This document shows, in pieces, positions 1 through 64,000 of a stretch of 64,000 nucleotides of DNA (its first letter is position 1; the number at the start of each line of letters is the position of its first letter). Under the pieces are notes generated by a model. The model worked only from the letters and a program-made list of their open reading frames with translations, made no database searches and had not been told where the DNA came from. The position numbers and the translations under genes were made by a program. Source of the stretch: a bacterium (GTDB taxonomy: Bacteria > Zixibacteria > MSB-5A5 > GN15 > FEB-12); assembly GCA_020444475.1 (NCBI GenBank), contig JAHLKV010000003.1, positions 186,001 through 250,000 of the forward strand, read 5' to 3'.

Positions 1-194
1 CCCAGATAGAAGTACGGCGCCTGATAGCGCGCGCCGCCGCCGAACTCGAAATGGCGGATTCCGGCCCTGGCCGACGCTTCCATTGCCGGGAGGAAATCCT
101 GAATGCGGACCTTGCCTCCAAATGAACTCTGGAGGCCGTCCCGGAACGGGGTGAACATCACCCGAATCTTCTTGGGCTTCTCAGCAAATATCAT
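1..194 (-). CDS. Biotin-dependent carboxylase carboxyltransferase subunit (pyruvate carboxylase subunit B / oxaloacetate decarboxylase alpha-like), N-terminal part, truncated by window start
   Basis: Reverse-strand translation MIFAEKPKKIRVMFTPFRDGLQSSFGGKVRIQDFLPAMEASARAGIRHFEFGGGARYQAPYFYLG, with the RDGLQS motif; ATGA overlap with the upstream OadG-like ORF. Confidence 0.75.
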   Translation of the reverse strand, partial: MIFAEKPKKIRVMFTPFRDGLQSSFGGKVRIQDFLPAMEASARAGIRHFEFGGGARYQAPYFYL

Positions 195-436
195 TTTATC
201 TCCTCAATCCGCGTAACGATTGTTCCGGGGTACAGAGACTGGTATGTCGTCGAGATTGCGGCGTAAACAGTCGGGTCACCGGTCGCACTCTTCTGCGGGA
301 AAATCGCGACTATGACGCGCATGATTAGGGCCAGCAATGACAGGAGGACAAAGACGGCGGCGAACGCCACCAAACAGACAGTCAGAAGCTCTACCGATCC
401 CACGGTGCAGCTCTCCTCGATGTATAGGCGCCGCAC
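191..436 (-). CDS. OadG-like small membrane subunit (oxaloacetate decarboxylase gamma chain family)
   Basis: 81 aa with a single N-terminal TM (VELLTVCLVAFAAVFVLLSLLALIMRVIVAIFP), directly upstream of and overlapping a carboxyltransferase subunit. Confidence 0.65.
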   Translation of the reverse strand: MRRLYIEESCTVGSVELLTVCLVAFAAVFVLLSLLALIMRVIVAIFPQKSATGDPTVYAAISTTYQSLYPGTIVTRIEEIK

Positions 437-720
437 CTCAGATCAGATCACGCAGCAGCGACAGGGTGGGCGCGGCGATGGAAATTGACCAGCAGTCCCA
501 ATTGATATGCTAAGTAACAACTTAGCCCGCCGTAGTGTCAAGAACGATTTCGATTTAGACGCTCGTATACGTGCCGGTCAGGACCGACCGTAGCTGCATT
601 CTTGCCATAAACGACTTTCATCACACGCAAAAGCGCTTGCAATGTAGCTACATACATCCACGATAGAGGACTTTTGCTATCCACGAACATGACTGTGTCG
701 CAGCCACGACCTGCGACCAT

Positions 721-759
721 GAGAAACCGGCGTTCGGTCACACCGAACGCCGGTTTCTC
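721..759. repeat. Perfect 18-bp-stem hairpin with 3-nt loop in the malic enzyme 3' intergenic region
   Basis: gagaaaccggcgttcggt-cac-accgaacgccggtttctc, read directly. Confidence 0.9.
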
Positions 760-809
760 CAGTTCTGAGACACAGTCAGCCGAACGGCTGCTGTGTCAAC
801 TCGTCATTC

Positions 810-3071
810 TCAGCCTCTGCGGCCTTCGTTCAACTGCGCATCAACCACCGCAATGGCGGTCATGTCGACAATCTCGTTGGCCTGCTGGGTGCGAAGCAGG
901 ATATGAACCGGCTTCGAGAAGCCCATCAGGATCGGTCCGACCGCCGTCATCTCGCCCAGCTCCTTGAGAAGCTTGTACGAGATGTGACCGGCGTTCAGCG
1001 ACGGGAAAATGAACACGTTGGCCGCGCCCTTCAGCGTCGAGAACGGGAAGTAGTGCTCCCGGAACTCGGCGTGCACGGCGGTGTCGGCCTGCATCTCACC
1101 GTCGACCATCAGATCGGGCGCGATCTCCTTGACGATTTCGGTCGCCTTCCGAACCTTGCGCGACTGCTTGGTCGGCGCGGAACCGAAGTTCGAGAACGAC
1201 AGCATCGCGATCCGCGGCTCGATATTGAATGCTTTGGCGACGTGTGAAGCGCCGATCGCAATCTCGGCCATCTCGTCCGCCGTCGGATCGACATTCACCG
1301 CCGTATCGGCAAACATGTACAGCTTGTCTTTTTTGATCATGGCGATCAATGCCGACGCCCGATGAATCCCCTCGTTGAGATCGATAATCTCCATCGCCGG
1401 GCGAATCGCGGTCGGATAATCCGAACGAACGCCGGAAAGCAGCGCATCACAGTCGCCCGCCTCGAGCATCAGCATGCCGAAGTACGACGGCTGCTGAACT
1501 GTCCAGCGAGCCTTCTCCATATCGATACCATGACGGGCACGCTTCTTGTAGTACAGCTCGGCATACGATTCAAGCTTATCCGAGGTCGCGGGATTGATGA
1601 TCTCAATGCCGCTCATGTCGAGTTCATACTTGTGGGCCAGCGCCTCGACTTCAGTCCTGTCGCCCAGCACCACCGGTGTGGCCAGCCCTTCGTGCTCCAC
1701 GATATGCGCAGCCCGCAGGACGCGAATCGAGTTGCCGTCGGGATACACCACGCGCTTTCGGGCTTTCTTGGCCTTGTCGTGAATGACATTCATGAACACG
1801 CGGCCCTTGCCGATACGCTTGCCCAGCTCGGTCTTGTATTCTTCCATATCGCGTGGCCGCTGGGCGACGCCGGAGTCCATGGCGGCCTGGGCCACCGCAG
1901 TCGATTCCCACACCAGCACCCGCGGATCAAACGGCTTCGGAATGATGTACTCCCGGCCGAACCGGAAATGGTCCACACCGTACGCCCGGGCGACTTCCTC
2001 CGGGACGTCTTCCTTGGCCAGATTGGCCAGCGCCTTGACGGCGGCGATTTTCATCTCTTCGTTGATCGCCGTCGCGTGCACGTCAAGCGCACCGCGGAAA
2101 ATGAACGGGAAACCGAGCACGTTGTTGACCTGGTTGGGATAGTCCGATCGACCGGTCGCCATGATTATGTCCTTGCGCGCCGCGACAGCATCCGGGTAGG
2201 TGATTTCCGGATCCGGGTTGGCCATGGCGAAGAGGATCGGGTCCTTCGCCATCGACTGCACCATCTTCTTCGTCACCGTATCCGCGACCGAGACACCGAC
2301 AAACACGTCGGCCCCTTCCATCGCCTGCTCCAGCGTGTGACGGTCTGTCTTGCGAACGAACTCCTGCTTGTACTTGTTGTACGTATCCCCGCGACCTTCG
2401 TACATCACACCCTTGGAATCAACCATCAACACATTCTCGGGCTTCACACCCAGCGACAGGTACAGCTTGGCGCAGGCGATACCGGCCGCGCCGGCCCCCG
2501 AATAAACGACCTTGACCTTGTCGATATCTTTCTGGACAAGCTCCAGCGCGTTGAGCAGCGCAGCGGCGGAGATGATTGCCGTCCCGTGCTGGTCATCGTG
2601 GAAGACCGGGATATTCATCGTCTTCTTGAGCGTCTCTTCGATATAAAAGCACTCCGGACCTTTGATGTCCTCGAGATTGATACCGCCAAACGTCGGTTCG
2701 AGAAGCTGACAGCACTTGATCACATCGTCGGGATCCTGCGTATCCAGCTCGATATCAAACACGTCGACATCGGCAAACCGTTTGAACAGAACGCCCTTGC
2801 CTTCCATCACCGGCTTGCCGGCGGCTGCCCCGATATTGCCCAGCCCGAGCACCGCCGTGCCGTTGGACACCACCGCGACCAGGTTGCCCTTGGCGGTGTA
2901 CTTGTACACATCGGCCGGGTTGTTTTTGATTTCGAGACACGGCTGCGCGACACCGGGCGTGTAGGCCATCGCCAGATCGCGCTGCGTCATACACGGCTTG
3001 GTGGGGTTTATTTCTATCTTGCCCGGTTTGCCCAGGCTGTGATACTCGAGCGCCTGTTGCTTGGTAATCAT
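810..3071 (-). CDS. maeB: NADP-dependent malic enzyme with C-terminal phosphotransacetylase-like domain (MaeB type)
   Basis: 753 aa; malic enzyme N-terminal motifs ([39 protein letters not shown]) and a C-terminal PTA-like domain. Confidence 0.93.
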
Positions 3072-3242
3072 GGCCCTGTTACTCCTAACGTACGATCGAA
3101 AAACCAGTATTTACGCTGGTGACATTTTTCACAAACCGGTGCATAATAGCTCTTAAAAGCGGGTAGTCAAGGCCTTTTCGGGGCTCCCCGGAGGCATTTT
3201 GAAGCTCTTGCGGGACAACAGATTTACATCGTAAAACAACCG

Positions 3243-3273
3243 CCCGAATCGTGCGCCGAGCGCACGATTCGGG
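3243..3273 (-). terminator. Perfect 13-bp-stem hairpin upstream of the malic enzyme gene and downstream of the 3324-4622 gene, terminator-like
   Basis: cccgaatcgtgcg-ccgag-cgcacgattcggg; the minus strand continues into gcggttgtttt. Confidence 0.55.
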
Positions 3274-3323
3274 ACATCTTCCGGAGTTCGATTGAGCTCG
3301 GTGATCAAGTCCGTTCTGTCCCC

Positions 3324-4622
3324 CTAATCCCCCTTCGGCTTCTCTGTCAGAGCATACCGAAGATTCGCCAGCGTCAGCATCTTTCCTTTCGCATCGTCAC
3401 CACCCAGAAACTCGTTTTTGAGCGTCACTTCCAGCCACAACCCGTCGGTCAACTTCATCTCCCCGCCAAACGTCAGACTCCACAACGGCTGATCGAACAA
3501 CTTCTGATCTTTGGTTTCCGCTGACAGGTAATGCAGCTCCGCCGTCCCGCGTGCATCGACCCCGCCCAGCATAATCCGCGTCCCCAGCCCGAGCTTGCGC
3601 TTGAGTGAATCGGTCTGCCGGACGTATTCATCGTAGGAGATTTGAAACAGAAGCTGCCCTTTGGTGCCGATCCCGAATCCGCCGCCCAGGTAGGTTTTCC
3701 AGTACTCGGTCTGCAGTTTCTCCCACGACGAGTTTTCGGATTTGGAGACCAGGCCGACTGCAAACTGGACGGTGGTCGCGTTCCAGTTGTCCTTCTTGTA
3801 GGCCGCCAGGAGTTCCTTGATCCCTTCTGCGGTAACAGCCGCGGGATCGGAGTCGCTCCAAAGACGCGCTTTGCGAACGAACCAGTTAGAGAGGGCGAGC
3901 AGCGTGTCCTGTACGTTTGCGGCGAGTGCGGTGGTATCGATTCCCTGGCTGTCCATTTCGGTATACAGGCGACTGCGCACCCGCTCCGCCGTGAAGGGAT
4001 GAAGATCGGCTATCGTGTCCGGATTGATTTGCGGATTCATGAGCTTTCTGAGCGCAATGTGCTGCACGACGTTGGGTTGAATCTGAAGCAGCACGGGTTT
4101 CGTCTGATTGTTGTCTATATCGTTGACCTCCGTGAGCCAGGCCTCGCGATCGGTCCACTTGAGCGTCTTCCTCACTTTCGCAATCAACTCGTCGCTCGAC
4201 ACCGGGTCCGCCCTGTCGACCACCGCCCAGCGGCCGCCGACCGCAAAGCGGGTGACATCACCATCTTTGGCGGTTCCAACCGTGAACAACATGCGGCGTT
4301 CAGTCCGCCGATAGGTCTCAAGGGTCTTTCTGGAAAAGGTCGTGTATGGGCTCCACTCCACTGCCAGATCGGGAGCGATCGTGCCACTTCCGCCCCCTGA
4401 CGCATTGACCGTGGAGATGGCTAGCTCTCTAACCGAGCTTGGCCGGGCGACGTTGGTCGGACTGACACCCAACAGTGTGAACGCGGAGAGATCCGGGGGA
4501 GCAAAGTCGGGGAAAACATCCGAAGGCTTCACATCGTTCTTCGGCTCGGCCACCGCACCGGCGGTGAACGCGAAAATCGACATACATACGAAAACGGCCA
4601 TCACGGCGTTATTCTTCTTCAT
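3324..4622 (-). CDS. Secreted or outer-membrane protein of unknown function
   Basis: Signal peptide MKKNNAVMAVFVCMSIFAFTAGAVA; the C-terminal third has alternating beta-barrel-like strands (GIGTKGQLLFQISYDEYV...TLANLRYAL). Confidence 0.6.
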   Translation of the reverse strand: MKKNNAVMAVFVCMSIFAFTAGAVAEPKNDVKPSDVFPDFAPPDLSAFTLLGVSPTNVARPSSVRELAISTVNASGGGSGTIAPDLAVEWSPYTTFSRKTLETYRRTERRMLFTVGTAKDGDVTRFAVGGRWAVVDRADPVSSDELIAKVRKTLKWTDREAWLTEVNDIDNNQTKPVLLQIQPNVVQHIALRKLMNPQINPDTIADLHPFTAERVRSRLYTEMDSQGIDTTALAANVQDTLLALSNWFVRKARLWSDSDPAAVTAEGIKELLAAYKKDNWNATTVQFAVGLVSKSENSSWEKLQTEYWKTYLGGGFGIGTKGQLLFQISYDEYVRQTDSLKRKLGLGTRIMLGGVDARGTAELHYLSAETKDQKLFDQPLWSLTFGGEMKLTDGLWLEVTLKNEFLGGDDAKGKMLTLANLRYALTEKPKGD

Positions 4623-4679
4623 CTTCTGTCTCCTGGTAGAGAGGAATGTCGCCCTTGTGCACGCGAGACCAATCTCCAC

Positions 4680-5033
4680 TCATTCGCCCGCCAGAATTGC
4701 CGATCCCGATTCCTCGGCCGCCGGCTTGTCGGCGTCAATCACCCCGGGCTTCGTCCATTCGTGCAGAACGTGCCCGTCCTGCTCCCAGACAATCTTCACT
4801 TCATATTGTTGGCTGTCACCGGTCGGTCCACCGAGTCCGAAAGTCCAGCGATTGGAATCGAGATGAAGTTCCGAAGGCATCCCCAGGTGGTGGATATGTT
4901 CACCGCCGCCGGTGTCATCCCCCCTGAATTTCTTGTCATCGGCAAGGTACCAGTACCTATAGGCATGCGGGCCATCAACCGTGATGGTGATTACAACCAC
5001 GCCGCCGTCCATTGCAAAGCGTACGACTTCCAT
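4680..5033 (-). CDS. Hypothetical 117 aa protein
   Basis: Open reading frame in a colinear minus-strand run; no family recognised. Confidence 0.45.
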   Translation of the reverse strand: MEVVRFAMDGGVVVITITVDGPHAYRYWYLADDKKFRGDDTGGGEHIHHLGMPSELHLDSNRWTFGLGGPTGDSQQYEVKIVWEQDGHVLHEWTKPGVIDADKPAAEESGSAILAGE

Positions 5034-5187
5034 CGCCTGACTCCCCTGTAGATAGAGCGGTTTGGATCAGAAATCGAAGAGGTGCCTGTTCCCCCGCATT
5101 TGCGGACCGGTGTGCTCCATGATACGTCGAACGGCAACTGAAGGGCAAGGGAAATGTCCGCCGGAGGGAAACACCCCAACTACAAAG

Positions 5188-5216
5188 CGCGCTCATGTGG
5201 CTGGCATGAACGCGCT
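5188..5216 (-). terminator. Hairpin downstream of the LRV-like gene
   Basis: aagcgcgctcatg tggctgg catgaacgcgctt, an imperfect inverted repeat. Confidence 0.5.
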
Positions 5217-5246
5217 TCGTTGGACTAAGCAGAAAAGAAGATTCGT

Positions 5247-5639
5247 CTAAAACTTCGCCTTCACCGACACCCGCTTCTTGGCGGCGGCACTGCGGCCCGG
5301 ACGCCACTTCTCGAGATACATCGTCGCCGAATCGCGACACTCACGGTCACCGTCGTTCAGCAGACGTTCCAGTGTCTCCGGGGTAGTGTTTTTGTGGAAG
5401 CAGACGAGGCGGCGAAGTTCCGGCATCTCGTGCTGCGAGATACGATCGAGCGTCACCGGGCTGGTGTTGGGATTGAAACAAAGCGCTACTTTCGGCGCCC
5501 AGTCGGTCAGCCGTTCGCACCAGTCAAGCACCATCGGATCGTCGAAATCCGCGATATCATCACAATCAAATTCGCCTTTCAGGTACCGCTCTTCGACATC
5601 CTCATACGAGCGAAACACCCACTGTTTCTTTGCGGCCAT
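5247..5639 (-). CDS. LRV/HEAT-like short repeat protein
   Basis: Repeats such as CFNPNTSPVTLDRISQHEMPELRRLVCFHKNTTPETLERLLNDGDRECRDSA resemble leucine-rich repeat variant units; start placed at MAAKKQWVF. Confidence 0.55.
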   Translation of the reverse strand: MAAKKQWVFRSYEDVEERYLKGEFDCDDIADFDDPMVLDWCERLTDWAPKVALCFNPNTSPVTLDRISQHEMPELRRLVCFHKNTTPETLERLLNDGDRECRDSATMYLEKWRPGRSAAAKKRVSVKAKF

Positions 5640-5797
5640 CACGATCCTCCTTGGGGCGTGTCTTGGACATACGTGTTTCTTACAGGATATATCGGTCCAA
5701 TCCGAGCCCCACTTTACACGAGGGTCGGCCAAAGATGCGATTTAATTGGGAGATAATCGGTTAGAAGGACTTGCGCAGAATCTGAACAGCGACCAAA

Positions 5798-6505
5798 TCA
5801 CCACTTCACGCGATAGACACCCTGACCGCCGCGCGGACCGGAGCCGGTCCCCTTGATTTTAACCACCAGTCTCAAAAGCAGCCAGCCAAACACGAACCCG
5901 CCGATATGAGCCAGATACGCAACCCCGGACTGGTCCCCAATCAGCGTCATCAGCAGTTGATACACCAGCCAGATCCCCAGCACCACTTTAGCCGGCAGCA
6001 CGATAAACTGGATGAAGAAGAAAAACAGCAGACAGGTGATCTCCGCTCTCGGATGCAGCACCAGGTACGCCCCCATAACCCCGGAGATCGCCCCCGATGC
6101 TCCCACCAGCGGGATGGCCGAATCGATATTGGGCAGTGTGTACAGCCCCACCGCCGCCAGACCGGCCACCAGATAGAAAATCAGAAACTTCACCGGCCCG
6201 AAATAGTCTTCGATATTGTTGCCGTAGATCCACAGGAAGAGCATGTTGCCGATCAGGTGCATCCATCCCCCGTGCATGAACATCGATGTAAACGGCGTGA
6301 GATAGTACCAGCCCGGAATGACCATCTCATGAATGCCGCCGAAATAGATCCCGGGCGTGAATCCGTAGGTCGCCAGAAAGGACTGGAACCCGCGAAGGGG
6401 AAGTGTCTGGGAATACAAAAAGACGAGCGTATTGACGACAATCAGCCCCACGGTAACGTATGGCTTGCGGAAGGTCGGTTGATCGTCACGAATCGGAAAC
6501 AGCAC
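5798..6505 (-). CDS. Rhomboid-family intramembrane serine protease
   Basis: GASGAISGVMGAYLVLHPRA catalytic motif, HGGWMHLIGNMLFLWIYGNNIED, HIGGFVFG; GTG start with an upstream aaggagag RBS. Confidence 0.9.
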   Translation of the reverse strand: MLFPIRDDQPTFRKPYVTVGLIVVNTLVFLYSQTLPLRGFQSFLATYGFTPGIYFGGIHEMVIPGWYYLTPFTSMFMHGGWMHLIGNMLFLWIYGNNIEDYFGPVKFLIFYLVAGLAAVGLYTLPNIDSAIPLVGASGAISGVMGAYLVLHPRAEITCLLFFFFIQFIVLPAKVVLGIWLVYQLLMTLIGDQSGVAYLAHIGGFVFGWLLLRLVVKIKGTGSGPRGGQGVYRVKW

Positions 6506-6536
6506 GTACCCGGACTCTCCTTCGTCGGTTGCAGAC

Positions 6537-8837
6537 CTACTTCGGGTTTCTATCCTTAACGAAGAACTGGAAGTAATGTTCGGCCTTGTTCCCGGCCCGG
6601 TCGAACACCGTAATCGCCACATGATGGGCGCCGTCGGTCAGATCTTCCAGCGGCTGTGTCTTGCACACCTTCGACTCCGGATCGTACTCGGGGATCATCC
6701 AGCGATTATCCAGTCGTATGTCAATAGCCCGGTCGTCTGCTATCCCCGACAGGTTGTCGACTATCTCGAACCTGATCTCCGGGCGTCGATTGTAGTACGT
6801 CATTCCCGGCTTGATATTCACCCGATAAATCAACGGCGCTTCGAGGTCATACAACGCCGCGAACCGTCCGCCTCCCGCCGACGACGCCGTCACGAGACGA
6901 TCGTTGTTGTGCCACTCGCTGTCCGTCAGCCAGACCCATTCACTTTTTTCCGGATCGTACCAGCAGAGACCGGTCTTGTCGTTAACCTGATTGATCGATC
7001 GGATCTTCACTTCCATCGGGAAGTCCTTGCGAGTGAGAAAGACCTGGGGCTTGATGTCATACACGTCGGAGTTCAAATCGCCGGTCGGCAGCGTATCAAG
7101 ATGCTGCACCTGCACGAACAGCGGTGAGTAGAAATACTCCCGCCCCAGGTTCAGCGTAAGCAGAGAATCACTTGTCACACGCTCGGTTCGGTGCAGACCG
7201 ACCAGCCTGATATCAACATCGATTATCCCGTCGGTCGGACTGCCCGGCTCCTGGCTCAGCGCCCCTCTCATCTTCGTGATATGGGCATACTGCGGTTCGG
7301 GAGGCACAAAAAAGAGATACTCCTTGGTGTTCGTAAACCGGGTCGGATACTCGGTACCGAGCAGAGAGTCTCCATTGTACAGCTCGAGGCGAGCAGCGCC
7401 GGCACGCACGGTCGGCGCCACCAGTCTCACCAGCAGCCCATCTTCGGTCACCTCGGGCAGAATCCCGATTTTCGTATAGGCATAGGAACTGATCCCATAG
7501 AACGGCTCGTCGGCGATCGCGAACCCGTCGTCGGTGAGGGCCACCAGACGAAGGATCGTCTGCGCCAGCCGCTTCGAACTGTGAATGGCATAGCGATACC
7601 GACCATCGTCAAGCTTCGTCCGCACGAGACTGTCCGGAACCCCCCAGTCTTTGCCGTCAAACATCTGCAGATCGATCGAGTCCGCGCCGATCGCCTTCAT
7701 CGCCGCCGAAACGCCGACATAAGCATCGAGCGAGTTCAGCCCGGTCTCGACCGTCGAGTCAACAGCACAGACACCCTCTTTCGGCCCCCAGACGAAGTCG
7801 AACGACAGCTCCGACGAGTTCCCGAACGCATCGACACCGACGATTTTCGCGCGGTGCCTACCGATCGTGAGTCCGTCGTTGGCGCCGACAACGCCGTCAT
7901 CGCCTGCCAGCGCCCGGCTGATCCTCACTTCGTTGCCGGGCTCCTGGTACAACCGGCGGACCCGCTTGCTGTCGTTGGCGACAGCGACGTTGTCGAACTC
8001 CAGATCAGACATCGGGCCGGACTCGAACTGAAGCGTGTCCAGCACAATCCGATAGTACGGTCGATCGTCGATCGACAGCTCGAGCGAGTAAATCGACTGG
8101 CGCATCCCCGCTTCACGCATCTGGTCATAGCAGTCGGCCAGCAGTCCGAACGGCCGGTTGAAATGCAGCTTCTCGGCGATCGTAAATCTGCCCTTCTTGC
8201 CCGACGGGACCACGTTCACGAACATCCGGCGGCTTCCGTCGGCGAATATCCCCCGGTCGTCCTTGAGCACGAATCCAACGCGCTCGAACGTCGGCCGCAC
8301 GTTGTCTTTGAGAGAAAATCCGTTTCGAAGCGGGTTGATCGGCACGTTGTCGGCGGTCCGTTTCTCGAGATGCAGGTGCGGGGCGCCCGTACCCGTCTTG
8401 CCCGTCTTTCCGAGCACCTCCCCTTTTTTCACCCTGATCGAATCCGGCGGGAGAGAAATATCGGTGTAATACCGCTTCGCGGCCACCTGGGCCTCTCTGA
8501 CGGTACGATCGATCGTGTCATTGAAGCTGTCCAGGTGGGCAAACACGTAGACATAGCCGTCGTCCCCCTTGAGATATATCACCTTCCCGTAGCCGTCATA
8601 GGAGGTTCGGAGTCGCATGATATGGCCGGAGACAGGAGCCACCAGATCGGCGCCAATCCGGCCCCCGGTGCGGAGATCCACCCCGGCGTGGAAGCGACGC
8701 GGGCGGTAATCGCCGAATCCCGACGAGAGGTCGATGTCCCTTTTTAACGGCCAGTCGGCTGTTGCGGCATAAGCAGTTGCGGCCGCCAGTCCGGCCAGGA
8801 CTAAGCAAGTGCGAGCTGTGGTCGATAATCTCTTCAT
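6537..8837 (-). CDS. M23-family peptidase (LytM-like) with long beta-rich C-terminus
   Basis: HAGVDLRTGGRIGADLVAPVSGHIMR...GKVIYLKGDDGYVYVFAHLDSF...GTGAPHLHLEKR; signal peptide at MKRLSTTARTCLVLAGLAAATAYA. Confidence 0.85.
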   Translation of the reverse strand: MKRLSTTARTCLVLAGLAAATAYAATADWPLKRDIDLSSGFGDYRPRRFHAGVDLRTGGRIGADLVAPVSGHIMRLRTSYDGYGKVIYLKGDDGYVYVFAHLDSFNDTIDRTVREAQVAAKRYYTDISLPPDSIRVKKGEVLGKTGKTGTGAPHLHLEKRTADNVPINPLRNGFSLKDNVRPTFERVGFVLKDDRGIFADGSRRMFVNVVPSGKKGRFTIAEKLHFNRPFGLLADCYDQMREAGMRQSIYSLELSIDDRPYYRIVLDTLQFESGPMSDLEFDNVAVANDSKRVRRLYQEPGNEVRISRALAGDDGVVGANDGLTIGRHRAKIVGVDAFGNSSELSFDFVWGPKEGVCAVDSTVETGLNSLDAYVGVSAAMKAIGADSIDLQMFDGKDWGVPDSLVRTKLDDGRYRYAIHSSKRLAQTILRLVALTDDGFAIADEPFYGISSYAYTKIGILPEVTEDGLLVRLVAPTVRAGAARLELYNGDSLLGTEYPTRFTNTKEYLFFVPPEPQYAHITKMRGALSQEPGSPTDGIIDVDIRLVGLHRTERVTSDSLLTLNLGREYFYSPLFVQVQHLDTLPTGDLNSDVYDIKPQVFLTRKDFPMEVKIRSINQVNDKTGLCWYDPEKSEWVWLTDSEWHNNDRLVTASSAGGGRFAALYDLEAPLIYRVNIKPGMTYYNRRPEIRFEIVDNLSGIADDRAIDIRLDNRWMIPEYDPESKVCKTQPLEDLTDGAHHVAITVFDRAGNKAEHYFQFFVKDRNPK

Positions 8838-9035
8838 AAGCGTAAGTAGTGGTCGATGATTGTACGTCTTTGCTGTTGAATTGTGCCCAAATAAGGGCAC
8901 CGGCGTATAAATTGCAAGGCCGGATTGTTGCCAAACCCGCGCTTTTCATTATATTGCAAGGCTCGTATCGGCCCGTTGGGCCACCACCGATGATTTATCC
9001 AGATTGGTTCTGATACACGTAAGGAGACGGCTCGA

Positions 9036-10901
9036 ATGTTTGAAGCGCTTCGCAAGATGATCTTCCCGATCATCGTCATAACCCTGCTCTTTTTCGTCGC
9101 CATGATCGTCCTCGAGTGGGGACTCAGTTTCAGCAGCTCCGCCCAGTACGGTGACCCGAATGTCGTCGCGGTCGTCAACGGCGAAGAAATCGCCTGGAAC
9201 AACTTCTACAGTGTTTACAATAACCTCTACCAGCAGGAGTCCCAGAAGCGTGACGGCGATGTTCCGGATGACGTCGCCCGCCAACTGGAAGACCAGGCGT
9301 TCAACCAGATGCTCCACGACCACCTGCTCATGCAGCAGGTCCGCGCCAGGGAACTCGCGGTTTCCGACACCGAGCTCTTCTCGTACTTGCAGATGTCACC
9401 ACCGGCTTACGTGCAGAGCATTCCGGACTTCCAGACCGACGGCCGGTTCGACTACCAGAAGTACCTCGGCTTCATGCTCAATCCCCAGGCCGGTCCCTTC
9501 TGGGTACAGGTTGAGGCGCTCGCCCGTCAGGACGTGCTGAAGCTCAAAGTCCAGGAGATGGTGATCTCAGCGGCCGTCGTCACCGAAGACGAAGTTCGCC
9601 AGAGCTTCATCGCCAACAACGAAAAGGTTACGGTCGGCGCCGCCAACGCCGCCTACAACGACTTCATTCAGCCCCGCCCGACGTTTACCGACGAGCAGAT
9701 CCGCGCCGTCTACGACAGCAAACCCGAAGACTACCAGGTCGGTGAACGCCGCACGCTGAAAGTCGCCATGATCGAAAAGGTCGCTTCGGAGCAGGACGAA
9801 GAAACAGCCCGGCAGGAAATCCAGTCGATCTACGACTCCGTCACGGCCGGCGGTGATTTCGCCGAACTCGCCCGGGTGCGCTCCGAAGACACCCAGTCGG
9901 CCATCAACGGCGGCGATCTCGGCTGGTTCCCCGAAGGCCAGATGGTCGACGAGTTCAACTCGCGCGCCTTCTCCATGAAGGACGGTGAAGTCTCCGAACC
10001 GTTCCGGACCCAGTTCGGCTGGCACATCATCAAACATCACGGCTATCGAACCGACACCGAAGTTCCTCGCGGCAAGACCAAGGAAGAGAAAGTGCGCAAG
10101 GCCCACGTCTCGCACATCCTCCTCCGCATACAGCCGTCGCCCGAGACACTTGACAACGCCTACGCCGCCCTGACCCGCTTCCGCACGCTCGCGGCCGAAA
10201 GCGGCTTCGACCAGGCCGCGGCCGAGACCGGCATCGAGGTCAAGACGACCCAGCCCTTCCTCAAGGGCACCGGCGCTGACTTCCTCGGCCCGGACGCCGA
10301 GGCCAACGAGTTCGCCTTCAACCATGAAAAGGGCGACCTCAGCAGACTCCGCGACACCGAATCGGCCTTCTACATCGCCCAGGTCGGCGACATTCTCCCG
10401 GCCGGTCGGTCGCCGTTCGAGGACGTCAAGCAGCGCATCGAATCCGAGATGGTGCGTGACTCCGTCCGCCAGCGCTGCTGGGCCAAGGCAAAAGAAGTGC
10501 ATGACCTGGTTATCAACGAAGGGGTCACGCTGAAAGACGCCGCCTCCAAAGCCGGGGTCCCGTACACCAGCCAGGCACCGATCACCCGCCAGGGCTTCCT
10601 GACAGGAATCGGCCGCCAGCCCGAGGTTATCGGCGCCGCCTTCGGCCTGACCACCCCCGGCCAGATATCAGAGCCGATCGAATGGACCGCCGGCGGAACC
10701 GTGCTTGAGCTGATTCAGCGCGAATCGCCCGACCTCTCCACCTTCACGGAGAAGCGGGACTCGATCTACACCGCGATCAAGTCTGCAAAACAGCAGGAAT
10801 TGTACGCGCGCTGGTACCAGAAACTGGTCGAGGATTCCGAGATCATCAACAACCTCGAGCGCAACCGCAACCTGCAGGACGAGCAGCAGGCTTCGCTCTA
10901 G
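9036..10901 (+). CDS. Membrane-anchored peptidylprolyl isomerase (PpiD/SurA-like)
   Basis: N-terminal TM, SurA_N-like region, parvulin signatures (GGDFAELARVRSEDTQSAINGGDLGWFPEGQMVDEFNSRAFSMKDGEVSEPFRTQFGWHIIK). Confidence 0.88.
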   Translation: MFEALRKMIFPIIVITLLFFVAMIVLEWGLSFSSSAQYGDPNVVAVVNGEEIAWNNFYSVYNNLYQQESQKRDGDVPDDVARQLEDQAFNQMLHDHLLMQQVRARELAVSDTELFSYLQMSPPAYVQSIPDFQTDGRFDYQKYLGFMLNPQAGPFWVQVEALARQDVLKLKVQEMVISAAVVTEDEVRQSFIANNEKVTVGAANAAYNDFIQPRPTFTDEQIRAVYDSKPEDYQVGERRTLKVAMIEKVASEQDEETARQEIQSIYDSVTAGGDFAELARVRSEDTQSAINGGDLGWFPEGQMVDEFNSRAFSMKDGEVSEPFRTQFGWHIIKHHGYRTDTEVPRGKTKEEKVRKAHVSHILLRIQPSPETLDNAYAALTRFRTLAAESGFDQAAAETGIEVKTTQPFLKGTGADFLGPDAEANEFAFNHEKGDLSRLRDTESAFYIAQVGDILPAGRSPFEDVKQRIESEMVRDSVRQRCWAKAKEVHDLVINEGVTLKDAASKAGVPYTSQAPITRQGFLTGIGRQPEVIGAAFGLTTPGQISEPIEWTAGGTVLELIQRESPDLSTFTEKRDSIYTAIKSAKQQELYARWYQKLVEDSEIINNLERNRNLQDEQQASL

Positions 10902-10928
10902 GCCGCTTTCTGAAAGAATCGATCTGAA

Positions 10929-11186
10929 CTACGGCGCTTCCGCTTCGGCGGGAGCGCCTTTTCTATTGAGTACCATCCTGGCAAGAGCCGCCGCACACCA
11001 GACCCCTTCCAGAATCACGAACGGAATCGAGTCACCCACCCACGCATACCAGCACGCCATCCCGGCGCCGATGATATTCATCAACAGATACGCCGAATGC
11101 CGCTCCGAAACTCTGCCGACCAGATTCAGCAGAAACGCCAGCAGGATCAACCCGACACCAACCGAACCGATAACTTCACTCGACAT
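10929..11186 (-). CDS. Small membrane protein, CBU_0592-like
   Basis: 85 aa, three predicted TM segments; pattern recalls the CBU_0592 family. Confidence 0.5.
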   Translation of the reverse strand: MSSEVIGSVGVGLILLAFLLNLVGRVSERHSAYLLMNIIGAGMACWYAWVGDSIPFVILEGVWCAAALARMVLNRKGAPAEAEAP

Positions 11187-11290
11187 GCACCTGCTCCCTC
11201 ACCGGACACACTCCGGCATACTCGTGGACCACTGATTGGGATTAGTATACGATTGATTGAAGAAGAATGTAACTGCGGACCGGGCCGGAC

Positions 11291-12082
11291 TCAGCCGACT
11301 TCCCGCCCCCGCACCTGCAGGGCGGCATACAGCGCCTGCTTGCGGCGAAACTCGCGAACTTCGTCGATATCCAGTGTCGCGATCAGAATCCGCTTGCGCT
11401 GCTCCCCGACCATCTCGACCTGCGTCAGCACCCCCCACGGCGCCGCAATCATCGACCGCCCCTGCAACGACTTTCCGAATATCTCCCCCACCCCGCACAC
11501 TTTCACGACGTACGAACCGGACTCCCGCGCCCCCGACAGGAAATACTCCTCGTCGCGCTTCCGCTTCTGACCGGCGGTGTCATCGGGACGAAACATCGAG
11601 GTCGTCGGAATGAATATCACATCCGCTCCCCGCGCTGCCGCCGAAGCGTACGCCTGCGGATAGAACACGTCGGCGCAAATCAGAATCGCGACGATCGTTC
11701 CCTCGATATTGAACACCACCGACTCCCGGCCGGGCGTGATCCCCTGCCGAAGTTCGCTGTCAACCGGATATTGCTTGCGATAACGCCCCAGCACATTCCC
11801 CCGGTTGATCAGATAGCTGCTGTTGTAAAGACAGTCACCGTCGGGCTCCACCACCGATCCGGCAATAAGACAGGTTGACAGATCGGCGGACAACCGGGAC
11901 AGGGCGTTGAGATGATCGCGCGTGCGCAAAGCGGCCCGATGATAGTCCGTGTCGTCGGGACCAAACAGACAATACTCCGGAAGACAGACGAAATCCGGAC
12001 GTTGCTTGAAGATGTATATCTTTTCTTCCAGCGAAGGCAGCTTGCCCACCTCGGACTGGACCGCCACTACTTTGACCAGCAT
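11291..12082 (-). CDS. Carbon-nitrogen hydrolase (nitrilase) family protein
   Basis: Glu/Lys/Cys triad contexts: PDFVCLPEYCLFG, GRYRKQYPV, IVAILICADVFYPQA. Confidence 0.88.
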   Translation of the reverse strand: MLVKVVAVQSEVGKLPSLEEKIYIFKQRPDFVCLPEYCLFGPDDTDYHRAALRTRDHLNALSRLSADLSTCLIAGSVVEPDGDCLYNSSYLINRGNVLGRYRKQYPVDSELRQGITPGRESVVFNIEGTIVAILICADVFYPQAYASAAARGADVIFIPTTSMFRPDDTAGQKRKRDEEYFLSGARESGSYVVKVCGVGEIFGKSLQGRSMIAAPWGVLTQVEMVGEQRKRILIATLDIDEVREFRRKQALYAALQVRGREVG

Positions 12083-12159
12083 CTACGGTTCCTTGCGCGT
12101 CGTGTACTCTTAATACGCTCGAACCATTCTGTTGTTCACAACAACCGTACGCCGCCGAC

Positions 12160-12192
12160 AAAAAAAGGTCGACCGGATCACTCCGGTCGACC
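12160..12192 (-). terminator. Rho-independent terminator downstream of ETF-QO gene
   Basis: ggtcgaccgg-atcact-ccggtcgacc with a 7-nt T run on the minus strand. Confidence 0.88.
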
Positions 12193-12220
12193 GCAAACTC
12201 TGCGCTGTGGCGCCAAATCA

Positions 12221-13897
12221 CTACATATTCGTGTAGTTCGGTCCTTCCCCACCCTGTGGCGTCACCCACCGAATGATATTGTACGGGTCGGCGATATCAC
12301 ACGTCTTGCAGTGGACGCAGTTCGAGGGCGTCAGCTCCAGTTTCTGCTTCCCCTCGCGATTTTCGTCGTCGACCATGTTGTAGACCGACGCCGGGCAGAA
12401 GTGCTGACACGGATTGCCATACTCCTCGGTACACCGGTTGTTGCAGATGTCATAGTCGGCGATCTGAAGATGCGACGGCTGATGCTCCTCGTGCATCGTC
12501 CCCGACTTGTACACATCGGTCACTTTGTCGAACAGGTACTTGTTGTCGAACTTGACCGTCTGCTTCTCCGGGTCATGCCCGAACCGATTCCGGTACTCGT
12601 CGATCTTCAATACGTACGTGTGGTCCGGTTTATGCTCGCGACGTTCAAACAGGCCGTTGCCGCTGGTCACCATCTGCACCGCGCCGTGGAACAACCCGGC
12701 AAACAGACCACCGTCGAATCCCGCATGGAAATTCCGGTTGTTGTACAGCTCCTCGCGGGCCCAGCTCTTGTCGAACCGTTCCTGATACGCAGCCAGCCGC
12801 TGACCCGAAAAGTCACCCGCCCGAATGCAGTCAACCAGTGTCTCGGCGGCCATGATTCCGCCCTTGATCGCCAGGTGCACGCCTTTCAGCCGTGCCGGGT
12901 TCAGCATCCCGGCGCTGTCGCCGCAGAGCATCAGACCCGGATACGTCAGCTTCGGCATCGAATAGTAGCCATTGTCGGGAATTGCCTTGGCGCCATAGTG
13001 CAAGAGCGTGCCGCCATCGAGAATCTTCTTCACCAGCGGATGCGTCTTATAGCGCTGGAATTTCATGTGCGGGTCATTGGTCGGATCGGGAGAGTTCAGC
13101 CCCACCGCCAGGCCGATCGACACCATCGTGTCGCTCATGCCGTAGATCCAGGCGCCGCCGTACTCGTGCGACGGCTGCGGCCAGCCGATCGTATGTATGA
13201 CCTCACCGGCCTTGATCCGACCCGCCGGCACCTCCCAGACTTCCTTCACACCCGTCAGGTACGCCTGCGGCACCGAGTCGGCAATCAGCTCCGGAATCTT
13301 CTCGAACGCCATCCGGGTCAGCGACCCGCGCACGCCCTCGCAGAGGATCGTCACCTTCGCCCTGATGACAGAGCCGGGCTCGAAATTGGAACGCGGCGAG
13401 CCGTCCTTGTCGCGCCCCATGTCAACCGTCTGGACACCGGTCACCGCCCCGTCTTCGACTATCAGGTCATACCCGGCCAGCCCGGCGAATATGTCGATCC
13501 CCGCCGCTTCAACCTGCTCGGCCAGCCAGCCGGACAGCTTGTTGAGTGAGATGATTTCGTTGCCGTGGTTCTGGACCGGAGGCGGCATGAACGGAAACTT
13601 GAATGAACCGCCCCTGGTGAGGTAGTAGAACGAATCGCCGGAGACCTCGGCCTCGATCGGCGCTCCCTTCTCCTTGTAATCGGGGATCAACTCGGCCAGA
13701 CCGCGAGGGTCCATCACCGCACCGGACAAAGCATGACCGCCGACATACGACGCTTTTTCCATCACGATGACTTCGGGCATCTCCAGTGAGTCATCGGCGG
13801 CAATCGTCGTCGCCAGCTTGTACGCCGTCGCCAGACCGGCCGGTCCGGCGCCAACAATGAGTATATCTGTCTCGAGGATTTCGCGCTCTATATCCAT
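12221..13897 (-). CDS. Electron transfer flavoprotein-ubiquinone oxidoreductase (ETF-QO) family
   Basis: FAD motif DILIVGAGPAGLATAYKLA; C-terminal ferredoxin-like CPASVYNMVDD...SNCVHCKTCDIADPYNIIRWVTPQGGEGPNYTNM. Confidence 0.93.
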   Translation of the reverse strand: MDIEREILETDILIVGAGPAGLATAYKLATTIAADDSLEMPEVIVMEKASYVGGHALSGAVMDPRGLAELIPDYKEKGAPIEAEVSGDSFYYLTRGGSFKFPFMPPPVQNHGNEIISLNKLSGWLAEQVEAAGIDIFAGLAGYDLIVEDGAVTGVQTVDMGRDKDGSPRSNFEPGSVIRAKVTILCEGVRGSLTRMAFEKIPELIADSVPQAYLTGVKEVWEVPAGRIKAGEVIHTIGWPQPSHEYGGAWIYGMSDTMVSIGLAVGLNSPDPTNDPHMKFQRYKTHPLVKKILDGGTLLHYGAKAIPDNGYYSMPKLTYPGLMLCGDSAGMLNPARLKGVHLAIKGGIMAAETLVDCIRAGDFSGQRLAAYQERFDKSWAREELYNNRNFHAGFDGGLFAGLFHGAVQMVTSGNGLFERREHKPDHTYVLKIDEYRNRFGHDPEKQTVKFDNKYLFDKVTDVYKSGTMHEEHQPSHLQIADYDICNNRCTEEYGNPCQHFCPASVYNMVDDENREGKQKLELTPSNCVHCKTCDIADPYNIIRWVTPQGGEGPNYTNM

Positions 13898-13989
13898 ACA
13901 CCCACCTTTCGCCAAAGACGGCTCTTGCAAGTTTTACGGAATATAGGACGCGCGCTGCCGGGAGAAAAGGATTTTACAAAGCAGCCCGA

Positions 13990-14445
13990 TCAGCGAGCGG
14001 CTGTGGGCTGCTTGGAATTGTGATTGCGATTCGGACGACGGTTGTGACGGTCGTTATCACGATCATCCTCCTCCCGGGTTCCGTTCGGACTGATCTGCAA
14101 CATCAACGAGATACTTTTCTTGTCGCAGCCGACCGTGACCAGGCGCGCCGACTGGATGATGGGACGACGCAGCAGCGTATGATCCTCAACCATCATCTCG
14201 ATCAGCTCGTGGCGCACCGGCAGGCGCTCGTCGAGACCGTGCTTGTCGAACGACGGTGACAGCACGTTGAGAAAATGACGCGGGTCGATGTGTTTGATCA
14301 GTTTGTCGATCTCGTTGAACGTGAGCGGCTGCTGTTCGATATCGCGTATCTCCAGCAGAATCCCGGCGTCCTCAATGAATTTCTTCGTCTCTGCACACAG
14401 AGCGTCATCGCCGTATGTCAGAAACTTCGCACGTTTGGGTGGCAT
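13990..14445 (-). CDS. ArsC/Spx-like thioredoxin-fold protein with hydrophilic C-terminal tail
   Basis: AKFLTYGDDALCAETKKFIEDAGILLEIRDIEQQPLTFNEIDKLIKHIDPRHFLN; tail TREEDDRDNDRHNRRPNRNHNSKQPTAAR. Confidence 0.6.
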   Translation of the reverse strand: MPPKRAKFLTYGDDALCAETKKFIEDAGILLEIRDIEQQPLTFNEIDKLIKHIDPRHFLNVLSPSFDKHGLDERLPVRHELIEMMVEDHTLLRRPIIQSARLVTVGCDKKSISLMLQISPNGTREEDDRDNDRHNRRPNRNHNSKQPTAAR

Positions 14446-14672
14446 GACACCAACACCTCCTTGTAACCGTAGGCATAAGCTGTGACAAAACCCCGAAGCG
14501 TAAACCAGCCCGAGAACAAGTTGTGAACCCTGGGACACGCCCGGATCCGGGTCCGAATGGGATCGCCGGCCAGAACAATCGACTCCCAGCAACGAGGTGG
14601 GACCATCGAGTCACCATAGAAACGGACCGGCGACTGTTTTGTCAACTATTAAAACGTTTGTATGAACCTGCC

Positions 14673-15136
14673 TCAATCGCTCCATCGCACCGGCACCGTC
14701 ACGTCGTTCAGTCGAAGATATGTGATCAATTGGCCGCGATGATGGATCTGATGTTCTATCATCGCCTGTATCACCCACTCCGTCGTCACGGTCTTGTCTG
14801 TGCCGGGGAATCCGATCGACTTATCGAGATCGCTTTCGCTCAGCGACTCAATAAGAGTATCGGTGAATTGAAAAACGAGCTTGAGGCCCTTTCCATTCTT
14901 TGTAACACTTTCATCCGAATTTAGTTTCGGATTATCCAATTCGATGGCACGGTTTCGAACGATATCACGGGCCATCTCATTCTCACAATCAGCCAGATGA
15001 TACACCACTTCGGAACAGGTCAACTGCCCCGGCGATGCCCGATACGAAGACAACCGCTCCGGGATCGCCTCCACCAGACGCACGGTGTAGGCGTCCATGC
15101 GGCGCTTCCAGCTCAGCAACATCGCCAGACGATTCA
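14673..15136 (-). CDS. DinB-family protein
   Basis: Helical bundle with spaced His: SEVVYHLADCENEMARD ... VIQAMIEHQIHHRGQLITYLRLNDV. Confidence 0.8.
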
Positions 15137-15144
15137 TCTTCGCC

Positions 15145-15762
15145 TCACATCCGCAGGGCGATGGAAATTCCGTCCCGAACCGGCATAATCGTCGTAAAAA
15201 ACCGACTGTCCTGATAAAGGTTCCGCGTGAACTCGACAATCGCTTCGGTCGTCTCATCCCGCTTGCGCTCGGCCACCCGGCCGCTCCACACCACATTGTC
15301 GGTGATGAACAGCCCGCCCCGGCGAAGCTTCGGGGCCACCAGATCGATCGTCTCCGGATATCCCTTCTTGTCGATATCATTGAGGATGATATCGAACGGC
15401 CCGTCGAGCTTGTCGATGATCTTCCGCGAGTCGCCGACTTTGAAATCGAACTGACTCTGCAAACCGGCTCGCTTGAAGTAGTCGAAAGCGCGACGTTTGT
15501 TCGCTTTGTCGCCATCGGTCATAGTGATATGCCCCTTGCTCTTCATCGCTAGCGAAAACCAGAAGGCACTATAGCCATAACCGGAACCCATCTCCAGCAC
15601 CCGCCTCGCTTTGGTCGCTATCGCCATCTGATACAGGAAGCGACCGACCAGCGGACCGATAATCGGAAAACCGTTTTCTTCGGCGTAGGACTCCATCTCA
15701 CGAAGCACCGGGTCGCGCTCCGGCGTCACCTGGTGCAAGTACTTTTCAATCTTCGAAGGCAT
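15145..15762 (-). CDS. O-methyltransferase (SAM-dependent, class I)
   Basis: VLEMGSGYGYSAFWFSLAM, FDIILNDIDKKGYPETIDLVAPKLRRGGLFITDNVVWSGRV. Confidence 0.88.
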   Translation of the reverse strand: MPSKIEKYLHQVTPERDPVLREMESYAEENGFPIIGPLVGRFLYQMAIATKARRVLEMGSGYGYSAFWFSLAMKSKGHITMTDGDKANKRRAFDYFKRAGLQSQFDFKVGDSRKIIDKLDGPFDIILNDIDKKGYPETIDLVAPKLRRGGLFITDNVVWSGRVAERKRDETTEAIVEFTRNLYQDSRFFTTIMPVRDGISIALRM

Positions 15763-15776
15763 GTAACTCCTGTCTG

Positions 15777-16079
15777 CTAGAGCAGTACGTAGACGTCGTC
15801 ACCGTCGATTTCGACCTCATATCTCTTCAGTCGAAAGCCGGGATTACTGAGACACTCGCCGGACTTCAGATCATACCGCCAGCCGTGCCACGAGCAGGTC
15901 AGGACCCCGTTCTCGACTCCCCCCTTGGCCAGCGACGCACGCATGTGCGCACACTCTGACTGGATGCCGATGATTGTCCCGTTGTCGTTAACGACAGCTA
16001 CGCGACGGGCGAGGATCTGCTTTTCGATCATGGCCCCCGGCGGCAGGTCCGCCAGCTTCGCCATCCTGATCCTGCGCAC
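15777..16079 (-). CDS. Rieske-type [2Fe-2S] ferredoxin protein
   Basis: ECAHMRASLAKGGVENGVLTCSWHGWRYDLKSGEC matches C-x-H ... C-x2-H. Confidence 0.87.
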   Translation of the reverse strand: MRRIRMAKLADLPPGAMIEKQILARRVAVVNDNGTIIGIQSECAHMRASLAKGGVENGVLTCSWHGWRYDLKSGECLSNPGFRLKRYEVEIDGDDVYVLL

Positions 16080-16359
16080 GTGTGCTCCTTTAATTCGCCC
16101 CGCGTCCTGACGCCCTATGCCCCGGGTCGCTCAGGTGCGTTGTGCCCGCTGCGGCTAACGCCGCCGGCACCGCACTAAGAATGTCGTGAAGACAAGTACC
16201 TCGAAACTGTGTCCGTAGACAAATTGGATAGTTCGAAGGTTGCGTGGTCAGCAGCACCTGACCACGCTCCAAACAAATAAGATTGTTGAGAGAATGCAAT
16301 ATAATTCTGAATCGGCGGCCGCCGAATTGTCCGGCGGGCGCGATTCCTGCGACGAAGAC

Positions 16360-18615
16360 CTACGCGACGTCGCGGGCAGCCGGTACCATCGTCTCGTCCG
16401 AAACCGTGGTCTCGTCGATCGATGATTCCCGTTTCTTGCGACGGCGACGCTCGATCATGCTCATCCCGCCTCCACCGAACGCGACAATCGTACCCAGCCA
16501 GAATAAGACAATCCACGGCTTCTCGGAAACATCAACCGTCAGGATGGCCGCTGCCGCCTGTCCGCCGTGCGGAACGAACTCACCGTGGAACTGAAGCATC
16601 ACGCCGCCGTTGTCCGGATCGACCCCGCTTATGTGAACGCTGCCGCGACCGTCATCAAACGACGCTACAACCGGCGTCACCTCTTTGTTCGACACCTTCA
16701 GAGTCGGCGCCACCTCTTCGCTATAGTCACCGCGTGAAATCGTCAGCTTCGCAGCCGCCACCATGTCAGACATCTGGTCCCCGCCGTGAGCGCCGCTGAC
16801 ATCGAATTCGTGAAACGTCACCGTATACTCACCAATTGTGCCCGACTCTTCCTTGGCCAGCGCCAGCTGCCCCGGCCCCTTGATATCGGGCCGCTCCATC
16901 GACATCGGCGACAGGTACAGGTCGTGACTCAAATAGTTCTGCACGAACGGCTTCTTCATCACGCCCTCCTGGTTTTTCGGAAACTCATGCGGCAGGTTGG
17001 CGACAAATATCCCATGCCCGTCGTCAACTTCGACGTGGCAGTCAAACCCTTTCGGCGTGTCGACCATGTCGACAAACCGCAGCCGGTAGTCCATCACCTG
17101 CACCCACTCGTTTTGCTTCATCGTGACCACCTCCGAGCGGGCGAACCCGGCCGAAGTCGCCGCGCCGATCAGCGCCAGCGCCAGTCCGACATGCGACAGG
17201 TAACCGGGCTGCGAGACGGGATTGCGAAGCGACAGGATGTATACCCAGGAATTGCTAACCAGAGCCCACGCCCCGAACCCGAACAGCAGCAGATACTGCC
17301 ACTGATACGTGTATCCGGTGATCAGCAACGCGCCGACCACGACCGAGAACGCAATCGCCCCGACCACCAGCAGGGTCGGCTTCGCCACCCCCTTATTCCA
17401 CCGGTACGCCGGGAACAGCGAGATCAGCAGCAGAATCGCAATGCCGATCGGCGTCATCATATTGAAATAGTAATCTTGTCCCACATTCGACGGGTTTTCC
17501 GCCAGGCGGGTCAGCAGCGGCGACGACGTCCCGGCCAGCACCAGCACTGCGCCCAGCGAGAGGACCAATACCCCCAGCGTCACCAGGTACGCGCGGGAGT
17601 TGACCGTCGAGAAAGACTTCTCGGGCTTGATATCACGCCAGCGCCACACGACAAACGCCGTTCCCATAATCACGAAAAACAGCAGTCCACCGACCAGGAA
17701 CTGATTGATGCCGAGATCGACAAACGAATGCACGGAGAAATCCGCCAGCACTCCGGAGCGGGTCAAAAACGTCCCGTACAGCACCGCCCAGAACGACAGG
17801 CAGACCGTTATCAGCGAGAAGCGAAGCAGCCCCCGCCGCTGTCGTTTGATAAACAACGCATGCACCTGCGCGGTGAGAAACAGCCACGGAATGAGCGAGG
17901 AGTTTTCGACCGGATCCCAGGCCCAGAAACCGCCCCAGCCAAGCGTCTCGTACGCCCAGTAGCCGCCCATCACCAGCGCCACTCCGAGTCCGCTCCACGC
18001 GAACAACGTCCACCGACGAGCCGCCTCTGACCAGGTATGATAATTCCGCTCGATCAGCCCGGTCATCGCAAACGCAAACGGGAACACCGCCCCGGCAAAG
18101 CCGAGGAACATCACGGGCGGATGAATCGTCATCCAGTAATTCTGCAGAAGCGGGTTCAACCCGGACCCTTCGACCCGCCAGACCGGCATCAACTCGAACG
18201 GAGATTTTTTCAGGAGAATGAGAAGAATCGAAAGAATGAACAGGTTCACGAATACCATATTGCCGCGCTCGAACCCCCGCGCGGTCCGCATCATCACCAG
18301 ACCCATGACACCGGTAAAAAATATCCACAGCAGGAACGTCCCCTCCTGGCCACCCCACAACGACGACCAGAGATAGTACACCGGCATGTCCGTCGAGGAG
18401 TACTGGAAGACATACTTGACCGTGAAATCGTGGGTCAGGATCAGGTAGAGCAGGGTGATCATCGCCAGCGCGACAAATCCGGTCGCCAGCTGGAAAAACC
18501 GACGCCCCAGCACGAGCACATCATCGCGCCCCCGCCACGCCAGGAAATAGGCGACTAACGAACAAACGGCACAGCCGAACGCTGCTACGATAAAGAAATC
18601 ACCCAGATACGGCAT
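16360..18615 (-). CDS. ccmF: Cytochrome c-type biogenesis heme lyase CcmF/NrfE family
   Basis: Multi-TM; ETLGWGGFWAWDPVENSSLIPWLFLTAQVHALF (WWD-like motif), GTFLTRSGVLADFSVHSF. Confidence 0.93.
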   Translation of the reverse strand: MPYLGDFFIVAAFGCAVCSLVAYFLAWRGRDDVLVLGRRFFQLATGFVALAMITLLYLILTHDFTVKYVFQYSSTDMPVYYLWSSLWGGQEGTFLLWIFFTGVMGLVMMRTARGFERGNMVFVNLFILSILLILLKKSPFELMPVWRVEGSGLNPLLQNYWMTIHPPVMFLGFAGAVFPFAFAMTGLIERNYHTWSEAARRWTLFAWSGLGVALVMGGYWAYETLGWGGFWAWDPVENSSLIPWLFLTAQVHALFIKRQRRGLLRFSLITVCLSFWAVLYGTFLTRSGVLADFSVHSFVDLGINQFLVGGLLFFVIMGTAFVVWRWRDIKPEKSFSTVNSRAYLVTLGVLVLSLGAVLVLAGTSSPLLTRLAENPSNVGQDYYFNMMTPIGIAILLLISLFPAYRWNKGVAKPTLLVVGAIAFSVVVGALLITGYTYQWQYLLLFGFGAWALVSNSWVYILSLRNPVSQPGYLSHVGLALALIGAATSAGFARSEVVTMKQNEWVQVMDYRLRFVDMVDTPKGFDCHVEVDDGHGIFVANLPHEFPKNQEGVMKKPFVQNYLSHDLYLSPMSMERPDIKGPGQLALAKEESGTIGEYTVTFHEFDVSGAHGGDQMSDMVAAAKLTISRGDYSEEVAPTLKVSNKEVTPVVASFDDGRGSVHISGVDPDNGGVMLQFHGEFVPHGGQAAAAILTVDVSEKPWIVLFWLGTIVAFGGGGMSMIERRRRKKRESSIDETTVSDETMVPAARDVA

Positions 18616-18683
18616 ATGACCTCACTCCCTTGTGGTGCTCATCCTGTAAATCCGCCCGGAGATTTCGTGAGAGATTCGCCGCC

Positions 18684-19610
18684 TCAGCCTGCCGACTTCG
18701 CGACATTCCTGATGCGCTGTTTTTTTTCGGGAAGAATGACCTGCGCGGTTCCGCCGGAGAACTCGACCAGCTTCTGCACCACCGCCTCGACCAGGAAATC
18801 CGGGGTCGATGCGCCGGCCGATAAGCCGATCTTCTCGATCTCGGGATGCTCGCTGAACCACTCTTCGTGAACGTCGTCGGCCGAGTTGATCAGATACCCC
18901 CGACCGCACAGCTCGTTGGAGATTTTCGCCAGCCGCGTGGAATTGGCTGAACTCTTCGAACCAACCACCAACATCATATCCATGTGCGGCGCCAGTGACA
19001 AAATCGCCGACTGCCGCTTGTTGGTGGCATTACAAATCGTATCGAATATCTCGATATGCGGCCACTTCTCCTGCGCCGCCTTCTTGAACTCTTCCGCTTT
19101 GGCCATCTCCGAGGTCGTCTGCACCGTCAAACCAAGCTTGCGATCGGTCCACGCCGGAAGCGACGGCAGCTCGTCGGGCGACGACACCACCGTGATCTTG
19201 TCCGGCGCATAGCCAACCACGCCCTCGGTCTCATCATGATTGCGGTCGCCGTAGTGGATGATATAGTACCCCTGCGGCACGACCTTCTTGATGATATCGT
19301 AAATCACCGTCACCAGCGGACAGGTGGCGTCGACTACGTTCAACCCTTTCGCTTCGGCCCGCCGGATAACATCCGGCGCAATGCCGTGCGCCGAAATAAT
19401 CAGCGTCCCGCCTTCGACCTCTTCGACCGAAAACGCCTGCCCCACCCCCTGGCTGCGGAACCGCTCCACCACCGCCTCGTTGTGCACGATCTCATTGAGA
19501 ATCGTCACCTTCCCCTCGGTCTTCTCGGCGGTCTCCTGCGCGATATTGATAGCCCGCTTGACTCCCATACAGAAGCCGTGATGGCGAGCGATATGAATCT
19601 CCTTGATCAT
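18684..19610 (-). CDS. ispH: 4-hydroxy-3-methylbut-2-enyl diphosphate reductase
   Basis: HGFCMGVKRAINIA, NEIVHNEAVVERF, ISAHGIAPDV, VDATCPLV, GDRNHDETEGVVGY. Confidence 0.94.
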   Translation of the reverse strand: MIKEIHIARHHGFCMGVKRAINIAQETAEKTEGKVTILNEIVHNEAVVERFRSQGVGQAFSVEEVEGGTLIISAHGIAPDVIRRAEAKGLNVVDATCPLVTVIYDIIKKVVPQGYYIIHYGDRNHDETEGVVGYAPDKITVVSSPDELPSLPAWTDRKLGLTVQTTSEMAKAEEFKKAAQEKWPHIEIFDTICNATNKRQSAILSLAPHMDMMLVVGSKSSANSTRLAKISNELCGRGYLINSADDVHEEWFSEHPEIEKIGLSAGASTPDFLVEAVVQKLVEFSGGTAQVILPEKKQRIRNVAKSAG

Positions 19611-20569
19611 GACTCCTCCAGAAGGTGCCTGGACTGATTAAACGCCTTGTACGAACTGCGCACCAGCGGACCGGCCTCGACATGCCCCAGACCGATCTCT
19701 TCCATACCGATTCGCGCCAGCTCGACAAATTCATCCGGATGATAGAAACGCTCCACCGGAAGGTGGGCCAGCGAAGGCCGCAGGTACTGGCCGATCGTGA
19801 TGATATTCACGCCCGCCGAATAACACTGCTGCATCAGCTCCACCAGCTCGTCTTTGGTCTCCCCCAGCCCGACCATGAAGCCGGTCTTGATCACCGGGCG
19901 GGGACGATAGCTCGATGCTATCCGCAGCACCTCGAGCGACCGGTCCAGCTTGGCGGCGCCTCGCACCCGTTTGTGCAGACGGCCGATCGTCTCGACATTG
20001 TGCGCAAAGACATCGATACCCGAATCGAGCACCGTGAATATATCGTCCTTCCGACCGGTGAAATCCGGCGTCAGGACCTCGATCTTCACTTCCTTATCCT
20101 GCCTTCGGAGGAGCTCTACAGTCCGGGCAAATGTAGAGGCTCCCCCATCCGGCAGGTCATCTCTGGTGACCGACGTGATCACCACTTGCTTGAGCTTGAG
20201 CTGGGCCACCGCATCGGCCAGCCGCTGCGGTTCCTCGAGATCGTGTCCGATCGGCTGGGCTTTGATCACATCGCAGAAATTACACCCGCGCGTGCAATGC
20301 TTGCCGAGAATCATAAACGTCGCGGTGCCTTCATCCCAGCACTCGCGAATGTTCGGACAGGCCGCTTCCTGACAGACCGAATGGAGCCCGGTCGTCTTCA
20401 GGATATCTCTGACTCGCTCGAAATTCGGCCCGTTTTTCGGGCGTATTCTTATCCACTCCGGCAGACGCTGGTGTGGCGTGTTCATTCGCATCGAAACCGG
20501 CGGCGCCTTCGGATTGGCCGACTCCGCCGAAAACCGATCTATCGGTTGTGTAAAGAAGACTTTATTCAT
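19607..20569 (-). CDS. lipA: Lipoyl synthase
   Basis: CPNIRECWDEGTATFMILGKHCTRGCNFCDV radical-SAM and auxiliary-cluster cysteines; 4-bp overlaps with neighbours. Confidence 0.95.
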   Translation of the reverse strand: MNKVFFTQPIDRFSAESANPKAPPVSMRMNTPHQRLPEWIRIRPKNGPNFERVRDILKTTGLHSVCQEAACPNIRECWDEGTATFMILGKHCTRGCNFCDVIKAQPIGHDLEEPQRLADAVAQLKLKQVVITSVTRDDLPDGGASTFARTVELLRRQDKEVKIEVLTPDFTGRKDDIFTVLDSGIDVFAHNVETIGRLHKRVRGAAKLDRSLEVLRIASSYRPRPVIKTGFMVGLGETKDELVELMQQCYSAGVNIITIGQYLRPSLAHLPVERFYHPDEFVELARIGMEEIGLGHVEAGPLVRSSYKAFNQSRHLLEES

Positions 20570-21189
20570 CCATCTAATATACGTTTGGTATCGGCCCTGT
20601 CGAGCAAAAAATGTACGAAAAAGTACTCCAACAACGTCGTGTCCGATTCCAGTTCACTATGAAACGTCGCCGCCAGAATTTTGTTCTGCTCGACCAGCAC
20701 CGGCCAGTCCTGAAACCGAGCCAGCACCGTAACCGCCGGACCAACCCGCGTCACTCGGGGCGCGCGAATAAACCCGCCCAGGAAGCGCTTTTTCTCGCCG
20801 TGAAAATCCGCCTCGATCTCTTCCTCGAACGAATAGATTTGCCGGCCGTAATCATTCCGGGCGACATCGATATCAATCAATCCCAACGTTTTCACGCCCG
20901 CCTGGTTCCGTTCGATATTTCTGGCCAGAAGAATCATCCCCGCGCAGGTACCGTAGATCGGCTTGATCGCTCCAAACGTCGCCAGCGGCTCGCGAAGGCC
21001 GAACCGGTCGATCAGGATATCCATCGTTGTCGACTCCCCCCCCGGCATGATCAGCGCATCGATCCCCTCGAGATCACGCGGAAGCCGCACCTGACGGACT
21101 TTCGCCCCCAGCGCGATTATCTGCCGCTCATGGAGACTGTAGTCCCCCTGAAGCGCCAGGACCCCGATTGTTTTGTCAGCGAAATTCAT
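20566..21189 (-). CDS. pdxT: Pyridoxal 5'-phosphate synthase glutaminase subunit
   Basis: GVLALQGDYSLHERQI, MPGGESTTMDIL, YGTCAGMILLA, FHSELESD. Confidence 0.93.
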   Translation of the reverse strand: MNFADKTIGVLALQGDYSLHERQIIALGAKVRQVRLPRDLEGIDALIMPGGESTTMDILIDRFGLREPLATFGAIKPIYGTCAGMILLARNIERNQAGVKTLGLIDIDVARNDYGRQIYSFEEEIEADFHGEKKRFLGGFIRAPRVTRVGPAVTVLARFQDWPVLVEQNKILAATFHSELESDTTLLEYFFVHFLLDRADTKRILDG

Positions 21190-21287
21190 GGTATCCTATA
21201 ACACACGCGAAGGCTGAAAAAGTGCCGTAATATATTGTCTTTTGGCGGGATGTAAAGAGTGTCCGACAACGATCCGTGCGCGGTGTA

Positions 21288-21640
21288 CACGAGTACCCCA
21301 CCCCTCTGGGGTGGGTCTACAACAGGCTGGGTGGGCCACCATTTATGGTGGGTTTCTCTGTATTGGGTACCCCACCGCTTGCGGTGGGCTCGAGTACCGA
21401 TGACTTTCCCCGACGTCATCCTGAGCGGAGTCGAAGGGTGACGTCGTCCGACACCCCACGCGAGACGCGCGGGCTACGGGGAATGCTGAATTGTGGCCCA
21501 CCTGAAGTCCCGCCTCGGGAGGGACGACAGGTGGGAATGTTGATGTTCCGTCTGACTCGTGGCCGTAATCCCGGATCAAGCCCGGGGCAGGCTTCAGTCG
21601 CGGTTCACGAGTACCCCACCCCTCTGGGGCGGCCCTACAA
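21288..21640. repeat. Cluster of short GC-rich palindromic intergenic repeats
   Basis: cacgagtaccccacccctctggggtggg at 21288 and cacgagtaccccacccctctggggcgg at 21606; related hairpins ccaccatttatggtgg (about 21337) and ccccaccgcttgcggtggg (about 21370). Confidence 0.85.
21415..21442. repeat. GTCATCCTGAGCGGAGTCGAAGGGTGAC-type dispersed intergenic repeat
   Basis: Sequence read directly; resembles the GTCAT-CCTGAGCGnAGTCGAAGG-ATGAC element seen between genes in many unrelated bacterial genomes. Confidence 0.65.
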
Positions 21641-22378
21641 CAACCGCCCCTGCGCCTCCCCCGGCACATACAACTCCGGCATCGCCTCGTACAACCGACC
21701 ATCCAGCTCCCGCCCGGCCCGCTTCTTGTTCACCCCGCCCCACTGCTTGAAGAAGAAATGCACCCCCTGCAAATCACACTGGTCGCGAATATCTCGCACC
21801 CACTCCGGCTTGATCGGACGAGCCCCCGGCCCCGACTCTCCCCCCACGATCGCCCAGTCAATCCCGCTCAGATCGAGATTACTCAGCGGCCCCAGCAACG
21901 GTTCAAGCGACAGGAACTTTATCGATGCTCCGGTTGCCCGAAGGTCGTTGATCCGGTACACATACTGACGGCTCTCCACCGTCACCCCCATCCAGACATT
22001 CGGCGGCCAGTCGAGCTGGTCGGCGATTCGTTTGAGCCGTTTGGAGCGTTTGGTGAGAATCTGAAACGTATGCATATCGGCCCGGCGCATGACATCGAAC
22101 ACCTGCTGGATGTAGTCGAGCGGCACCCGATCATGAAAGAGATCGGACATCGAATTGACAAACACCACCCGAGGTTTCTTCCACGACAGTGGCGCCGCCA
22201 GCAGGTCCGGGTGAAGCGTGACCGCGAACCCGTTTCTGTATTTGGCGACCCCCATCGCCTGAAGCCGTTTCGCCATTCGGGCGGCATAGCAGTGTTCGCA
22301 CCCCGGCGACACCGGATCACACCCGGTAACGGGATTCCAGGTATGCCAGGTATACTCGATTCTTGAACAAGCAGACAT
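21635..22378 (-). CDS. DUF5131 / phage Gp37/Gp68 family protein
   Basis: TWNPVTGCDPVSPGCEHCYAARMAKRLQAMG ... RVFVNSMSDLFHDRVPLDYIQQVFDVM ... IDWAIVGGESGPGARPIKPEWVRDIRDQC. Confidence 0.9.
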   Translation of the reverse strand: MSACSRIEYTWHTWNPVTGCDPVSPGCEHCYAARMAKRLQAMGVAKYRNGFAVTLHPDLLAAPLSWKKPRVVFVNSMSDLFHDRVPLDYIQQVFDVMRRADMHTFQILTKRSKRLKRIADQLDWPPNVWMGVTVESRQYVYRINDLRATGASIKFLSLEPLLGPLSNLDLSGIDWAIVGGESGPGARPIKPEWVRDIRDQCDLQGVHFFFKQWGGVNKKRAGRELDGRLYEAMPELYVPGEAQGRLL

Positions 22379-22780
22379 CAGGGAGAAAGTAAAGAACAAT
22401 TTGGAGGCCCGGAATCACAAACTCCTGGCTTCAACACTTAGACGATGCGGAAAACGCTCCAAACAGCACTCATTAGGGGCTTTTCGGGTCGCGTCGGATG
22501 CCCCTCGTGCGAGAGGCTCCCAACCAGTTTGAGCAGCGAGTGTTACTTAAGGACACTGCATAATCACTTTTTTCAACAAAGCGGGAACCTTTTTCTGCTC
22601 CCTCCATTATTAATGTAAGGTTTTCGGGTTATGGAGTTTTTTGACCATATTGTGTATGCAGAGGCGATAAGGAATCGTACACGATTAAAATGATTTAACC
22701 ATATGAACAACAACCTTTTACGTAAGCGTATGCATTGTTCGTGCATTACGCCGCATAACTGATTTATTAAGGACTATTGT

Positions 22781-23125
22781 ATGAGCAGAGAGCACGAAAT
22801 TGTACAACAAATCGAGCAACTGCTGGGTGAGCTTAAGGAGCTGTTGGGATCGACTTCAACCACGAAGAGGCGAGTCACTAAGGAGCATCCCGGGGATAAT
22901 CAGTCGCGACGCTTTTCCGGACTAACCAAAATGATTTTCGGTCTCGTGGAGGACGGGTATTTTGATCAGCCCAGGAAGCTGTCTGAAATCCAGAGCAAGC
23001 TGAGGGACGAAGGGGTGAACAAGCCCACCACGAGCCTAATGCGCCCCTTGTTAACTCTGATCCGGCAGAAAGTCTTGGCTCGAAGCAAGCAGCCAAAAGG
23101 CCAGTACGCATACAAGAAACGATAA
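22781..23125 (+). CDS. Small protein with predicted winged-helix-like C-terminal half (island gene 1)
   Basis: FGLVEDGYFDQPRKLSEIQSKLRDEG...PLLTLIRQKVLARSKQPKGQYAYKKR; shared core with the next gene. Confidence 0.7.
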   Translation: MSREHEIVQQIEQLLGELKELLGSTSTTKRRVTKEHPGDNQSRRFSGLTKMIFGLVEDGYFDQPRKLSEIQSKLRDEGVNKPTTSLMRPLLTLIRQKVLARSKQPKGQYAYKKR

Positions 23126-23138
23126 GGAGACAGACCAA

Positions 23139-23489
23139 ATGGCCAAAACCGTGCAGGACATAGTGAAGGACATCCACAAGATGGTGGATGAACTCGCCGG
23201 CTTAGTCGAGGGCCAAGGTACTCGGCGCGCACCGGCTGCGTCCAGTCGAAGGAAAGCAGACGCCCGATCCACGAAGGGAGCTACGGGGGGGGTGAGGCTA
23301 CTGGTGGCGGACGGCTACTTCAATGAGCCTCGAGAGCTATCCGAAGTGGTGGGTGAGCTCAAGAAGGAAGGTCGACACTACGCAAAATCGACCGTTTCGA
23401 TGGCACTACTCAGCCTTACAAGAGAGCGCCTGTTAACCAGACTCGAAAACAAAGCCACGAAAAACTGGCAATATGTCATCAGGAGGTAA
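23139..23489 (+). CDS. Small protein with predicted winged-helix-like C-terminal half (island gene 2, paralogue of gene 1)
   Basis: LLVADGYFNEPRELSEVVGELKKEG...ALLSLTRERLLTRLENKATKNWQYVIRR; rbs aaggag. Confidence 0.72.
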   Translation: MAKTVQDIVKDIHKMVDELAGLVEGQGTRRAPAASSRRKADARSTKGATGGVRLLVADGYFNEPRELSEVVGELKKEGRHYAKSTVSMALLSLTRERLLTRLENKATKNWQYVIRR

Positions 23490-23492
23490 TTC

Positions 23493-23888
23493 ATGTCGCC
23501 TGACAAACAAAAAGACGACCTCGTAGCCCGAGTCGAACGACTGGAGAAGGTGGTATTCGGAGGAGCTGACGAAAACACGTACTCTGCACGCTCCAAATCG
23601 GGAAACAAGAAACCGACGATCGCTGAGATCGCCAAAGGCACTGAGCTCAAGAACGGTCAGGAGAAGGTAGCCTTGGTTGTAGGCTATTTGGAAAAGGTTG
23701 AGGGACGCAGTGAGATACGCCAGAGCGATATCAAGGGAGCTTGGATAGACGGAAAGCTGCAGGGGGACTACGCGAACGTCCTTCTCCAGAGGGCGGTCAA
23801 GGACGGGCTTGTCCGAAACCGCAAGAATGGGATTTACGATTTGAGTCAATCGGGCGAGACGTTCTTTGCCGATCTCATGAAAGCATAG
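23493..23888 (+). CDS. Small predicted winged-helix-like protein (island gene 3)
   Basis: EKVALVVGYLEKVEGRSEIRQSDIKGAWIDGKLQGDYANVLLQRAVKDGLVRNRKNGIYDLSQSGETFFADLM; 3-nt spacing from the previous gene. Confidence 0.7.
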   Translation: MSPDKQKDDLVARVERLEKVVFGGADENTYSARSKSGNKKPTIAEIAKGTELKNGQEKVALVVGYLEKVEGRSEIRQSDIKGAWIDGKLQGDYANVLLQRAVKDGLVRNRKNGIYDLSQSGETFFADLMKA

Positions 23889-23892
23889 CTCC

Positions 23893-24654
23893 ATGGAAGC
23901 GAAGAGCAAAGCCAAGGTCGCATTAGGCGGGATTGTTCAGGATGATCCCCTTGTAGACAACTTGTTCGAGAGCTACACTCAAATAGGTACAGCGTACATC
24001 TCAGGGAAGCCGAAGCAGGCTATTCAGAACGTGGGCTTGTTCGTCGAATCGGCCGCCCGAGTGATTGAACACCTGCTCACCGGACAGCATCCCCAACTCT
24101 CGGCACGGTTTAATCTGGACAAGTGCATTGAGCGATTGGAGAAGCTCGGGGGGCGAGATGGGCTGAGGATAATCGGGGCTCGCCTGTCTCGGGTTCTTTA
24201 TGACTTCCGAACTCGGAAGAGCTCTGTGCATCTCAAGGCTGTGGATCCCCTGCAAGTTGATGCCGAACTCGTGACCACTGCATGTTCATGGATCATGATC
24301 GAGATTCTGAAAGAGTCGGGGCTGTCTGAGGCAGAGGCCTTTATCGAACTAGCTGCAACCAGAAAGACGGTATTGGTCCAGGAGGTCGCAGGAGTCTTGC
24401 GAACCACAAACAGCAAATTGAACGGAGGGCAACGGCTTCTCCTGGTGCTGTATAGCTCCTCGTGCCCTCTAGATGAAGACCAACTTCACAAATCGACCAA
24501 CACCATTATAAAAACCCGAAATCACCTGAGGACGAATCTTGAGAGCCTCCGAAAACGGGATATGGCGCATCGGGATGAAGCCGGGAGATGGCAAATATTC
24601 GGGAAAGGATATACAGCAGCCGAGTCGATCATTTCCAAATTTACCAAGTCATAG
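23893..24654 (+). CDS. HEPN-like helical protein with predicted C-terminal winged helix (island gene 4)
   Basis: N-terminal helical domain ending VLYDFRTRKSSVHLKAVDPLQVDAELVTTACSWIMIEIL (R-x4-H motif); C-terminal GGQRLLLVLYSSSCPLDEDQLHKSTNTIIKTRNHLRTNLESLRKRDMAHRDEAGRWQIFGKGYTAAESI. Confidence 0.6.
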   Translation: MEAKSKAKVALGGIVQDDPLVDNLFESYTQIGTAYISGKPKQAIQNVGLFVESAARVIEHLLTGQHPQLSARFNLDKCIERLEKLGGRDGLRIIGARLSRVLYDFRTRKSSVHLKAVDPLQVDAELVTTACSWIMIEILKESGLSEAEAFIELAATRKTVLVQEVAGVLRTTNSKLNGGQRLLLVLYSSSCPLDEDQLHKSTNTIIKTRNHLRTNLESLRKRDMAHRDEAGRWQIFGKGYTAAESIISKFTKS

Positions 24655-24692
24655 ACTCGTGGCGTGGGTCCTGATTTCGGCATCTCTGGATG

Positions 24693-24720
24693 CACGAGTA
24701 CCCCACCCATCCTGGGTGGG
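24693..24720. repeat. Third copy of the cacgagtaccccaccc(N)ggtggg palindromic repeat
   Basis: cacgagtaccccacccatcctgggtggg, matching the copies at 21288 and 21606. Confidence 0.85.
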
Positions 24721-24731
24721 TTGCCCCAATC

Positions 24732-24761
24732 AAAAAACCCGGCCCCTAACGGGACCGGGTT
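24732..24761 (-). terminator. Rho-independent terminator downstream of pdxS
   Basis: Minus strand aacccggtccc-gtta-ggggccgggtt followed by a T tract. Confidence 0.87.
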
Positions 24762-24794
24762 CGGAGTAAATTCTATGATGCCTGAAGCGCGATA

Positions 24795-25682
24795 CTACCG
24801 CACCTGCAACTGCTCTTCTTTCGGGATCGACTCGGCCTGGATCCCCTTCATCGCGCCGCCCAGCCCGTGCGAGTGCTCCGCGATCACCGCGAAATCCTGC
24901 CAGTGGGTCGTGGCGTTTACGATCGCCGTCCCGAACTTCTCCGGGTTGCTCGACTTGAAAATGCCCGAGCCGACAAACACCGCCTCGGCGCCCAGGTGCA
25001 TGCACAACGCAGCATCGGCCGGAGTCGCTACCCCGCCGGCGGCGAAATTCGGCACCGGGAGCTTACCCGTCTCGGCCACCTTGCGAACCAGGTCGATCGA
25101 CACCCGATGCTCCTTCGCGACCCCGTACAGCTCGGTCTCGGTCATCGAAGTCAGCGTCCGCATCACCGACGTAATCTCGCGCAGGTGCTTGACCGCCTGC
25201 GAAACATCACCGGTACCCGCTTCGCCCTTGGTGCGGATCATCGCGGCCCCTTCGGAGATTCGCCGAAGCGCCTCGCCGAGATTGCGGCAGCCGCACACGA
25301 ACGGTACCTTGAAATCCCATTTGTTGACATGGAACACGCTGTCGGCCGGCGTGAGCACTTCGGACTCATCGATGAAGTCGATTTCCATCGTCTCCAAAAC
25401 GCGCGCTTCGACAAAGTGCCCGATCCGGCATTTGGCCATAACCGGAATCGTGACCACTCGTTTGATCCCGTCGATCACGTCCAGATCGGCCATACGCGCC
25501 ACGCCCCCTTCGGCCCGGATGTCGGAGGGCACGCGTTCGAGCGCCATCACGGCGGAGGCGCCGCACTGCTCGGCGATCTTTGCCTGCTCCGGGGTGGTAA
25601 CGTCCATTATGACGCCGCCCTTGAGCATCTCGGCCAGACCGACCTTTACTTTATGTTCCTTGGAGTCGAACCGTGTCATCAT
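24795..25682 (-). CDS. pdxS: Pyridoxal 5'-phosphate synthase lyase subunit
   Basis: [52 protein letters not shown]. Confidence 0.97.
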
Positions 25683-25820
25683 TGCTTGTATCCTCCGACT
25701 ACTTACTGTCTCCTATACTGATCAACAGCAAGCCGAGCCAAACTGTTCAGTGCCCCGAAGGGCTTTTCTAGCCCGCCAATATAGCACATACCGGCGGCCC
25801 GCCACAACCGGAAAGAAAGA

Positions 25821-25851
25821 GGGCCCGCCCGGTGCAACCGGACAGGCCCGT
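25821..25851 (-). terminator. Terminator-like hairpin downstream of the Rrf2 gene
   Basis: Minus strand gggcctgtccggttgcaccgggcgggccctctttctttcc. Confidence 0.7.
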
Positions 25852-25875
25852 AAATCTTCAGCCGACAGCTCGGCG

Positions 25876-26292
25876 CTAGCGGCGTGCGCCGCGTCGGGCA
25901 TACTTGCCGAAATGATGTTTGGAGAGCGCCTTTTTGACGCTGGTCTCCTGAACCTCCCAGAACTCCCGGAACTGACAGCCGCCGTACTGGTCGCAGCCGC
26001 AATTTGGACCTTCGGTACAGAGGTTCATATGAATGGGGCCTTCGATAGCCTCGATCACGTCCAGGAAGGATATCTCTTTCGGGAGGCGCGAGAGACGATA
26101 ACCGCCGGTCACGCCCTGGTAGGACACCAGGATACCGCTCCGGGTAAGATCTTTAAGGATCTTGGCCAGGAATTCCCGCGGAATGGACTCGGCTTCGGCG
26201 ATCGAATTGATCGAACCGAGTTTTCCTTTGGGAAGGGTCGAAATATGCCGCACCGCCCGGAGTGCATAATCCGCTTTACGTGATAATTGCAT
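25876..26292 (-). CDS. Rrf2-family transcriptional regulator
   Basis: MQLSRKADYALRAVRHISTLPKG...ILKDLTRSGILVSYQGVTGGYRL; Cys cluster CTEGPNCGCDQYGGC. Confidence 0.9.
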   Translation of the reverse strand: MQLSRKADYALRAVRHISTLPKGKLGSINSIAEAESIPREFLAKILKDLTRSGILVSYQGVTGGYRLSRLPKEISFLDVIEAIEGPIHMNLCTEGPNCGCDQYGGCQFREFWEVQETSVKKALSKHHFGKYARRGARR

Positions 26293-26616
26293 CGTCACAC
26301 ATCCTTGCTGTCACTGGCTCTTGCTCATGTCAGAATCGTTTACCCACGCTTCCACATTTAACCGGCCTAAAATAGTAAAAAGGCTCTGCTTAGTCTACAA
26401 AAAATTCGCAATTTGGACCATTTTTTCTCTGAAAGGACACCAAACCGCATGCCAACCAGCCGCTTCGCCCACCCGACCCTCGTTTATGGACCCAATTCGG
26501 CCATTTTTCAAAAAATCTGCCCGAACCGTGAACCCTCTGTCGGATCGGCTGTTATACTCCACGGACCCGAACCGCGGTCCCAATGGATAGGATCTGATCG
26601 TTCAAAGGAGACAGCG

Positions 26617-26991
26617 ATGGCTGACCAGAAGACAATCGGCGATGTGCAGTCGCAAACCGACGGCAAGGTGATCACCATCACCCCGGCGGCGGTCGAAGAA
26701 CTCAAGCGGCTGATCGGCCAGGAAAAAGAAGACAACCTCTTCGTCCGTATAGGGGTCACCTCGGGCGGCTGCTCGGGCATGGCGTACGCCATGGAGTTTG
26801 ACAACGAGCCGAAAGACGGCGACCGCGAATTCGACTACGACGGTCTCCCGGTGCGAATCGACCTGGCCGCCATGATGTACATCAAGGGTGCCACCGTCGA
26901 CTACAAAGGCGGCCTGCTCGGCGGCGGCTTTACGTTCGAAAACCCGAACGCCAAACGCTCCTGCGGCTGCGGAACCTCGTTCACCTGCTAG
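26617..26991 (+). CDS. A-type Fe-S cluster assembly protein (IscA/SufA/ErpA family)
   Basis: IGVTSGGCSGMAYAMEFDNE ... FENPNAKRSCGCGTSFTC. Confidence 0.93.
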   Translation: MADQKTIGDVQSQTDGKVITITPAAVEELKRLIGQEKEDNLFVRIGVTSGGCSGMAYAMEFDNEPKDGDREFDYDGLPVRIDLAAMMYIKGATVDYKGGLLGGGFTFENPNAKRSCGCGTSFTC

Positions 26992-27001
26992 CGAGCGCAC
27001 T

Positions 27002-27268
27002 ATGGCATATGATATCGTCGACCCCGCCGATCTGTTGACCGACGGGGCCTTTTTTGAAGATCACTTCCTGAAAAAAGCCAACGAACTCGACTGGTTGAAA
27101 TTCTCCGGCCGACAAGTACTTGTGCGCGGCTGCAATTCTGCCGTTATTCCCCCCTGGGCGTTTATGTACATTACCGGAAAGCTCACCGGGATCGCCCGGA
27201 GCGTCCGGTACGGTAACGAGCACGACAATATCGTCGTCTACCGCGCCCCGAAAGATGCAACCGCGTAA
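27002..27268 (+). CDS. Small DUF2480-like protein
   Basis: NELDWLKFSGRQVLVRGCNSAVIPPWAFMYITGKLTGIARSVRYGNEHDN resembles the DUF2480 C-terminal part (recalled W-AxxPxWAYM pattern). Confidence 0.6.
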   Translation: MAYDIVDPADLLTDGAFFEDHFLKKANELDWLKFSGRQVLVRGCNSAVIPPWAFMYITGKLTGIARSVRYGNEHDNIVVYRAPKDATA

Positions 27269-27327
27269 CAGCAGCTCTCGGCGACCAACCCGAACGCATG
27301 ATTTGATGGAGGTTCAAGCTGTCGGCT

Positions 27328-27648
27328 ATGCCTAAAGTACGGTTTCTGCCATTGGACGTGGAAGTAGACGTTCCCGAGGGAACGGTGATTCTCGATGCCG
27401 CCCTCGATAACAATATCAAGATCGATCACAACTGCGGCGGCAACTGCGCCTGCTCCACCTGCCACGTGATTGTCGAACAGGGCTTCGATTCCCTGAACGA
27501 GATGAGCGAAGACGAAGAAGATATGCTCGACGAGGCCGAAGGACTGACCGATCACTCCCGCCTGGCCTGTCAGTGCAAAGTCACCGAGGACCTGGTGGTC
27601 CTGATCCCCGAGAAATCCTCGGAGTGGGACGACGACGACACCTTCTGA
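27328..27648 (+). CDS. 2Fe-2S ferredoxin (plant/ISC type)
   Basis: DHNCGGNCACSTCHVIVEQGFDSLNEMSEDEEDMLDEAEGLTDHSRLACQCKV. Confidence 0.92.
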   Translation: MPKVRFLPLDVEVDVPEGTVILDAALDNNIKIDHNCGGNCACSTCHVIVEQGFDSLNEMSEDEEDMLDEAEGLTDHSRLACQCKVTEDLVVLIPEKSSEWDDDDTF

Positions 27649-27820
27649 TCGTCAGGCGGCGTCATAGTCGGCGGGTTCATCCGCGAACCCGCCCTCAGCC
27701 GGGAACCGCAGATTGATCCACATCTGCGCAAGCCCGCCATCTTCCTTCCCGACATAAAATTACCCCTCCCCGCGCCGATATAACGACTATACGGCTTGCC
27801 AACAGCCGTCAGGAACAACT

Positions 27821-28576
27821 ATGCCTGGAAAATGCAAACTCGACAATGAGCGCGGCTATTCGCTGATCGAACTGGTGATCGTCATCATGATAGTCGGCGT
27901 GATCGCCGGTATTGCTGTCCGCTCGCTCAAAAGCAGCAACGAGGTATCCCGCACCAATGAGACGGTCGCGGAGATGGACCGACTGGCCTGTGCTATCGCC
28001 GGTGACCCGCACCACCTGTCGGGTGGCACCAGGGTCGACTACGGTTACATCGGCGATGTCGGCGCCTGCCCGATCAATCTCGACGCTCTCGTCTCCAACC
28101 CGGGATACGGCACCTGGGATGGCCCGTATATACGCGATGAGCTATCCACCGGAGCAGCAGACTACACGTTTAAGCTCGACGCCTGGGGCGCCCCCTATGT
28201 CTATGCCGGTGGCGCTTCGATCATCTCAAACGGGTCGTCATCACCACTGACCAGACAACTCGCGGCGTCCACAGGCGACTTGCTCTACAACCGCGTCTCG
28301 CTCGCCGTCATCGATCAGGACCAGGTCCCGCCGGGCTCGATCTACCACGACTCACTGAGACTGGTACTGACATGCCCCGATGGTTCCGGATCGTATCGAT
28401 CACTGGTCAGGACTCCCGATCCCAACGGCTACGTCGAGTTTGACTCCATCCCGATCGGCCTGCACCGCCTGCATATCGTCTATCTACCGGCTTCCGACAC
28501 GCTCACCCGCCTGATCCCGGTCGATCCCGGCCGGGACTTCTACACCGAAATCACTCTCTCCCGGGAGCTGTGGTGA
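27821..28576 (+). CDS. Pseudopilin-like protein 1 (class III/GspG-like signal) with C-terminal beta domain
   Basis: ERGYSLIELVIVIMIVGVIAGIAVRSL prepilin motif; DYGYIGDVGACPINLDALVSNPGYGTWDGPYI; DAWGAPYVYAGG; IPIGLHRLHIVYLPASDTLTRLI. Confidence 0.85.
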   Translation: MPGKCKLDNERGYSLIELVIVIMIVGVIAGIAVRSLKSSNEVSRTNETVAEMDRLACAIAGDPHHLSGGTRVDYGYIGDVGACPINLDALVSNPGYGTWDGPYIRDELSTGAADYTFKLDAWGAPYVYAGGASIISNGSSSPLTRQLAASTGDLLYNRVSLAVIDQDQVPPGSIYHDSLRLVLTCPDGSGSYRSLVRTPDPNGYVEFDSIPIGLHRLHIVYLPASDTLTRLIPVDPGRDFYTEITLSRELW

Positions 28577-30384
28577 TGAACGGGCACCGACACGGCACAG
28601 AGCGCGGCTTCAGTTTGATCGAGCTGTTGGTTGTCATCGTCGTAGTGGGCATCCTTGCCGCAATCGCCATGCAATCGATGAGCGGACTGGTGGTCGATAT
28701 GCGCAGGGTTAAAACCGAACGTGAAATGGAAATGCTGGCTTCGGCGATTGCCGGCGACCCGTCGGTGATGCAATCCGGCGTGCGTTCCGAATTCGGTTAT
28801 GTCGGCGATATCGGCGCGTTCCCACCAAACCTCGATGCTCTCGTGTCGAACCCCGGTTTGGGCACCTGGGATGGTCCGTATATTCCCGATGGTATCGCCG
28901 AAGACAACAATGGGTTCAAGCTCGATGCATGGGGCGCAGCCTATCAATACACCGGCGGCGTGACAATCACCTCGACCGGCTCCGGCTCGACAATGACAAA
29001 AACCATCGCCGATGCATCTTCGGACTATCTCGACAACACCTTCGCCGGTCGCGTGCTCGACGCCTCAGGCGGCGTGCCGGGCCCGGTCTATCGCGACTCC
29101 GTATATATCGCCATCTTCTACCCCGATGGCTCCGGATCGATGACGTCGCAGTACGTCAATCCCGACTCGGCCGGCAATTTCGCAATCCCCGATCTGCCCG
29201 CCGGTCGACATCGCCTGGAGCTCGTCTTCACCCCGACCGTCGATACGCTGGTCCGCTACGCCACGGTCCTGCCCCGGCACAACGGAGCGGCGCGCTACAA
29301 GTTCGCTGCCGACTACTTTGGCGGAAGCGCCTCGGCGTTCGGCCGTCGCTGTGAGTTGATTATCGTCGCCGCCCGCGTGCCCGACGACCTGACCGACTTC
29401 CCGCTGCTGCTGACGCAGCTGAATCTTCCGTCGGAGATGCTCGATGCCGACGGCGCCCATTCGGCCGACAACGGCGGCGGTGATATCCGCTTCACGCTCG
29501 ATCGCGATGGGACCGTCTCCTTGCCCTGCGAAGTGGTCGACTTCACGACCAACTCCAATCCGGTCATGGCCGAAGCGGAGATATGGGTGAACGTGCCTTC
29601 GGTGTCGGCCAGCGTGAACACATCGATCTGGGTCTGGTACGACCAGCCGGGCGCGACACAGCCGCTGCCTGGCGATCCCGGAGGCGCCTTCGAAGTCTGG
29701 GACTCGAATTATGTCGTCGTACAACACCTCGATGACAACCCCGGAGGTCCCGCGCCGCAGGCGATCGACGCCACCCGGAACGGCAACAACGGCACATCGT
29801 ACGGCGGCATGGGATCGAGCGACCTGGTCTCCGGTCAGATCGGACGAGCGATTGATTTCGACGGCAGCAACGACTATCTGCGGATCCCCGCTGCCGGAGT
29901 CACCGTAAGCGACAAGGCGATCACTATGGAAGGCTGGATGTACCTCCGCGGCGCCACCGGTCGCGCCAACCTGATGCAGCGAGGCTCAAACTATGCACTG
30001 TGGGAAATCCGGTCCGGCGGTACACCCTACAACGTCTTCTACGACAACACCTGGCGCAAATTCAATTACGGTCAACCGGCCACGTGGTTCCTCGATGACT
30101 GGCACTATGTCGTCTGTACGTACGACGGTACCTATGTGCGGTCATACATTGACGGTGACCCGGATGAGACGGCGGCCTACTCCAGTGATCTGAACCCGAC
30201 CGCCAGCAATTACGATATGGGAATTGGCGTGAATGCCGGCTGGAACGACTCGTACTACCGGGGCCGGGCTGATGAGGTTCGCGTCTCCCGTGTCGTGCGG
30301 TCGGCAGCTTACGTCAAGGCTCAGTACAACAACCATGACAGCCCGCACACGTTCGTGCTGCCGCAATCACCGGAGACTCCCTGA
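28570..30384 (+). CDS. Pseudopilin-like protein 2 with DUF2341-like and LamG/concanavalin-like C-terminal domains
   Basis: ERGFSLIELLVVIVVVGILAAIAMQSM; GYVGDIGAFPPNLDALVSNPGLGTWDGPYI; LamG-like region IDFDGSNDYLRIPAAGVTVSDKAITMEGWMYLR...WHYVVCTYDGTYVRSYIDGD. Confidence 0.85.
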   Translation: MVMNGHRHGTERGFSLIELLVVIVVVGILAAIAMQSMSGLVVDMRRVKTEREMEMLASAIAGDPSVMQSGVRSEFGYVGDIGAFPPNLDALVSNPGLGTWDGPYIPDGIAEDNNGFKLDAWGAAYQYTGGVTITSTGSGSTMTKTIADASSDYLDNTFAGRVLDASGGVPGPVYRDSVYIAIFYPDGSGSMTSQYVNPDSAGNFAIPDLPAGRHRLELVFTPTVDTLVRYATVLPRHNGAARYKFAADYFGGSASAFGRRCELIIVAARVPDDLTDFPLLLTQLNLPSEMLDADGAHSADNGGGDIRFTLDRDGTVSLPCEVVDFTTNSNPVMAEAEIWVNVPSVSASVNTSIWVWYDQPGATQPLPGDPGGAFEVWDSNYVVVQHLDDNPGGPAPQAIDATRNGNNGTSYGGMGSSDLVSGQIGRAIDFDGSNDYLRIPAAGVTVSDKAITMEGWMYLRGATGRANLMQRGSNYALWEIRSGGTPYNVFYDNTWRKFNYGQPATWFLDDWHYVVCTYDGTYVRSYIDGDPDETAAYSSDLNPTASNYDMGIGVNAGWNDSYYRGRADEVRVSRVVRSAAYVKAQYNNHDSPHTFVLPQSPETP

Positions 30385-31544
30385 TGAGTAACGGAACAGA
30401 CAGACGGCACAACAACGCTGGTTTCACCCTGATCGAGCTCGCTATCGTGATCGTCATTGCAGGTATATTGGTCACCATCGCCCTGCGCGGTGGAAAGTCG
30501 ATTTCAGAGACGAGCAAGCTCGAAGAGACTCGGCAGGAAATGGACGCTTTGGCGAGAGCTATTGTCGGCGACCCGGATTTGTACAACAACGGTATCCGGT
30601 CCGACTTCGGTTATGTCGGCGACATCGGTTCGCTGCCTCCGAATCTCGACGCGCTTCACACCAATCCCGGCGGTTTCGCAACCTGGCGTGGACCGTACGT
30701 AGAAAACCGTTTCGTGCAAACGGCCGATGATTTCAAACGCGACGCCTGGGGATCGACCTACGCCTACACCGGCGGCGAGACCATTAACTCAAGTGGATCC
30801 GGTTCGACCGTCTCCCGTCGCATAGTCGAATCGACCACTCATCTGCTGTACAATTCAGTTGCGGGCAATGTCTTCGATCTCGACGGCACCCCCCCGGGAC
30901 CGGGCTATGGTGATTCGGTGCTGGTGAGATTAACCTTCCCCGACGGTATCGGCGGTTATACCTACGACAATATCTCGCCGGACGACGGCGGCTTCTTCGA
31001 GTTCGATTCGATCCCGGTCGGCAACCACGATCTGCTGCTGGTCTATCAACCGACCGCCGACACCCTGCGGCGCTTCGTCTCCGTCCTGCCCAACAGCAGG
31101 TTGTACGCCGAGTACCATCTTCCGGCCAATGTCTGGCCGCCGGGGGCGGGCGGATCACCGGGCGGAGTGGGACCGATAGCGGGCTCCGACTCCTTGTACT
31201 CCGACTGCCACGGATTCTCGCTCTGGATCGAGAACACCGGCGCGACCGACATCGATGTCGACTGGGTAACGTTGTCGTGGCTCTCCCCCACGGCGTACTA
31301 CCGCTATGTCATCTGGGATGGGACGACGGTTGCAAATGAGAACAGCCCGAAGATAGCCTCCGGACAGCCGGCCACGTTCACCTCCACGCAGACACTCGCC
31401 GCCGGCGCTTCCATACGACTTGATTTCGACTTCTTCAAATCGCAACCCACCGGCGGGCCAAATGTCGACATGGACCATACTGACTTCACGCTCACCTTCT
31501 CCGACGGTTCGTCGTTTGAGATCACCACCGGGGACTGCCCATGA
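30384..31544 (+). CDS. Pseudopilin-like protein 3 with extra C-terminal beta domain
   Basis: NAGFTLIELAIVIVIAGILVTIALRGG; GYVGDIGSLPPNLDALHTNPGGFATWRGPYV; extra domain SDCHGFSLWIENTGATDIDVDWVTLSW...DFTLTFSDGSSFEITTGDCP. Confidence 0.85.
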   Translation: MSNGTDRRHNNAGFTLIELAIVIVIAGILVTIALRGGKSISETSKLEETRQEMDALARAIVGDPDLYNNGIRSDFGYVGDIGSLPPNLDALHTNPGGFATWRGPYVENRFVQTADDFKRDAWGSTYAYTGGETINSSGSGSTVSRRIVESTTHLLYNSVAGNVFDLDGTPPGPGYGDSVLVRLTFPDGIGGYTYDNISPDDGGFFEFDSIPVGNHDLLLVYQPTADTLRRFVSVLPNSRLYAEYHLPANVWPPGAGGSPGGVGPIAGSDSLYSDCHGFSLWIENTGATDIDVDWVTLSWLSPTAYYRYVIWDGTTVANENSPKIASGQPATFTSTQTLAAGASIRLDFDFFKSQPTGGPNVDMDHTDFTLTFSDGSSFEITTGDCP

Positions 31545-32278
31545 TCGAGCGACCAGGAAAAGAGCGCGGCTTCACGGTGATAGAGCTGGTGATTATCATC
31601 GTGATCATAGGTATCCTCGCGACCATCGCCACCCGCCAACTGCAGCCATCGATAGAAACCGCCAGGTTCGAGCAAACCAAGCTGGAGATGGATCAACTGG
31701 TGTTTGCCATCGCGGGCAATCCGGAGGTGCGCTCCCATGGCGCCCGGACCGACTACGGCTACGTTGGTGATATCGGGGCCCTGCCGCCGAATCTCGACGC
31801 TCTGGTGGCGAACCCGGGCGGCTTTACCACCTGGAACGGACCGTACATTGAACCGGGCATCAACGGCTGGGAATTCAAGCGGGATGCCTGGGGAAGTGAG
31901 TATGTTCTGGCCGGGACGGTGCTTCGATCAGTAGGTTCGGGACAGACAATTGAGAAAGTCATATGCCCGCAGGCGGGGGAGCTGACGTCCAACCAGGTCA
32001 GGGGCCTGCTGCTCAATGCCGACGGTACCATGCCGGGAACGGTCCGGGCCGACTCGATCGCCGTCCGCCTGCGCTACCCCGATGGTGCGGGTGCTCTCAC
32101 CAGTGCGCTGCAGTCTCCCGAAGCCGACGGGTCGTTTTCGTTCACGAACATCCCGGTCGGCAATCACCGGCTGGAGATGATATATCTGCCGACCGGTGAC
32201 ACCCTTGCCTTCACAATCGGTGTTCAGCCGGGCGCTCCGACGCACGTGGAAATGATCTCTCCGATCGACCTCTGGTAG
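31541..32278 (+). CDS. Pseudopilin-like protein 4
   Basis: ERGFTVIELVIIIVIIGILATIATRQL; DYGYVGDIGALPPNLDALVANPGGFTTWNGPYI; IPVGNHRLEMIYLPTGDTLAFTI. Confidence 0.85.
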   Translation: MIERPGKERGFTVIELVIIIVIIGILATIATRQLQPSIETARFEQTKLEMDQLVFAIAGNPEVRSHGARTDYGYVGDIGALPPNLDALVANPGGFTTWNGPYIEPGINGWEFKRDAWGSEYVLAGTVLRSVGSGQTIEKVICPQAGELTSNQVRGLLLNADGTMPGTVRADSIAVRLRYPDGAGALTSALQSPEADGSFSFTNIPVGNHRLEMIYLPTGDTLAFTIGVQPGAPTHVEMISPIDLW

Positions 32279-32286
32279 CCGAACGA

Positions 32287-33435
32287 CTACAAGTCCTCTT
32301 CGCTGATCGCCAGGTTAATCCCGCGCTTTTTCAGCTGCGGAATAAACAACTTCGGATTGATCGCCAGCTCCTGCGGCTTGACCCCTCGCGCTTCGACCTG
32401 CCCCGCCGCCGACATCCAGGCGACAATCGCCGCCGGAAATGCTGTCGTACGCATCATCGCCGTCAGGCCGGTGCGGGTGTCTTGTTTGTCGACTATCTCA
32501 TAAACCACGCGGCGCGTGACACCACCGGCTATACCATCCACCGTCACCCGCAACAGCACCATATCGAGATCGCCGAACGACAGGTTCCGGTCGAGCACCG
32601 CCTTGAGCACGGAGCGCGGTTCGACCGACTGCCCGCCAACCGCAAGCTTCTGCCGCGAGGCCAGTCCGATCTCGAGCATCGGACGGAACAACTCGCAATG
32701 TCCGGGATAGCGGATCGTCTTGTAATCGAGGAAGTCCACCGTGTTCTCATAGGTGTCGGGCAGAGTCGAGGTACCGCCCGAGGTGTAAAACGCTTCGAGC
32801 TTGCCGATGCCGTCGAAGTCCAGTTCTTCCAGAGCCGACATCGGGTTCACCGTCTTCTTCTTGCCACCCTCCAGAATCAGGCACGGCTCCCAGTACTCGT
32901 TAATAAGCCCCTCGGCCGAAAAGACCATCTGGTAGTTGAGAGGCGGACGCGGCGATTGCGGCAGGCCACCAACCCGAATCTTGACCGACATCGCCTTGTC
33001 GAAGCGCGATATTCCGTCGGCCGCCAGCACCGCCACCATACCGGGCGCGAGACCGCAGTCGGGAATGACGATCACCCCCGCCTTCTCCGCCTCGTCATTC
33101 ATCGCCAGCTGTTCGCGGACCGCATCGTTGTTTCCACCCAGGTCGCACAAATGACAGCCGGCTTTGATCGCCGCCCGCGTCAGCCCCGGATTGTAGCGGT
33201 AGGTAACACAGGAGACCGCGGCGTCGTAGTCCGAGAGAATCGTCTCCGCGGCTTCCTCGTCACCCGCGTCCAGCACCCCCGATACCGCCTTGCCGCCACC
33301 GTACGCGTCGGCCACTTCTTTGGCCAGCGCCGCGTCGATATCAAACACCCCGACCGACTCAACTTCATCGGCCCGCGAAAAATCATACAGGGCCGCCCGG
33401 CCCATCAACCCCGCTCCCAGTACTGCCAGTCTCAT
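32287..33435 (-). CDS. Saccharopine/lysine dehydrogenase-family NAD(P)-binding oxidoreductase
   Basis: MRLAVLGAGLMGRAALYDFSRADEVESVGVFDID; DCGLAPGMVAVLAADGI; TLPDTYENTVDFLDYKTIRYPGHCELFR. Confidence 0.85.
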   Translation of the reverse strand: MRLAVLGAGLMGRAALYDFSRADEVESVGVFDIDAALAKEVADAYGGGKAVSGVLDAGDEEAAETILSDYDAAVSCVTYRYNPGLTRAAIKAGCHLCDLGGNNDAVREQLAMNDEAEKAGVIVIPDCGLAPGMVAVLAADGISRFDKAMSVKIRVGGLPQSPRPPLNYQMVFSAEGLINEYWEPCLILEGGKKKTVNPMSALEELDFDGIGKLEAFYTSGGTSTLPDTYENTVDFLDYKTIRYPGHCELFRPMLEIGLASRQKLAVGGQSVEPRSVLKAVLDRNLSFGDLDMVLLRVTVDGIAGGVTRRVVYEIVDKQDTRTGLTAMMRTTAFPAAIVAWMSAAGQVEARGVKPQELAINPKLFIPQLKKRGINLAISEEDL

Positions 33436-33607
33436 AGAATCCTCCAGTGAATTGGAGCGAATATAGGAAGAGACAACGAACGGAAAAAGGATTTATCGGG
33501 AGTTTGCCCACCCGGACTTTATTTTACCGGACTACTGTCCGATAAAAAAACATAGAGGGAAACCGGGGAAGTCACTGATTCACACAAAAGGGCGAGGCAC
33601 AGTAACG

Positions 33608-33934
33608 ATGACGACCGACACGATGAACGATACCCAGCGCAGGGACCTGGCGTTTCTGGAGCACCTCAAGCCGTATCTGGCTCAATGCCTGGGGCTCAAT
33701 CATGAGATCAACAACCCGCTGGCGGGGATAATCGGTTATGCCGAGTATATGCTCGATGACGAGGAGCCGCTCAGCGACGACCAGCGCCATTACGTCCAGC
33801 AGATCCAGAACTGCGCCGAACGGATCCGAAGTCTGATTGTCGCGTTGTCGGAACGGAAATCTCATCTGGCAGAGAAATTCGATCTCGATTCGCTCCTCGA
33901 GGAGTATCGGAGAGAAGACAACAAATCACACTAA
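33608..33934 (+). CDS. Stand-alone HisKA (DHp)-like protein without an ATPase domain
   Basis: CLGLNHEINNPLAGIIGYAEYMLDDEEPLSDDQRHYVQQIQNCAERIRSLIVALSE; the 108 aa ORF ends before any HATPase domain. Confidence 0.75.
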   Translation: MTTDTMNDTQRRDLAFLEHLKPYLAQCLGLNHEINNPLAGIIGYAEYMLDDEEPLSDDQRHYVQQIQNCAERIRSLIVALSERKSHLAEKFDLDSLLEEYRREDNKSH

Positions 33935-36094
33935 GTGATTCAGCTTACGAATCAGCCACTCCACTCCGAGCAACCCGACGAACAGCAGTAATAACCACAG
34001 CTTGTTGAAGAAGGTTATCTCCCCTTCAACCGCCTCGATAACCGGCCGCGTCTCTATCGACCCCAGCGCTTTGTCGAAGTCCTCATAGGTGAAATACCCG
34101 CCGGCGGTACGCCCGGCTATCGACCGCAGCACCTGCGGATTCCCGCTCTGATCGAATTCTTCCAGTGAAAACGATTCGACACGAATCGTCCCGGTCGCCC
34201 GCTTCAGCTCCCGTCCGCCTTTCTCTATCACGGCGTCGTAGCGGTATTCACCGGGAGGAAGCTGCGCAAACTCGCTCCGATAGCGACCGTCGCCCAGTTC
34301 CAGCAGATCGTTCTCGAACCGCGCGTCATCGGCAGCTCCTTCGAGCGTCACCGAACCGGTCGCTCCCTCGATCGGACGGAATCCGAGATCTCCTGCGAAC
34401 CCGGAAAACCGTACGGTTTCCCCGCGCGTGAAGACCTGCATGTCGGGCCCGATACGGACCGGATCGAAATCATCGGTCACGGTCAGCCATTCGGCCGCTC
34501 CACCCACGAAAGCGGTGTACGAATCGCTGCTCTCCCCCAGTCCCAGCGTAATGAACCCCCACGGCCAGTATGGTCCGGCAGCCGAAGCCAGCACTTTGCC
34601 GGGTCCGACCCGCTTGTAGCCGAGAATCGGAGAACGAATCCAGGCGCTGCCGGCGGCGACAGAAGCCAGCAGCACGCCGTTGGGATCGATCGAGTCGCAG
34701 ACAACCAGCGTCCCGAACGGCGGCATATTCGACCAGATGTCTCTGATCGCAGCGCGATTATCGGCCAACCGGACAGCCGGGTGAAACAACTGCCCTTCGG
34801 CCGGCTCCCCCTGAAACTGTGTGTACTGCATTGATCGAGGTGTGCTCTGGTGGAATGGCAGCAGATTGTTAAACCAATCGACCGGTCCTCGCCCGGCGAA
34901 CCGCCGGCCCATCATCACCCACAGCCCCCCCCCCTTGTCGGAGAGGTAGGACTCGAACAACGGACGGCGTGACTGGAGTTCCTGCGGATCGGGATCGTGC
35001 AGAATAACCAGGTCGTAGCGGTTCAACTCGGTCTGGCGGCCGGGAATCTGGCCGGACAGGTTGCCGGCCCCGGCGCCCGTGACGACAAAATCGACATCGT
35101 ACTTCTCGGATTGATCGAAGAAGCGTTTCATGAATCCGATCTCATAGTCCGGCGCCGCCGTCACCAACAGAACGAGCAACCTACTCTTGAGCACCTTGAC
35201 TGAAATGGTACGGGAGTTGTTGTCGGTGGTTTCTTCACCGTCAAGCGGGACGACTGACACTTGCAGCAGTTGCTGGCCCGGTTCGGCAGGCGTATAGTCG
35301 AGCGTGACATCGCCAAATCCGCCCTCTTCGCCGATAGAAAGTCTCCCCTGACTGACGGTTCGGTTGCCTTCGCGGAGTTCCACGATCGCTTCGCGCCCGG
35401 CGGCATTGTGCCAGTTGAGGCGGGCGGTGATCTCGCTCTTCTGCCCGACAAACTGAATCGGATCGAAATCTATATCGGCCAGACGGACATCAAAGGCGCC
35501 GACATCGGTGGCAACATCGACGGCGATAATCGGTGTCCGCAGTCCGTTCGCCACCGCTTGCGGATCACGACCGGCATTGGAGCGACCATCACCGATCAAC
35601 AGCCAATAGTCCGCCGGCTCCGCGATCTGCTGCTGATCGGCTTCGGCGAGCACATCTCCCAGCGCCGTCGCCGAACGATCGACCTCGACCGGTGACTCGG
35701 CGAGCGTAGCGCCGAAATAGCGAGCCGTCAGATCGACCTGCCCCCGGACAGCCGCAAACGACGAACCCGACAGCAGTGAGTCGACCCGCGCCGCTCTGGT
35801 TGTCCCGCGCTCTTCGCGCTCCATGCTGGTAGACTGATCGACCAGCAGGGTGACGCGGCGGTTGCGTTCAAACTCGCGGCTGTAGTTAATCACCGGCTCC
35901 AGCAGGGCCAGCATCAGAAGGAGCACGGCGCCGATTCGGAGGACCGCCAGCAGGATTCGAAGCCACAGCCGGAGGGGAGGGTTCGTCCGACGATACATCC
36001 AAATGGACAGCACCACCAAAAAGGCGAGCGCCAGCCAGGCCAGCACCGGCGTGGCGGTGCGAAATCCTATCGAGATGTCGGTTACTGAGAACAC
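33926..36094 (-). CDS. Membrane-anchored vWA-like / BatA-like protein
   Basis: N-terminal TMs, NRRVTLLVDQSTSMEREERG (degenerate MIDAS), central YDLVILHDPDPQELQ..., C-terminal TM. Confidence 0.7.
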   Translation of the reverse strand: MFSVTDISIGFRTATPVLAWLALAFLVVLSIWMYRRTNPPLRLWLRILLAVLRIGAVLLLMLALLEPVINYSREFERNRRVTLLVDQSTSMEREERGTTRAARVDSLLSGSSFAAVRGQVDLTARYFGATLAESPVEVDRSATALGDVLAEADQQQIAEPADYWLLIGDGRSNAGRDPQAVANGLRTPIIAVDVATDVGAFDVRLADIDFDPIQFVGQKSEITARLNWHNAAGREAIVELREGNRTVSQGRLSIGEEGGFGDVTLDYTPAEPGQQLLQVSVVPLDGEETTDNNSRTISVKVLKSRLLVLLVTAAPDYEIGFMKRFFDQSEKYDVDFVVTGAGAGNLSGQIPGRQTELNRYDLVILHDPDPQELQSRRPLFESYLSDKGGGLWVMMGRRFAGRGPVDWFNNLLPFHQSTPRSMQYTQFQGEPAEGQLFHPAVRLADNRAAIRDIWSNMPPFGTLVVCDSIDPNGVLLASVAAGSAWIRSPILGYKRVGPGKVLASAAGPYWPWGFITLGLGESSDSYTAFVGGAAEWLTVTDDFDPVRIGPDMQVFTRGETVRFSGFAGDLGFRPIEGATGSVTLEGAADDARFENDLLELGDGRYRSEFAQLPPGEYRYDAVIEKGGRELKRATGTIRVESFSLEEFDQSGNPQVLRSIAGRTAGGYFTYEDFDKALGSIETRPVIEAVEGEITFFNKLWLLLLFVGLLGVEWLIRKLNHLV

Positions 36095-36193
36095 TTGCCC
36101 TCTTATACTGACTAAAGCCGGCTCAGGTTGGGTATTTCTGGCTGGGAAAGGGAGCGCACGGTAATGCTTTCGGCCGGGCGATCCATGAGCGGA

Positions 36194-37186
36194 CTACGAG
36201 GCGCGCGCTACCGTGTAGTGCACCATCGAGGCCAGCGATTGATAGTATACGGACTGGTCGTACCGGGGCAGCGATTCCAGCCCCTGGCGGCATAACTCGT
36301 CCGCACGACGGTAGGCGTAGTCGACTCCACCATTCTCGTGCACAAACTCGTGAATCTTCCGGAAAACTTCTTCGCTGTCGTGCGTCTCGTTGTCGTTGAG
36401 ATACGAGACGATCTCCCGCCCACTTTTCTCGCTCACCTGCTTGAGGGCATAGATCAGCGGCAGTGTTACCTTACCGGTCAGCACGTCGTTGCCGAGTTCC
36501 TTGCCGGTCACCTCGGGATCGCCGACAAAATCGAGCAGGTCATCGGCGATCTGAAACGCCGTGCCGATCTTCTCGCCGAAAGTCGCAAACCGCTCGCGCT
36601 CCGTCCGATGCCGATTGTTCAGAATCGGCCCGGTCTCGCAGGAAACGTTGAACAACGATGCAGTCTTGTCGGAAATGATCTCGAGGTACTCTTCTTCGGA
36701 CAGCGCATAATTGGCGGTTTCTTCGATCTGCCGGAGTTCGCCGACCGAGACCCGCTCGGTCGCCCGCGAGATAGCCGCAATCAGGTCCATCGAGTTCGCC
36801 GCCACCATAATCCGGAAGGCTTTCGCAAACAGGTAATCACCCATCAGAACCGAGATCAGGTTTGTCCACTGGGCATTGACGGTCTTTTTGCCCCGGCGGA
36901 CATCGGCGGCATCAACCACGTCGTCGTGCAACAGCGTGGCGGTGTGAATCAACTCGATAGCAAGGGAAGCATCAATCGAATGTTCGGTGAAATTATCCGA
37001 GGCCCGCGAAGACAGAAACACAAACGCGGGGCGAATCCGTTTACCGCGCGATTTGAGCAAATGGCGCGCAATCGAACTTATCAGCGGGGAATCGCCTTTG
37101 AGATAGTCGGCCAGGCGGCGGTCGAACAACTCCAGATCGGCCTGCACCGGACTGGCGTATTCCTGCATTTTTTTGACATCGAGCAT
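36194..37186 (-). CDS. Polyprenyl synthetase (trans-isoprenyl diphosphate synthase)
   Basis: LLHDDVVDAADVRRGKKTVNAQWTN and FQIADDLLDFVGDPEVTGKELGNDVLTGKVTLPLIYAL. Confidence 0.94.
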   Translation of the reverse strand: MLDVKKMQEYASPVQADLELFDRRLADYLKGDSPLISSIARHLLKSRGKRIRPAFVFLSSRASDNFTEHSIDASLAIELIHTATLLHDDVVDAADVRRGKKTVNAQWTNLISVLMGDYLFAKAFRIMVAANSMDLIAAISRATERVSVGELRQIEETANYALSEEEYLEIISDKTASLFNVSCETGPILNNRHRTERERFATFGEKIGTAFQIADDLLDFVGDPEVTGKELGNDVLTGKVTLPLIYALKQVSEKSGREIVSYLNDNETHDSEEVFRKIHEFVHENGGVDYAYRRADELCRQGLESLPRYDQSVYYQSLASMVHYTVARAS

Positions 37187-37272
37187 CGTGTATGCATCCC
37201 AAGTTGGTTGAGCGGCAAAATACGGTCGGTGGCGCGCCCTGTCAATCGGTTTGGACGTCCCTCAGGCCGCTC

Positions 37273-38178
37273 TCAGTCTCCTGCAACATCGCGATCCGGC
37301 CGGCCGTTCCGGGAATCGCCGTCCTCCGCGCCGAAATCGGCTGCTGCCGTCCCCTCGATCAGGCTCAAAACGGACGCCCGGTACGCCGGAATATCATAGT
37401 ACTCCCGATCATTGTGCCCGCCGGAAAGTTCGACAAACCGTTTCGGCGCAGGTGCGGCCTCGAAAAGCGACTCCCCCATATCGTACGGAACGATTTCATC
37501 CTGCGGCGAGTGTGTGATCAGCACCGGGCAGGAGACCCTGCCAATCTTGGACAAAGAGTCAAACCGGTACCGAATCAACAGTCCGATGGGAAGAAACGGA
37601 TACATCCGCCGGCCCATGTCGGCAGCCGACGTAAACGACGATTCCACCACCAGACCGGCGCACGGAACGCGCGTTGCCGCTTCGACCGCGACGGCGCCGC
37701 CGAGCGAGCGTCCGAACAGGACGATATTCTCCAACGACGTGCCCTTCGACTCCTGCAGCCACCCCAGGGCCGCCAGCGCATCCTCATAGCACTCCTCTTC
37801 ACCGGGCTGACCATCGGAACGACCGTACCCGCGATAATCAAACAGCAGAACATTGGCGCCGAGCGATACCCAGTAGGCCGCCGATTCGATGCGATTGGCG
37901 ATGTTTCCCGCGTTGCCGTGGCACAGAACGATGGTATTTGTCGACGTATCGACCGGGAAATACCAGGCGTGGATACGTTCGGTTGGAGTAACATCTATGA
38001 ACACATCCTCATACGCCAATCGCCAGTCAGCGGGCGTCTGGCCGATCTCCCGCGAAGGGAAGAAAATCAGCTTCCCCTGCTGGAGATAGAGGACGAGCGC
38101 GAAGACGACAAATATGCCGGCCGCGATTCCGGTTACCCAGAGAAGCATACGAAGTAGTTTCCCGGCGAGACTGCTCAT
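37273..38178 (-). CDS. Alpha/beta hydrolase (BEM46/ABHD13-like), membrane anchored
   Basis: TIVLCHGNAGNIANRI, LFDYRGYGRSDGQPGEEECYEDA, VLFGRSLGGAVAVEAA, PVLITHSPQDEIVPYDMG. Confidence 0.9.
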   Translation of the reverse strand: MSSLAGKLLRMLLWVTGIAAGIFVVFALVLYLQQGKLIFFPSREIGQTPADWRLAYEDVFIDVTPTERIHAWYFPVDTSTNTIVLCHGNAGNIANRIESAAYWVSLGANVLLFDYRGYGRSDGQPGEEECYEDALAALGWLQESKGTSLENIVLFGRSLGGAVAVEAATRVPCAGLVVESSFTSAADMGRRMYPFLPIGLLIRYRFDSLSKIGRVSCPVLITHSPQDEIVPYDMGESLFEAAPAPKRFVELSGGHNDREYYDIPAYRASVLSLIEGTAAADFGAEDGDSRNGRPDRDVAGD

Positions 38179-38200
38179 CTCACCACCAGGCTCCCATCAG

Positions 38201-39364
38201 TTAGTACAAGTCACTCAGGTCGTTGCGTGCCTTATCCACCACGTCCTGAAGGTCGCGCGTGAATTCTTCAATCGAGTTGTCCCGATCGTGTGGATTCCAG
38301 GAGTTTCGCCGCGCATAGTCTATGTTACTCTCGTTGTAGAACCGCTGAATCGGGGTGACGAACGCAACCTGTGCAAACGGGCAGAAGTATATCCATCCAT
38401 CACAATACTCATCGAGTGTAAACGGCTCGTAGCCGTGCCTGTACACCGCATCGTCGATCTCGTGCCGCACGAACGGGGACCCGACAACATCAAACCCTGC
38501 CGGATAATGCTCGGACCCAAGAAGCGCCATCACCGTGTCTATCATCCCTCCCGCCGGCCGCACGTAATGGTCGCTGTACCCCCCGGCTCCGGCCCAGGCA
38601 TAGTGCAGCATAACCGTCATAGCCCGTTCGCCAAGCGCCTCATGCACGTAGCGACCGAACCGATCCATCTCAAATCGCCCACTGAATCCGTCCCTGCCAA
38701 CCAACGGCTGAAGATCGCGCGAAAAAGCATGATGTGCGCCGCAGTAGGCAAGTACCTTCTCGCCGGCCGCCACTTCCTCAAGAACTACCTTCGCCCAGTC
38801 GCCTTCCGTCTCGCCATGCCAGACCTGCCTTCGAAGTGAATCAACGCGTCGATCTTCAGGCTTCTTCAGTATGCTCCAGTCCGGCGCGCCGCCCATCGCG
38901 ATTATACGAAACCTCGGCTCCGACTCCGCCCGCTGCTGATTGACCGACCAGGCCGCCTTGTATATGTAAACATACTCCTGAAATCCCCAGTAGACAAACG
39001 AGCGCATGGTGATCTCCCGCGCCAACTGTTCATCCCACACCGGGGCGGTGATGAGGCTGTCGAGCAGCGTCTGATCCACCCGCCGAAGGTACTCCGTAGC
39101 GAGACGGTTGATCCCGTCCTTGTGCAGGGCCGGTATCAGGTTCCGGACAAATTCCACGTGCTGTTTGACATAGTGCGGCTCGCCGAGAATGACGACATCG
39201 TGATCGTCGAATTTCGAGAGAACATATTCAATCGGAGACTGAGCATTCTCCGACACGTAGTTCACCAGCGTGTCGATCTGTGCGTCAGTCAATTCTACCG
39301 CCTGCGAAGAACCCGCACCAAACAGCATCAATATCAGTAGTGGAGCTATCACCGCAAAGCGCAT
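38201..39364 (-). CDS. Secreted ChaN/erythromycin-esterase-like (Tiki superfamily-like) protein
   Basis: Signal peptide; FDDHDVVILGEPHYVKQHVEFVRNLIPALHKDGINRLATEY; GEKVLAYCGAHHAFS. Confidence 0.55.
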   Translation of the reverse strand: MRFAVIAPLLILMLFGAGSSQAVELTDAQIDTLVNYVSENAQSPIEYVLSKFDDHDVVILGEPHYVKQHVEFVRNLIPALHKDGINRLATEYLRRVDQTLLDSLITAPVWDEQLAREITMRSFVYWGFQEYVYIYKAAWSVNQQRAESEPRFRIIAMGGAPDWSILKKPEDRRVDSLRRQVWHGETEGDWAKVVLEEVAAGEKVLAYCGAHHAFSRDLQPLVGRDGFSGRFEMDRFGRYVHEALGERAMTVMLHYAWAGAGGYSDHYVRPAGGMIDTVMALLGSEHYPAGFDVVGSPFVRHEIDDAVYRHGYEPFTLDEYCDGWIYFCPFAQVAFVTPIQRFYNESNIDYARRNSWNPHDRDNSIEEFTRDLQDVVDKARNDLSDLY

Positions 39365-39407
39365 ATATCTCCCTCCCGGATTCCGGCAGTCCGTCGCATC
39401 GGACCGC

Positions 39408-40949
39408 TCATTCCCACTCTATTGTTGCTGGCGGTTTCGAAGAGATGTCGTAGGTCACGCGGTTGACGCCCGTGACGTTACGAATAATCTTGTTCGACAG
39501 CTCAGCCAGGATATCCGGGTCGATCCGCGCCCAGTCGGCGGTCATGCCGTCGACCGAAGTTACCGCGCGAAGCGCGACGACATTCTCGTAGGTCCGTGCG
39601 TCTCCCATTACACCGACTGCCTTGACCGGAAGCAGCACCGCAAACGCCTGCCAGATCTCGTCGTATATTCCGTGCCGACGGAGACCGTCGATGAAGATAG
39701 CGTCGACTTCGCGAAGCAAATCGCATCGCTCCTGCGTAACATCGCCGAGTATACGCACCGCCAGCCCCGGTCCGGGGAAGGGATGACGGCCGAGGAACTC
39801 ATGCGGCAGGCCGAGCGCCCTGCCCATCTCGCGGACTTCGTCTTTGAAGAGCTCGCGAAGCGGCTCGACCAGTGTGAGCTTCATGCGATCTTTCAGGCCG
39901 CCGACATTGTGATGGCTTTTTATGGTTGCCGCCGGCCCCTTAAACGATACCGATTCAATCACGTCAGGATACAATGTCCCCTGCGCCAGGAACTCGATTC
40001 GCCCGATCTTGTCGGCTTGCTCTTCGAAAACGTCTATAAACGTCGCACCGATAATCTTGCGCTTCTTCTCCGGATCCTCGACGCCGGCCAGGCGGTCGAG
40101 AAACAATCGCGACGCATCGACCGGGTGCAGATTGATCCCCAGTGTTCCCAACAATGCCGATACATCCGTGAACTCGTTCTTGCGGAGCAGCCCGTTGTTG
40201 ACGAAGACCGCGTGGAGCTTGCTGCCGATCGCACGCGTCAGAAGCATTGCCGCAACCGAACTGTCGACCCCGCCCGATATGCCGAGCAAGACGTCGTTGT
40301 CGCCGACCTTCTCACGAATGGCCTTCACACTCTCATCGATCACCGACTCAGTCGTCCAGTCACCCTTCAATCCGCAGATATCGAAGAGGAAGTTATGGAG
40401 TATCTTCTTGCCTTCATCGGTGTGGTGCACTTCAGGGTGGAACTGCAGACCGTACAGCCGCCGCTGGTCGTTGGCGATGGCTGCGACATTCAGATCATCG
40501 GTCGAACCGATCACTTCGAACCCGTCGGCCAGGTCGACCACCGAGTCACCGTGAGACATCCACACGCGACTGGAATCCTGCATCCCTTTGAAGATGCCGT
40601 TGGTGCTCCTGACCCTGAAATGCGACAGTCCGTACTCCCGGCTGGCGCTCGCTTCGAGCCGCCCCCCGAGACGGTCGATCATCAACTGCATGCCGTAGCA
40701 CACGCCGAGGATCGGCTTGTCGGTGTCGAAAAAGGACCGGTCGAGACGAGGGGCATCCGGATCGGCGAGCGACGCCGGACCGCCGGAGAGGATAAAACCG
40801 GCGATATTCCGGTCGGCGTAGGTGGACAGGTCAACATTGAACGGCGCAATCTCACAATAGACGTGCGCTTCGCGGATGCGGCGTGCGATTAACTGCGTAT
40901 ACTGCGAACCGAAATCAAGTATCAAAATCATGTCGTGACTGGTAATCAC
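39408..40949 (-). CDS. guaA: GMP synthase (glutamine-hydrolysing)
   Basis: ILDFGSQYTQLIARRIRE, GVCYGMQLM, LLGISGGVDSSVAAMLL, C-terminal RVTYDISSKPPATIEWE. Confidence 0.97.
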   Translation of the reverse strand: MITSHDMILILDFGSQYTQLIARRIREAHVYCEIAPFNVDLSTYADRNIAGFILSGGPASLADPDAPRLDRSFFDTDKPILGVCYGMQLMIDRLGGRLEASASREYGLSHFRVRSTNGIFKGMQDSSRVWMSHGDSVVDLADGFEVIGSTDDLNVAAIANDQRRLYGLQFHPEVHHTDEGKKILHNFLFDICGLKGDWTTESVIDESVKAIREKVGDNDVLLGISGGVDSSVAAMLLTRAIGSKLHAVFVNNGLLRKNEFTDVSALLGTLGINLHPVDASRLFLDRLAGVEDPEKKRKIIGATFIDVFEEQADKIGRIEFLAQGTLYPDVIESVSFKGPAATIKSHHNVGGLKDRMKLTLVEPLRELFKDEVREMGRALGLPHEFLGRHPFPGPGLAVRILGDVTQERCDLLREVDAIFIDGLRRHGIYDEIWQAFAVLLPVKAVGVMGDARTYENVVALRAVTSVDGMTADWARIDPDILAELSNKIIRNVTGVNRVTYDISSKPPATIEWE

Positions 40950-42559
40950 TGGACCTCCATCGCCCCTTCGGGTACCGTGTCGATTATCGTGTCTTTAAGA
41001 TAGGCGTCGTCCGGCTCGGCCCTGTCTTCGAGATACTGCAGCCCGCGCGATTCCTTGCGGGAGATAGCCGACAGGATCACCAACTGCGCGGTCTGGACCA
41101 TATTGCGAAGCTCGACCAGTTTGTACGTCGCGGGTGTGCTTCGGTGAATTTCCTCGACCTCGATCATGATTCGCCCGATCTTCCCAAGCGCGATCGAGAG
41201 CCGCTCCTGCGTACGCACGATTCCCACCAGGTCCGACATCACTCGCTGCAGTTCACGCTTGTAATGCGAGAACAGCACCTTCTCATCGGGATACGCCCCA
41301 AACCGTTCCGGCTGCCCGATTTTGGGAAGTGACTCCGGAACCGACACCGTGGCGCCATACTCGAGCGAATACCTGGCCGCAAACTCGGCCATCACCACGG
41401 CCTCAAGCAGAGAATTCGAAGCCAGTCGGTTGGCGCCGTGCATTCCGGTCATCGCAACCTCACCGGCGACAAACAGACCCGGCAGCGATGTCCGTCCATG
41501 AATGTCCGATACCACCCCGCCACAGGCATAGTGTGCGGCCGGCACCACCGGGATCGCCCGCTGGGTGATATCGAATCCATAGCGAAGGCACTGGCGGTAG
41601 ATATTCGGGAAGCGTTTCCGGATAAACTCCGGGTCGCGATGGCTTACATCGAGCAGCACATACTCCTCGCCGGACCGCTTCAATTCCTTGTCGATCGCGC
41701 GGGCGACAACATCGCGCGGCGCCAGATCCTTCAGCTCGTGCGCGTGCTCCATGAAGTACTCGCCGGACACCGACCTCAGACGGGCGCCTTCACCGCGCAC
41801 CGCTTCACTGATCAGGAACGGCCAGCGCCCCGGGCTGTACAGGGTGGTCGGATGGAACTGCACGAACTCCAGGTTGCCCACCGGAACACCGGCCCGAAAC
41901 GCCAGCGCCACCCCGTCGCCGGTGGCGATTTTCGGATTCGATGTGTGATAGTATATCTGGCCCATGCCACCGGTCGCGAGAAGTGTCACCGGCGCCACGA
42001 AGTTGGTCAGCGACTCATTGACTTCGCTGAGCACGGTCGCCCCGACACAGCGTCGTCCGGAACCGTTGTCCGTAACAAGCAAGTCAATAGCCATGTGATT
42101 GCGATAGATCGTGATCTGGTCCGGCAGCGAACGACAGGCGCTCAACAGCGCCCGCTCGATTTCACGACCGGTGAGGTCCGAGGCGTGCACCACCCGGTTC
42201 GCCGAGTGCCCACCCTCGCGCCCGAGATCAAACGTGCCTTCGTGCTGGGTGAAGCGTACGCCGAGTTCGATAAGCTCCCTGATCACTCCGGGACCGGCCT
42301 TCACGACCTGCTCTACAACATCCCGGTGACACAGCCCGCAGCCGGCCTTCAGCGTGTCTTTGACATGGGATTCGAACGAGTCCGTTCCGGCCAGGACGGC
42401 GGCGATCCCCCCCTGCGCCCGGTTGGTACTGGAGTCGGTCTCCTGCTTCTTGGTGACAATCGTCACGCGGGCGCTGGAATCGTTGCCCACTATCTTGAGT
42501 GCATAAAAAAGTCCGGCGATACCGCTGCCGATCACGAGGTAGTCGCAGCGCTGTTCCAT
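40946..42559 (-). CDS. nadB: L-aspartate oxidase
   Basis: YLVIGSGIAGLFYALKI, TNRAQGGIAAVL, EGGHSANRVVHASDLTGREIE, HYACGGVVSDIHGRTSLPGLFVAGEVAMTGMHGANRLASNSLLEAVV. Confidence 0.96.
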   Translation of the reverse strand: MEQRCDYLVIGSGIAGLFYALKIVGNDSSARVTIVTKKQETDSSTNRAQGGIAAVLAGTDSFESHVKDTLKAGCGLCHRDVVEQVVKAGPGVIRELIELGVRFTQHEGTFDLGREGGHSANRVVHASDLTGREIERALLSACRSLPDQITIYRNHMAIDLLVTDNGSGRRCVGATVLSEVNESLTNFVAPVTLLATGGMGQIYYHTSNPKIATGDGVALAFRAGVPVGNLEFVQFHPTTLYSPGRWPFLISEAVRGEGARLRSVSGEYFMEHAHELKDLAPRDVVARAIDKELKRSGEEYVLLDVSHRDPEFIRKRFPNIYRQCLRYGFDITQRAIPVVPAAHYACGGVVSDIHGRTSLPGLFVAGEVAMTGMHGANRLASNSLLEAVVMAEFAARYSLEYGATVSVPESLPKIGQPERFGAYPDEKVLFSHYKRELQRVMSDLVGIVRTQERLSIALGKIGRIMIEVEEIHRSTPATYKLVELRNMVQTAQLVILSAISRKESRGLQYLEDRAEPDDAYLKDTIIDTVPEGAMEVQ

Positions 42560-42561
42560 GA

Positions 42562-43644
42562 TCAGTCCTTACGAACCAGGTTGAGTCGTGTCATGATGTC
42601 GTGAACGAACTTCTCCTCCCCCGGGTCGAGATCGATCGCCAGGTCAAGATAACAGAGCTCCCGACCGAAATTAAACCCGCCCAGCTTGACGAAATCCTTC
42701 GCCGTCGTCAGCAGCAGGTCGGGGTCGTGCTCATCGGCTTCGGCTTTAATCCGCTCCAGCAACGACTGATCGTATATCTGGTGATCATCAAGCTCGAGGT
42801 AATGGTCAACGTCGCCGGACAGCGCCGTCACTTGCTTGTGAAGCGAGCGGAAGTTCCCCACTCCGGCGAACAGATAGACGGACTTGTCACGGAGATACTT
42901 AATCGCGAGCTGCTGATTGTTCAGGGTCAGCTGAGAGGCGAAGAAATTCGCGTGATAGAAGTCCGCCCCCGGATGTATCTTCTGCAGCCGGTTGCGAAGC
43001 CGCTGAATGTCCCGGGCGAAGTTGGCGCGTGTGATCACCACCACATCGGCGCGGCGAATGGCGAGAAGCGGCTCTCGAAGCACCCCGTTTGGGAAGAGGC
43101 GAAGCCAGCGACGTTTCACACCGGCGTCAAACGTCACCAGGTTTAACGAGGGCTTCAGTGCCCAGTGCTGGAACCCATCATCAACAATGATAACATCGAC
43201 CTCCCCCGATTCGGCCAGCCTCCTGGCCGCCTCCACTTTCTTCTCGTCGACCGAAATCATCGCATGGGGAACATCGTTTGCCAGCAGCATGACCTCATCG
43301 CCGGTCTCTTCAACCGGCCGCTTCTGGACTTTGTAGCCCGGCTCCGTGAATGACACAATCGTCTGGCGACCGTAGGCCGACGAGGCAATCCCGACTCGGA
43401 TTCCATCGCCGAGCAGCGATCGTGCGATAAACCCGGTCATCGGTGTCTTGCCCGACCCGCCAACCGTAATATTCCCCACCGAAATCACCGGCACCGATAG
43501 TTCCACCGGTTGGGGGGCCGTACGACGACTGATCGCGAACAGCGCACGATAGACCAGTGACGCCAGCCACAAAAACAGGCCGGGAATGTGCAACCAGGTA
43601 AATCCCTTGCGGTCGACAATCCGCCGCCAGAATCGGTCACGCAT
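42562..43644 (-). CDS. lpxK: Tetraacyldisaccharide 4'-kinase
   Basis: VPVISVGNITVGGSGKTPMTGFIARSL; VIIVDDGFQHWALKPSLNLVTFD. Confidence 0.94.
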   Translation of the reverse strand: MRDRFWRRIVDRKGFTWLHIPGLFLWLASLVYRALFAISRRTAPQPVELSVPVISVGNITVGGSGKTPMTGFIARSLLGDGIRVGIASSAYGRQTIVSFTEPGYKVQKRPVEETGDEVMLLANDVPHAMISVDEKKVEAARRLAESGEVDVIIVDDGFQHWALKPSLNLVTFDAGVKRRWLRLFPNGVLREPLLAIRRADVVVITRANFARDIQRLRNRLQKIHPGADFYHANFFASQLTLNNQQLAIKYLRDKSVYLFAGVGNFRSLHKQVTALSGDVDHYLELDDHQIYDQSLLERIKAEADEHDPDLLLTTAKDFVKLGGFNFGRELCYLDLAIDLDPGEEKFVHDIMTRLNLVRKD

Positions 43645-44893
43645 GTACTTTCAATCCCTTCAACAGGGCCGCAATATAACGCACGGCGGTCACGGTGGCA
43701 CTCCCTTCGAGGTCACTTTCGGTCTTTTGTGCAAACCTCAACTGGCCGGACAGAAAGTCGGCCAGTACAGTCGACAGCTCCTCGGCCGATCCAACGCGTC
43801 GCCCGAAGCGATGACTTTCTATATATGCGGCGGCTTCGGCCACGTTGTCAACCGAAGGTCCAAAGACGACCGGCGTCCCGGCCCAGACCGGCTCCAGCAG
43901 GTTGTGCCCGCCCAGGTCGACCAACGTCCCGCCGACGAACGCAATATCAGCCGCCGTATACAAATCCGTCAGCACACCCATCCGATCGAGTAAGACAACT
44001 TCATCGCCCGCAACGGGACCATCCGAGCTGTAGAGCCTCAGCTTCGCTCCCGACGATGTTATCAAGTGCGACACTTCTTCCAGGCGGTCCAGATGCCGGG
44101 GAGCGAGAATCAGCCGCAACCGGGGATTGTTGTCGCGGAGACGTTTGTACATGTCAAGCAACAGCGCCTCTTCACCCGGACGGGTGGAGCCGGCGATGAG
44201 AAGGGTGTCGTTTTCACCGATTCCGGCTCGTGAGCGAAGCTCCCTTCGGCGACCCTCGGAGCGGGGAGCCAGCGGGGCATCAAACTTCATGTCTCCCGTA
44301 ACCGATGCTTTGTCCGCACTAACACCAAAATAGGCGTATCGTTGCAAGTCCTCGTCGGATTTGAGGAAAAACCGATCATACCGCGCCAGCAGCCCCGCGA
44401 ACATGCTCCGAATGGTCTTGTACCGTCCATACGCCTTGGGCGACATTCGCCCGTTGACCAGCACCACCGGAATGCCCCGATCGGAAGCGCCTGTAATCAG
44501 ATTCGGCCAGATCTCCGTCTCGGCAATCACCAGCACTTTTGGCCTGAGCTGTTCGTACAACACAGTCACATGCCTGCGGACATCGATCGGGTAGTATGAC
44601 ACCGAAGCATCTTCGGCTATTACGTCGCGGGCCGCATTAAAGCCCGCCTCCGTCATCACGGTCACGTGTATCGCAGTGTCCGGGGCTTCTCGTCGAAGGT
44701 GCTGAATCAGAACGGCAGCCATCCGCACTTCGCCCGCCGAAGCGGCGTGAATCCACAGATCGACCGGCCCCTCCGGCCGATCCCAGAGCAACCGACCGCG
44801 CCATAACGAATCGCCGCGCCGCGCTCTCGCGCGGAGAAACGGTGAGGCGAGCACATAGATAGCGCCGTTGAGCAGTCGGTACACAGTTATCAA
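43637..44893 (-). CDS. waaA: 3-deoxy-D-manno-octulosonic acid transferase
   Basis: LWIHAASAGEVRMAAVLI; ETEIWPNLI; GSTRPGEEALLL; FVGGTLVDLGGHNLLEPVWAGTPVVFGP. Confidence 0.95.
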   Translation of the reverse strand: MITVYRLLNGAIYVLASPFLRARARRGDSLWRGRLLWDRPEGPVDLWIHAASAGEVRMAAVLIQHLRREAPDTAIHVTVMTEAGFNAARDVIAEDASVSYYPIDVRRHVTVLYEQLRPKVLVIAETEIWPNLITGASDRGIPVVLVNGRMSPKAYGRYKTIRSMFAGLLARYDRFFLKSDEDLQRYAYFGVSADKASVTGDMKFDAPLAPRSEGRRRELRSRAGIGENDTLLIAGSTRPGEEALLLDMYKRLRDNNPRLRLILAPRHLDRLEEVSHLITSSGAKLRLYSSDGPVAGDEVVLLDRMGVLTDLYTAADIAFVGGTLVDLGGHNLLEPVWAGTPVVFGPSVDNVAEAAAYIESHRFGRRVGSAEELSTVLADFLSGQLRFAQKTESDLEGSATVTAVRYIAALLKGLKVHA

Positions 44894-45996
44894 AAGAAAG
44901 ACTCCACTTCGGCTGCCGCTCGCTCCGAGGCCCCTTTTCCGCCGAGCAGTCCGGCGACCGATTTGAGCCGCTGGCTGATCCGGCGATAGTAGTCCGCGTT
45001 GTCGCGATATCGAGCCAACTCGCGTGCGATTCCCTTCGGGCTGGCTTCGTGCTGGATCAACTCCGGGACGGTCGGCTCGCCGAGCACAAGATTCACCAGC
45101 CCGATCGACCGGAGCGTGACCAGGCGCTTTGCGATCTGATAGGTCAGCCAGCCGGTCTTGTAGATGATCACCATCGGTCGCCCGATTATACCCGTCTCAA
45201 GGGTGGCCGTCCCTGAAGCTGTCACGACCAGATCGCTTTCGTAAAGCACCCGACGCGAGTCATCATACACCAGTTCGATCCGCTGACCAGCGAACGGTTC
45301 AAGGGCCGACTCATAATCATACGCATTTTGCACGCCCGCCACAACCGCTTTGCCGCCATAGACTTTCAGGTGGCGGACGGCCGCCGCCAGCATCGGTCTC
45401 AACATCCGCTCAATCTCCTGCCGCCGCGAACCGGGAAGCAACGCCAGCGTGCCGGCCCCGGGCGGGTCAGAGGCGATGTATTCATCCGGGATATCCTCAA
45501 CCAGATAGTGCCCCACCATGGTGTTGGGGATTCCGTGTGAGTCGTACAACTCCTGCTCAAACGGCAGGATGAGCAGCATCCTGTCGACCAGTTCCTTGAT
45601 CTCGAATATTCTCTTGCCGGCCCACGCCCACACCTGCGGTGAGACATAGTAGACGATAGGGATGCCCAGGTGTTTGATGCGTCTGGCGAGCCTGAGATTG
45701 AACCCGGGATAGTCGACCAGCAAAACACAGCTCGGCTTTCGTCGCTCAATCTCATCGACACAGCGAATCATCAGACGGTGAAAAAACCGGAACCGCCGCG
45801 CGACCTCCCAGAAACCAAGCACCGCCAGATCCGACGGCTTCGCCAGCTGCTCCTGGCCGAGCGCCGCGAGGCGGTTTCCACCGAGGCCAAAGACGGTGAG
45901 ATCGGGATGTTTTGACTGGAGCGCGCGCAGGAGTCGGGCCGAAGCGATATCGCCGGAGGGGTCACCGGCGCATAGAAAAAGAGCCGGCGCCTCCAT
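44890..45996 (-). CDS. lpxB: Lipid-A-disaccharide synthase
   Basis: CAGDPSGDIASARLLRAL; VDYPGFNLRLARRIKHLGIPIVYYVSPQVWAWAGKRI; LLPGSRRQEIERM; ASGTATLE. Confidence 0.95.
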   Translation of the reverse strand: MEAPALFLCAGDPSGDIASARLLRALQSKHPDLTVFGLGGNRLAALGQEQLAKPSDLAVLGFWEVARRFRFFHRLMIRCVDEIERRKPSCVLLVDYPGFNLRLARRIKHLGIPIVYYVSPQVWAWAGKRIFEIKELVDRMLLILPFEQELYDSHGIPNTMVGHYLVEDIPDEYIASDPPGAGTLALLPGSRRQEIERMLRPMLAAAVRHLKVYGGKAVVAGVQNAYDYESALEPFAGQRIELVYDDSRRVLYESDLVVTASGTATLETGIIGRPMVIIYKTGWLTYQIAKRLVTLRSIGLVNLVLGEPTVPELIQHEASPKGIARELARYRDNADYYRRISQRLKSVAGLLGGKGASERAAAEVESFF

Positions 45997-46992
45997 CTAT
46001 GCGTTTTCGGCCGCTATCATGCGCTCGATCGACGCCAACCCGATTCGCTGAATGTCCAGCGCCACTTTGAGGGCGTCGGTCGCTTCGGCGAGGGTCACCG
46101 CCACCGGCTTGTTGTCGATAATGGCGTTGAGAAACGTCTGCAGTTCGGTGCCGAGCATGTCCTTACCGGAATCGGCCACTTTCTGATACAGAAGATTCTG
46201 GTCCGACTTGCCGAGCGGTACACGCAATCCCTCACCGTTGTCGCCGGGTCCGGCCAACCGATAGAGATCGGCTTCTTTCTTGGCCAGATCGAGCGAGTAG
46301 TAACCGGACTTCTGGAAGATGCGAAGCTTCCGCATGGCATGAAGCGAAATGCGCGAAGCGGTCAAATTGGCGACAGCACCGTTGGCGAACGTCAATCGAG
46401 CATTGGCTATATCCGCCCTGTCCGACACGACCGCCACGGCCGATGCCTGTATGTCAACCAGCTCTGATTTGATCAGATGGAGAACGAGATCGATATCATG
46501 TATCATCAGATCGAGCACGACCGCCACATCGGTGCCTCGCGGATCAAACGGCGCCAACCGGTGCGCCTCGATAAACGACGGCCGGATATCCAGATCGGCC
46601 AGCGCCAGCACCGCCGGGTTAAACCGCTCGATCTGCCCCACCGTTACCTTCACACCCTTCTTATGGGCTTTGTCATGCAACTCCGAAGCTTCCTGCAAAT
46701 CGGGCGTAATCGGCTTCTCAATAAGACAATGGATACCGTTCTCGATCAGAAATGAGCCAACCTCGTAGTGCGCGGTAGTCGGTACGACCACCGAAACAGC
46801 GTCCACGTTCCCGGCCAGATCATCGAGCTTCTCGAACGCCTGAACCTTGTACTCGTCGGCGTATCGTTCGGCCTTGGATCGATCGGTATCGTACAGCCCG
46901 ACCAGCTGTGATTCGGGCAATCGGCTGAGCCAGCGAAGATGATGGCGACCGAGGGCGCCGACACCGACTACGGCTGTTCGCAAGGGAGACAT
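45997..46992 (-). CDS. Gfo/Idh/MocA-family oxidoreductase embedded in the lipid A operon
   Basis: VVGVGALGRHHLRWLSRLPESQLVGLYDTD; CLIEKPITPDLQEASEL; DVAVVLDLMIHDIDLVLHLIKSE. Confidence 0.92.
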   Translation of the reverse strand: MSPLRTAVVGVGALGRHHLRWLSRLPESQLVGLYDTDRSKAERYADEYKVQAFEKLDDLAGNVDAVSVVVPTTAHYEVGSFLIENGIHCLIEKPITPDLQEASELHDKAHKKGVKVTVGQIERFNPAVLALADLDIRPSFIEAHRLAPFDPRGTDVAVVLDLMIHDIDLVLHLIKSELVDIQASAVAVVSDRADIANARLTFANGAVANLTASRISLHAMRKLRIFQKSGYYSLDLAKKEADLYRLAGPGDNGEGLRVPLGKSDQNLLYQKVADSGKDMLGTELQTFLNAIIDNKPVAVTLAEATDALKVALDIQRIGLASIERMIAAENA

Positions 46993-47127
46993 GAGTGGAA
47001 CCTCTTATTCGTTACCTGCATCGGGATCCTGTTGCGCCGAAGGTAATATCTCCGCTGATGGGAGGAAAGGATAAATCGGAACGCGGCGACCGGTCCGACA
47101 GCCCGCCGGACCGGTCGAAACCTGCGC

Positions 47128-47901
47128 TTACTTGACCAGGCCCCGATTGGAGCGCGCGATAAAGTCCAGAATCGTCTGCACTTCGGGCAGGATTTCCAGT
47201 TCGCCTGTGATCCGTTCGACCGCCTGCGAGGTGTTCAGATTCGAGAAGAAGAGGATTTTAAACGCCTTTTCCAGTGTCTGAATGGTCTCCTTCGCGAAGC
47301 CCCGTCGACGCAGTCCGATCGAATTGATTCCGACCGTCTTCAGCGGATACCCGCCAACCAGGGCATAGGGGCAAATGTCCTGCTGCACCCGGAAGCCACC
47401 GCCGATCATGCAGTGAGCGCCGATCTTCACGAACTGGTGTACCGGGAGGACCCCGCCGAGAATGGCGAAATCGTCGATCTCGATATGACCGGCCAGATTG
47501 ACCGAGTTGGCCATGATGACGTTATTGCCGATGACGCAGTCATGCGCGACATGCGCATAGGCCATTACAAAGCAGTTCTTGCCGATCGAGGTTTCACCGT
47601 GCGCGACCGTACCGCGGTTGATCGTCACGAACTCCCGGATTACGGTTTCGTCGCCTATCACGGCCCGGGTTTTCTCGCCGCCGAACTTCAGATCCTGGGG
47701 CTGGGTTCCGATCACCGCCGAGTGCGAAACCTTCACCCGCTCGCCCAGACGGGCGCCTGAGGCAATCAGCACCGAGGAAGCGATCTTGCTGCCGGCGCCG
47801 ATGACGACATCATCTTCGACTATGCTGTGCGGGCCGATCTCAACATCGTCGGCCACCTCCGCTTTGGGAGAGATAATCGCCGAAGGGTGTATCTTGCTCA
47901 T
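47128..47901 (-). CDS. lpxA: Acyl-ACP-UDP-GlcNAc O-acyltransferase
   Basis: [29 protein letters not shown] hexapeptide repeats; [31 protein letters not shown]. Confidence 0.96.
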
Positions 47902-49295
47902 CGATCCACCACCATCGCCATGAAGTCAGCACTCGCGACTTCAGTCCCGTCAATCGTTGCCCGACCCGACATTTTGCAGGCATTACGCCGAAAAGCATGC
48001 ATTTCCAGTTCAAACCTCAGTTGGTCGCCCGGGACGACCGGGCGGCGGAATTTTGCGTTGTCTATGGACATGAAATATACCAGCTTCGTCTCCGGATGCT
48101 CAATAGCATTTAGCAGCAGCACCCCGCCCGCCTGCGCCATCGCCTCGAGGATCAACACCCCCGGCATGACCGGCTGACCCGGGAAGTGCCCCTGGAAAAA
48201 CGGTTCGTTGATCGTCACGTTTTTGAGCGCGATCACCCGCTTGCCCGGCTCCAGATCGAGCACCCGGTCGACCAGCAGGAACGGGTAACGATGCGGCATG
48301 ATCCGCTGGATGGCGTTGACATCAAGCAGCGCCTTGCGCGAATCAGAGCCGGAGCCGAATTTCGACGCCAGCCGCTTTTTCTTGTAGAGATCGCGCATCT
48401 TGCGGGCGAGCGCGACATTCGCCTTGTGGCCGGATCGCGCTGCGAGCACGTGCCCCTTGAACGGCACCCCGATCAGAAACAGGTCGCCGAGCAGATCCAG
48501 GGTCTTGTGTCGCACCGGTTCGTTGTAGAAGCGAAGCGGCACGTCGTTGATGATCCCCGTCTCGCCGACAAACGCCTCATCTTTCAGATCAAGCGCCTTG
48601 CGTATGCGGTCAACTTCGACCTGCCCCTGATCGGAATCATAGATAACGACGGCGTTCTGCAGGCCGCCACCCTTGATCAGTCCGGCCTCACGTAGCATCT
48701 CGACTTCGGACAGGAAACAAAACGTCCGGGCCGGAGCAAACTCCTCGACGAACTCCGACTCCAGATCCTGCAGGGTCGTATACTGCGTCCCCAGGGCCGG
48801 GTTCTTGTAGTCGATCATGAAGGTGATACGAAGATCATCGGACGGCGCCACCACGAGATCGACTCCCCGATCCTTTTCGCTGTAGGACATGGGCGTGTCG
48901 ATTTCGAGATAGAACTTGTCGACATCCTGGTCCTGAATCCCCGCCTCGAGCAGCTTCTCGACATACGGCAATGCGGAACCGTCGCCGACCGGCGGCTCAT
49001 TGTTGTCCAGCTCGACAATCATGTTGTCGAGCTGCAGCCCGGCGAACGCCGCCAGCACATGCTCGACCGTGTGAACCCGGGCCTCGCCGTCCTGAAGCGT
49101 GGTGCCGCGCGAGATATCGACCACGTGGTCGATATCGGCTATGACCGACGGATGACCGCTCAAATCGGTCCGAACAAATCGGATACCGTGGTCGGTATCC
49201 GCCGGCTTGAATGTCATGGTGCACTGATTACCAGTGTGCAACCCAACCCCGGAAAACGAGATTTCGTGCTTGATCGTGCGTTGTTTCTGAAACAT
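47898..49295 (-). CDS. lpxC/fabZ: Bifunctional UDP-3-O-acyl-N-acetylglucosamine deacetylase / 3-hydroxyacyl-ACP dehydratase (LpxC-FabZ fusion)
   Basis: LpxC motifs [39 protein letters not shown] and [14 protein letters not shown]; FabZ motifs [40 protein letters not shown]. Confidence 0.97.
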
Positions 49296-49387
49296 AGGCC
49301 TTTATTGCTGATAATGTTCATCGAGTATACGCCAAAGGCCTACCCTGTTCAAGCCCTTTTTTCCGCTCGCCGCCCTCCGGGGAATCT

Positions 49388-49645
49388 TCAGATTTCCTTG
49401 AGTGTCTTGACTTTGCGAAGTTTGCGAAACAGCTCCACGTACTCCGTGACCATGATCCGCTCGGCCTGCGACAACCCCTCCATCATGGGTATGCCGATCC
49501 GCAGGACCGCCCGCACCATATCGGCGGTGGTCCGGTCGTATTTCTCGGCCAGTTGCTTCAAACGATCCTTCAGCTCATACGACACATACACGTTCAGGCA
49601 GTGCTCCCCCCGAACCTTCTCGACAGTGGTGGTCTCTTCCGACAT
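49388..49645 (-). CDS. Ribbon-helix-helix-like small protein
   Basis: EHCLNVYVSYELKDRLKQLAEKYDRTTADMVRAVLRIGIPMMEGL, a beta-strand plus two helices. Confidence 0.6.
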   Translation of the reverse strand: MSEETTTVEKVRGEHCLNVYVSYELKDRLKQLAEKYDRTTADMVRAVLRIGIPMMEGLSQAERIMVTEYVELFRKLRKVKTLKEI

Positions 49646-49659
49646 AGTCTCCTCCGATC

Positions 49660-50226
49660 TTACAGGTGATACTTTGCGTGTCCTATCAGTATCTGGGGTG
49701 TTGTGACGGTGACATGGAACCTCTCCCGCAGCGCAGCCAGGATCGGCCGCCAGGTGGCTCTGGGATCCCGCTCCCGGATCAACCGGTTGATTTCGTCGAC
49801 CTCGGGCGAGCAACAGATGGGACAGGCCGACTCCGGCCCGGGCTCCAGACCGTATTCTTCTCTCGCCAGATCGGCCAAAAAGCGGCGAAGCTTCTTCAGC
49901 GCTCCCCGGTGGATTCGTTCCAGCTTGTGCACCGCCCGGTTCGTCTCATGGGAGATCTCTCGATAGCTCTGCCCCATAAAATAGAAGCGCTCGATAAACG
50001 CCCGTTCCCGATCGCTGAGCCGCTCGACCGCCGCAATTACCCGCCGGCCGATAGCATCCAGTCGCGCCAGCTCTTCGGGACCGATCGTCTCCGGTTCGTG
50101 CGGTGGTTCAAACTGAAACAGCAGTTCCAGCCGCTCCTCCGGATCGTACCCCAGGTCTACTATCCAGTTGCGGTAGAAAAGGCGCTGCGCCATCATCAAC
50201 ATGCCTCCCATCGGTCTCTGTTGCAT
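49660..50226 (-). CDS. Sigma-70 region 4-like HTH protein with C-terminal cysteine-containing module
   Basis: AVERLSDRERAFIERFYFMGQSYREISHETNRAVHKLERIHRGALKKLRRFL (region 4-like) and CPICCSPEVDEINRLIRERDPRATWRPILAALRERFHVTVTTPQILIGHAKYHL. Confidence 0.65.
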   Translation of the reverse strand: MQQRPMGGMLMMAQRLFYRNWIVDLGYDPEERLELLFQFEPPHEPETIGPEELARLDAIGRRVIAAVERLSDRERAFIERFYFMGQSYREISHETNRAVHKLERIHRGALKKLRRFLADLAREEYGLEPGPESACPICCSPEVDEINRLIRERDPRATWRPILAALRERFHVTVTTPQILIGHAKYHL

Positions 50227-50423
50227 CTGCCATCTGCTTCCGCCCCACGATAGCCGTGCAACAGGAAGCTGTCGATTACAGGGAGATCACGTCCGGAAGA
50301 CGGCGTTTCGGCGAACATGGATCATGTGAATCACATCGCCCGACTGCCGACAAAAGGTATAAGGAGTCGAGAACAGACTTACCGAAATGACGGTTTCTTC
50401 GTATACTCACTAGGCACTGCGAT

Positions 50424-50678
50424 ATGCGACAAGGACCCGTGCAGAAAGACGAAGAAGTGAAAGACAAGCCCAAAAAAGAGCCAAAACGTCCGATCATCAG
50501 TGGCTTCATCCTGATCGGAATAGGATTACTCATGCTGCTCGCGATGCACGAGATCCTGTCGTTCGAACAGGGCTGGCCCCTGATTATCATTGTGGTCGGC
50601 CTGGCCATTGTCGCGGCCGCCATGACGCGCGACAAAAAAGCCGTTCCCCCGGATCACCCTTCCACCCCGCAGCAATAA
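50424..50678 (+). CDS. Small two-TM membrane protein
   Basis: GFILIGIGLLMLLAMHEILSFEQGWPLIIIVVGLAIVAAAM. Confidence 0.6.
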   Translation: MRQGPVQKDEEVKDKPKKEPKRPIISGFILIGIGLLMLLAMHEILSFEQGWPLIIIVVGLAIVAAAMTRDKKAVPPDHPSTPQQ

Positions 50679-50818
50679 GCGAGGCTGTTCTGGAACCCTA
50701 TTCCTACCAGCGAATTCCGGTCTACGATAATACGGGCTCCGAGTATCCCTCATCGAAGTTTGACCGCTTCAAACAGGAGTCCGGCAACGGCTCGTTTTCT
50801 GTCTCCCCCTTCACCTGG

Positions 50819-51478
50819 TTGTTCCTGATTGTCCTTGTCGTCATGTACCCCGGCATGTCGTTGCTGGGACCGGGTGACGATGTCGGTGAGTTGCTCAAAA
50901 ACATGAACGACGGCATGCGGATGGTCCTGCTGCTGTCGACCATCATCTTCCAGTGGGGCGTGTTCGCCCTCAACTACCTGGCAGTCTATCTGGAAAAGAC
51001 GGGCCTTCGCGGGCTCGGCCTGAAACGCATTCGCTCGGTTGATTTTGCCTGGGGCGGCGCCTTTTTCCTGGCCGCCCTGCTGATCCTCAGCGGCATCGCC
51101 TGGCTGCTGGCGCAGATCGGACTGGAACTTCCGGGAGAGACCGCCTTCCTCATCCCCACCGATCCGGTCGGCCGGGTGGTCTGGGTGCTGGTCTCATTCA
51201 CCGCGGGATTCTGTGAAGAGGTCGCGTTCCGGGGCTACCTGATGACTCGTATCCGCCTGCTTTTCAAGTCCCAGAGCTGGATCCTTCCGACTTTCATTTC
51301 ATCGGTGTTGTTCGGCGCCTGCCATGCCTATCAGGGGCTGGCCGGCATGATCCTGATCACCGTCTACGGCATCATGTTCGCCCTGCTCTACATCCGAACC
51401 GGAAGTCTCTGGCCGTGCATTATCGCTCACTTCTTCCAGGATGTGATGTACGCCTTCATCCCGCTCGACATGCGATAG
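50819..51478 (+). CDS. CPBP-family intramembrane metalloprotease; true start probably upstream
   Basis: GFCEEVAFRGYLMTRIRLLF, SSVLFGACHAYQGLAG, GSLWPCIIAHFFQDV. Confidence 0.88.
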   Translation: MFLIVLVVMYPGMSLLGPGDDVGELLKNMNDGMRMVLLLSTIIFQWGVFALNYLAVYLEKTGLRGLGLKRIRSVDFAWGGAFFLAALLILSGIAWLLAQIGLELPGETAFLIPTDPVGRVVWVLVSFTAGFCEEVAFRGYLMTRIRLLFKSQSWILPTFISSVLFGACHAYQGLAGMILITVYGIMFALLYIRTGSLWPCIIAHFFQDVMYAFIPLDMR

Positions 51479-51490
51479 TCATGTGAATCA

Positions 51491-51512
51491 CAAAAAAGCC
51501 GCCCGTTAGGGC
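51491..51512 (-). terminator. Terminator hairpin between convergent genes
   Basis: aaaaaagccgccc-gttag-ggcggcctttcg; T run on the minus strand. Confidence 0.8.
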
Positions 51513-51544
51513 GGCCTTTCGAAATCTCTCTTCTCACACAGAAA

Positions 51545-54289
51545 TCATTTCAACAGGATCATCTTGTGCTGCCGGGTGAACTCTCCCGCCGACAGTCGAT
51601 AGAAATAGACCCCGCTCGCCACTGGATTGCCGCCACTGTCCTGACCATCCCATACGACGTCATGAATCCCGGCCGCCAGGACGCCGTCGGAAAGTACCCG
51701 GACTTCCTGCCCCAGGAGGTTGAAGACCGTCAGCGAAACACGGCTTGCCCGAGGCAAACTAAACGCAATGGTAGTTGTGGGATTGAACGGATTCGGGTAG
51801 TTCTGGTAAAGCGCATACGAGCCCGGCAGTTCCGGGTCGGGATCGTCACCGATGTCGGTCGGCAGATAGAGCGCATTGGCGCCATACACGTTAAATCCGT
51901 CGGCCCGGTTGTCCACCCAGCCGAACCACGCCCGTCCTCGCGCGGCGGTCGTCACCGGTGTCTTCGTCACTTCGAGCGATATCGAACCGATCGCTTCGTT
52001 CGCACCCAGCGCCGTCCGGGAATCATCGAGAATCTGATAGTAAACCAGCGCCTTACCATCCCGGTGATCGGTCCAGGCCAGTGAGACATAGTCGTTTTCG
52101 TCGACACTTATCGACGGTGACTCGGCCGCCGAGGATTCACTATCAGTGATGACATCAACACTGCCTGCCAGCACCCCGGTCGAATCCAGGACCGACAGGT
52201 ATAAACGTCGTACCCCGGACTCAAGTCCCGACCAGGCCAGCACCAGACTACCGTCGGCATACCCATCGATGTCCATCTCCTTCAGGCCGCCTCCGGACAG
52301 TGTCGGCGCATAGGAGAATGAGTCGCCGAGCGAATTGTCCGCCCGATACCAGACGACATGGACTGTTGCCGGTGAGGCATCAACATTTATCCAGCTCACA
52401 TAGAAGCGATTGTCACCGGCCGTGGCCATCCGAAGTGTGCCGCTTCCGATTCCAGCCGATCCGTCGGAAATCATAAACTCGGCGCCGTCGCGGCTGTGAT
52501 CGGCGTTGAGCCAGCGACCGTAGACCTGGAACGATCCGGAGCGTTTGTCAAGCCAGGTAACCAGTCCCCGTCGGCCGGAATTCAGCGCCACCTGCGGCGC
52601 GCTTTTGACGGCTATTTGTGTTGAGTCGGAGATCGTAAACTCATCGCCGACAAACCCGCCCCAACGGGTGACATAACGCCCGAAAATCCGCTGACCGGAA
52701 ACTCCGCCCAGCGAGCGTCCGTCGATCCAGACCACCAATCCTTCATCGTTCATGACTGCGTCGATATCCGCTTCACTCTGAAGCGCCGCCCCGTTGTCCT
52801 GATTGGCGCGCTGGCTCGGCGCGACCGCAGTAAGATCATGCGTCATCGACCGAATGTAGATATCGCCGTCATCGCGGCGACTGTCACCATACGCGAACAG
52901 GGTATACCAGTTACCCGATGCTGCTATCGCGGGATTCCGTGACTCCGCGCCGATCTGGTCGTCGTTGATAAGCTGCTCGCTCCCCCATTGCGGCGCAGCC
53001 GAGGAGTCAAATGCCATGAGATGCAGGTCGGCCTGATTGTCGGTCACCTCGGACCATGCGACCGAGTATCCTGCAGCATCATCAAATGCTACCGATGGCG
53101 ACCAGCGCTGACCGGTCGAGAGAGCATTGAGCACTGACGGTGATCCGATTGGATTGGTGCCGGGGTCGAACCGAAGCGCGAGTATGTGTGACATCGCCTC
53201 GAACGAAGCCCACGCCGCAATCAGGCGACCATCGGGATCAACCGACACGTCGACATCCCAGTGAACCGTACCGCCGTCACCGTTTGAGAGCAGCTGGTTC
53301 TCGCCGCTCAGGCCGGCGTTGGTATTGTATCGCTGCAAGTAGATATCCTGCCCCAGTCTCAGATCGACCCAGGCGACGGCATAGCGGTCGGTGCCCAAAC
53401 AGGCCACCTCGGGCGTGTACTGCGACGTGAGATTGGCCGGCGATGGTACCAGGGCAAACTCCGACGCCAGCGGCGACCCCGTACCGTCATAAAGACGAGC
53501 ATAAATATCGGCTCGGCCGTTGCGGTAGTCCTCCCAGGCGATAAGGAAACCCGCGTTTGGTTCTACCGCCACCGAAGGGACCCAGTGCGAGGCCGCGTCG
53601 CCGTCGGTATTGACCGTCAACGCTCCCGTCACGAAGACGCCGGAGCTGTTGATCACGCGTACCTGAATCCCCGAGCCGGACGAAACATAGTTTTCCCAGA
53701 CCACCACGGCACGACCGTTCGGATAGACAGCGACATCGAACGGACCGCCAAACGCGTCAGACAGAGTATCATTGACCAGATAGGTGCTCAGATCGAGCGT
53801 GAGATTGGCGAGATAGCGGCGTCCAAATACAAGACCGTTGGTTCGATCTCGATAGAACAGATAGACTCGTCCCAAAGTATCGGTTTCGACCTTCGGTTCC
53901 ACATAATCAGCGCCGATGGTCGAACCGGCGATCGGGATATTGCCGCCCACCGCGGCGCCCGCCGAAGAGTACCGTTGCCAGAAGATCTTGCGGACTCCTT
54001 CGCGGTCATCATCCCAAACGGTCAACCAGCCGCCATCGGACAGTCGGATGACATCGGCGTTAGCCTGGTCGAACTGCGCCGGGGCCACCGACTCCGAGAC
54101 GGCGATATCGTCAAGCAGAGAGACGCCCGCCCCAAGTCGGGAATCGATTGCTGATGTGTTGGTCGCCTCACGAACAGGCGGGTATGTGTCGAAACGAGCG
54201 CGGTGTCGAGCTTCACGAGTAGAGGTATCAGCCGATATCCCTCCGGCCGAAACCAGCAGCAGCGCCGCGGCAACAAGTGCCTTTTTCAT
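51545..54289 (-). CDS. Large secreted beta-propeller-like protein with C-terminal T9SS/FlgD-like sorting domain
   Basis: Signal peptide MKKALVAAALLLVSAGGISA; repeated VAWxDxRxGxxDIY-type units; C-terminus YALYQNYPNPFNPTTTIAFSLPRASRVSLTVFNLLGQEVRVLSDGVLAAGIHDVVWDGQDSGGNPVASGVYFYRLSAGEFTRQHKMILLK. Confidence 0.85.
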   Translation of the reverse strand: MKKALVAAALLLVSAGGISADTSTREARHRARFDTYPPVREATNTSAIDSRLGAGVSLLDDIAVSESVAPAQFDQANADVIRLSDGGWLTVWDDDREGVRKIFWQRYSSAGAAVGGNIPIAGSTIGADYVEPKVETDTLGRVYLFYRDRTNGLVFGRRYLANLTLDLSTYLVNDTLSDAFGGPFDVAVYPNGRAVVVWENYVSSGSGIQVRVINSSGVFVTGALTVNTDGDAASHWVPSVAVEPNAGFLIAWEDYRNGRADIYARLYDGTGSPLASEFALVPSPANLTSQYTPEVACLGTDRYAVAWVDLRLGQDIYLQRYNTNAGLSGENQLLSNGDGGTVHWDVDVSVDPDGRLIAAWASFEAMSHILALRFDPGTNPIGSPSVLNALSTGQRWSPSVAFDDAAGYSVAWSEVTDNQADLHLMAFDSSAAPQWGSEQLINDDQIGAESRNPAIAASGNWYTLFAYGDSRRDDGDIYIRSMTHDLTAVAPSQRANQDNGAALQSEADIDAVMNDEGLVVWIDGRSLGGVSGQRIFGRYVTRWGGFVGDEFTISDSTQIAVKSAPQVALNSGRRGLVTWLDKRSGSFQVYGRWLNADHSRDGAEFMISDGSAGIGSGTLRMATAGDNRFYVSWINVDASPATVHVVWYRADNSLGDSFSYAPTLSGGGLKEMDIDGYADGSLVLAWSGLESGVRRLYLSVLDSTGVLAGSVDVITDSESSAAESPSISVDENDYVSLAWTDHRDGKALVYYQILDDSRTALGANEAIGSISLEVTKTPVTTAARGRAWFGWVDNRADGFNVYGANALYLPTDIGDDPDPELPGSYALYQNYPNPFNPTTTIAFSLPRASRVSLTVFNLLGQEVRVLSDGVLAAGIHDVVWDGQDSGGNPVASGVYFYRLSAGEFTRQHKMILLK

Positions 54290-54745
54290 GTACTCCCCTG
54301 ACGAATGCAGTACTTTTTCTGCCCCTTTCTGCAAATATAGTGCCCCGATTCGGATTTTCCGAACAGTAATCGACTTCTGAGACCATTCTTCGCTGTCGGG
54401 TAACTGTTTCCCGGGTATGCCGTTATGCCATATCGTGACGTTTCACGGTCCGCTCAGCAGCCATCTGGCCTCGGCTCTGCGTTTTCGGTTGCAAATCAGT
54501 TCACAACCTGCTTAATCTAAATCCAGGGTTCGGCGCTCGACCCGGGGGTATGGTTCGGAGCCGAAGGCTTTATGTTACAAATAATTAGCCTGAAACCGGC
54601 GACCCGGAAAACTCGTATTAATTGATGGCGGAAGAATGTCTGCCCGGACGGGTACCAGGTTCGAGTGAGAACTTTCGCCGCCCTGCAGATCAGGGCCATG
54701 GACAAAAGATGGTGATCGATTAAGATCATCCGGGAGATAGAACAC

Positions 54746-56632
54746 ATGTCGATCCGACTGCTGACATCAACGCTCTTAGCCTCGGCGCTCCTGTGTACGA
54801 TAGGGGGCCGCCTCTGGGCACAGGCGCCGGTCCCTCTAACCGACGAGGCCGGGCAGACCCAGGAAGAGAAAAAGGAGCTTCCCCGCGAGGCGCAACTTGC
54901 CGCGGAGGAGTATCTTGATGTTCTTCGGCAGTTGGGCATCGTGCTCACCGACTACAACGAGTACCTGCGCAAAATCGACACCAAAGACCGCAAGGAACTG
55001 GCGGCCAAACTCAAAGACCTCTCCCGCCAGCTGGAACGCGGAGAGTACTCGGCCGATACCAAAGCCCTGTCAAGTGCCCTTCGCGAGTATGTGACAGCGA
55101 TAAAAATCGAAGAGAAACAGCTTTCGCAGGAGAAACTCGCGGAGAAGGAAGAGCTGGCGCGTACCCTTCGGTCACTTCGCTATGAACTCGCAACCATCAG
55201 TGAACTCGTCCAGACCAATGTCACCGAACAGCTGGCCGAACAGGCCGAGTACGAAACCGCTATCAAGCAGTATGTGGTTGCCTCCCTGAAGGAGGTTCGC
55301 GATGCCGGCTTCAATGTCGTAGTCTCGCCGGAGATCTTCGACGACTCCATGACCATCTGGGTCAGAAACGACTCGTCGAGCGACCGCTATGTCGTCATGA
55401 TGCCGCACACACCCGAAACGCCGACACCTCCCAAGCCCCCCCGGGTGGTCGTTATGCCCACCCAGCCTCCGGTGGCGCCACGAGCCTTCAGTTCCGTCAA
55501 GGGACTGCAGAAAGTAAACAAGGCAAATACCACCGTCGGGTCATCACAGGCCCGGATCGAGATTATCCTCGAAGCCGGCGATATGCAGATTTTGGGGACG
55601 TCGGACGACCAGATCACCGCCACTCTCGAAGTGGAAGTCGCCGGCAAGACGCGGGAAATCGAGAAGAAAACCGTCTCGTCGATCTCGCTCTCCCTGAGCG
55701 GGAACGACCGCGACGGGTACTCTGTAACCGCCGACTTTCCGATAATCGAGGATCCGGAGACCAGGATTATCCGCACCATGTTGAAAGTCGAAGTCCCCGA
55801 CCAAAACCCGATTCACGTTCGTAATACCTTCGGGCAGGTCGGTATGGACGATCTCTTCAAGTCCATCGCGGTGACCGGCGATCATTCCAGCATCGCTATC
55901 ACCGACTGTGAGGGTGATATCGACGTGGTTAACTCCATGGGGCCGGTGGCGTTGTCGGGTGTCGGCGGGCGCATGTATGTCCGCAATGCCTACGACCAGA
56001 TATCGCTCCAGGATTGTTCCGGTAAGATAGTGATCGAGAATCAGTACGGTCAGGTCACGCTTCGGGACAACGATGGGAACGTCACTCTCAAAAACAGCGG
56101 TACGATCTCGATTCGTGGCCACGCCGGACAACTCAAGGTCGACAACACCAACGGCGTGGTCGATATCGCCGATATCGATGGCGACCTGACCGCCTTCAAT
56201 ACCTTCCAGCCCCTCATCGTCCGCGCCGTCTCCGGAGACGTCCGGGTGGAAAACAGTAATGCGATGATTACGTTATCCGACATTCAGGGGAAAGCGTCAG
56301 CGACTAATCGCTTCGGCGCCATCCGCGCTTCGGATCTGTCCGGTCAACTGACGCTGATAAACGAGAATGGCAGTATCGACCTGACTATCGACGGCGCCCT
56401 GGCCAACCGCTCGTCCGTTAGCTCCCTGTCCGGACCGGTAACGCTGTGGATCGATGAAAACAGTGATCTGCTGGTACAGGCGGAGACGCTCGAAGGAACC
56501 ATCAGCAGCAACTTCCCGATCGAACTCAGCGACCACGGCGAACGCCGCGAGGCTCGTGTGGTTATCGGTAACGGCGGTCCGCGTCTGGCGGTCACCGGCA
56601 CCAACAGCTCCATCACGATCAACAAACAGTGA
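54746..56632 (+). CDS. Secreted DUF4097-like beta-helical protein with N-terminal coiled coil
   Basis: Signal peptide, long charged helical region, then repeated GDIDVVNSMGPVALSGVGGRMYVRNAYDQISLQDCSGKIVIENQYGQVTL. Confidence 0.65.
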   Translation: MSIRLLTSTLLASALLCTIGGRLWAQAPVPLTDEAGQTQEEKKELPREAQLAAEEYLDVLRQLGIVLTDYNEYLRKIDTKDRKELAAKLKDLSRQLERGEYSADTKALSSALREYVTAIKIEEKQLSQEKLAEKEELARTLRSLRYELATISELVQTNVTEQLAEQAEYETAIKQYVVASLKEVRDAGFNVVVSPEIFDDSMTIWVRNDSSSDRYVVMMPHTPETPTPPKPPRVVVMPTQPPVAPRAFSSVKGLQKVNKANTTVGSSQARIEIILEAGDMQILGTSDDQITATLEVEVAGKTREIEKKTVSSISLSLSGNDRDGYSVTADFPIIEDPETRIIRTMLKVEVPDQNPIHVRNTFGQVGMDDLFKSIAVTGDHSSIAITDCEGDIDVVNSMGPVALSGVGGRMYVRNAYDQISLQDCSGKIVIENQYGQVTLRDNDGNVTLKNSGTISIRGHAGQLKVDNTNGVVDIADIDGDLTAFNTFQPLIVRAVSGDVRVENSNAMITLSDIQGKASATNRFGAIRASDLSGQLTLINENGSIDLTIDGALANRSSVSSLSGPVTLWIDENSDLLVQAETLEGTISSNFPIELSDHGERREARVVIGNGGPRLAVTGTNSSITINKQ

Positions 56633-56702
56633 TAATAATCGTAAGCGGGGGAATCTCTTGTAGCCGATCGGGCAGTCGGACCGGTTATCTCGGGCCGAAG
56701 AG

Positions 56703-58013
56703 CTAGCCGAGTTCAATCGGCTCGTCGACTTCCTGCATCAGGCGGGCCTTGATCTTGTTTTCGATATCGAGAATATACGTGCCTTCGTGGTAGACGGTCG
56801 TCTCGAAGCTGGCCAGATTTTTCAGTTCATCCATGACCATTGCGATCGTCTCGACGGCACTAATGATCACCTGCATCGCCATGTACATCTGGCCGCTGCT
56901 GTCTTCGATTTGCTTGTTTTTGATGGCGGCTTCAACCAGCTGCGCCCGGCCGGAGATAATGGCCGTCGCGTTGTTGATGTAATGATTAAATGTGACGGCG
57001 ATTGTACGAAGCGACTCCAGCGCCGCCTTTTTGATCTGGTCCCGGGCGATCTGCGTCTGCATCTTGCGATTCTCGCGAAGCAGTGACTCGACTGTCAGGT
57101 ACTGCTCGAACATCAGACGGTTGGCCTCGGCGATGATCTCTTCGGGCTTGCCGATCTCAAACTCGAGATACGCCGCCTCTTGAACCGTGCGTGAGAACAA
57201 CGACTCCTCGATCTCCTTGAGCTGCGCCGGAAGCAGACCGAGGTTCGACAACAGTCCTTCTTTCTGCTCGATTACCGACTGCAGGTCTCTGGGCCGACTC
57301 TGGGTAACACTGAACCGCGAGATCAGATTCGACAGCGCAACCACCTGAATCGCTTTCGTCTCGGGATTGTCACTCCCCTTCGGAAAGACATGATGGTGCC
57401 GCCCCACCGCTTCGCAGATCACCGACGGTATCTGCCATTGCTCGAGCAGGAACTGCCCTACCCGCGCATGGCTGGTCCCGAACACTTCTTCTTCCTGCTC
57501 GGTAACGGACTCCCTGGCTTCGCTGCTGGTCCAGATACGTTCGCAGATGTCCGGGTAGGATTTTTCGAGGATCAGCATGCCGATATCGTGCAGGAGGCCG
57601 GCCACGAACAACTCCTCCCAGTTCCGATAGCTGATGGCCTCGGCAATCATCCGCGCACCAATAGCGACCTCCAGCGAATGCCGCCAGAAACGAACCCGGT
57701 CTACCACCGTCCCCCACTTGGCCGTGATGCTGTACACCGAACTCGACAGTGCCAGCGCCGTCACCTGCCGGGTACCGAGCGTAACTACGGCCTGGGTCAT
57801 CGATGTGACCTCGCGGGTCATGCCATAAAACGGGGAGTTGACAATCCGAAGAATCTTCGCCGTCAGGGCCGGATCGCGCATGAGGACTTCGGCCAGCTGC
57901 CCGGCGGAGAAATCCTCCTTGCGGGTGACGCGAATCACCTCGGCCAGCGTCTGTGGCAGGGACAACAGTTCCTTGTTGTCGTCGAGTATTTTTGTAATGA
58001 CTTCTTTGTCCAT
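56703..58013 (-). CDS. HDOD-domain protein with C-terminal HisKA-like helical region
   Basis: LPQTLAEVIRVTRKEDFSAGQLAEVLMRDPALTAKILRIVNSPFYGM; GLLHDIGMLILEK; C-terminal TFNHYINNATAIISGRAQLVEAAIKNK. Confidence 0.85.
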   Translation of the reverse strand: MDKEVITKILDDNKELLSLPQTLAEVIRVTRKEDFSAGQLAEVLMRDPALTAKILRIVNSPFYGMTREVTSMTQAVVTLGTRQVTALALSSSVYSITAKWGTVVDRVRFWRHSLEVAIGARMIAEAISYRNWEELFVAGLLHDIGMLILEKSYPDICERIWTSSEARESVTEQEEEVFGTSHARVGQFLLEQWQIPSVICEAVGRHHHVFPKGSDNPETKAIQVVALSNLISRFSVTQSRPRDLQSVIEQKEGLLSNLGLLPAQLKEIEESLFSRTVQEAAYLEFEIGKPEEIIAEANRLMFEQYLTVESLLRENRKMQTQIARDQIKKAALESLRTIAVTFNHYINNATAIISGRAQLVEAAIKNKQIEDSSGQMYMAMQVIISAVETIAMVMDELKNLASFETTVYHEGTYILDIENKIKARLMQEVDEPIELG

Positions 58014-58074
58014 ACCAGACCTTTACAGGTCTAGTATCGGTCAAAACGGCACTTCGTTTAGGGATGGATCGGAA

Positions 58075-59319
58075 TTAGCTCTGCGAGTCTATTCGGGAGC
58101 GAAGCCTCTCGAGACGGCGCTGGATCTCCTCGCGCTGCCGCTCACTGTCCGGCACGAGGCTTTTGGCCCGGCGGGTGTATTCGAATGCACGCTCCCAGTC
58201 CCGGAGCCGGTGCTCGCTGTGCTTGGCCAGTTCCAGCAGGGCCAGAAACGCCTCCCGACCATCCCCCTCAGCCAGACTCTCCCAGAGCGACACCGCCTCC
58301 TCAACCTCCCCCGACCGCTTCAGGGCCAGTGAATGATAAAGAAGGGCGTCGGCAGCGACATCCTCGGCGGTCTCGTTGATCGCCCGATAGAGATCAACCA
58401 CCCGGTCGTGCTGTTTCCGACGGCCGAAGATCCTGGACAAAGAGTGAATATCATCGGCCCGATCCAGCGACCGGCCCTCGCTGACAAAGGCATCGTTGAG
58501 ACGAAACGCCAGGAAGTACAGTGTCAGGATATCGAACCGGTTGTGCTCCAGCACCTGCTCCATGGCGTCCAGCGACTCACTGCCGAGCCATTCGAAATAG
58601 ACCGACGGTATCAAGTAGCCAGGGATATCATCGCTGCGATAGAATCCGAAAATCTCCCGCTCGACATTCGTCAGGGTGCAGTCACCCAGCCTTCGCCGAT
58701 ACAGACGGCGGGTCGCATGCAGCAGATCGAGATGGTCGGGCGGACCGAAACTGCGCGTCACTCGGTTTATGATCATCCGGTCCCGCACCAGCGGGACATC
58801 AAACGCCCCTCCGTTGTAGCTGACCAGTGTCAAGTCGTCGCGACATTCGGCCAGCACGTCCTCCAGCATCGCCGTCTCATCGGAGTAGTCCGGAAGAACA
58901 TACTGGCGGACCTCAAACCCCTCGGCAGTAAGCGAGCCCAGTCCGATCAAAAACGCCACCGCCCCGGAGCCGCCCAGGCCGGTAGTCTCGGTATCGAAAA
59001 AGAGCATCCGTTCCGGATGGGTCGCTCCCTCCGTCTCCTGGACACTAAACGCAGAATAAGAGACGGTGACGGATGGTTCAGGACTTTCCAGCTTGATATC
59101 ACCAAGTCGATAGCCGTACGGGTAAACCGTCCGTACCAGACAATACGCCCCGGCGTCGCCCGTGACCAGCTCACCGCCCAATACCCGGGCCATCGTGCGA
59201 TACCGTTTGGGATAATGCTGTTGTTGGGAGTCGCTGTGTGAGTCGTTTGTCGGCGTGCCGGGTGTAGTTATGAACCGGGCGATCCGGTCCAGCTTATCAT
59301 CAAGGTTGTCCTTGCTCAT
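58075..59319 (-). CDS. Ribonuclease H-like (YprB-type, DnaQ-fold) exonuclease with TPR-like C-terminus
   Basis: MLFFDTETTGLGGSGAVAFLIGLG ... LVSYNGGAFDVPLVRDRMI ... VLEHNRFDILTLYFLAFRL. Confidence 0.87.
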   Translation of the reverse strand: MSKDNLDDKLDRIARFITTPGTPTNDSHSDSQQQHYPKRYRTMARVLGGELVTGDAGAYCLVRTVYPYGYRLGDIKLESPEPSVTVSYSAFSVQETEGATHPERMLFFDTETTGLGGSGAVAFLIGLGSLTAEGFEVRQYVLPDYSDETAMLEDVLAECRDDLTLVSYNGGAFDVPLVRDRMIINRVTRSFGPPDHLDLLHATRRLYRRRLGDCTLTNVEREIFGFYRSDDIPGYLIPSVYFEWLGSESLDAMEQVLEHNRFDILTLYFLAFRLNDAFVSEGRSLDRADDIHSLSRIFGRRKQHDRVVDLYRAINETAEDVAADALLYHSLALKRSGEVEEAVSLWESLAEGDGREAFLALLELAKHSEHRLRDWERAFEYTRRAKSLVPDSERQREEIQRRLERLRSRIDSQS

Positions 59320-60247
59320 CGGTAGCAGCCGCGATTGCAGACTCGATTTGTATGCGTGACAGACGGTCGGTTTGCTCGTTCAAATATACGCTGCGGAAAC
59401 CGCAGTTGTCCAGCGGATCGGCCTCGACCAGCGCCAGCGCGGCGAACCGCTTCCGCTCAGTATCCCCGATCAGTACCTGCTGGTGCAGAATTTCTATCGC
59501 CTCCGGCGTCGCCAACTGACCCAGCAACCGGCAGGCCAGATGGCCGATAATCGGCGGGTCGTCTTCCATAGCATCGGCGAGAGCGTCGATCACCACCGAA
59601 CTATCAAACTTCGCCAGCGCCTCGATCGCCATCAGGCGGGCGCCGTAAAACGGATCGGCCAGCGTCCGCACCAGCGGCTGAATCGCCAGCGGAATTTTGA
59701 TCTTCCCGGCCGACACTACCGCCGACTTACGCACCTGCCCGATCGTATCGGAGAGCGCCGCCAGGACAGTCTCACTCGCTCGGGCATCGCCGATCTTGCC
59801 CAGCGCCAGCACCGCCTCATTGCGCACCGACCAGTCGTCGTGATTGCAGACCTCGGTCAGCGGGATAGTCGAGGTACTGTCTTTGATACTTCCCAGCGCC
59901 CAGGCACAGCGACTGACAATCAGCGGGTTCGGCCGCTTCAGCGCCGCCACCAGATCCGGGACCGCCTCGGAACCGATCCGCTCCAGCGTCCAAATGATCG
60001 TCCAGCGCTCCCGCGCCGACTTGGTGATAAACTTGTCGATCAGGATCGGCACCGCCGGACGCCCCAGCGCCGCGATTGAATCCATCGCCGGTTCGTTTAG
60101 GTCGCGGAATCGAAGCTCCCCCGACGAGGCTATCACAAACAGCGAATCGACCTTCTTCTTCAAGTCAGGCTGCGCCGAGCCTTGCTCCGCCGATAGTCCC
60201 ACCACAAACAGCAGCGCCAGACCGAATATCGCTATCACATTTCTCAT
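59300..60247 (-). CDS. Secreted HEAT-repeat protein
   Basis: Signal peptide MRNVIAIFGLALLFVVGLSAEQGSA; HEAT units such as DDWSVRNEAVLALGKIGDARASETVLAALSD. Confidence 0.85.
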   Translation of the reverse strand: MRNVIAIFGLALLFVVGLSAEQGSAQPDLKKKVDSLFVIASSGELRFRDLNEPAMDSIAALGRPAVPILIDKFITKSARERWTIIWTLERIGSEAVPDLVAALKRPNPLIVSRCAWALGSIKDSTSTIPLTEVCNHDDWSVRNEAVLALGKIGDARASETVLAALSDTIGQVRKSAVVSAGKIKIPLAIQPLVRTLADPFYGARLMAIEALAKFDSSVVIDALADAMEDDPPIIGHLACRLLGQLATPEAIEILHQQVLIGDTERKRFAALALVEADPLDNCGFRSVYLNEQTDRLSRIQIESAIAAATDEQGQP

Positions 60248-60248
60248 C

Positions 60249-62189
60249 TTACTGCCCCTCTCCCGCGCTCGAGTCCGGCCGGGCCATGTCGACATCCATC
60301 CCCCCGCCCCATTTGGAGTTGGTTCGCCAGAAGGCATTGTTGGAGCCGTTTCCGAGATACTGGTCGGTCCCGCCGAGGTCAATAAACAGACCAATCGACC
60401 CAAAATCTCGTCGCGGGTTGCCATACCCCTGCGTGTTGTCCGAACGTCGGACCATGTAACGGTCATCGCCGCTGTTGTCGATCAGAATCCCCACCCCGTT
60501 GGCCGACCCCGCCGCCTGCGAGAGATCGTACGCCGTGTAGGTATCATCGCCACCCCGATCGATACAGATCCCCGCCGAGTAGTCATGCCCGCAGCCCTGC
60601 ATCAACCCCTTGCCGAAATAGACATCGTTGCCGGACTCGTCGATAAGCAGCCCCAAAGCCATGTGGGTCGCGGTCCCCTGACCGTACTGGAAGCAGTTGT
60701 AGCTGTCTATACCCGAAGAATCATAAATCAGCCCGACCGCATACCAGTACGCGCAGGCCTGCGCGAATATATCCGCCTGATAGGTATCATTGCCGGCCAT
60801 ATCGAGTATGGCGCCTATCCCGCCCGATAAGGTCGGTCTCAGTCCATAACCAAAACCCTGCGACAGTGAGAGGTAATGATCTTCATAGCGAAGCACGTCT
60901 TTGTACTTCCCACCGGCGTAGTAGCTGTCGGAGCCGTCGCGATCGTAGATTAGTCCGATCCCCTGCACGAACCCAAACCCCTGCGAATAAAGCGCGGCGT
61001 TGTAGATATCCCGGCCGCCCTCATCGATCAGCAACCCCAGACCAAACGACCCGGCCCCCTGACAGTGCGTATCGCCGTCATAGCGATCATCGCCCGATTG
61101 ATCGTAGAGAACGCCAAACCCAAAATAGCCCGAGCCCAAACCAAACGACATGCCGTCGTAATGATCGTCGCCGCCAAAATCCAGAAGTATCCCGACCGAC
61201 AGGCAACCCGACGCGATCGTGAAGTCCGTCTTGGAGCGGTAAATGTCGTTGCCGGACAGATCGATTACGATCGTCCCGTTTTTGTTCAGGTCGCCGTGCG
61301 ACAGGTCGTAGACATCGTCGCCGCCGAAATCCAGAATGAACTTGTACTCGCCGTTGTAATAGTCATTGCCCGGACCGCCGACTTTCCAGCCCTTTTGCTC
61401 GCCGAGATAGCTCTCCTTGTCGGCGTCGTCCGGAAGATACGCCTTGCCGCGCATGATTGCTTCGGCCGTCACCTGACCGCTGGCCAGCAGCGAACGAAGA
61501 GCGTTGATTTCGAGCAGTAGCTCACGAAGGCAGTCGACTCCGGCGCCGACTATCGGATCGGTATCGATTTTGGTTCCGAACGATGCAAACCGGTCGGTGT
61601 ACTCTTCTTCGCGAGTCTCCATCTGGTCGATCTCTTCGGGCGACATGAACTCTTCGTCGACCGAGGTGATAATCAGCTCCTTAAACTCCTTCAGCAGGAA
61701 TTTTCGTTCATCCGGAGTAAGGCGGGCCAGCATCATTTCGGTCGAGCGCGGGAAAACGACATCGAGATAGGTCGCCGCCCGGGACATCGTCTGGTTAAGA
61801 TTGAAATCTCCGTACGCCAGCGTGTAGTGAGCTTCGATCTCGGATATGCCTGCCTTGTAGGGGCGTGTCCGGGCCGGGAAAGAATAGCGCTTGAGATCAG
61901 TGGCCAGAATCCCCGCCAGGATCTCCGGCTGCCTGGGGACATACGCCTGCTTGAGCCCCTCGAGGAAATCGACCATCCCCCACGGGTGCTCCATGAGATC
62001 GGCGACAATCTGAAGGCGGAACGAGTCCGGCTCGAGATAGTCGTTGCGAAACGCGATATCCTGCGGGAAGAGTCCGAGGTACGAAGTCAGCTCGGCCAGC
62101 CCGAGTTCTTCGGGCGACGCCTGACGGTCATCGGCCTGCCCCACGGCGGTGCAGAGCAGGAGAATGGCAGCAATCAAACAGGTCTTCAT
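60249..62189 (-). CDS. Secreted protein with multiple roughly 26-27-aa GxDxY / GxGxLxDxxG repeats
   Basis: Signal peptide MKTCLIAAILLLCTAVGQA; GDDHYDGMSFGLGSGYFGFGVLYDQS|GDDRYDGDTHCQGAGSFGLGLLIDEG|GRDIYNAALYSQGFGFVQGIGLIYDRD|GSDSY and further units. Confidence 0.85.
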   Translation of the reverse strand: MKTCLIAAILLLCTAVGQADDRQASPEELGLAELTSYLGLFPQDIAFRNDYLEPDSFRLQIVADLMEHPWGMVDFLEGLKQAYVPRQPEILAGILATDLKRYSFPARTRPYKAGISEIEAHYTLAYGDFNLNQTMSRAATYLDVVFPRSTEMMLARLTPDERKFLLKEFKELIITSVDEEFMSPEEIDQMETREEEYTDRFASFGTKIDTDPIVGAGVDCLRELLLEINALRSLLASGQVTAEAIMRGKAYLPDDADKESYLGEQKGWKVGGPGNDYYNGEYKFILDFGGDDVYDLSHGDLNKNGTIVIDLSGNDIYRSKTDFTIASGCLSVGILLDFGGDDHYDGMSFGLGSGYFGFGVLYDQSGDDRYDGDTHCQGAGSFGLGLLIDEGGRDIYNAALYSQGFGFVQGIGLIYDRDGSDSYYAGGKYKDVLRYEDHYLSLSQGFGYGLRPTLSGGIGAILDMAGNDTYQADIFAQACAYWYAVGLIYDSSGIDSYNCFQYGQGTATHMALGLLIDESGNDVYFGKGLMQGCGHDYSAGICIDRGGDDTYTAYDLSQAAGSANGVGILIDNSGDDRYMVRRSDNTQGYGNPRRDFGSIGLFIDLGGTDQYLGNGSNNAFWRTNSKWGGGMDVDMARPDSSAGEGQ

Positions 62190-62324
62190 AATAATGGGTC
62201 AGTATGCCCCTTGCGGTCGATCTGGTCAACAAGAATAGCGTGGTGGTATAGGGAGTTATCGGCCGTGAAAGGGGTGAAAATGAGGGGGAATTGGGAGGGA
62301 CGTCTGGATCAGACCAAGACCTGT

Positions 62325-62558
62325 CCGTCAGGTGCTAGACCGTCGGAGACGGGCGACACCTGACGGGCTCCACTCGTTCCGTCAGGTGCTAGACCAGCCG
62401 AAGGCGGGCGACACCTGACGGGCTCCTTTTCCAGACTGTCGGATGTACCTGCCTCCGGCAGGAAGCATCCGACAGAACAGCCTATAGCTCTTTGAGGACA
62501 TCCTTAGCACCCGTTCCGTCAGGTGTTAGACCAGCCGAAGGCGGTCGACACCTGACGG
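62325..62558. repeat. REP-like palindrome array, left of the RAYT gene (A 62325-62366, A 62379-62421, B 62436-62475, A 62516-62558)
   Basis: A = ccgtcaggtgctagaccagccgaaggcggtcgacacctgacgg; B = ctgtcggatgtacctgcctccggcaggaagcatccgacag; both are long imperfect palindromes. Confidence 0.95.
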
Positions 62559-62569
62559 TTTTTCACCCC

Positions 62570-63052
62570 TCATGCCCATCCAGTCCAAACGGGCAGACTG
62601 CCGACGCTATCTCTCTCGTACGCAGCTGCACTCGACCACCTCCATTCGACGGCAGACTTCGCCAGTCCTGCCCGCACCGGATTCATATGAATATAACGGA
62701 TCTTGGTACGCAGGACATCGTCGGAATAGATAGCCACCCTATCGAATCTCTCCTCCCAAACTTCCCGATCCTGGATTCCCGAATCCCTCATCGCCTTCTG
62801 CGCAGTGAACTTCTTGAAGTCCCGCATGTACGAGCTCAAGACTCTCCCGCTCATAGCGAGCACCAGATGGATATGCGTAGGCATGAAGACATACGCGATC
62901 AGACGAGCGTCGTACTTGTCGTTGTAGAATTCAAGAGAGTGACATAGCGCATCGTAGACACCGGGGATGTCACCGTACGGCTTGTGATTGCGAAAGGTTG
63001 TCGTAACGAAGAAGCAGGAGCCGTAGAGCTGCTCTGGAAAACGAAGGCCCAT
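62570..63052 (-). mobile_element. REP-associated tyrosine transposase (RAYT, Y1/IS200-like)
   Basis: GSCFFVTTTFRNHKP, VFMPTHIHLVL (HUH), YIHMNPVRAGLAKSAVEWRWSSAAAY. Confidence 0.93.
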
Positions 63053-63103
63053 GTGTCGAGGCTACGATAGCGGCGCCGGGGACACAATCACATTCCGGTC
63101 GTT

Positions 63104-63474
63104 CCGTCAGGTGCTAGACCAGCCGAAGGCGGTCGAGACCTAACGGGCTCCTTTTCCAGACTGTCGGATGTACCTGCCTTCGGCAGGAAGCATCCGACAG
63201 AACAGCCTATAGCTCTTTGAGGATATCCTTAGCGGTCGTTCCGTCAGGTGCTAGACCAGCCGAAGGCGAGCGACACCTGACGGTTTCCTTTTCCAGACTG
63301 TCGGATGTACCTGCCTCCGGCAGGAAGCATCCGACAGAACAGCTTCTGGCTCTTTGAGGACATCCTTAGCACCCGTTCCGTCAGGTGCTAGACCGGCCGA
63401 AGGCGGTCGACACCTGACGGGCTCCTTCTCCAGACTGTCGGATGTACTCGCCTCCGGCGAGAGGCATCCGACAG
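63104..63474. repeat. REP-like palindrome array, right of the RAYT gene (A 63104-63145, B 63161-63200, A 63241-63283, B 63298-63337, A 63378-63420, B 63435-63474)
   Basis: Three A-B pairs of the same palindromes as on the left side; a degenerate partial B (caggaagcatccaacagaacag) follows at about 63491. Confidence 0.95.
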
Positions 63475-63535
63475 AACAAGCTAAGCTGAGGCAGGAAGCA
63501 TCCAACAGAACAGGTTCGCAGCACCCCCCACAAAC

Positions 63536-63563
63536 AAAAGCGCCCGCCAAGGGCGGGCGCTTT
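63536..63563 (-). terminator. Terminator downstream of the pilin gene
   Basis: aaaagcgcccgcc-aa-gggcgggcgcttt with a T tract on the minus strand. Confidence 0.85.
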
Positions 63564-63589
63564 CGAGGACTTCGATGATCGTCGGACTA

Positions 63590-64000
63590 TTAGCCCGTTA
63601 CGTCGTTGGTCGTATTCTGAAGATCACCGGTCTCGTCGATCTGCCAGACATCGTCCGTAGCATCGTCGTCGAGGTTGGCCGTAGCTGTAGCCACGAAAGC
63701 GTCAGCCTGCGGCTGGTAGTCATAGCTGTAGATCGCGCTACCCATGATCTCGACACCGAGTTCAGGGAACGCACCATTTGCCACCTGCGGCGTAGCATCA
63801 CCGGTCACGTAGGTGTTGTTGGCCTGACGATACGTACGGGCCATCGTATAGATCTGCTTCAGGATCTGCTTGGCCTCTGACTGTTTCGAACGGGTGGTAG
63901 CCTGCATAAACCGCGGAATAGCCAGGGCGGCCAGGATACCAATGATGACGACCACGATCATCAACTCGATAAGGGTGAAACCCTTCTGGCGATTGTGGAA
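63590..64000 (-). CDS. Type IV pilin / pseudopilin, 5' end beyond window
   Basis: FHNRQKGFTLIELMIVVVIIGILAALAIPRFMQATTRSKQSEAKQILKQIYTMARTYRQANNTY; frame open to the window edge. Confidence 0.93.
   Translation of the reverse strand, partial: FHNRQKGFTLIELMIVVVIIGILAALAIPRFMQATTRSKQSEAKQILKQIYTMARTYRQANNTYVTGDATPQVANGAFPELGVEIMGSAIYSYDYQPQADAFVATATANLDDDATDDVWQIDETGDLQNTTNDVTG

Follow-up and report, generated by a model that had tools for sequence, protein, structure and literature searches.

A four-gene operon in the analysed window (a stretch of 64,000 nucleotides from a Zixibacteria contig, whose numbering is used throughout) encodes three small winged-helix-type partner proteins followed by a predicted HEPN-winged-helix protein. 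The operon is more than a chance arrangement, because 57 homologues of its last protein could be aligned, the genes are under purifying selection, and the same operon plan recurs elsewhere. The module is real, conserved, mobile-looking and uncatalogued. The kinds of parts, HEPN and winged helix, are known, and no description of their combination was found in the open PMC papers searched. The family occurs in about 15 phyla, nearly always in a module of two to four genes, without an entry in Pfam, NCBIfam or PADLOC.

The operon lies in an accessory segment

The four open reading frames occupy 22781-24654 on the + strand and are separated by 13, 3 and 4 nt. This layout, on the strand opposite to that of the neighbouring genes, had been reported in the first-pass annotation, and its coordinates proved exact. 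The neighbours on the - strand are lipA, pdxT and a DUF5131 gene upstream and pdxS downstream of the operon. Purine-rich sequences resembling Shine-Dalgarno sites precede genes 1-3, and none is obvious before gene 4.

Comparison by blastn with the sister locus L094 delimited an accessory segment of about 2.4 kb (22364-24795), as the collinear blocks stop at 22363 and restart at 24796. The GC content is 52.7% in the module versus 58.3% in the whole window. In G063, the nearest relative compared, the locus consists of pdxS, the DUF5131 gene and pdxT without the module, and 810 bp of unalignable sequence takes the place of 22364-24795. The PdxS proteins of G063 and the window are 97% identical, and their genes are about 82% identical at the DNA level. 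The three genes pdxS, DUF5131 and pdxT are also close together in more distant genomes (e.g., L074). No convincing tRNA or repeat boundaries of the segment were found.

Two further features of the region were observed. The sequence CACGAGTACCCCACCC is present in three exact intergenic copies in the window (21288-21303, 21606-21621 and 24693-24708; 0.01 expected), which sit around the DUF5131 gene and just past the module and are REP-like; it was not seen in L094. Further downstream, 27821-31544 carries three tandem genes whose products (251, 604 and 386 aa) begin with prepilin-type N-termini and resemble one another in the rest of the protein.

Protein 4 is a predicted HEPN-winged-helix protein

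Protein 4 (P0004; 253 aa; 23893-24654, + strand) is the predicted RNase effector of the module. The AlphaFold2 (AF2) model, built with a 57-row alignment of homologues (A4), had a pLDDT of 89 and consists of an all-helical region through residue 156, which we predict to be a HEPN domain (residues 1-156; 23893-24360, +), and a C-terminal winged helix (residues 160-252; 24370-24648, +). In a Foldseek search of the PDB, the model matched many winged helices with a probability of 1.0 and the HEPN structures 2hsb (probability 0.98; TM score 0.61 on the target) and 1ufb (probability 0.77). The E-values of the HEPN matches were weak (0.45 and 0.63, respectively), and no match fell below 0.001. At the sequence level, P0004 had no match in Pfam, NCBIfam, PADLOC or PDB sequences, and no HEPN family matched it; among the 57 homologues, no family in the same libraries was matched by more than one at E<0.01.

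Eight positions are invariant in A4: E52, R106, H113, D118, D123, W133, A147 and G239. The putative HEPN catalytic pair is R106-x6-H113 (24208-24231, +; R106 codon at 24208-24210, H113 codon at 24229-24231), which is present in 57/57 rows. This conservation is partly ascertained, since the scan patterns used to collect homologues contained part of the motif. When 243 Bradyrhizobium genomes were searched with an HMM, without that motif as a search pattern, seven divergent homologues (L108-L114) emerged, and all seven keep R-x5-H or R-x6-H. In homologue P0006, the Arg equivalent to R106 is lost. By fold and by the conserved R-x4-6-H motif, P0004 is likely a member of the HEPN superfamily; this assignment rests on a predicted model, and RNase activity and dimerisation are inferred.

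The first-pass annotation had described protein 4 as a HEPN-like protein with a C-terminal winged-helix segment, and both parts held. Its proposed R-x4-H motif held only in part: R108-x4-H113 exists and H113 is the right histidine, but the arginine was misassigned. R108 is not conserved, and R108-x4-H113 was rejected as the catalytic pair.

The window copy retains R106, H113, D118 and D123, has lost the GGD stretch of the motif, and forms a very long branch in the HEPN tree (4.28 changes per column). Because of the long branch and the missing GGD part, P0004 of the window may possibly differ in function from the rest of the family.

Proteins 1-3 are winged-helix-type partners

The three genes upstream of P0004, all on the + strand, encode P0001 (22781-23125; 114 aa; partner class A), its paralogue P0002 (23139-23489; 116 aa; class A; phmmer 3e-13) and P0003 (23493-23888; 131 aa), which belongs to another partner class and has a winged-helix-like C-terminal half. 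The AF2 model of P0001 (pLDDT 86) shows an N-terminal helix (residues 3-23), a disordered linker and a winged helix (residues 47-113), and Foldseek aligned it with a probability of 1.0 to the winged helices of Fur, RosR, BlaI and Z-alpha domains. Homologues of P0001 are found beside other members of the HEPN family. P0003 scored 21 bits against a profile (A8) built without it, whereas the best of 500 shuffled sequences scored 5.0. The earlier proposal that proteins 1-3 are winged-helix-like therefore held, for protein 1 by structure, for protein 2 by sequence homology and for protein 3 by the profile match. Searches of Pfam with P0001-P0003 gave only two chance-level matches, neither of them Panacea, and no NCBIfam or PADLOC model was matched. 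A Z-DNA-binding function of P0001, considered in view of the matches to the Z-alpha domains of ZBP1 and ADAR, was set aside, and we take these matches as generic winged-helix similarity.

Single-linkage clustering of the partners proved too permissive; at 1e-6, the network resolved into about seven classes plus singletons. A common origin of all partner classes in one family remains unproven: when profiles were compared, neither class C nor the P0003-like class matched class A significantly.

Partners and effectors recur together across distant lineages

A search of genome contigs with P0004 alone gave nothing, and an alignment of Zixibacteria relatives (A3) was needed. The HEPN-winged-helix family was then found at 59 loci in genome contigs of about 15 phyla, including Bathyarchaeota. 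At 52 of 55 loci, phmmer (E<1e-3) related the gene immediately preceding HEPN to a gene at some other HEPN locus. Among control ORFs from these loci, 8 of 284 had such a homologue, and inspection showed several of these to be additional partner genes. In the Bradyrhizobium HMM sample, a partner lies directly upstream in 12 of 13 intact HEPN copies. Most partner-HEPN spacings are between -41 and +28 nt. Three partners, as in the window, are present in L051 and L061; two in L063, L068, L071, L109, L110 and L112; and two partner units are fused in L022, L024, L025 and L113. That the genes co-occur in other genomes, one of the points on which the first-pass annotation could have been refuted, is thus confirmed.

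Partner classes also co-segregate with clades of the HEPN tree. Class A partners accompany one 12-row clade (11/11 non-window rows; support 98/96), class B partners a 16-row clade (14/15; support 100/100) and class C partners a 10-row clade (9/9; support 85/84). The ratio dN/dS among relatives is 0.05-0.11 for HEPN genes and 0.09-0.24 for partner genes, indicating strong purifying selection.

Phylum labels on the HEPN tree require 31 changes, with a minimum of 14, which fits horizontal spread without proving it. Occurrence is patchy: the family is present in 15/243 Bradyrhizobium and 5/132 Zixibacteria genomes and is missing from both other genomes of the same genus, and a genome usually carries one copy of the module. 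Plasmids are nearly free of the family (1 of 72,556 records, from Natronomonas). It was not found in phage records, nor in IMG/VR viral contigs by peptide patterns, and an origin from phages, plasmids or viral contigs was rejected on these counts. The one plasmid locus (L007), on Natronomonas pharaonis PL131, encodes an archaeal homologue (P0009) without a recognisable upstream partner. Across loci, the module neighbours are mostly ordinary metabolic genes. The 124 nearest neighbours included scattered PADLOC matches (DarTG, restriction-modification subunits, a methyltransferase) and three integrases; without a statistical control, no strong defence-island signal was apparent.

The same partner types adjoin other predicted effectors

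Partner-centred searches with class C and class A partners in the same Bradyrhizobium genomes revealed loci in which partners occur without this HEPN gene. In G279 (L136; G279:C1:1948000-1955000), two partners are followed after 4 nt by a winged-helix-like protein with a HEPN_Swt1 domain (PF18731, 2e-8). In G343 (L157), a class A partner is followed after 3 nt by a DUF4145-like protein with RTIGHLSAH (6e-4, just under the cut-off). In G245 and G154 (L137 and L138), a class C partner comes directly after a winged-helix-like protein with a PNP_UDP_1 domain (PF01048; 1e-15 for the L137 copy), and G299 has a decayed partner locus without this HEPN. Elsewhere, a HEPN module is followed downstream by a partner-like gene with ParA-like and RelA/SpoT-like neighbours (L036:7428-9751). 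At L058:1379-2829, a 287-aa protein comes after a second partner; it has no PDB sequence match, and its TIR-like appearance, judged only by eye, remains a guess. Class B partners were examined in 338 genomes from a single phylum and class C partners in 318 from a single class, and no new effectors came to light. Because the same partners adjoin unrelated predicted effectors, the partner module may be a base onto which different killers are placed, which we put forward only as a possibility, as the effector roles are predicted.

These data bear on two alternative explanations. In the first, the module is a type II-like toxin-antitoxin system, in which winged-helix antitoxins neutralise a HEPN toxin and autorepress the operon, serving addiction or stabilisation and not phage sensing. 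In its favour, a small DNA-binding gene comes first and the toxin gene second with near-zero or overlapping spacing, the module is compact and horizontally spread, and the effectors are exchanged as they are beside promiscuous antitoxins such as Panacea (PMC10440598). Against it, plasmids and phages, where addiction modules are common, are nearly free of the family, there is usually one copy per genome, and it would be unusual for a toxin-antitoxin pair to have a winged helix in the toxin itself and as many as three different partners. We consider this explanation unlikely.

In the second, the winged-helix proteins assemble on DNA as a regulatory or chromatin complex, and HEPN is a dimerisation scaffold only. 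Every protein of the module has a winged-helix-like domain, and solitary class A winged-helix genes without an effector exist in Zixibacteria family f16. However, the Arg, the His, two Asp and the Trp of the HEPN domain are invariant, other predicted toxic enzymes (Swt1 HEPN, PNP, DUF4145) replace HEPN beside the same partners, and the distribution is patchy and transfer-like. This explanation seems very unlikely to us. The solitary genes (L155 and L156) encode a class A winged-helix protein with a Lys-rich linker and adjoin a gene resembling pyruvate phosphate dikinase; they are possibly domesticated partners.

Proposed mechanism

We lean, with limited confidence, towards a horizontally spread conflict module of the abortive-infection or toxin type. 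Gene order, the computed folds of proteins 1 and 4, the conserved putative catalytic pair, the recurrent pairing, partner-effector co-segregation, effector exchange, patchy distribution and purifying selection are the computed basis of this reading, whereas RNase activity, dimerisation, the complex, the trigger and defence are inferred. Protein 4 would act as a HEPN RNase dimer that carries a winged helix of its own. Proteins 1-3 would each combine a short oligomerisation-type segment at the N-terminus with a flexible linker; they would be made just before protein 4 and probably form with it a nucleic-acid-bound complex in which the RNase is kept silent or positioned. The RNase would be freed by a trigger, for example nucleic acid of foreign origin or a DNA-binding phage protein that competes for the DNA held in the complex. 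Cleavage of host RNA, perhaps of tRNA, may follow and arrest the infected cell. The structural precedent for a HEPN RNase that is silent or aimed is retron-Kva2, by analogy only. Against this reading stand the lack of activity data, the absence of a strong defence-island signal, the weak HEPN E-values, the long branch and missing GGD of the window P0004, and the lack in P0006 of an Arg equivalent to R106. The defence role raised in the first-pass annotation thus remains an inference, while its interpretation as a module is otherwise supported.

A bolder reading, which we find a little harder to believe than to doubt, is that the winged-helix partners are the constant part and the effector the exchangeable part of an undescribed modular class of prokaryotic immunity with neither an NTPase nor a reverse transcriptase. 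The winged-helix proteins would respond to nucleic acid or DNA-binding proteins of an invader by releasing one of several killers: HEPN-wHTH, Swt1 HEPN, DUF4145, PNP nucleosidase, and perhaps RelA/SpoT or TIR-like proteins. If the partners are such a general sensor or lock for plug-in killers, this would be a simple immune design like that of HEPN retrons, without msDNA. It predicts that a partner and an effector will associate in a complex if they come from the same clade, and that those of one clade cannot stand in for those of another.

Comparison with known systems

The earlier statement that no named system matches the module held for Pfam, NCBIfam, PADLOC (2023), PDB sequences and the open literature. 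Its identity with a known defence system was rejected, as no PADLOC (2023), Pfam or NCBIfam model matched, and no description was found in the main texts of the open PMC literature searched. An operon of HEPN-wHTH with wHTH partners was not found in the wHTH passages of the main text of Anantharaman et al. 2013 (PMC3710099). With the HEPN superfamily of defence and toxin proteins (PMC3710099; Pfam HEPN_Swt1, DUF4145) the module shares the helical domain and R-x4-6-H, but unlike the catalogued HEPN families it matches no library model.

The tight operon, with most gaps between -41 and +28 nt, resembles type II toxin-antitoxin systems. HEPN-MNT (named in PMC10440598) is likewise a two-gene HEPN toxin operon; the module, in contrast, has no nucleotidyltransferase, and its partners are winged-helix proteins. 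In the promiscuous antitoxins (Panacea/PanA, HTH antitoxins, NetFlax), one small partner family is combined with unrelated toxins (PMC10440598). The module too pairs a small partner family with unrelated predicted effectors, but it has no Panacea domain match, it has several partner classes with two or three partners stacked per operon, and neutralisation has not been shown.

A further parallel is the type IX retron Kva2, in which a HEPN RNase dimer is sequestered with winged-helix proteins and msDNA, all from one operon, and remains inactive as long as no phage HTH protein competes for the DNA (PMC13405049). This likeness, which concerns folds only (an operon that combines HEPN with a small DNA-binding protein of the winged-helix type), raises the possibility that the module derives from a type IX HEPN and winged-helix retron whose RT and msDNA were lost or lie elsewhere. 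However, type IX retrons have an RT, and no ORF with RT motifs was seen in the module loci; they have an msr-msd ncRNA, whereas the module has no Rfam match and its upstream region (22400-22780) folds no better than shuffled sequences (z -0.30). We regard such a derivation as very unlikely. The Kva2 HEPN also lacks R-x4-6-H, whereas the module family has R-x6-H, and the module HEPN, in contrast to that of the retron, is fused to its own winged helix, is accompanied by up to three partners and can be replaced by other predicted effectors.
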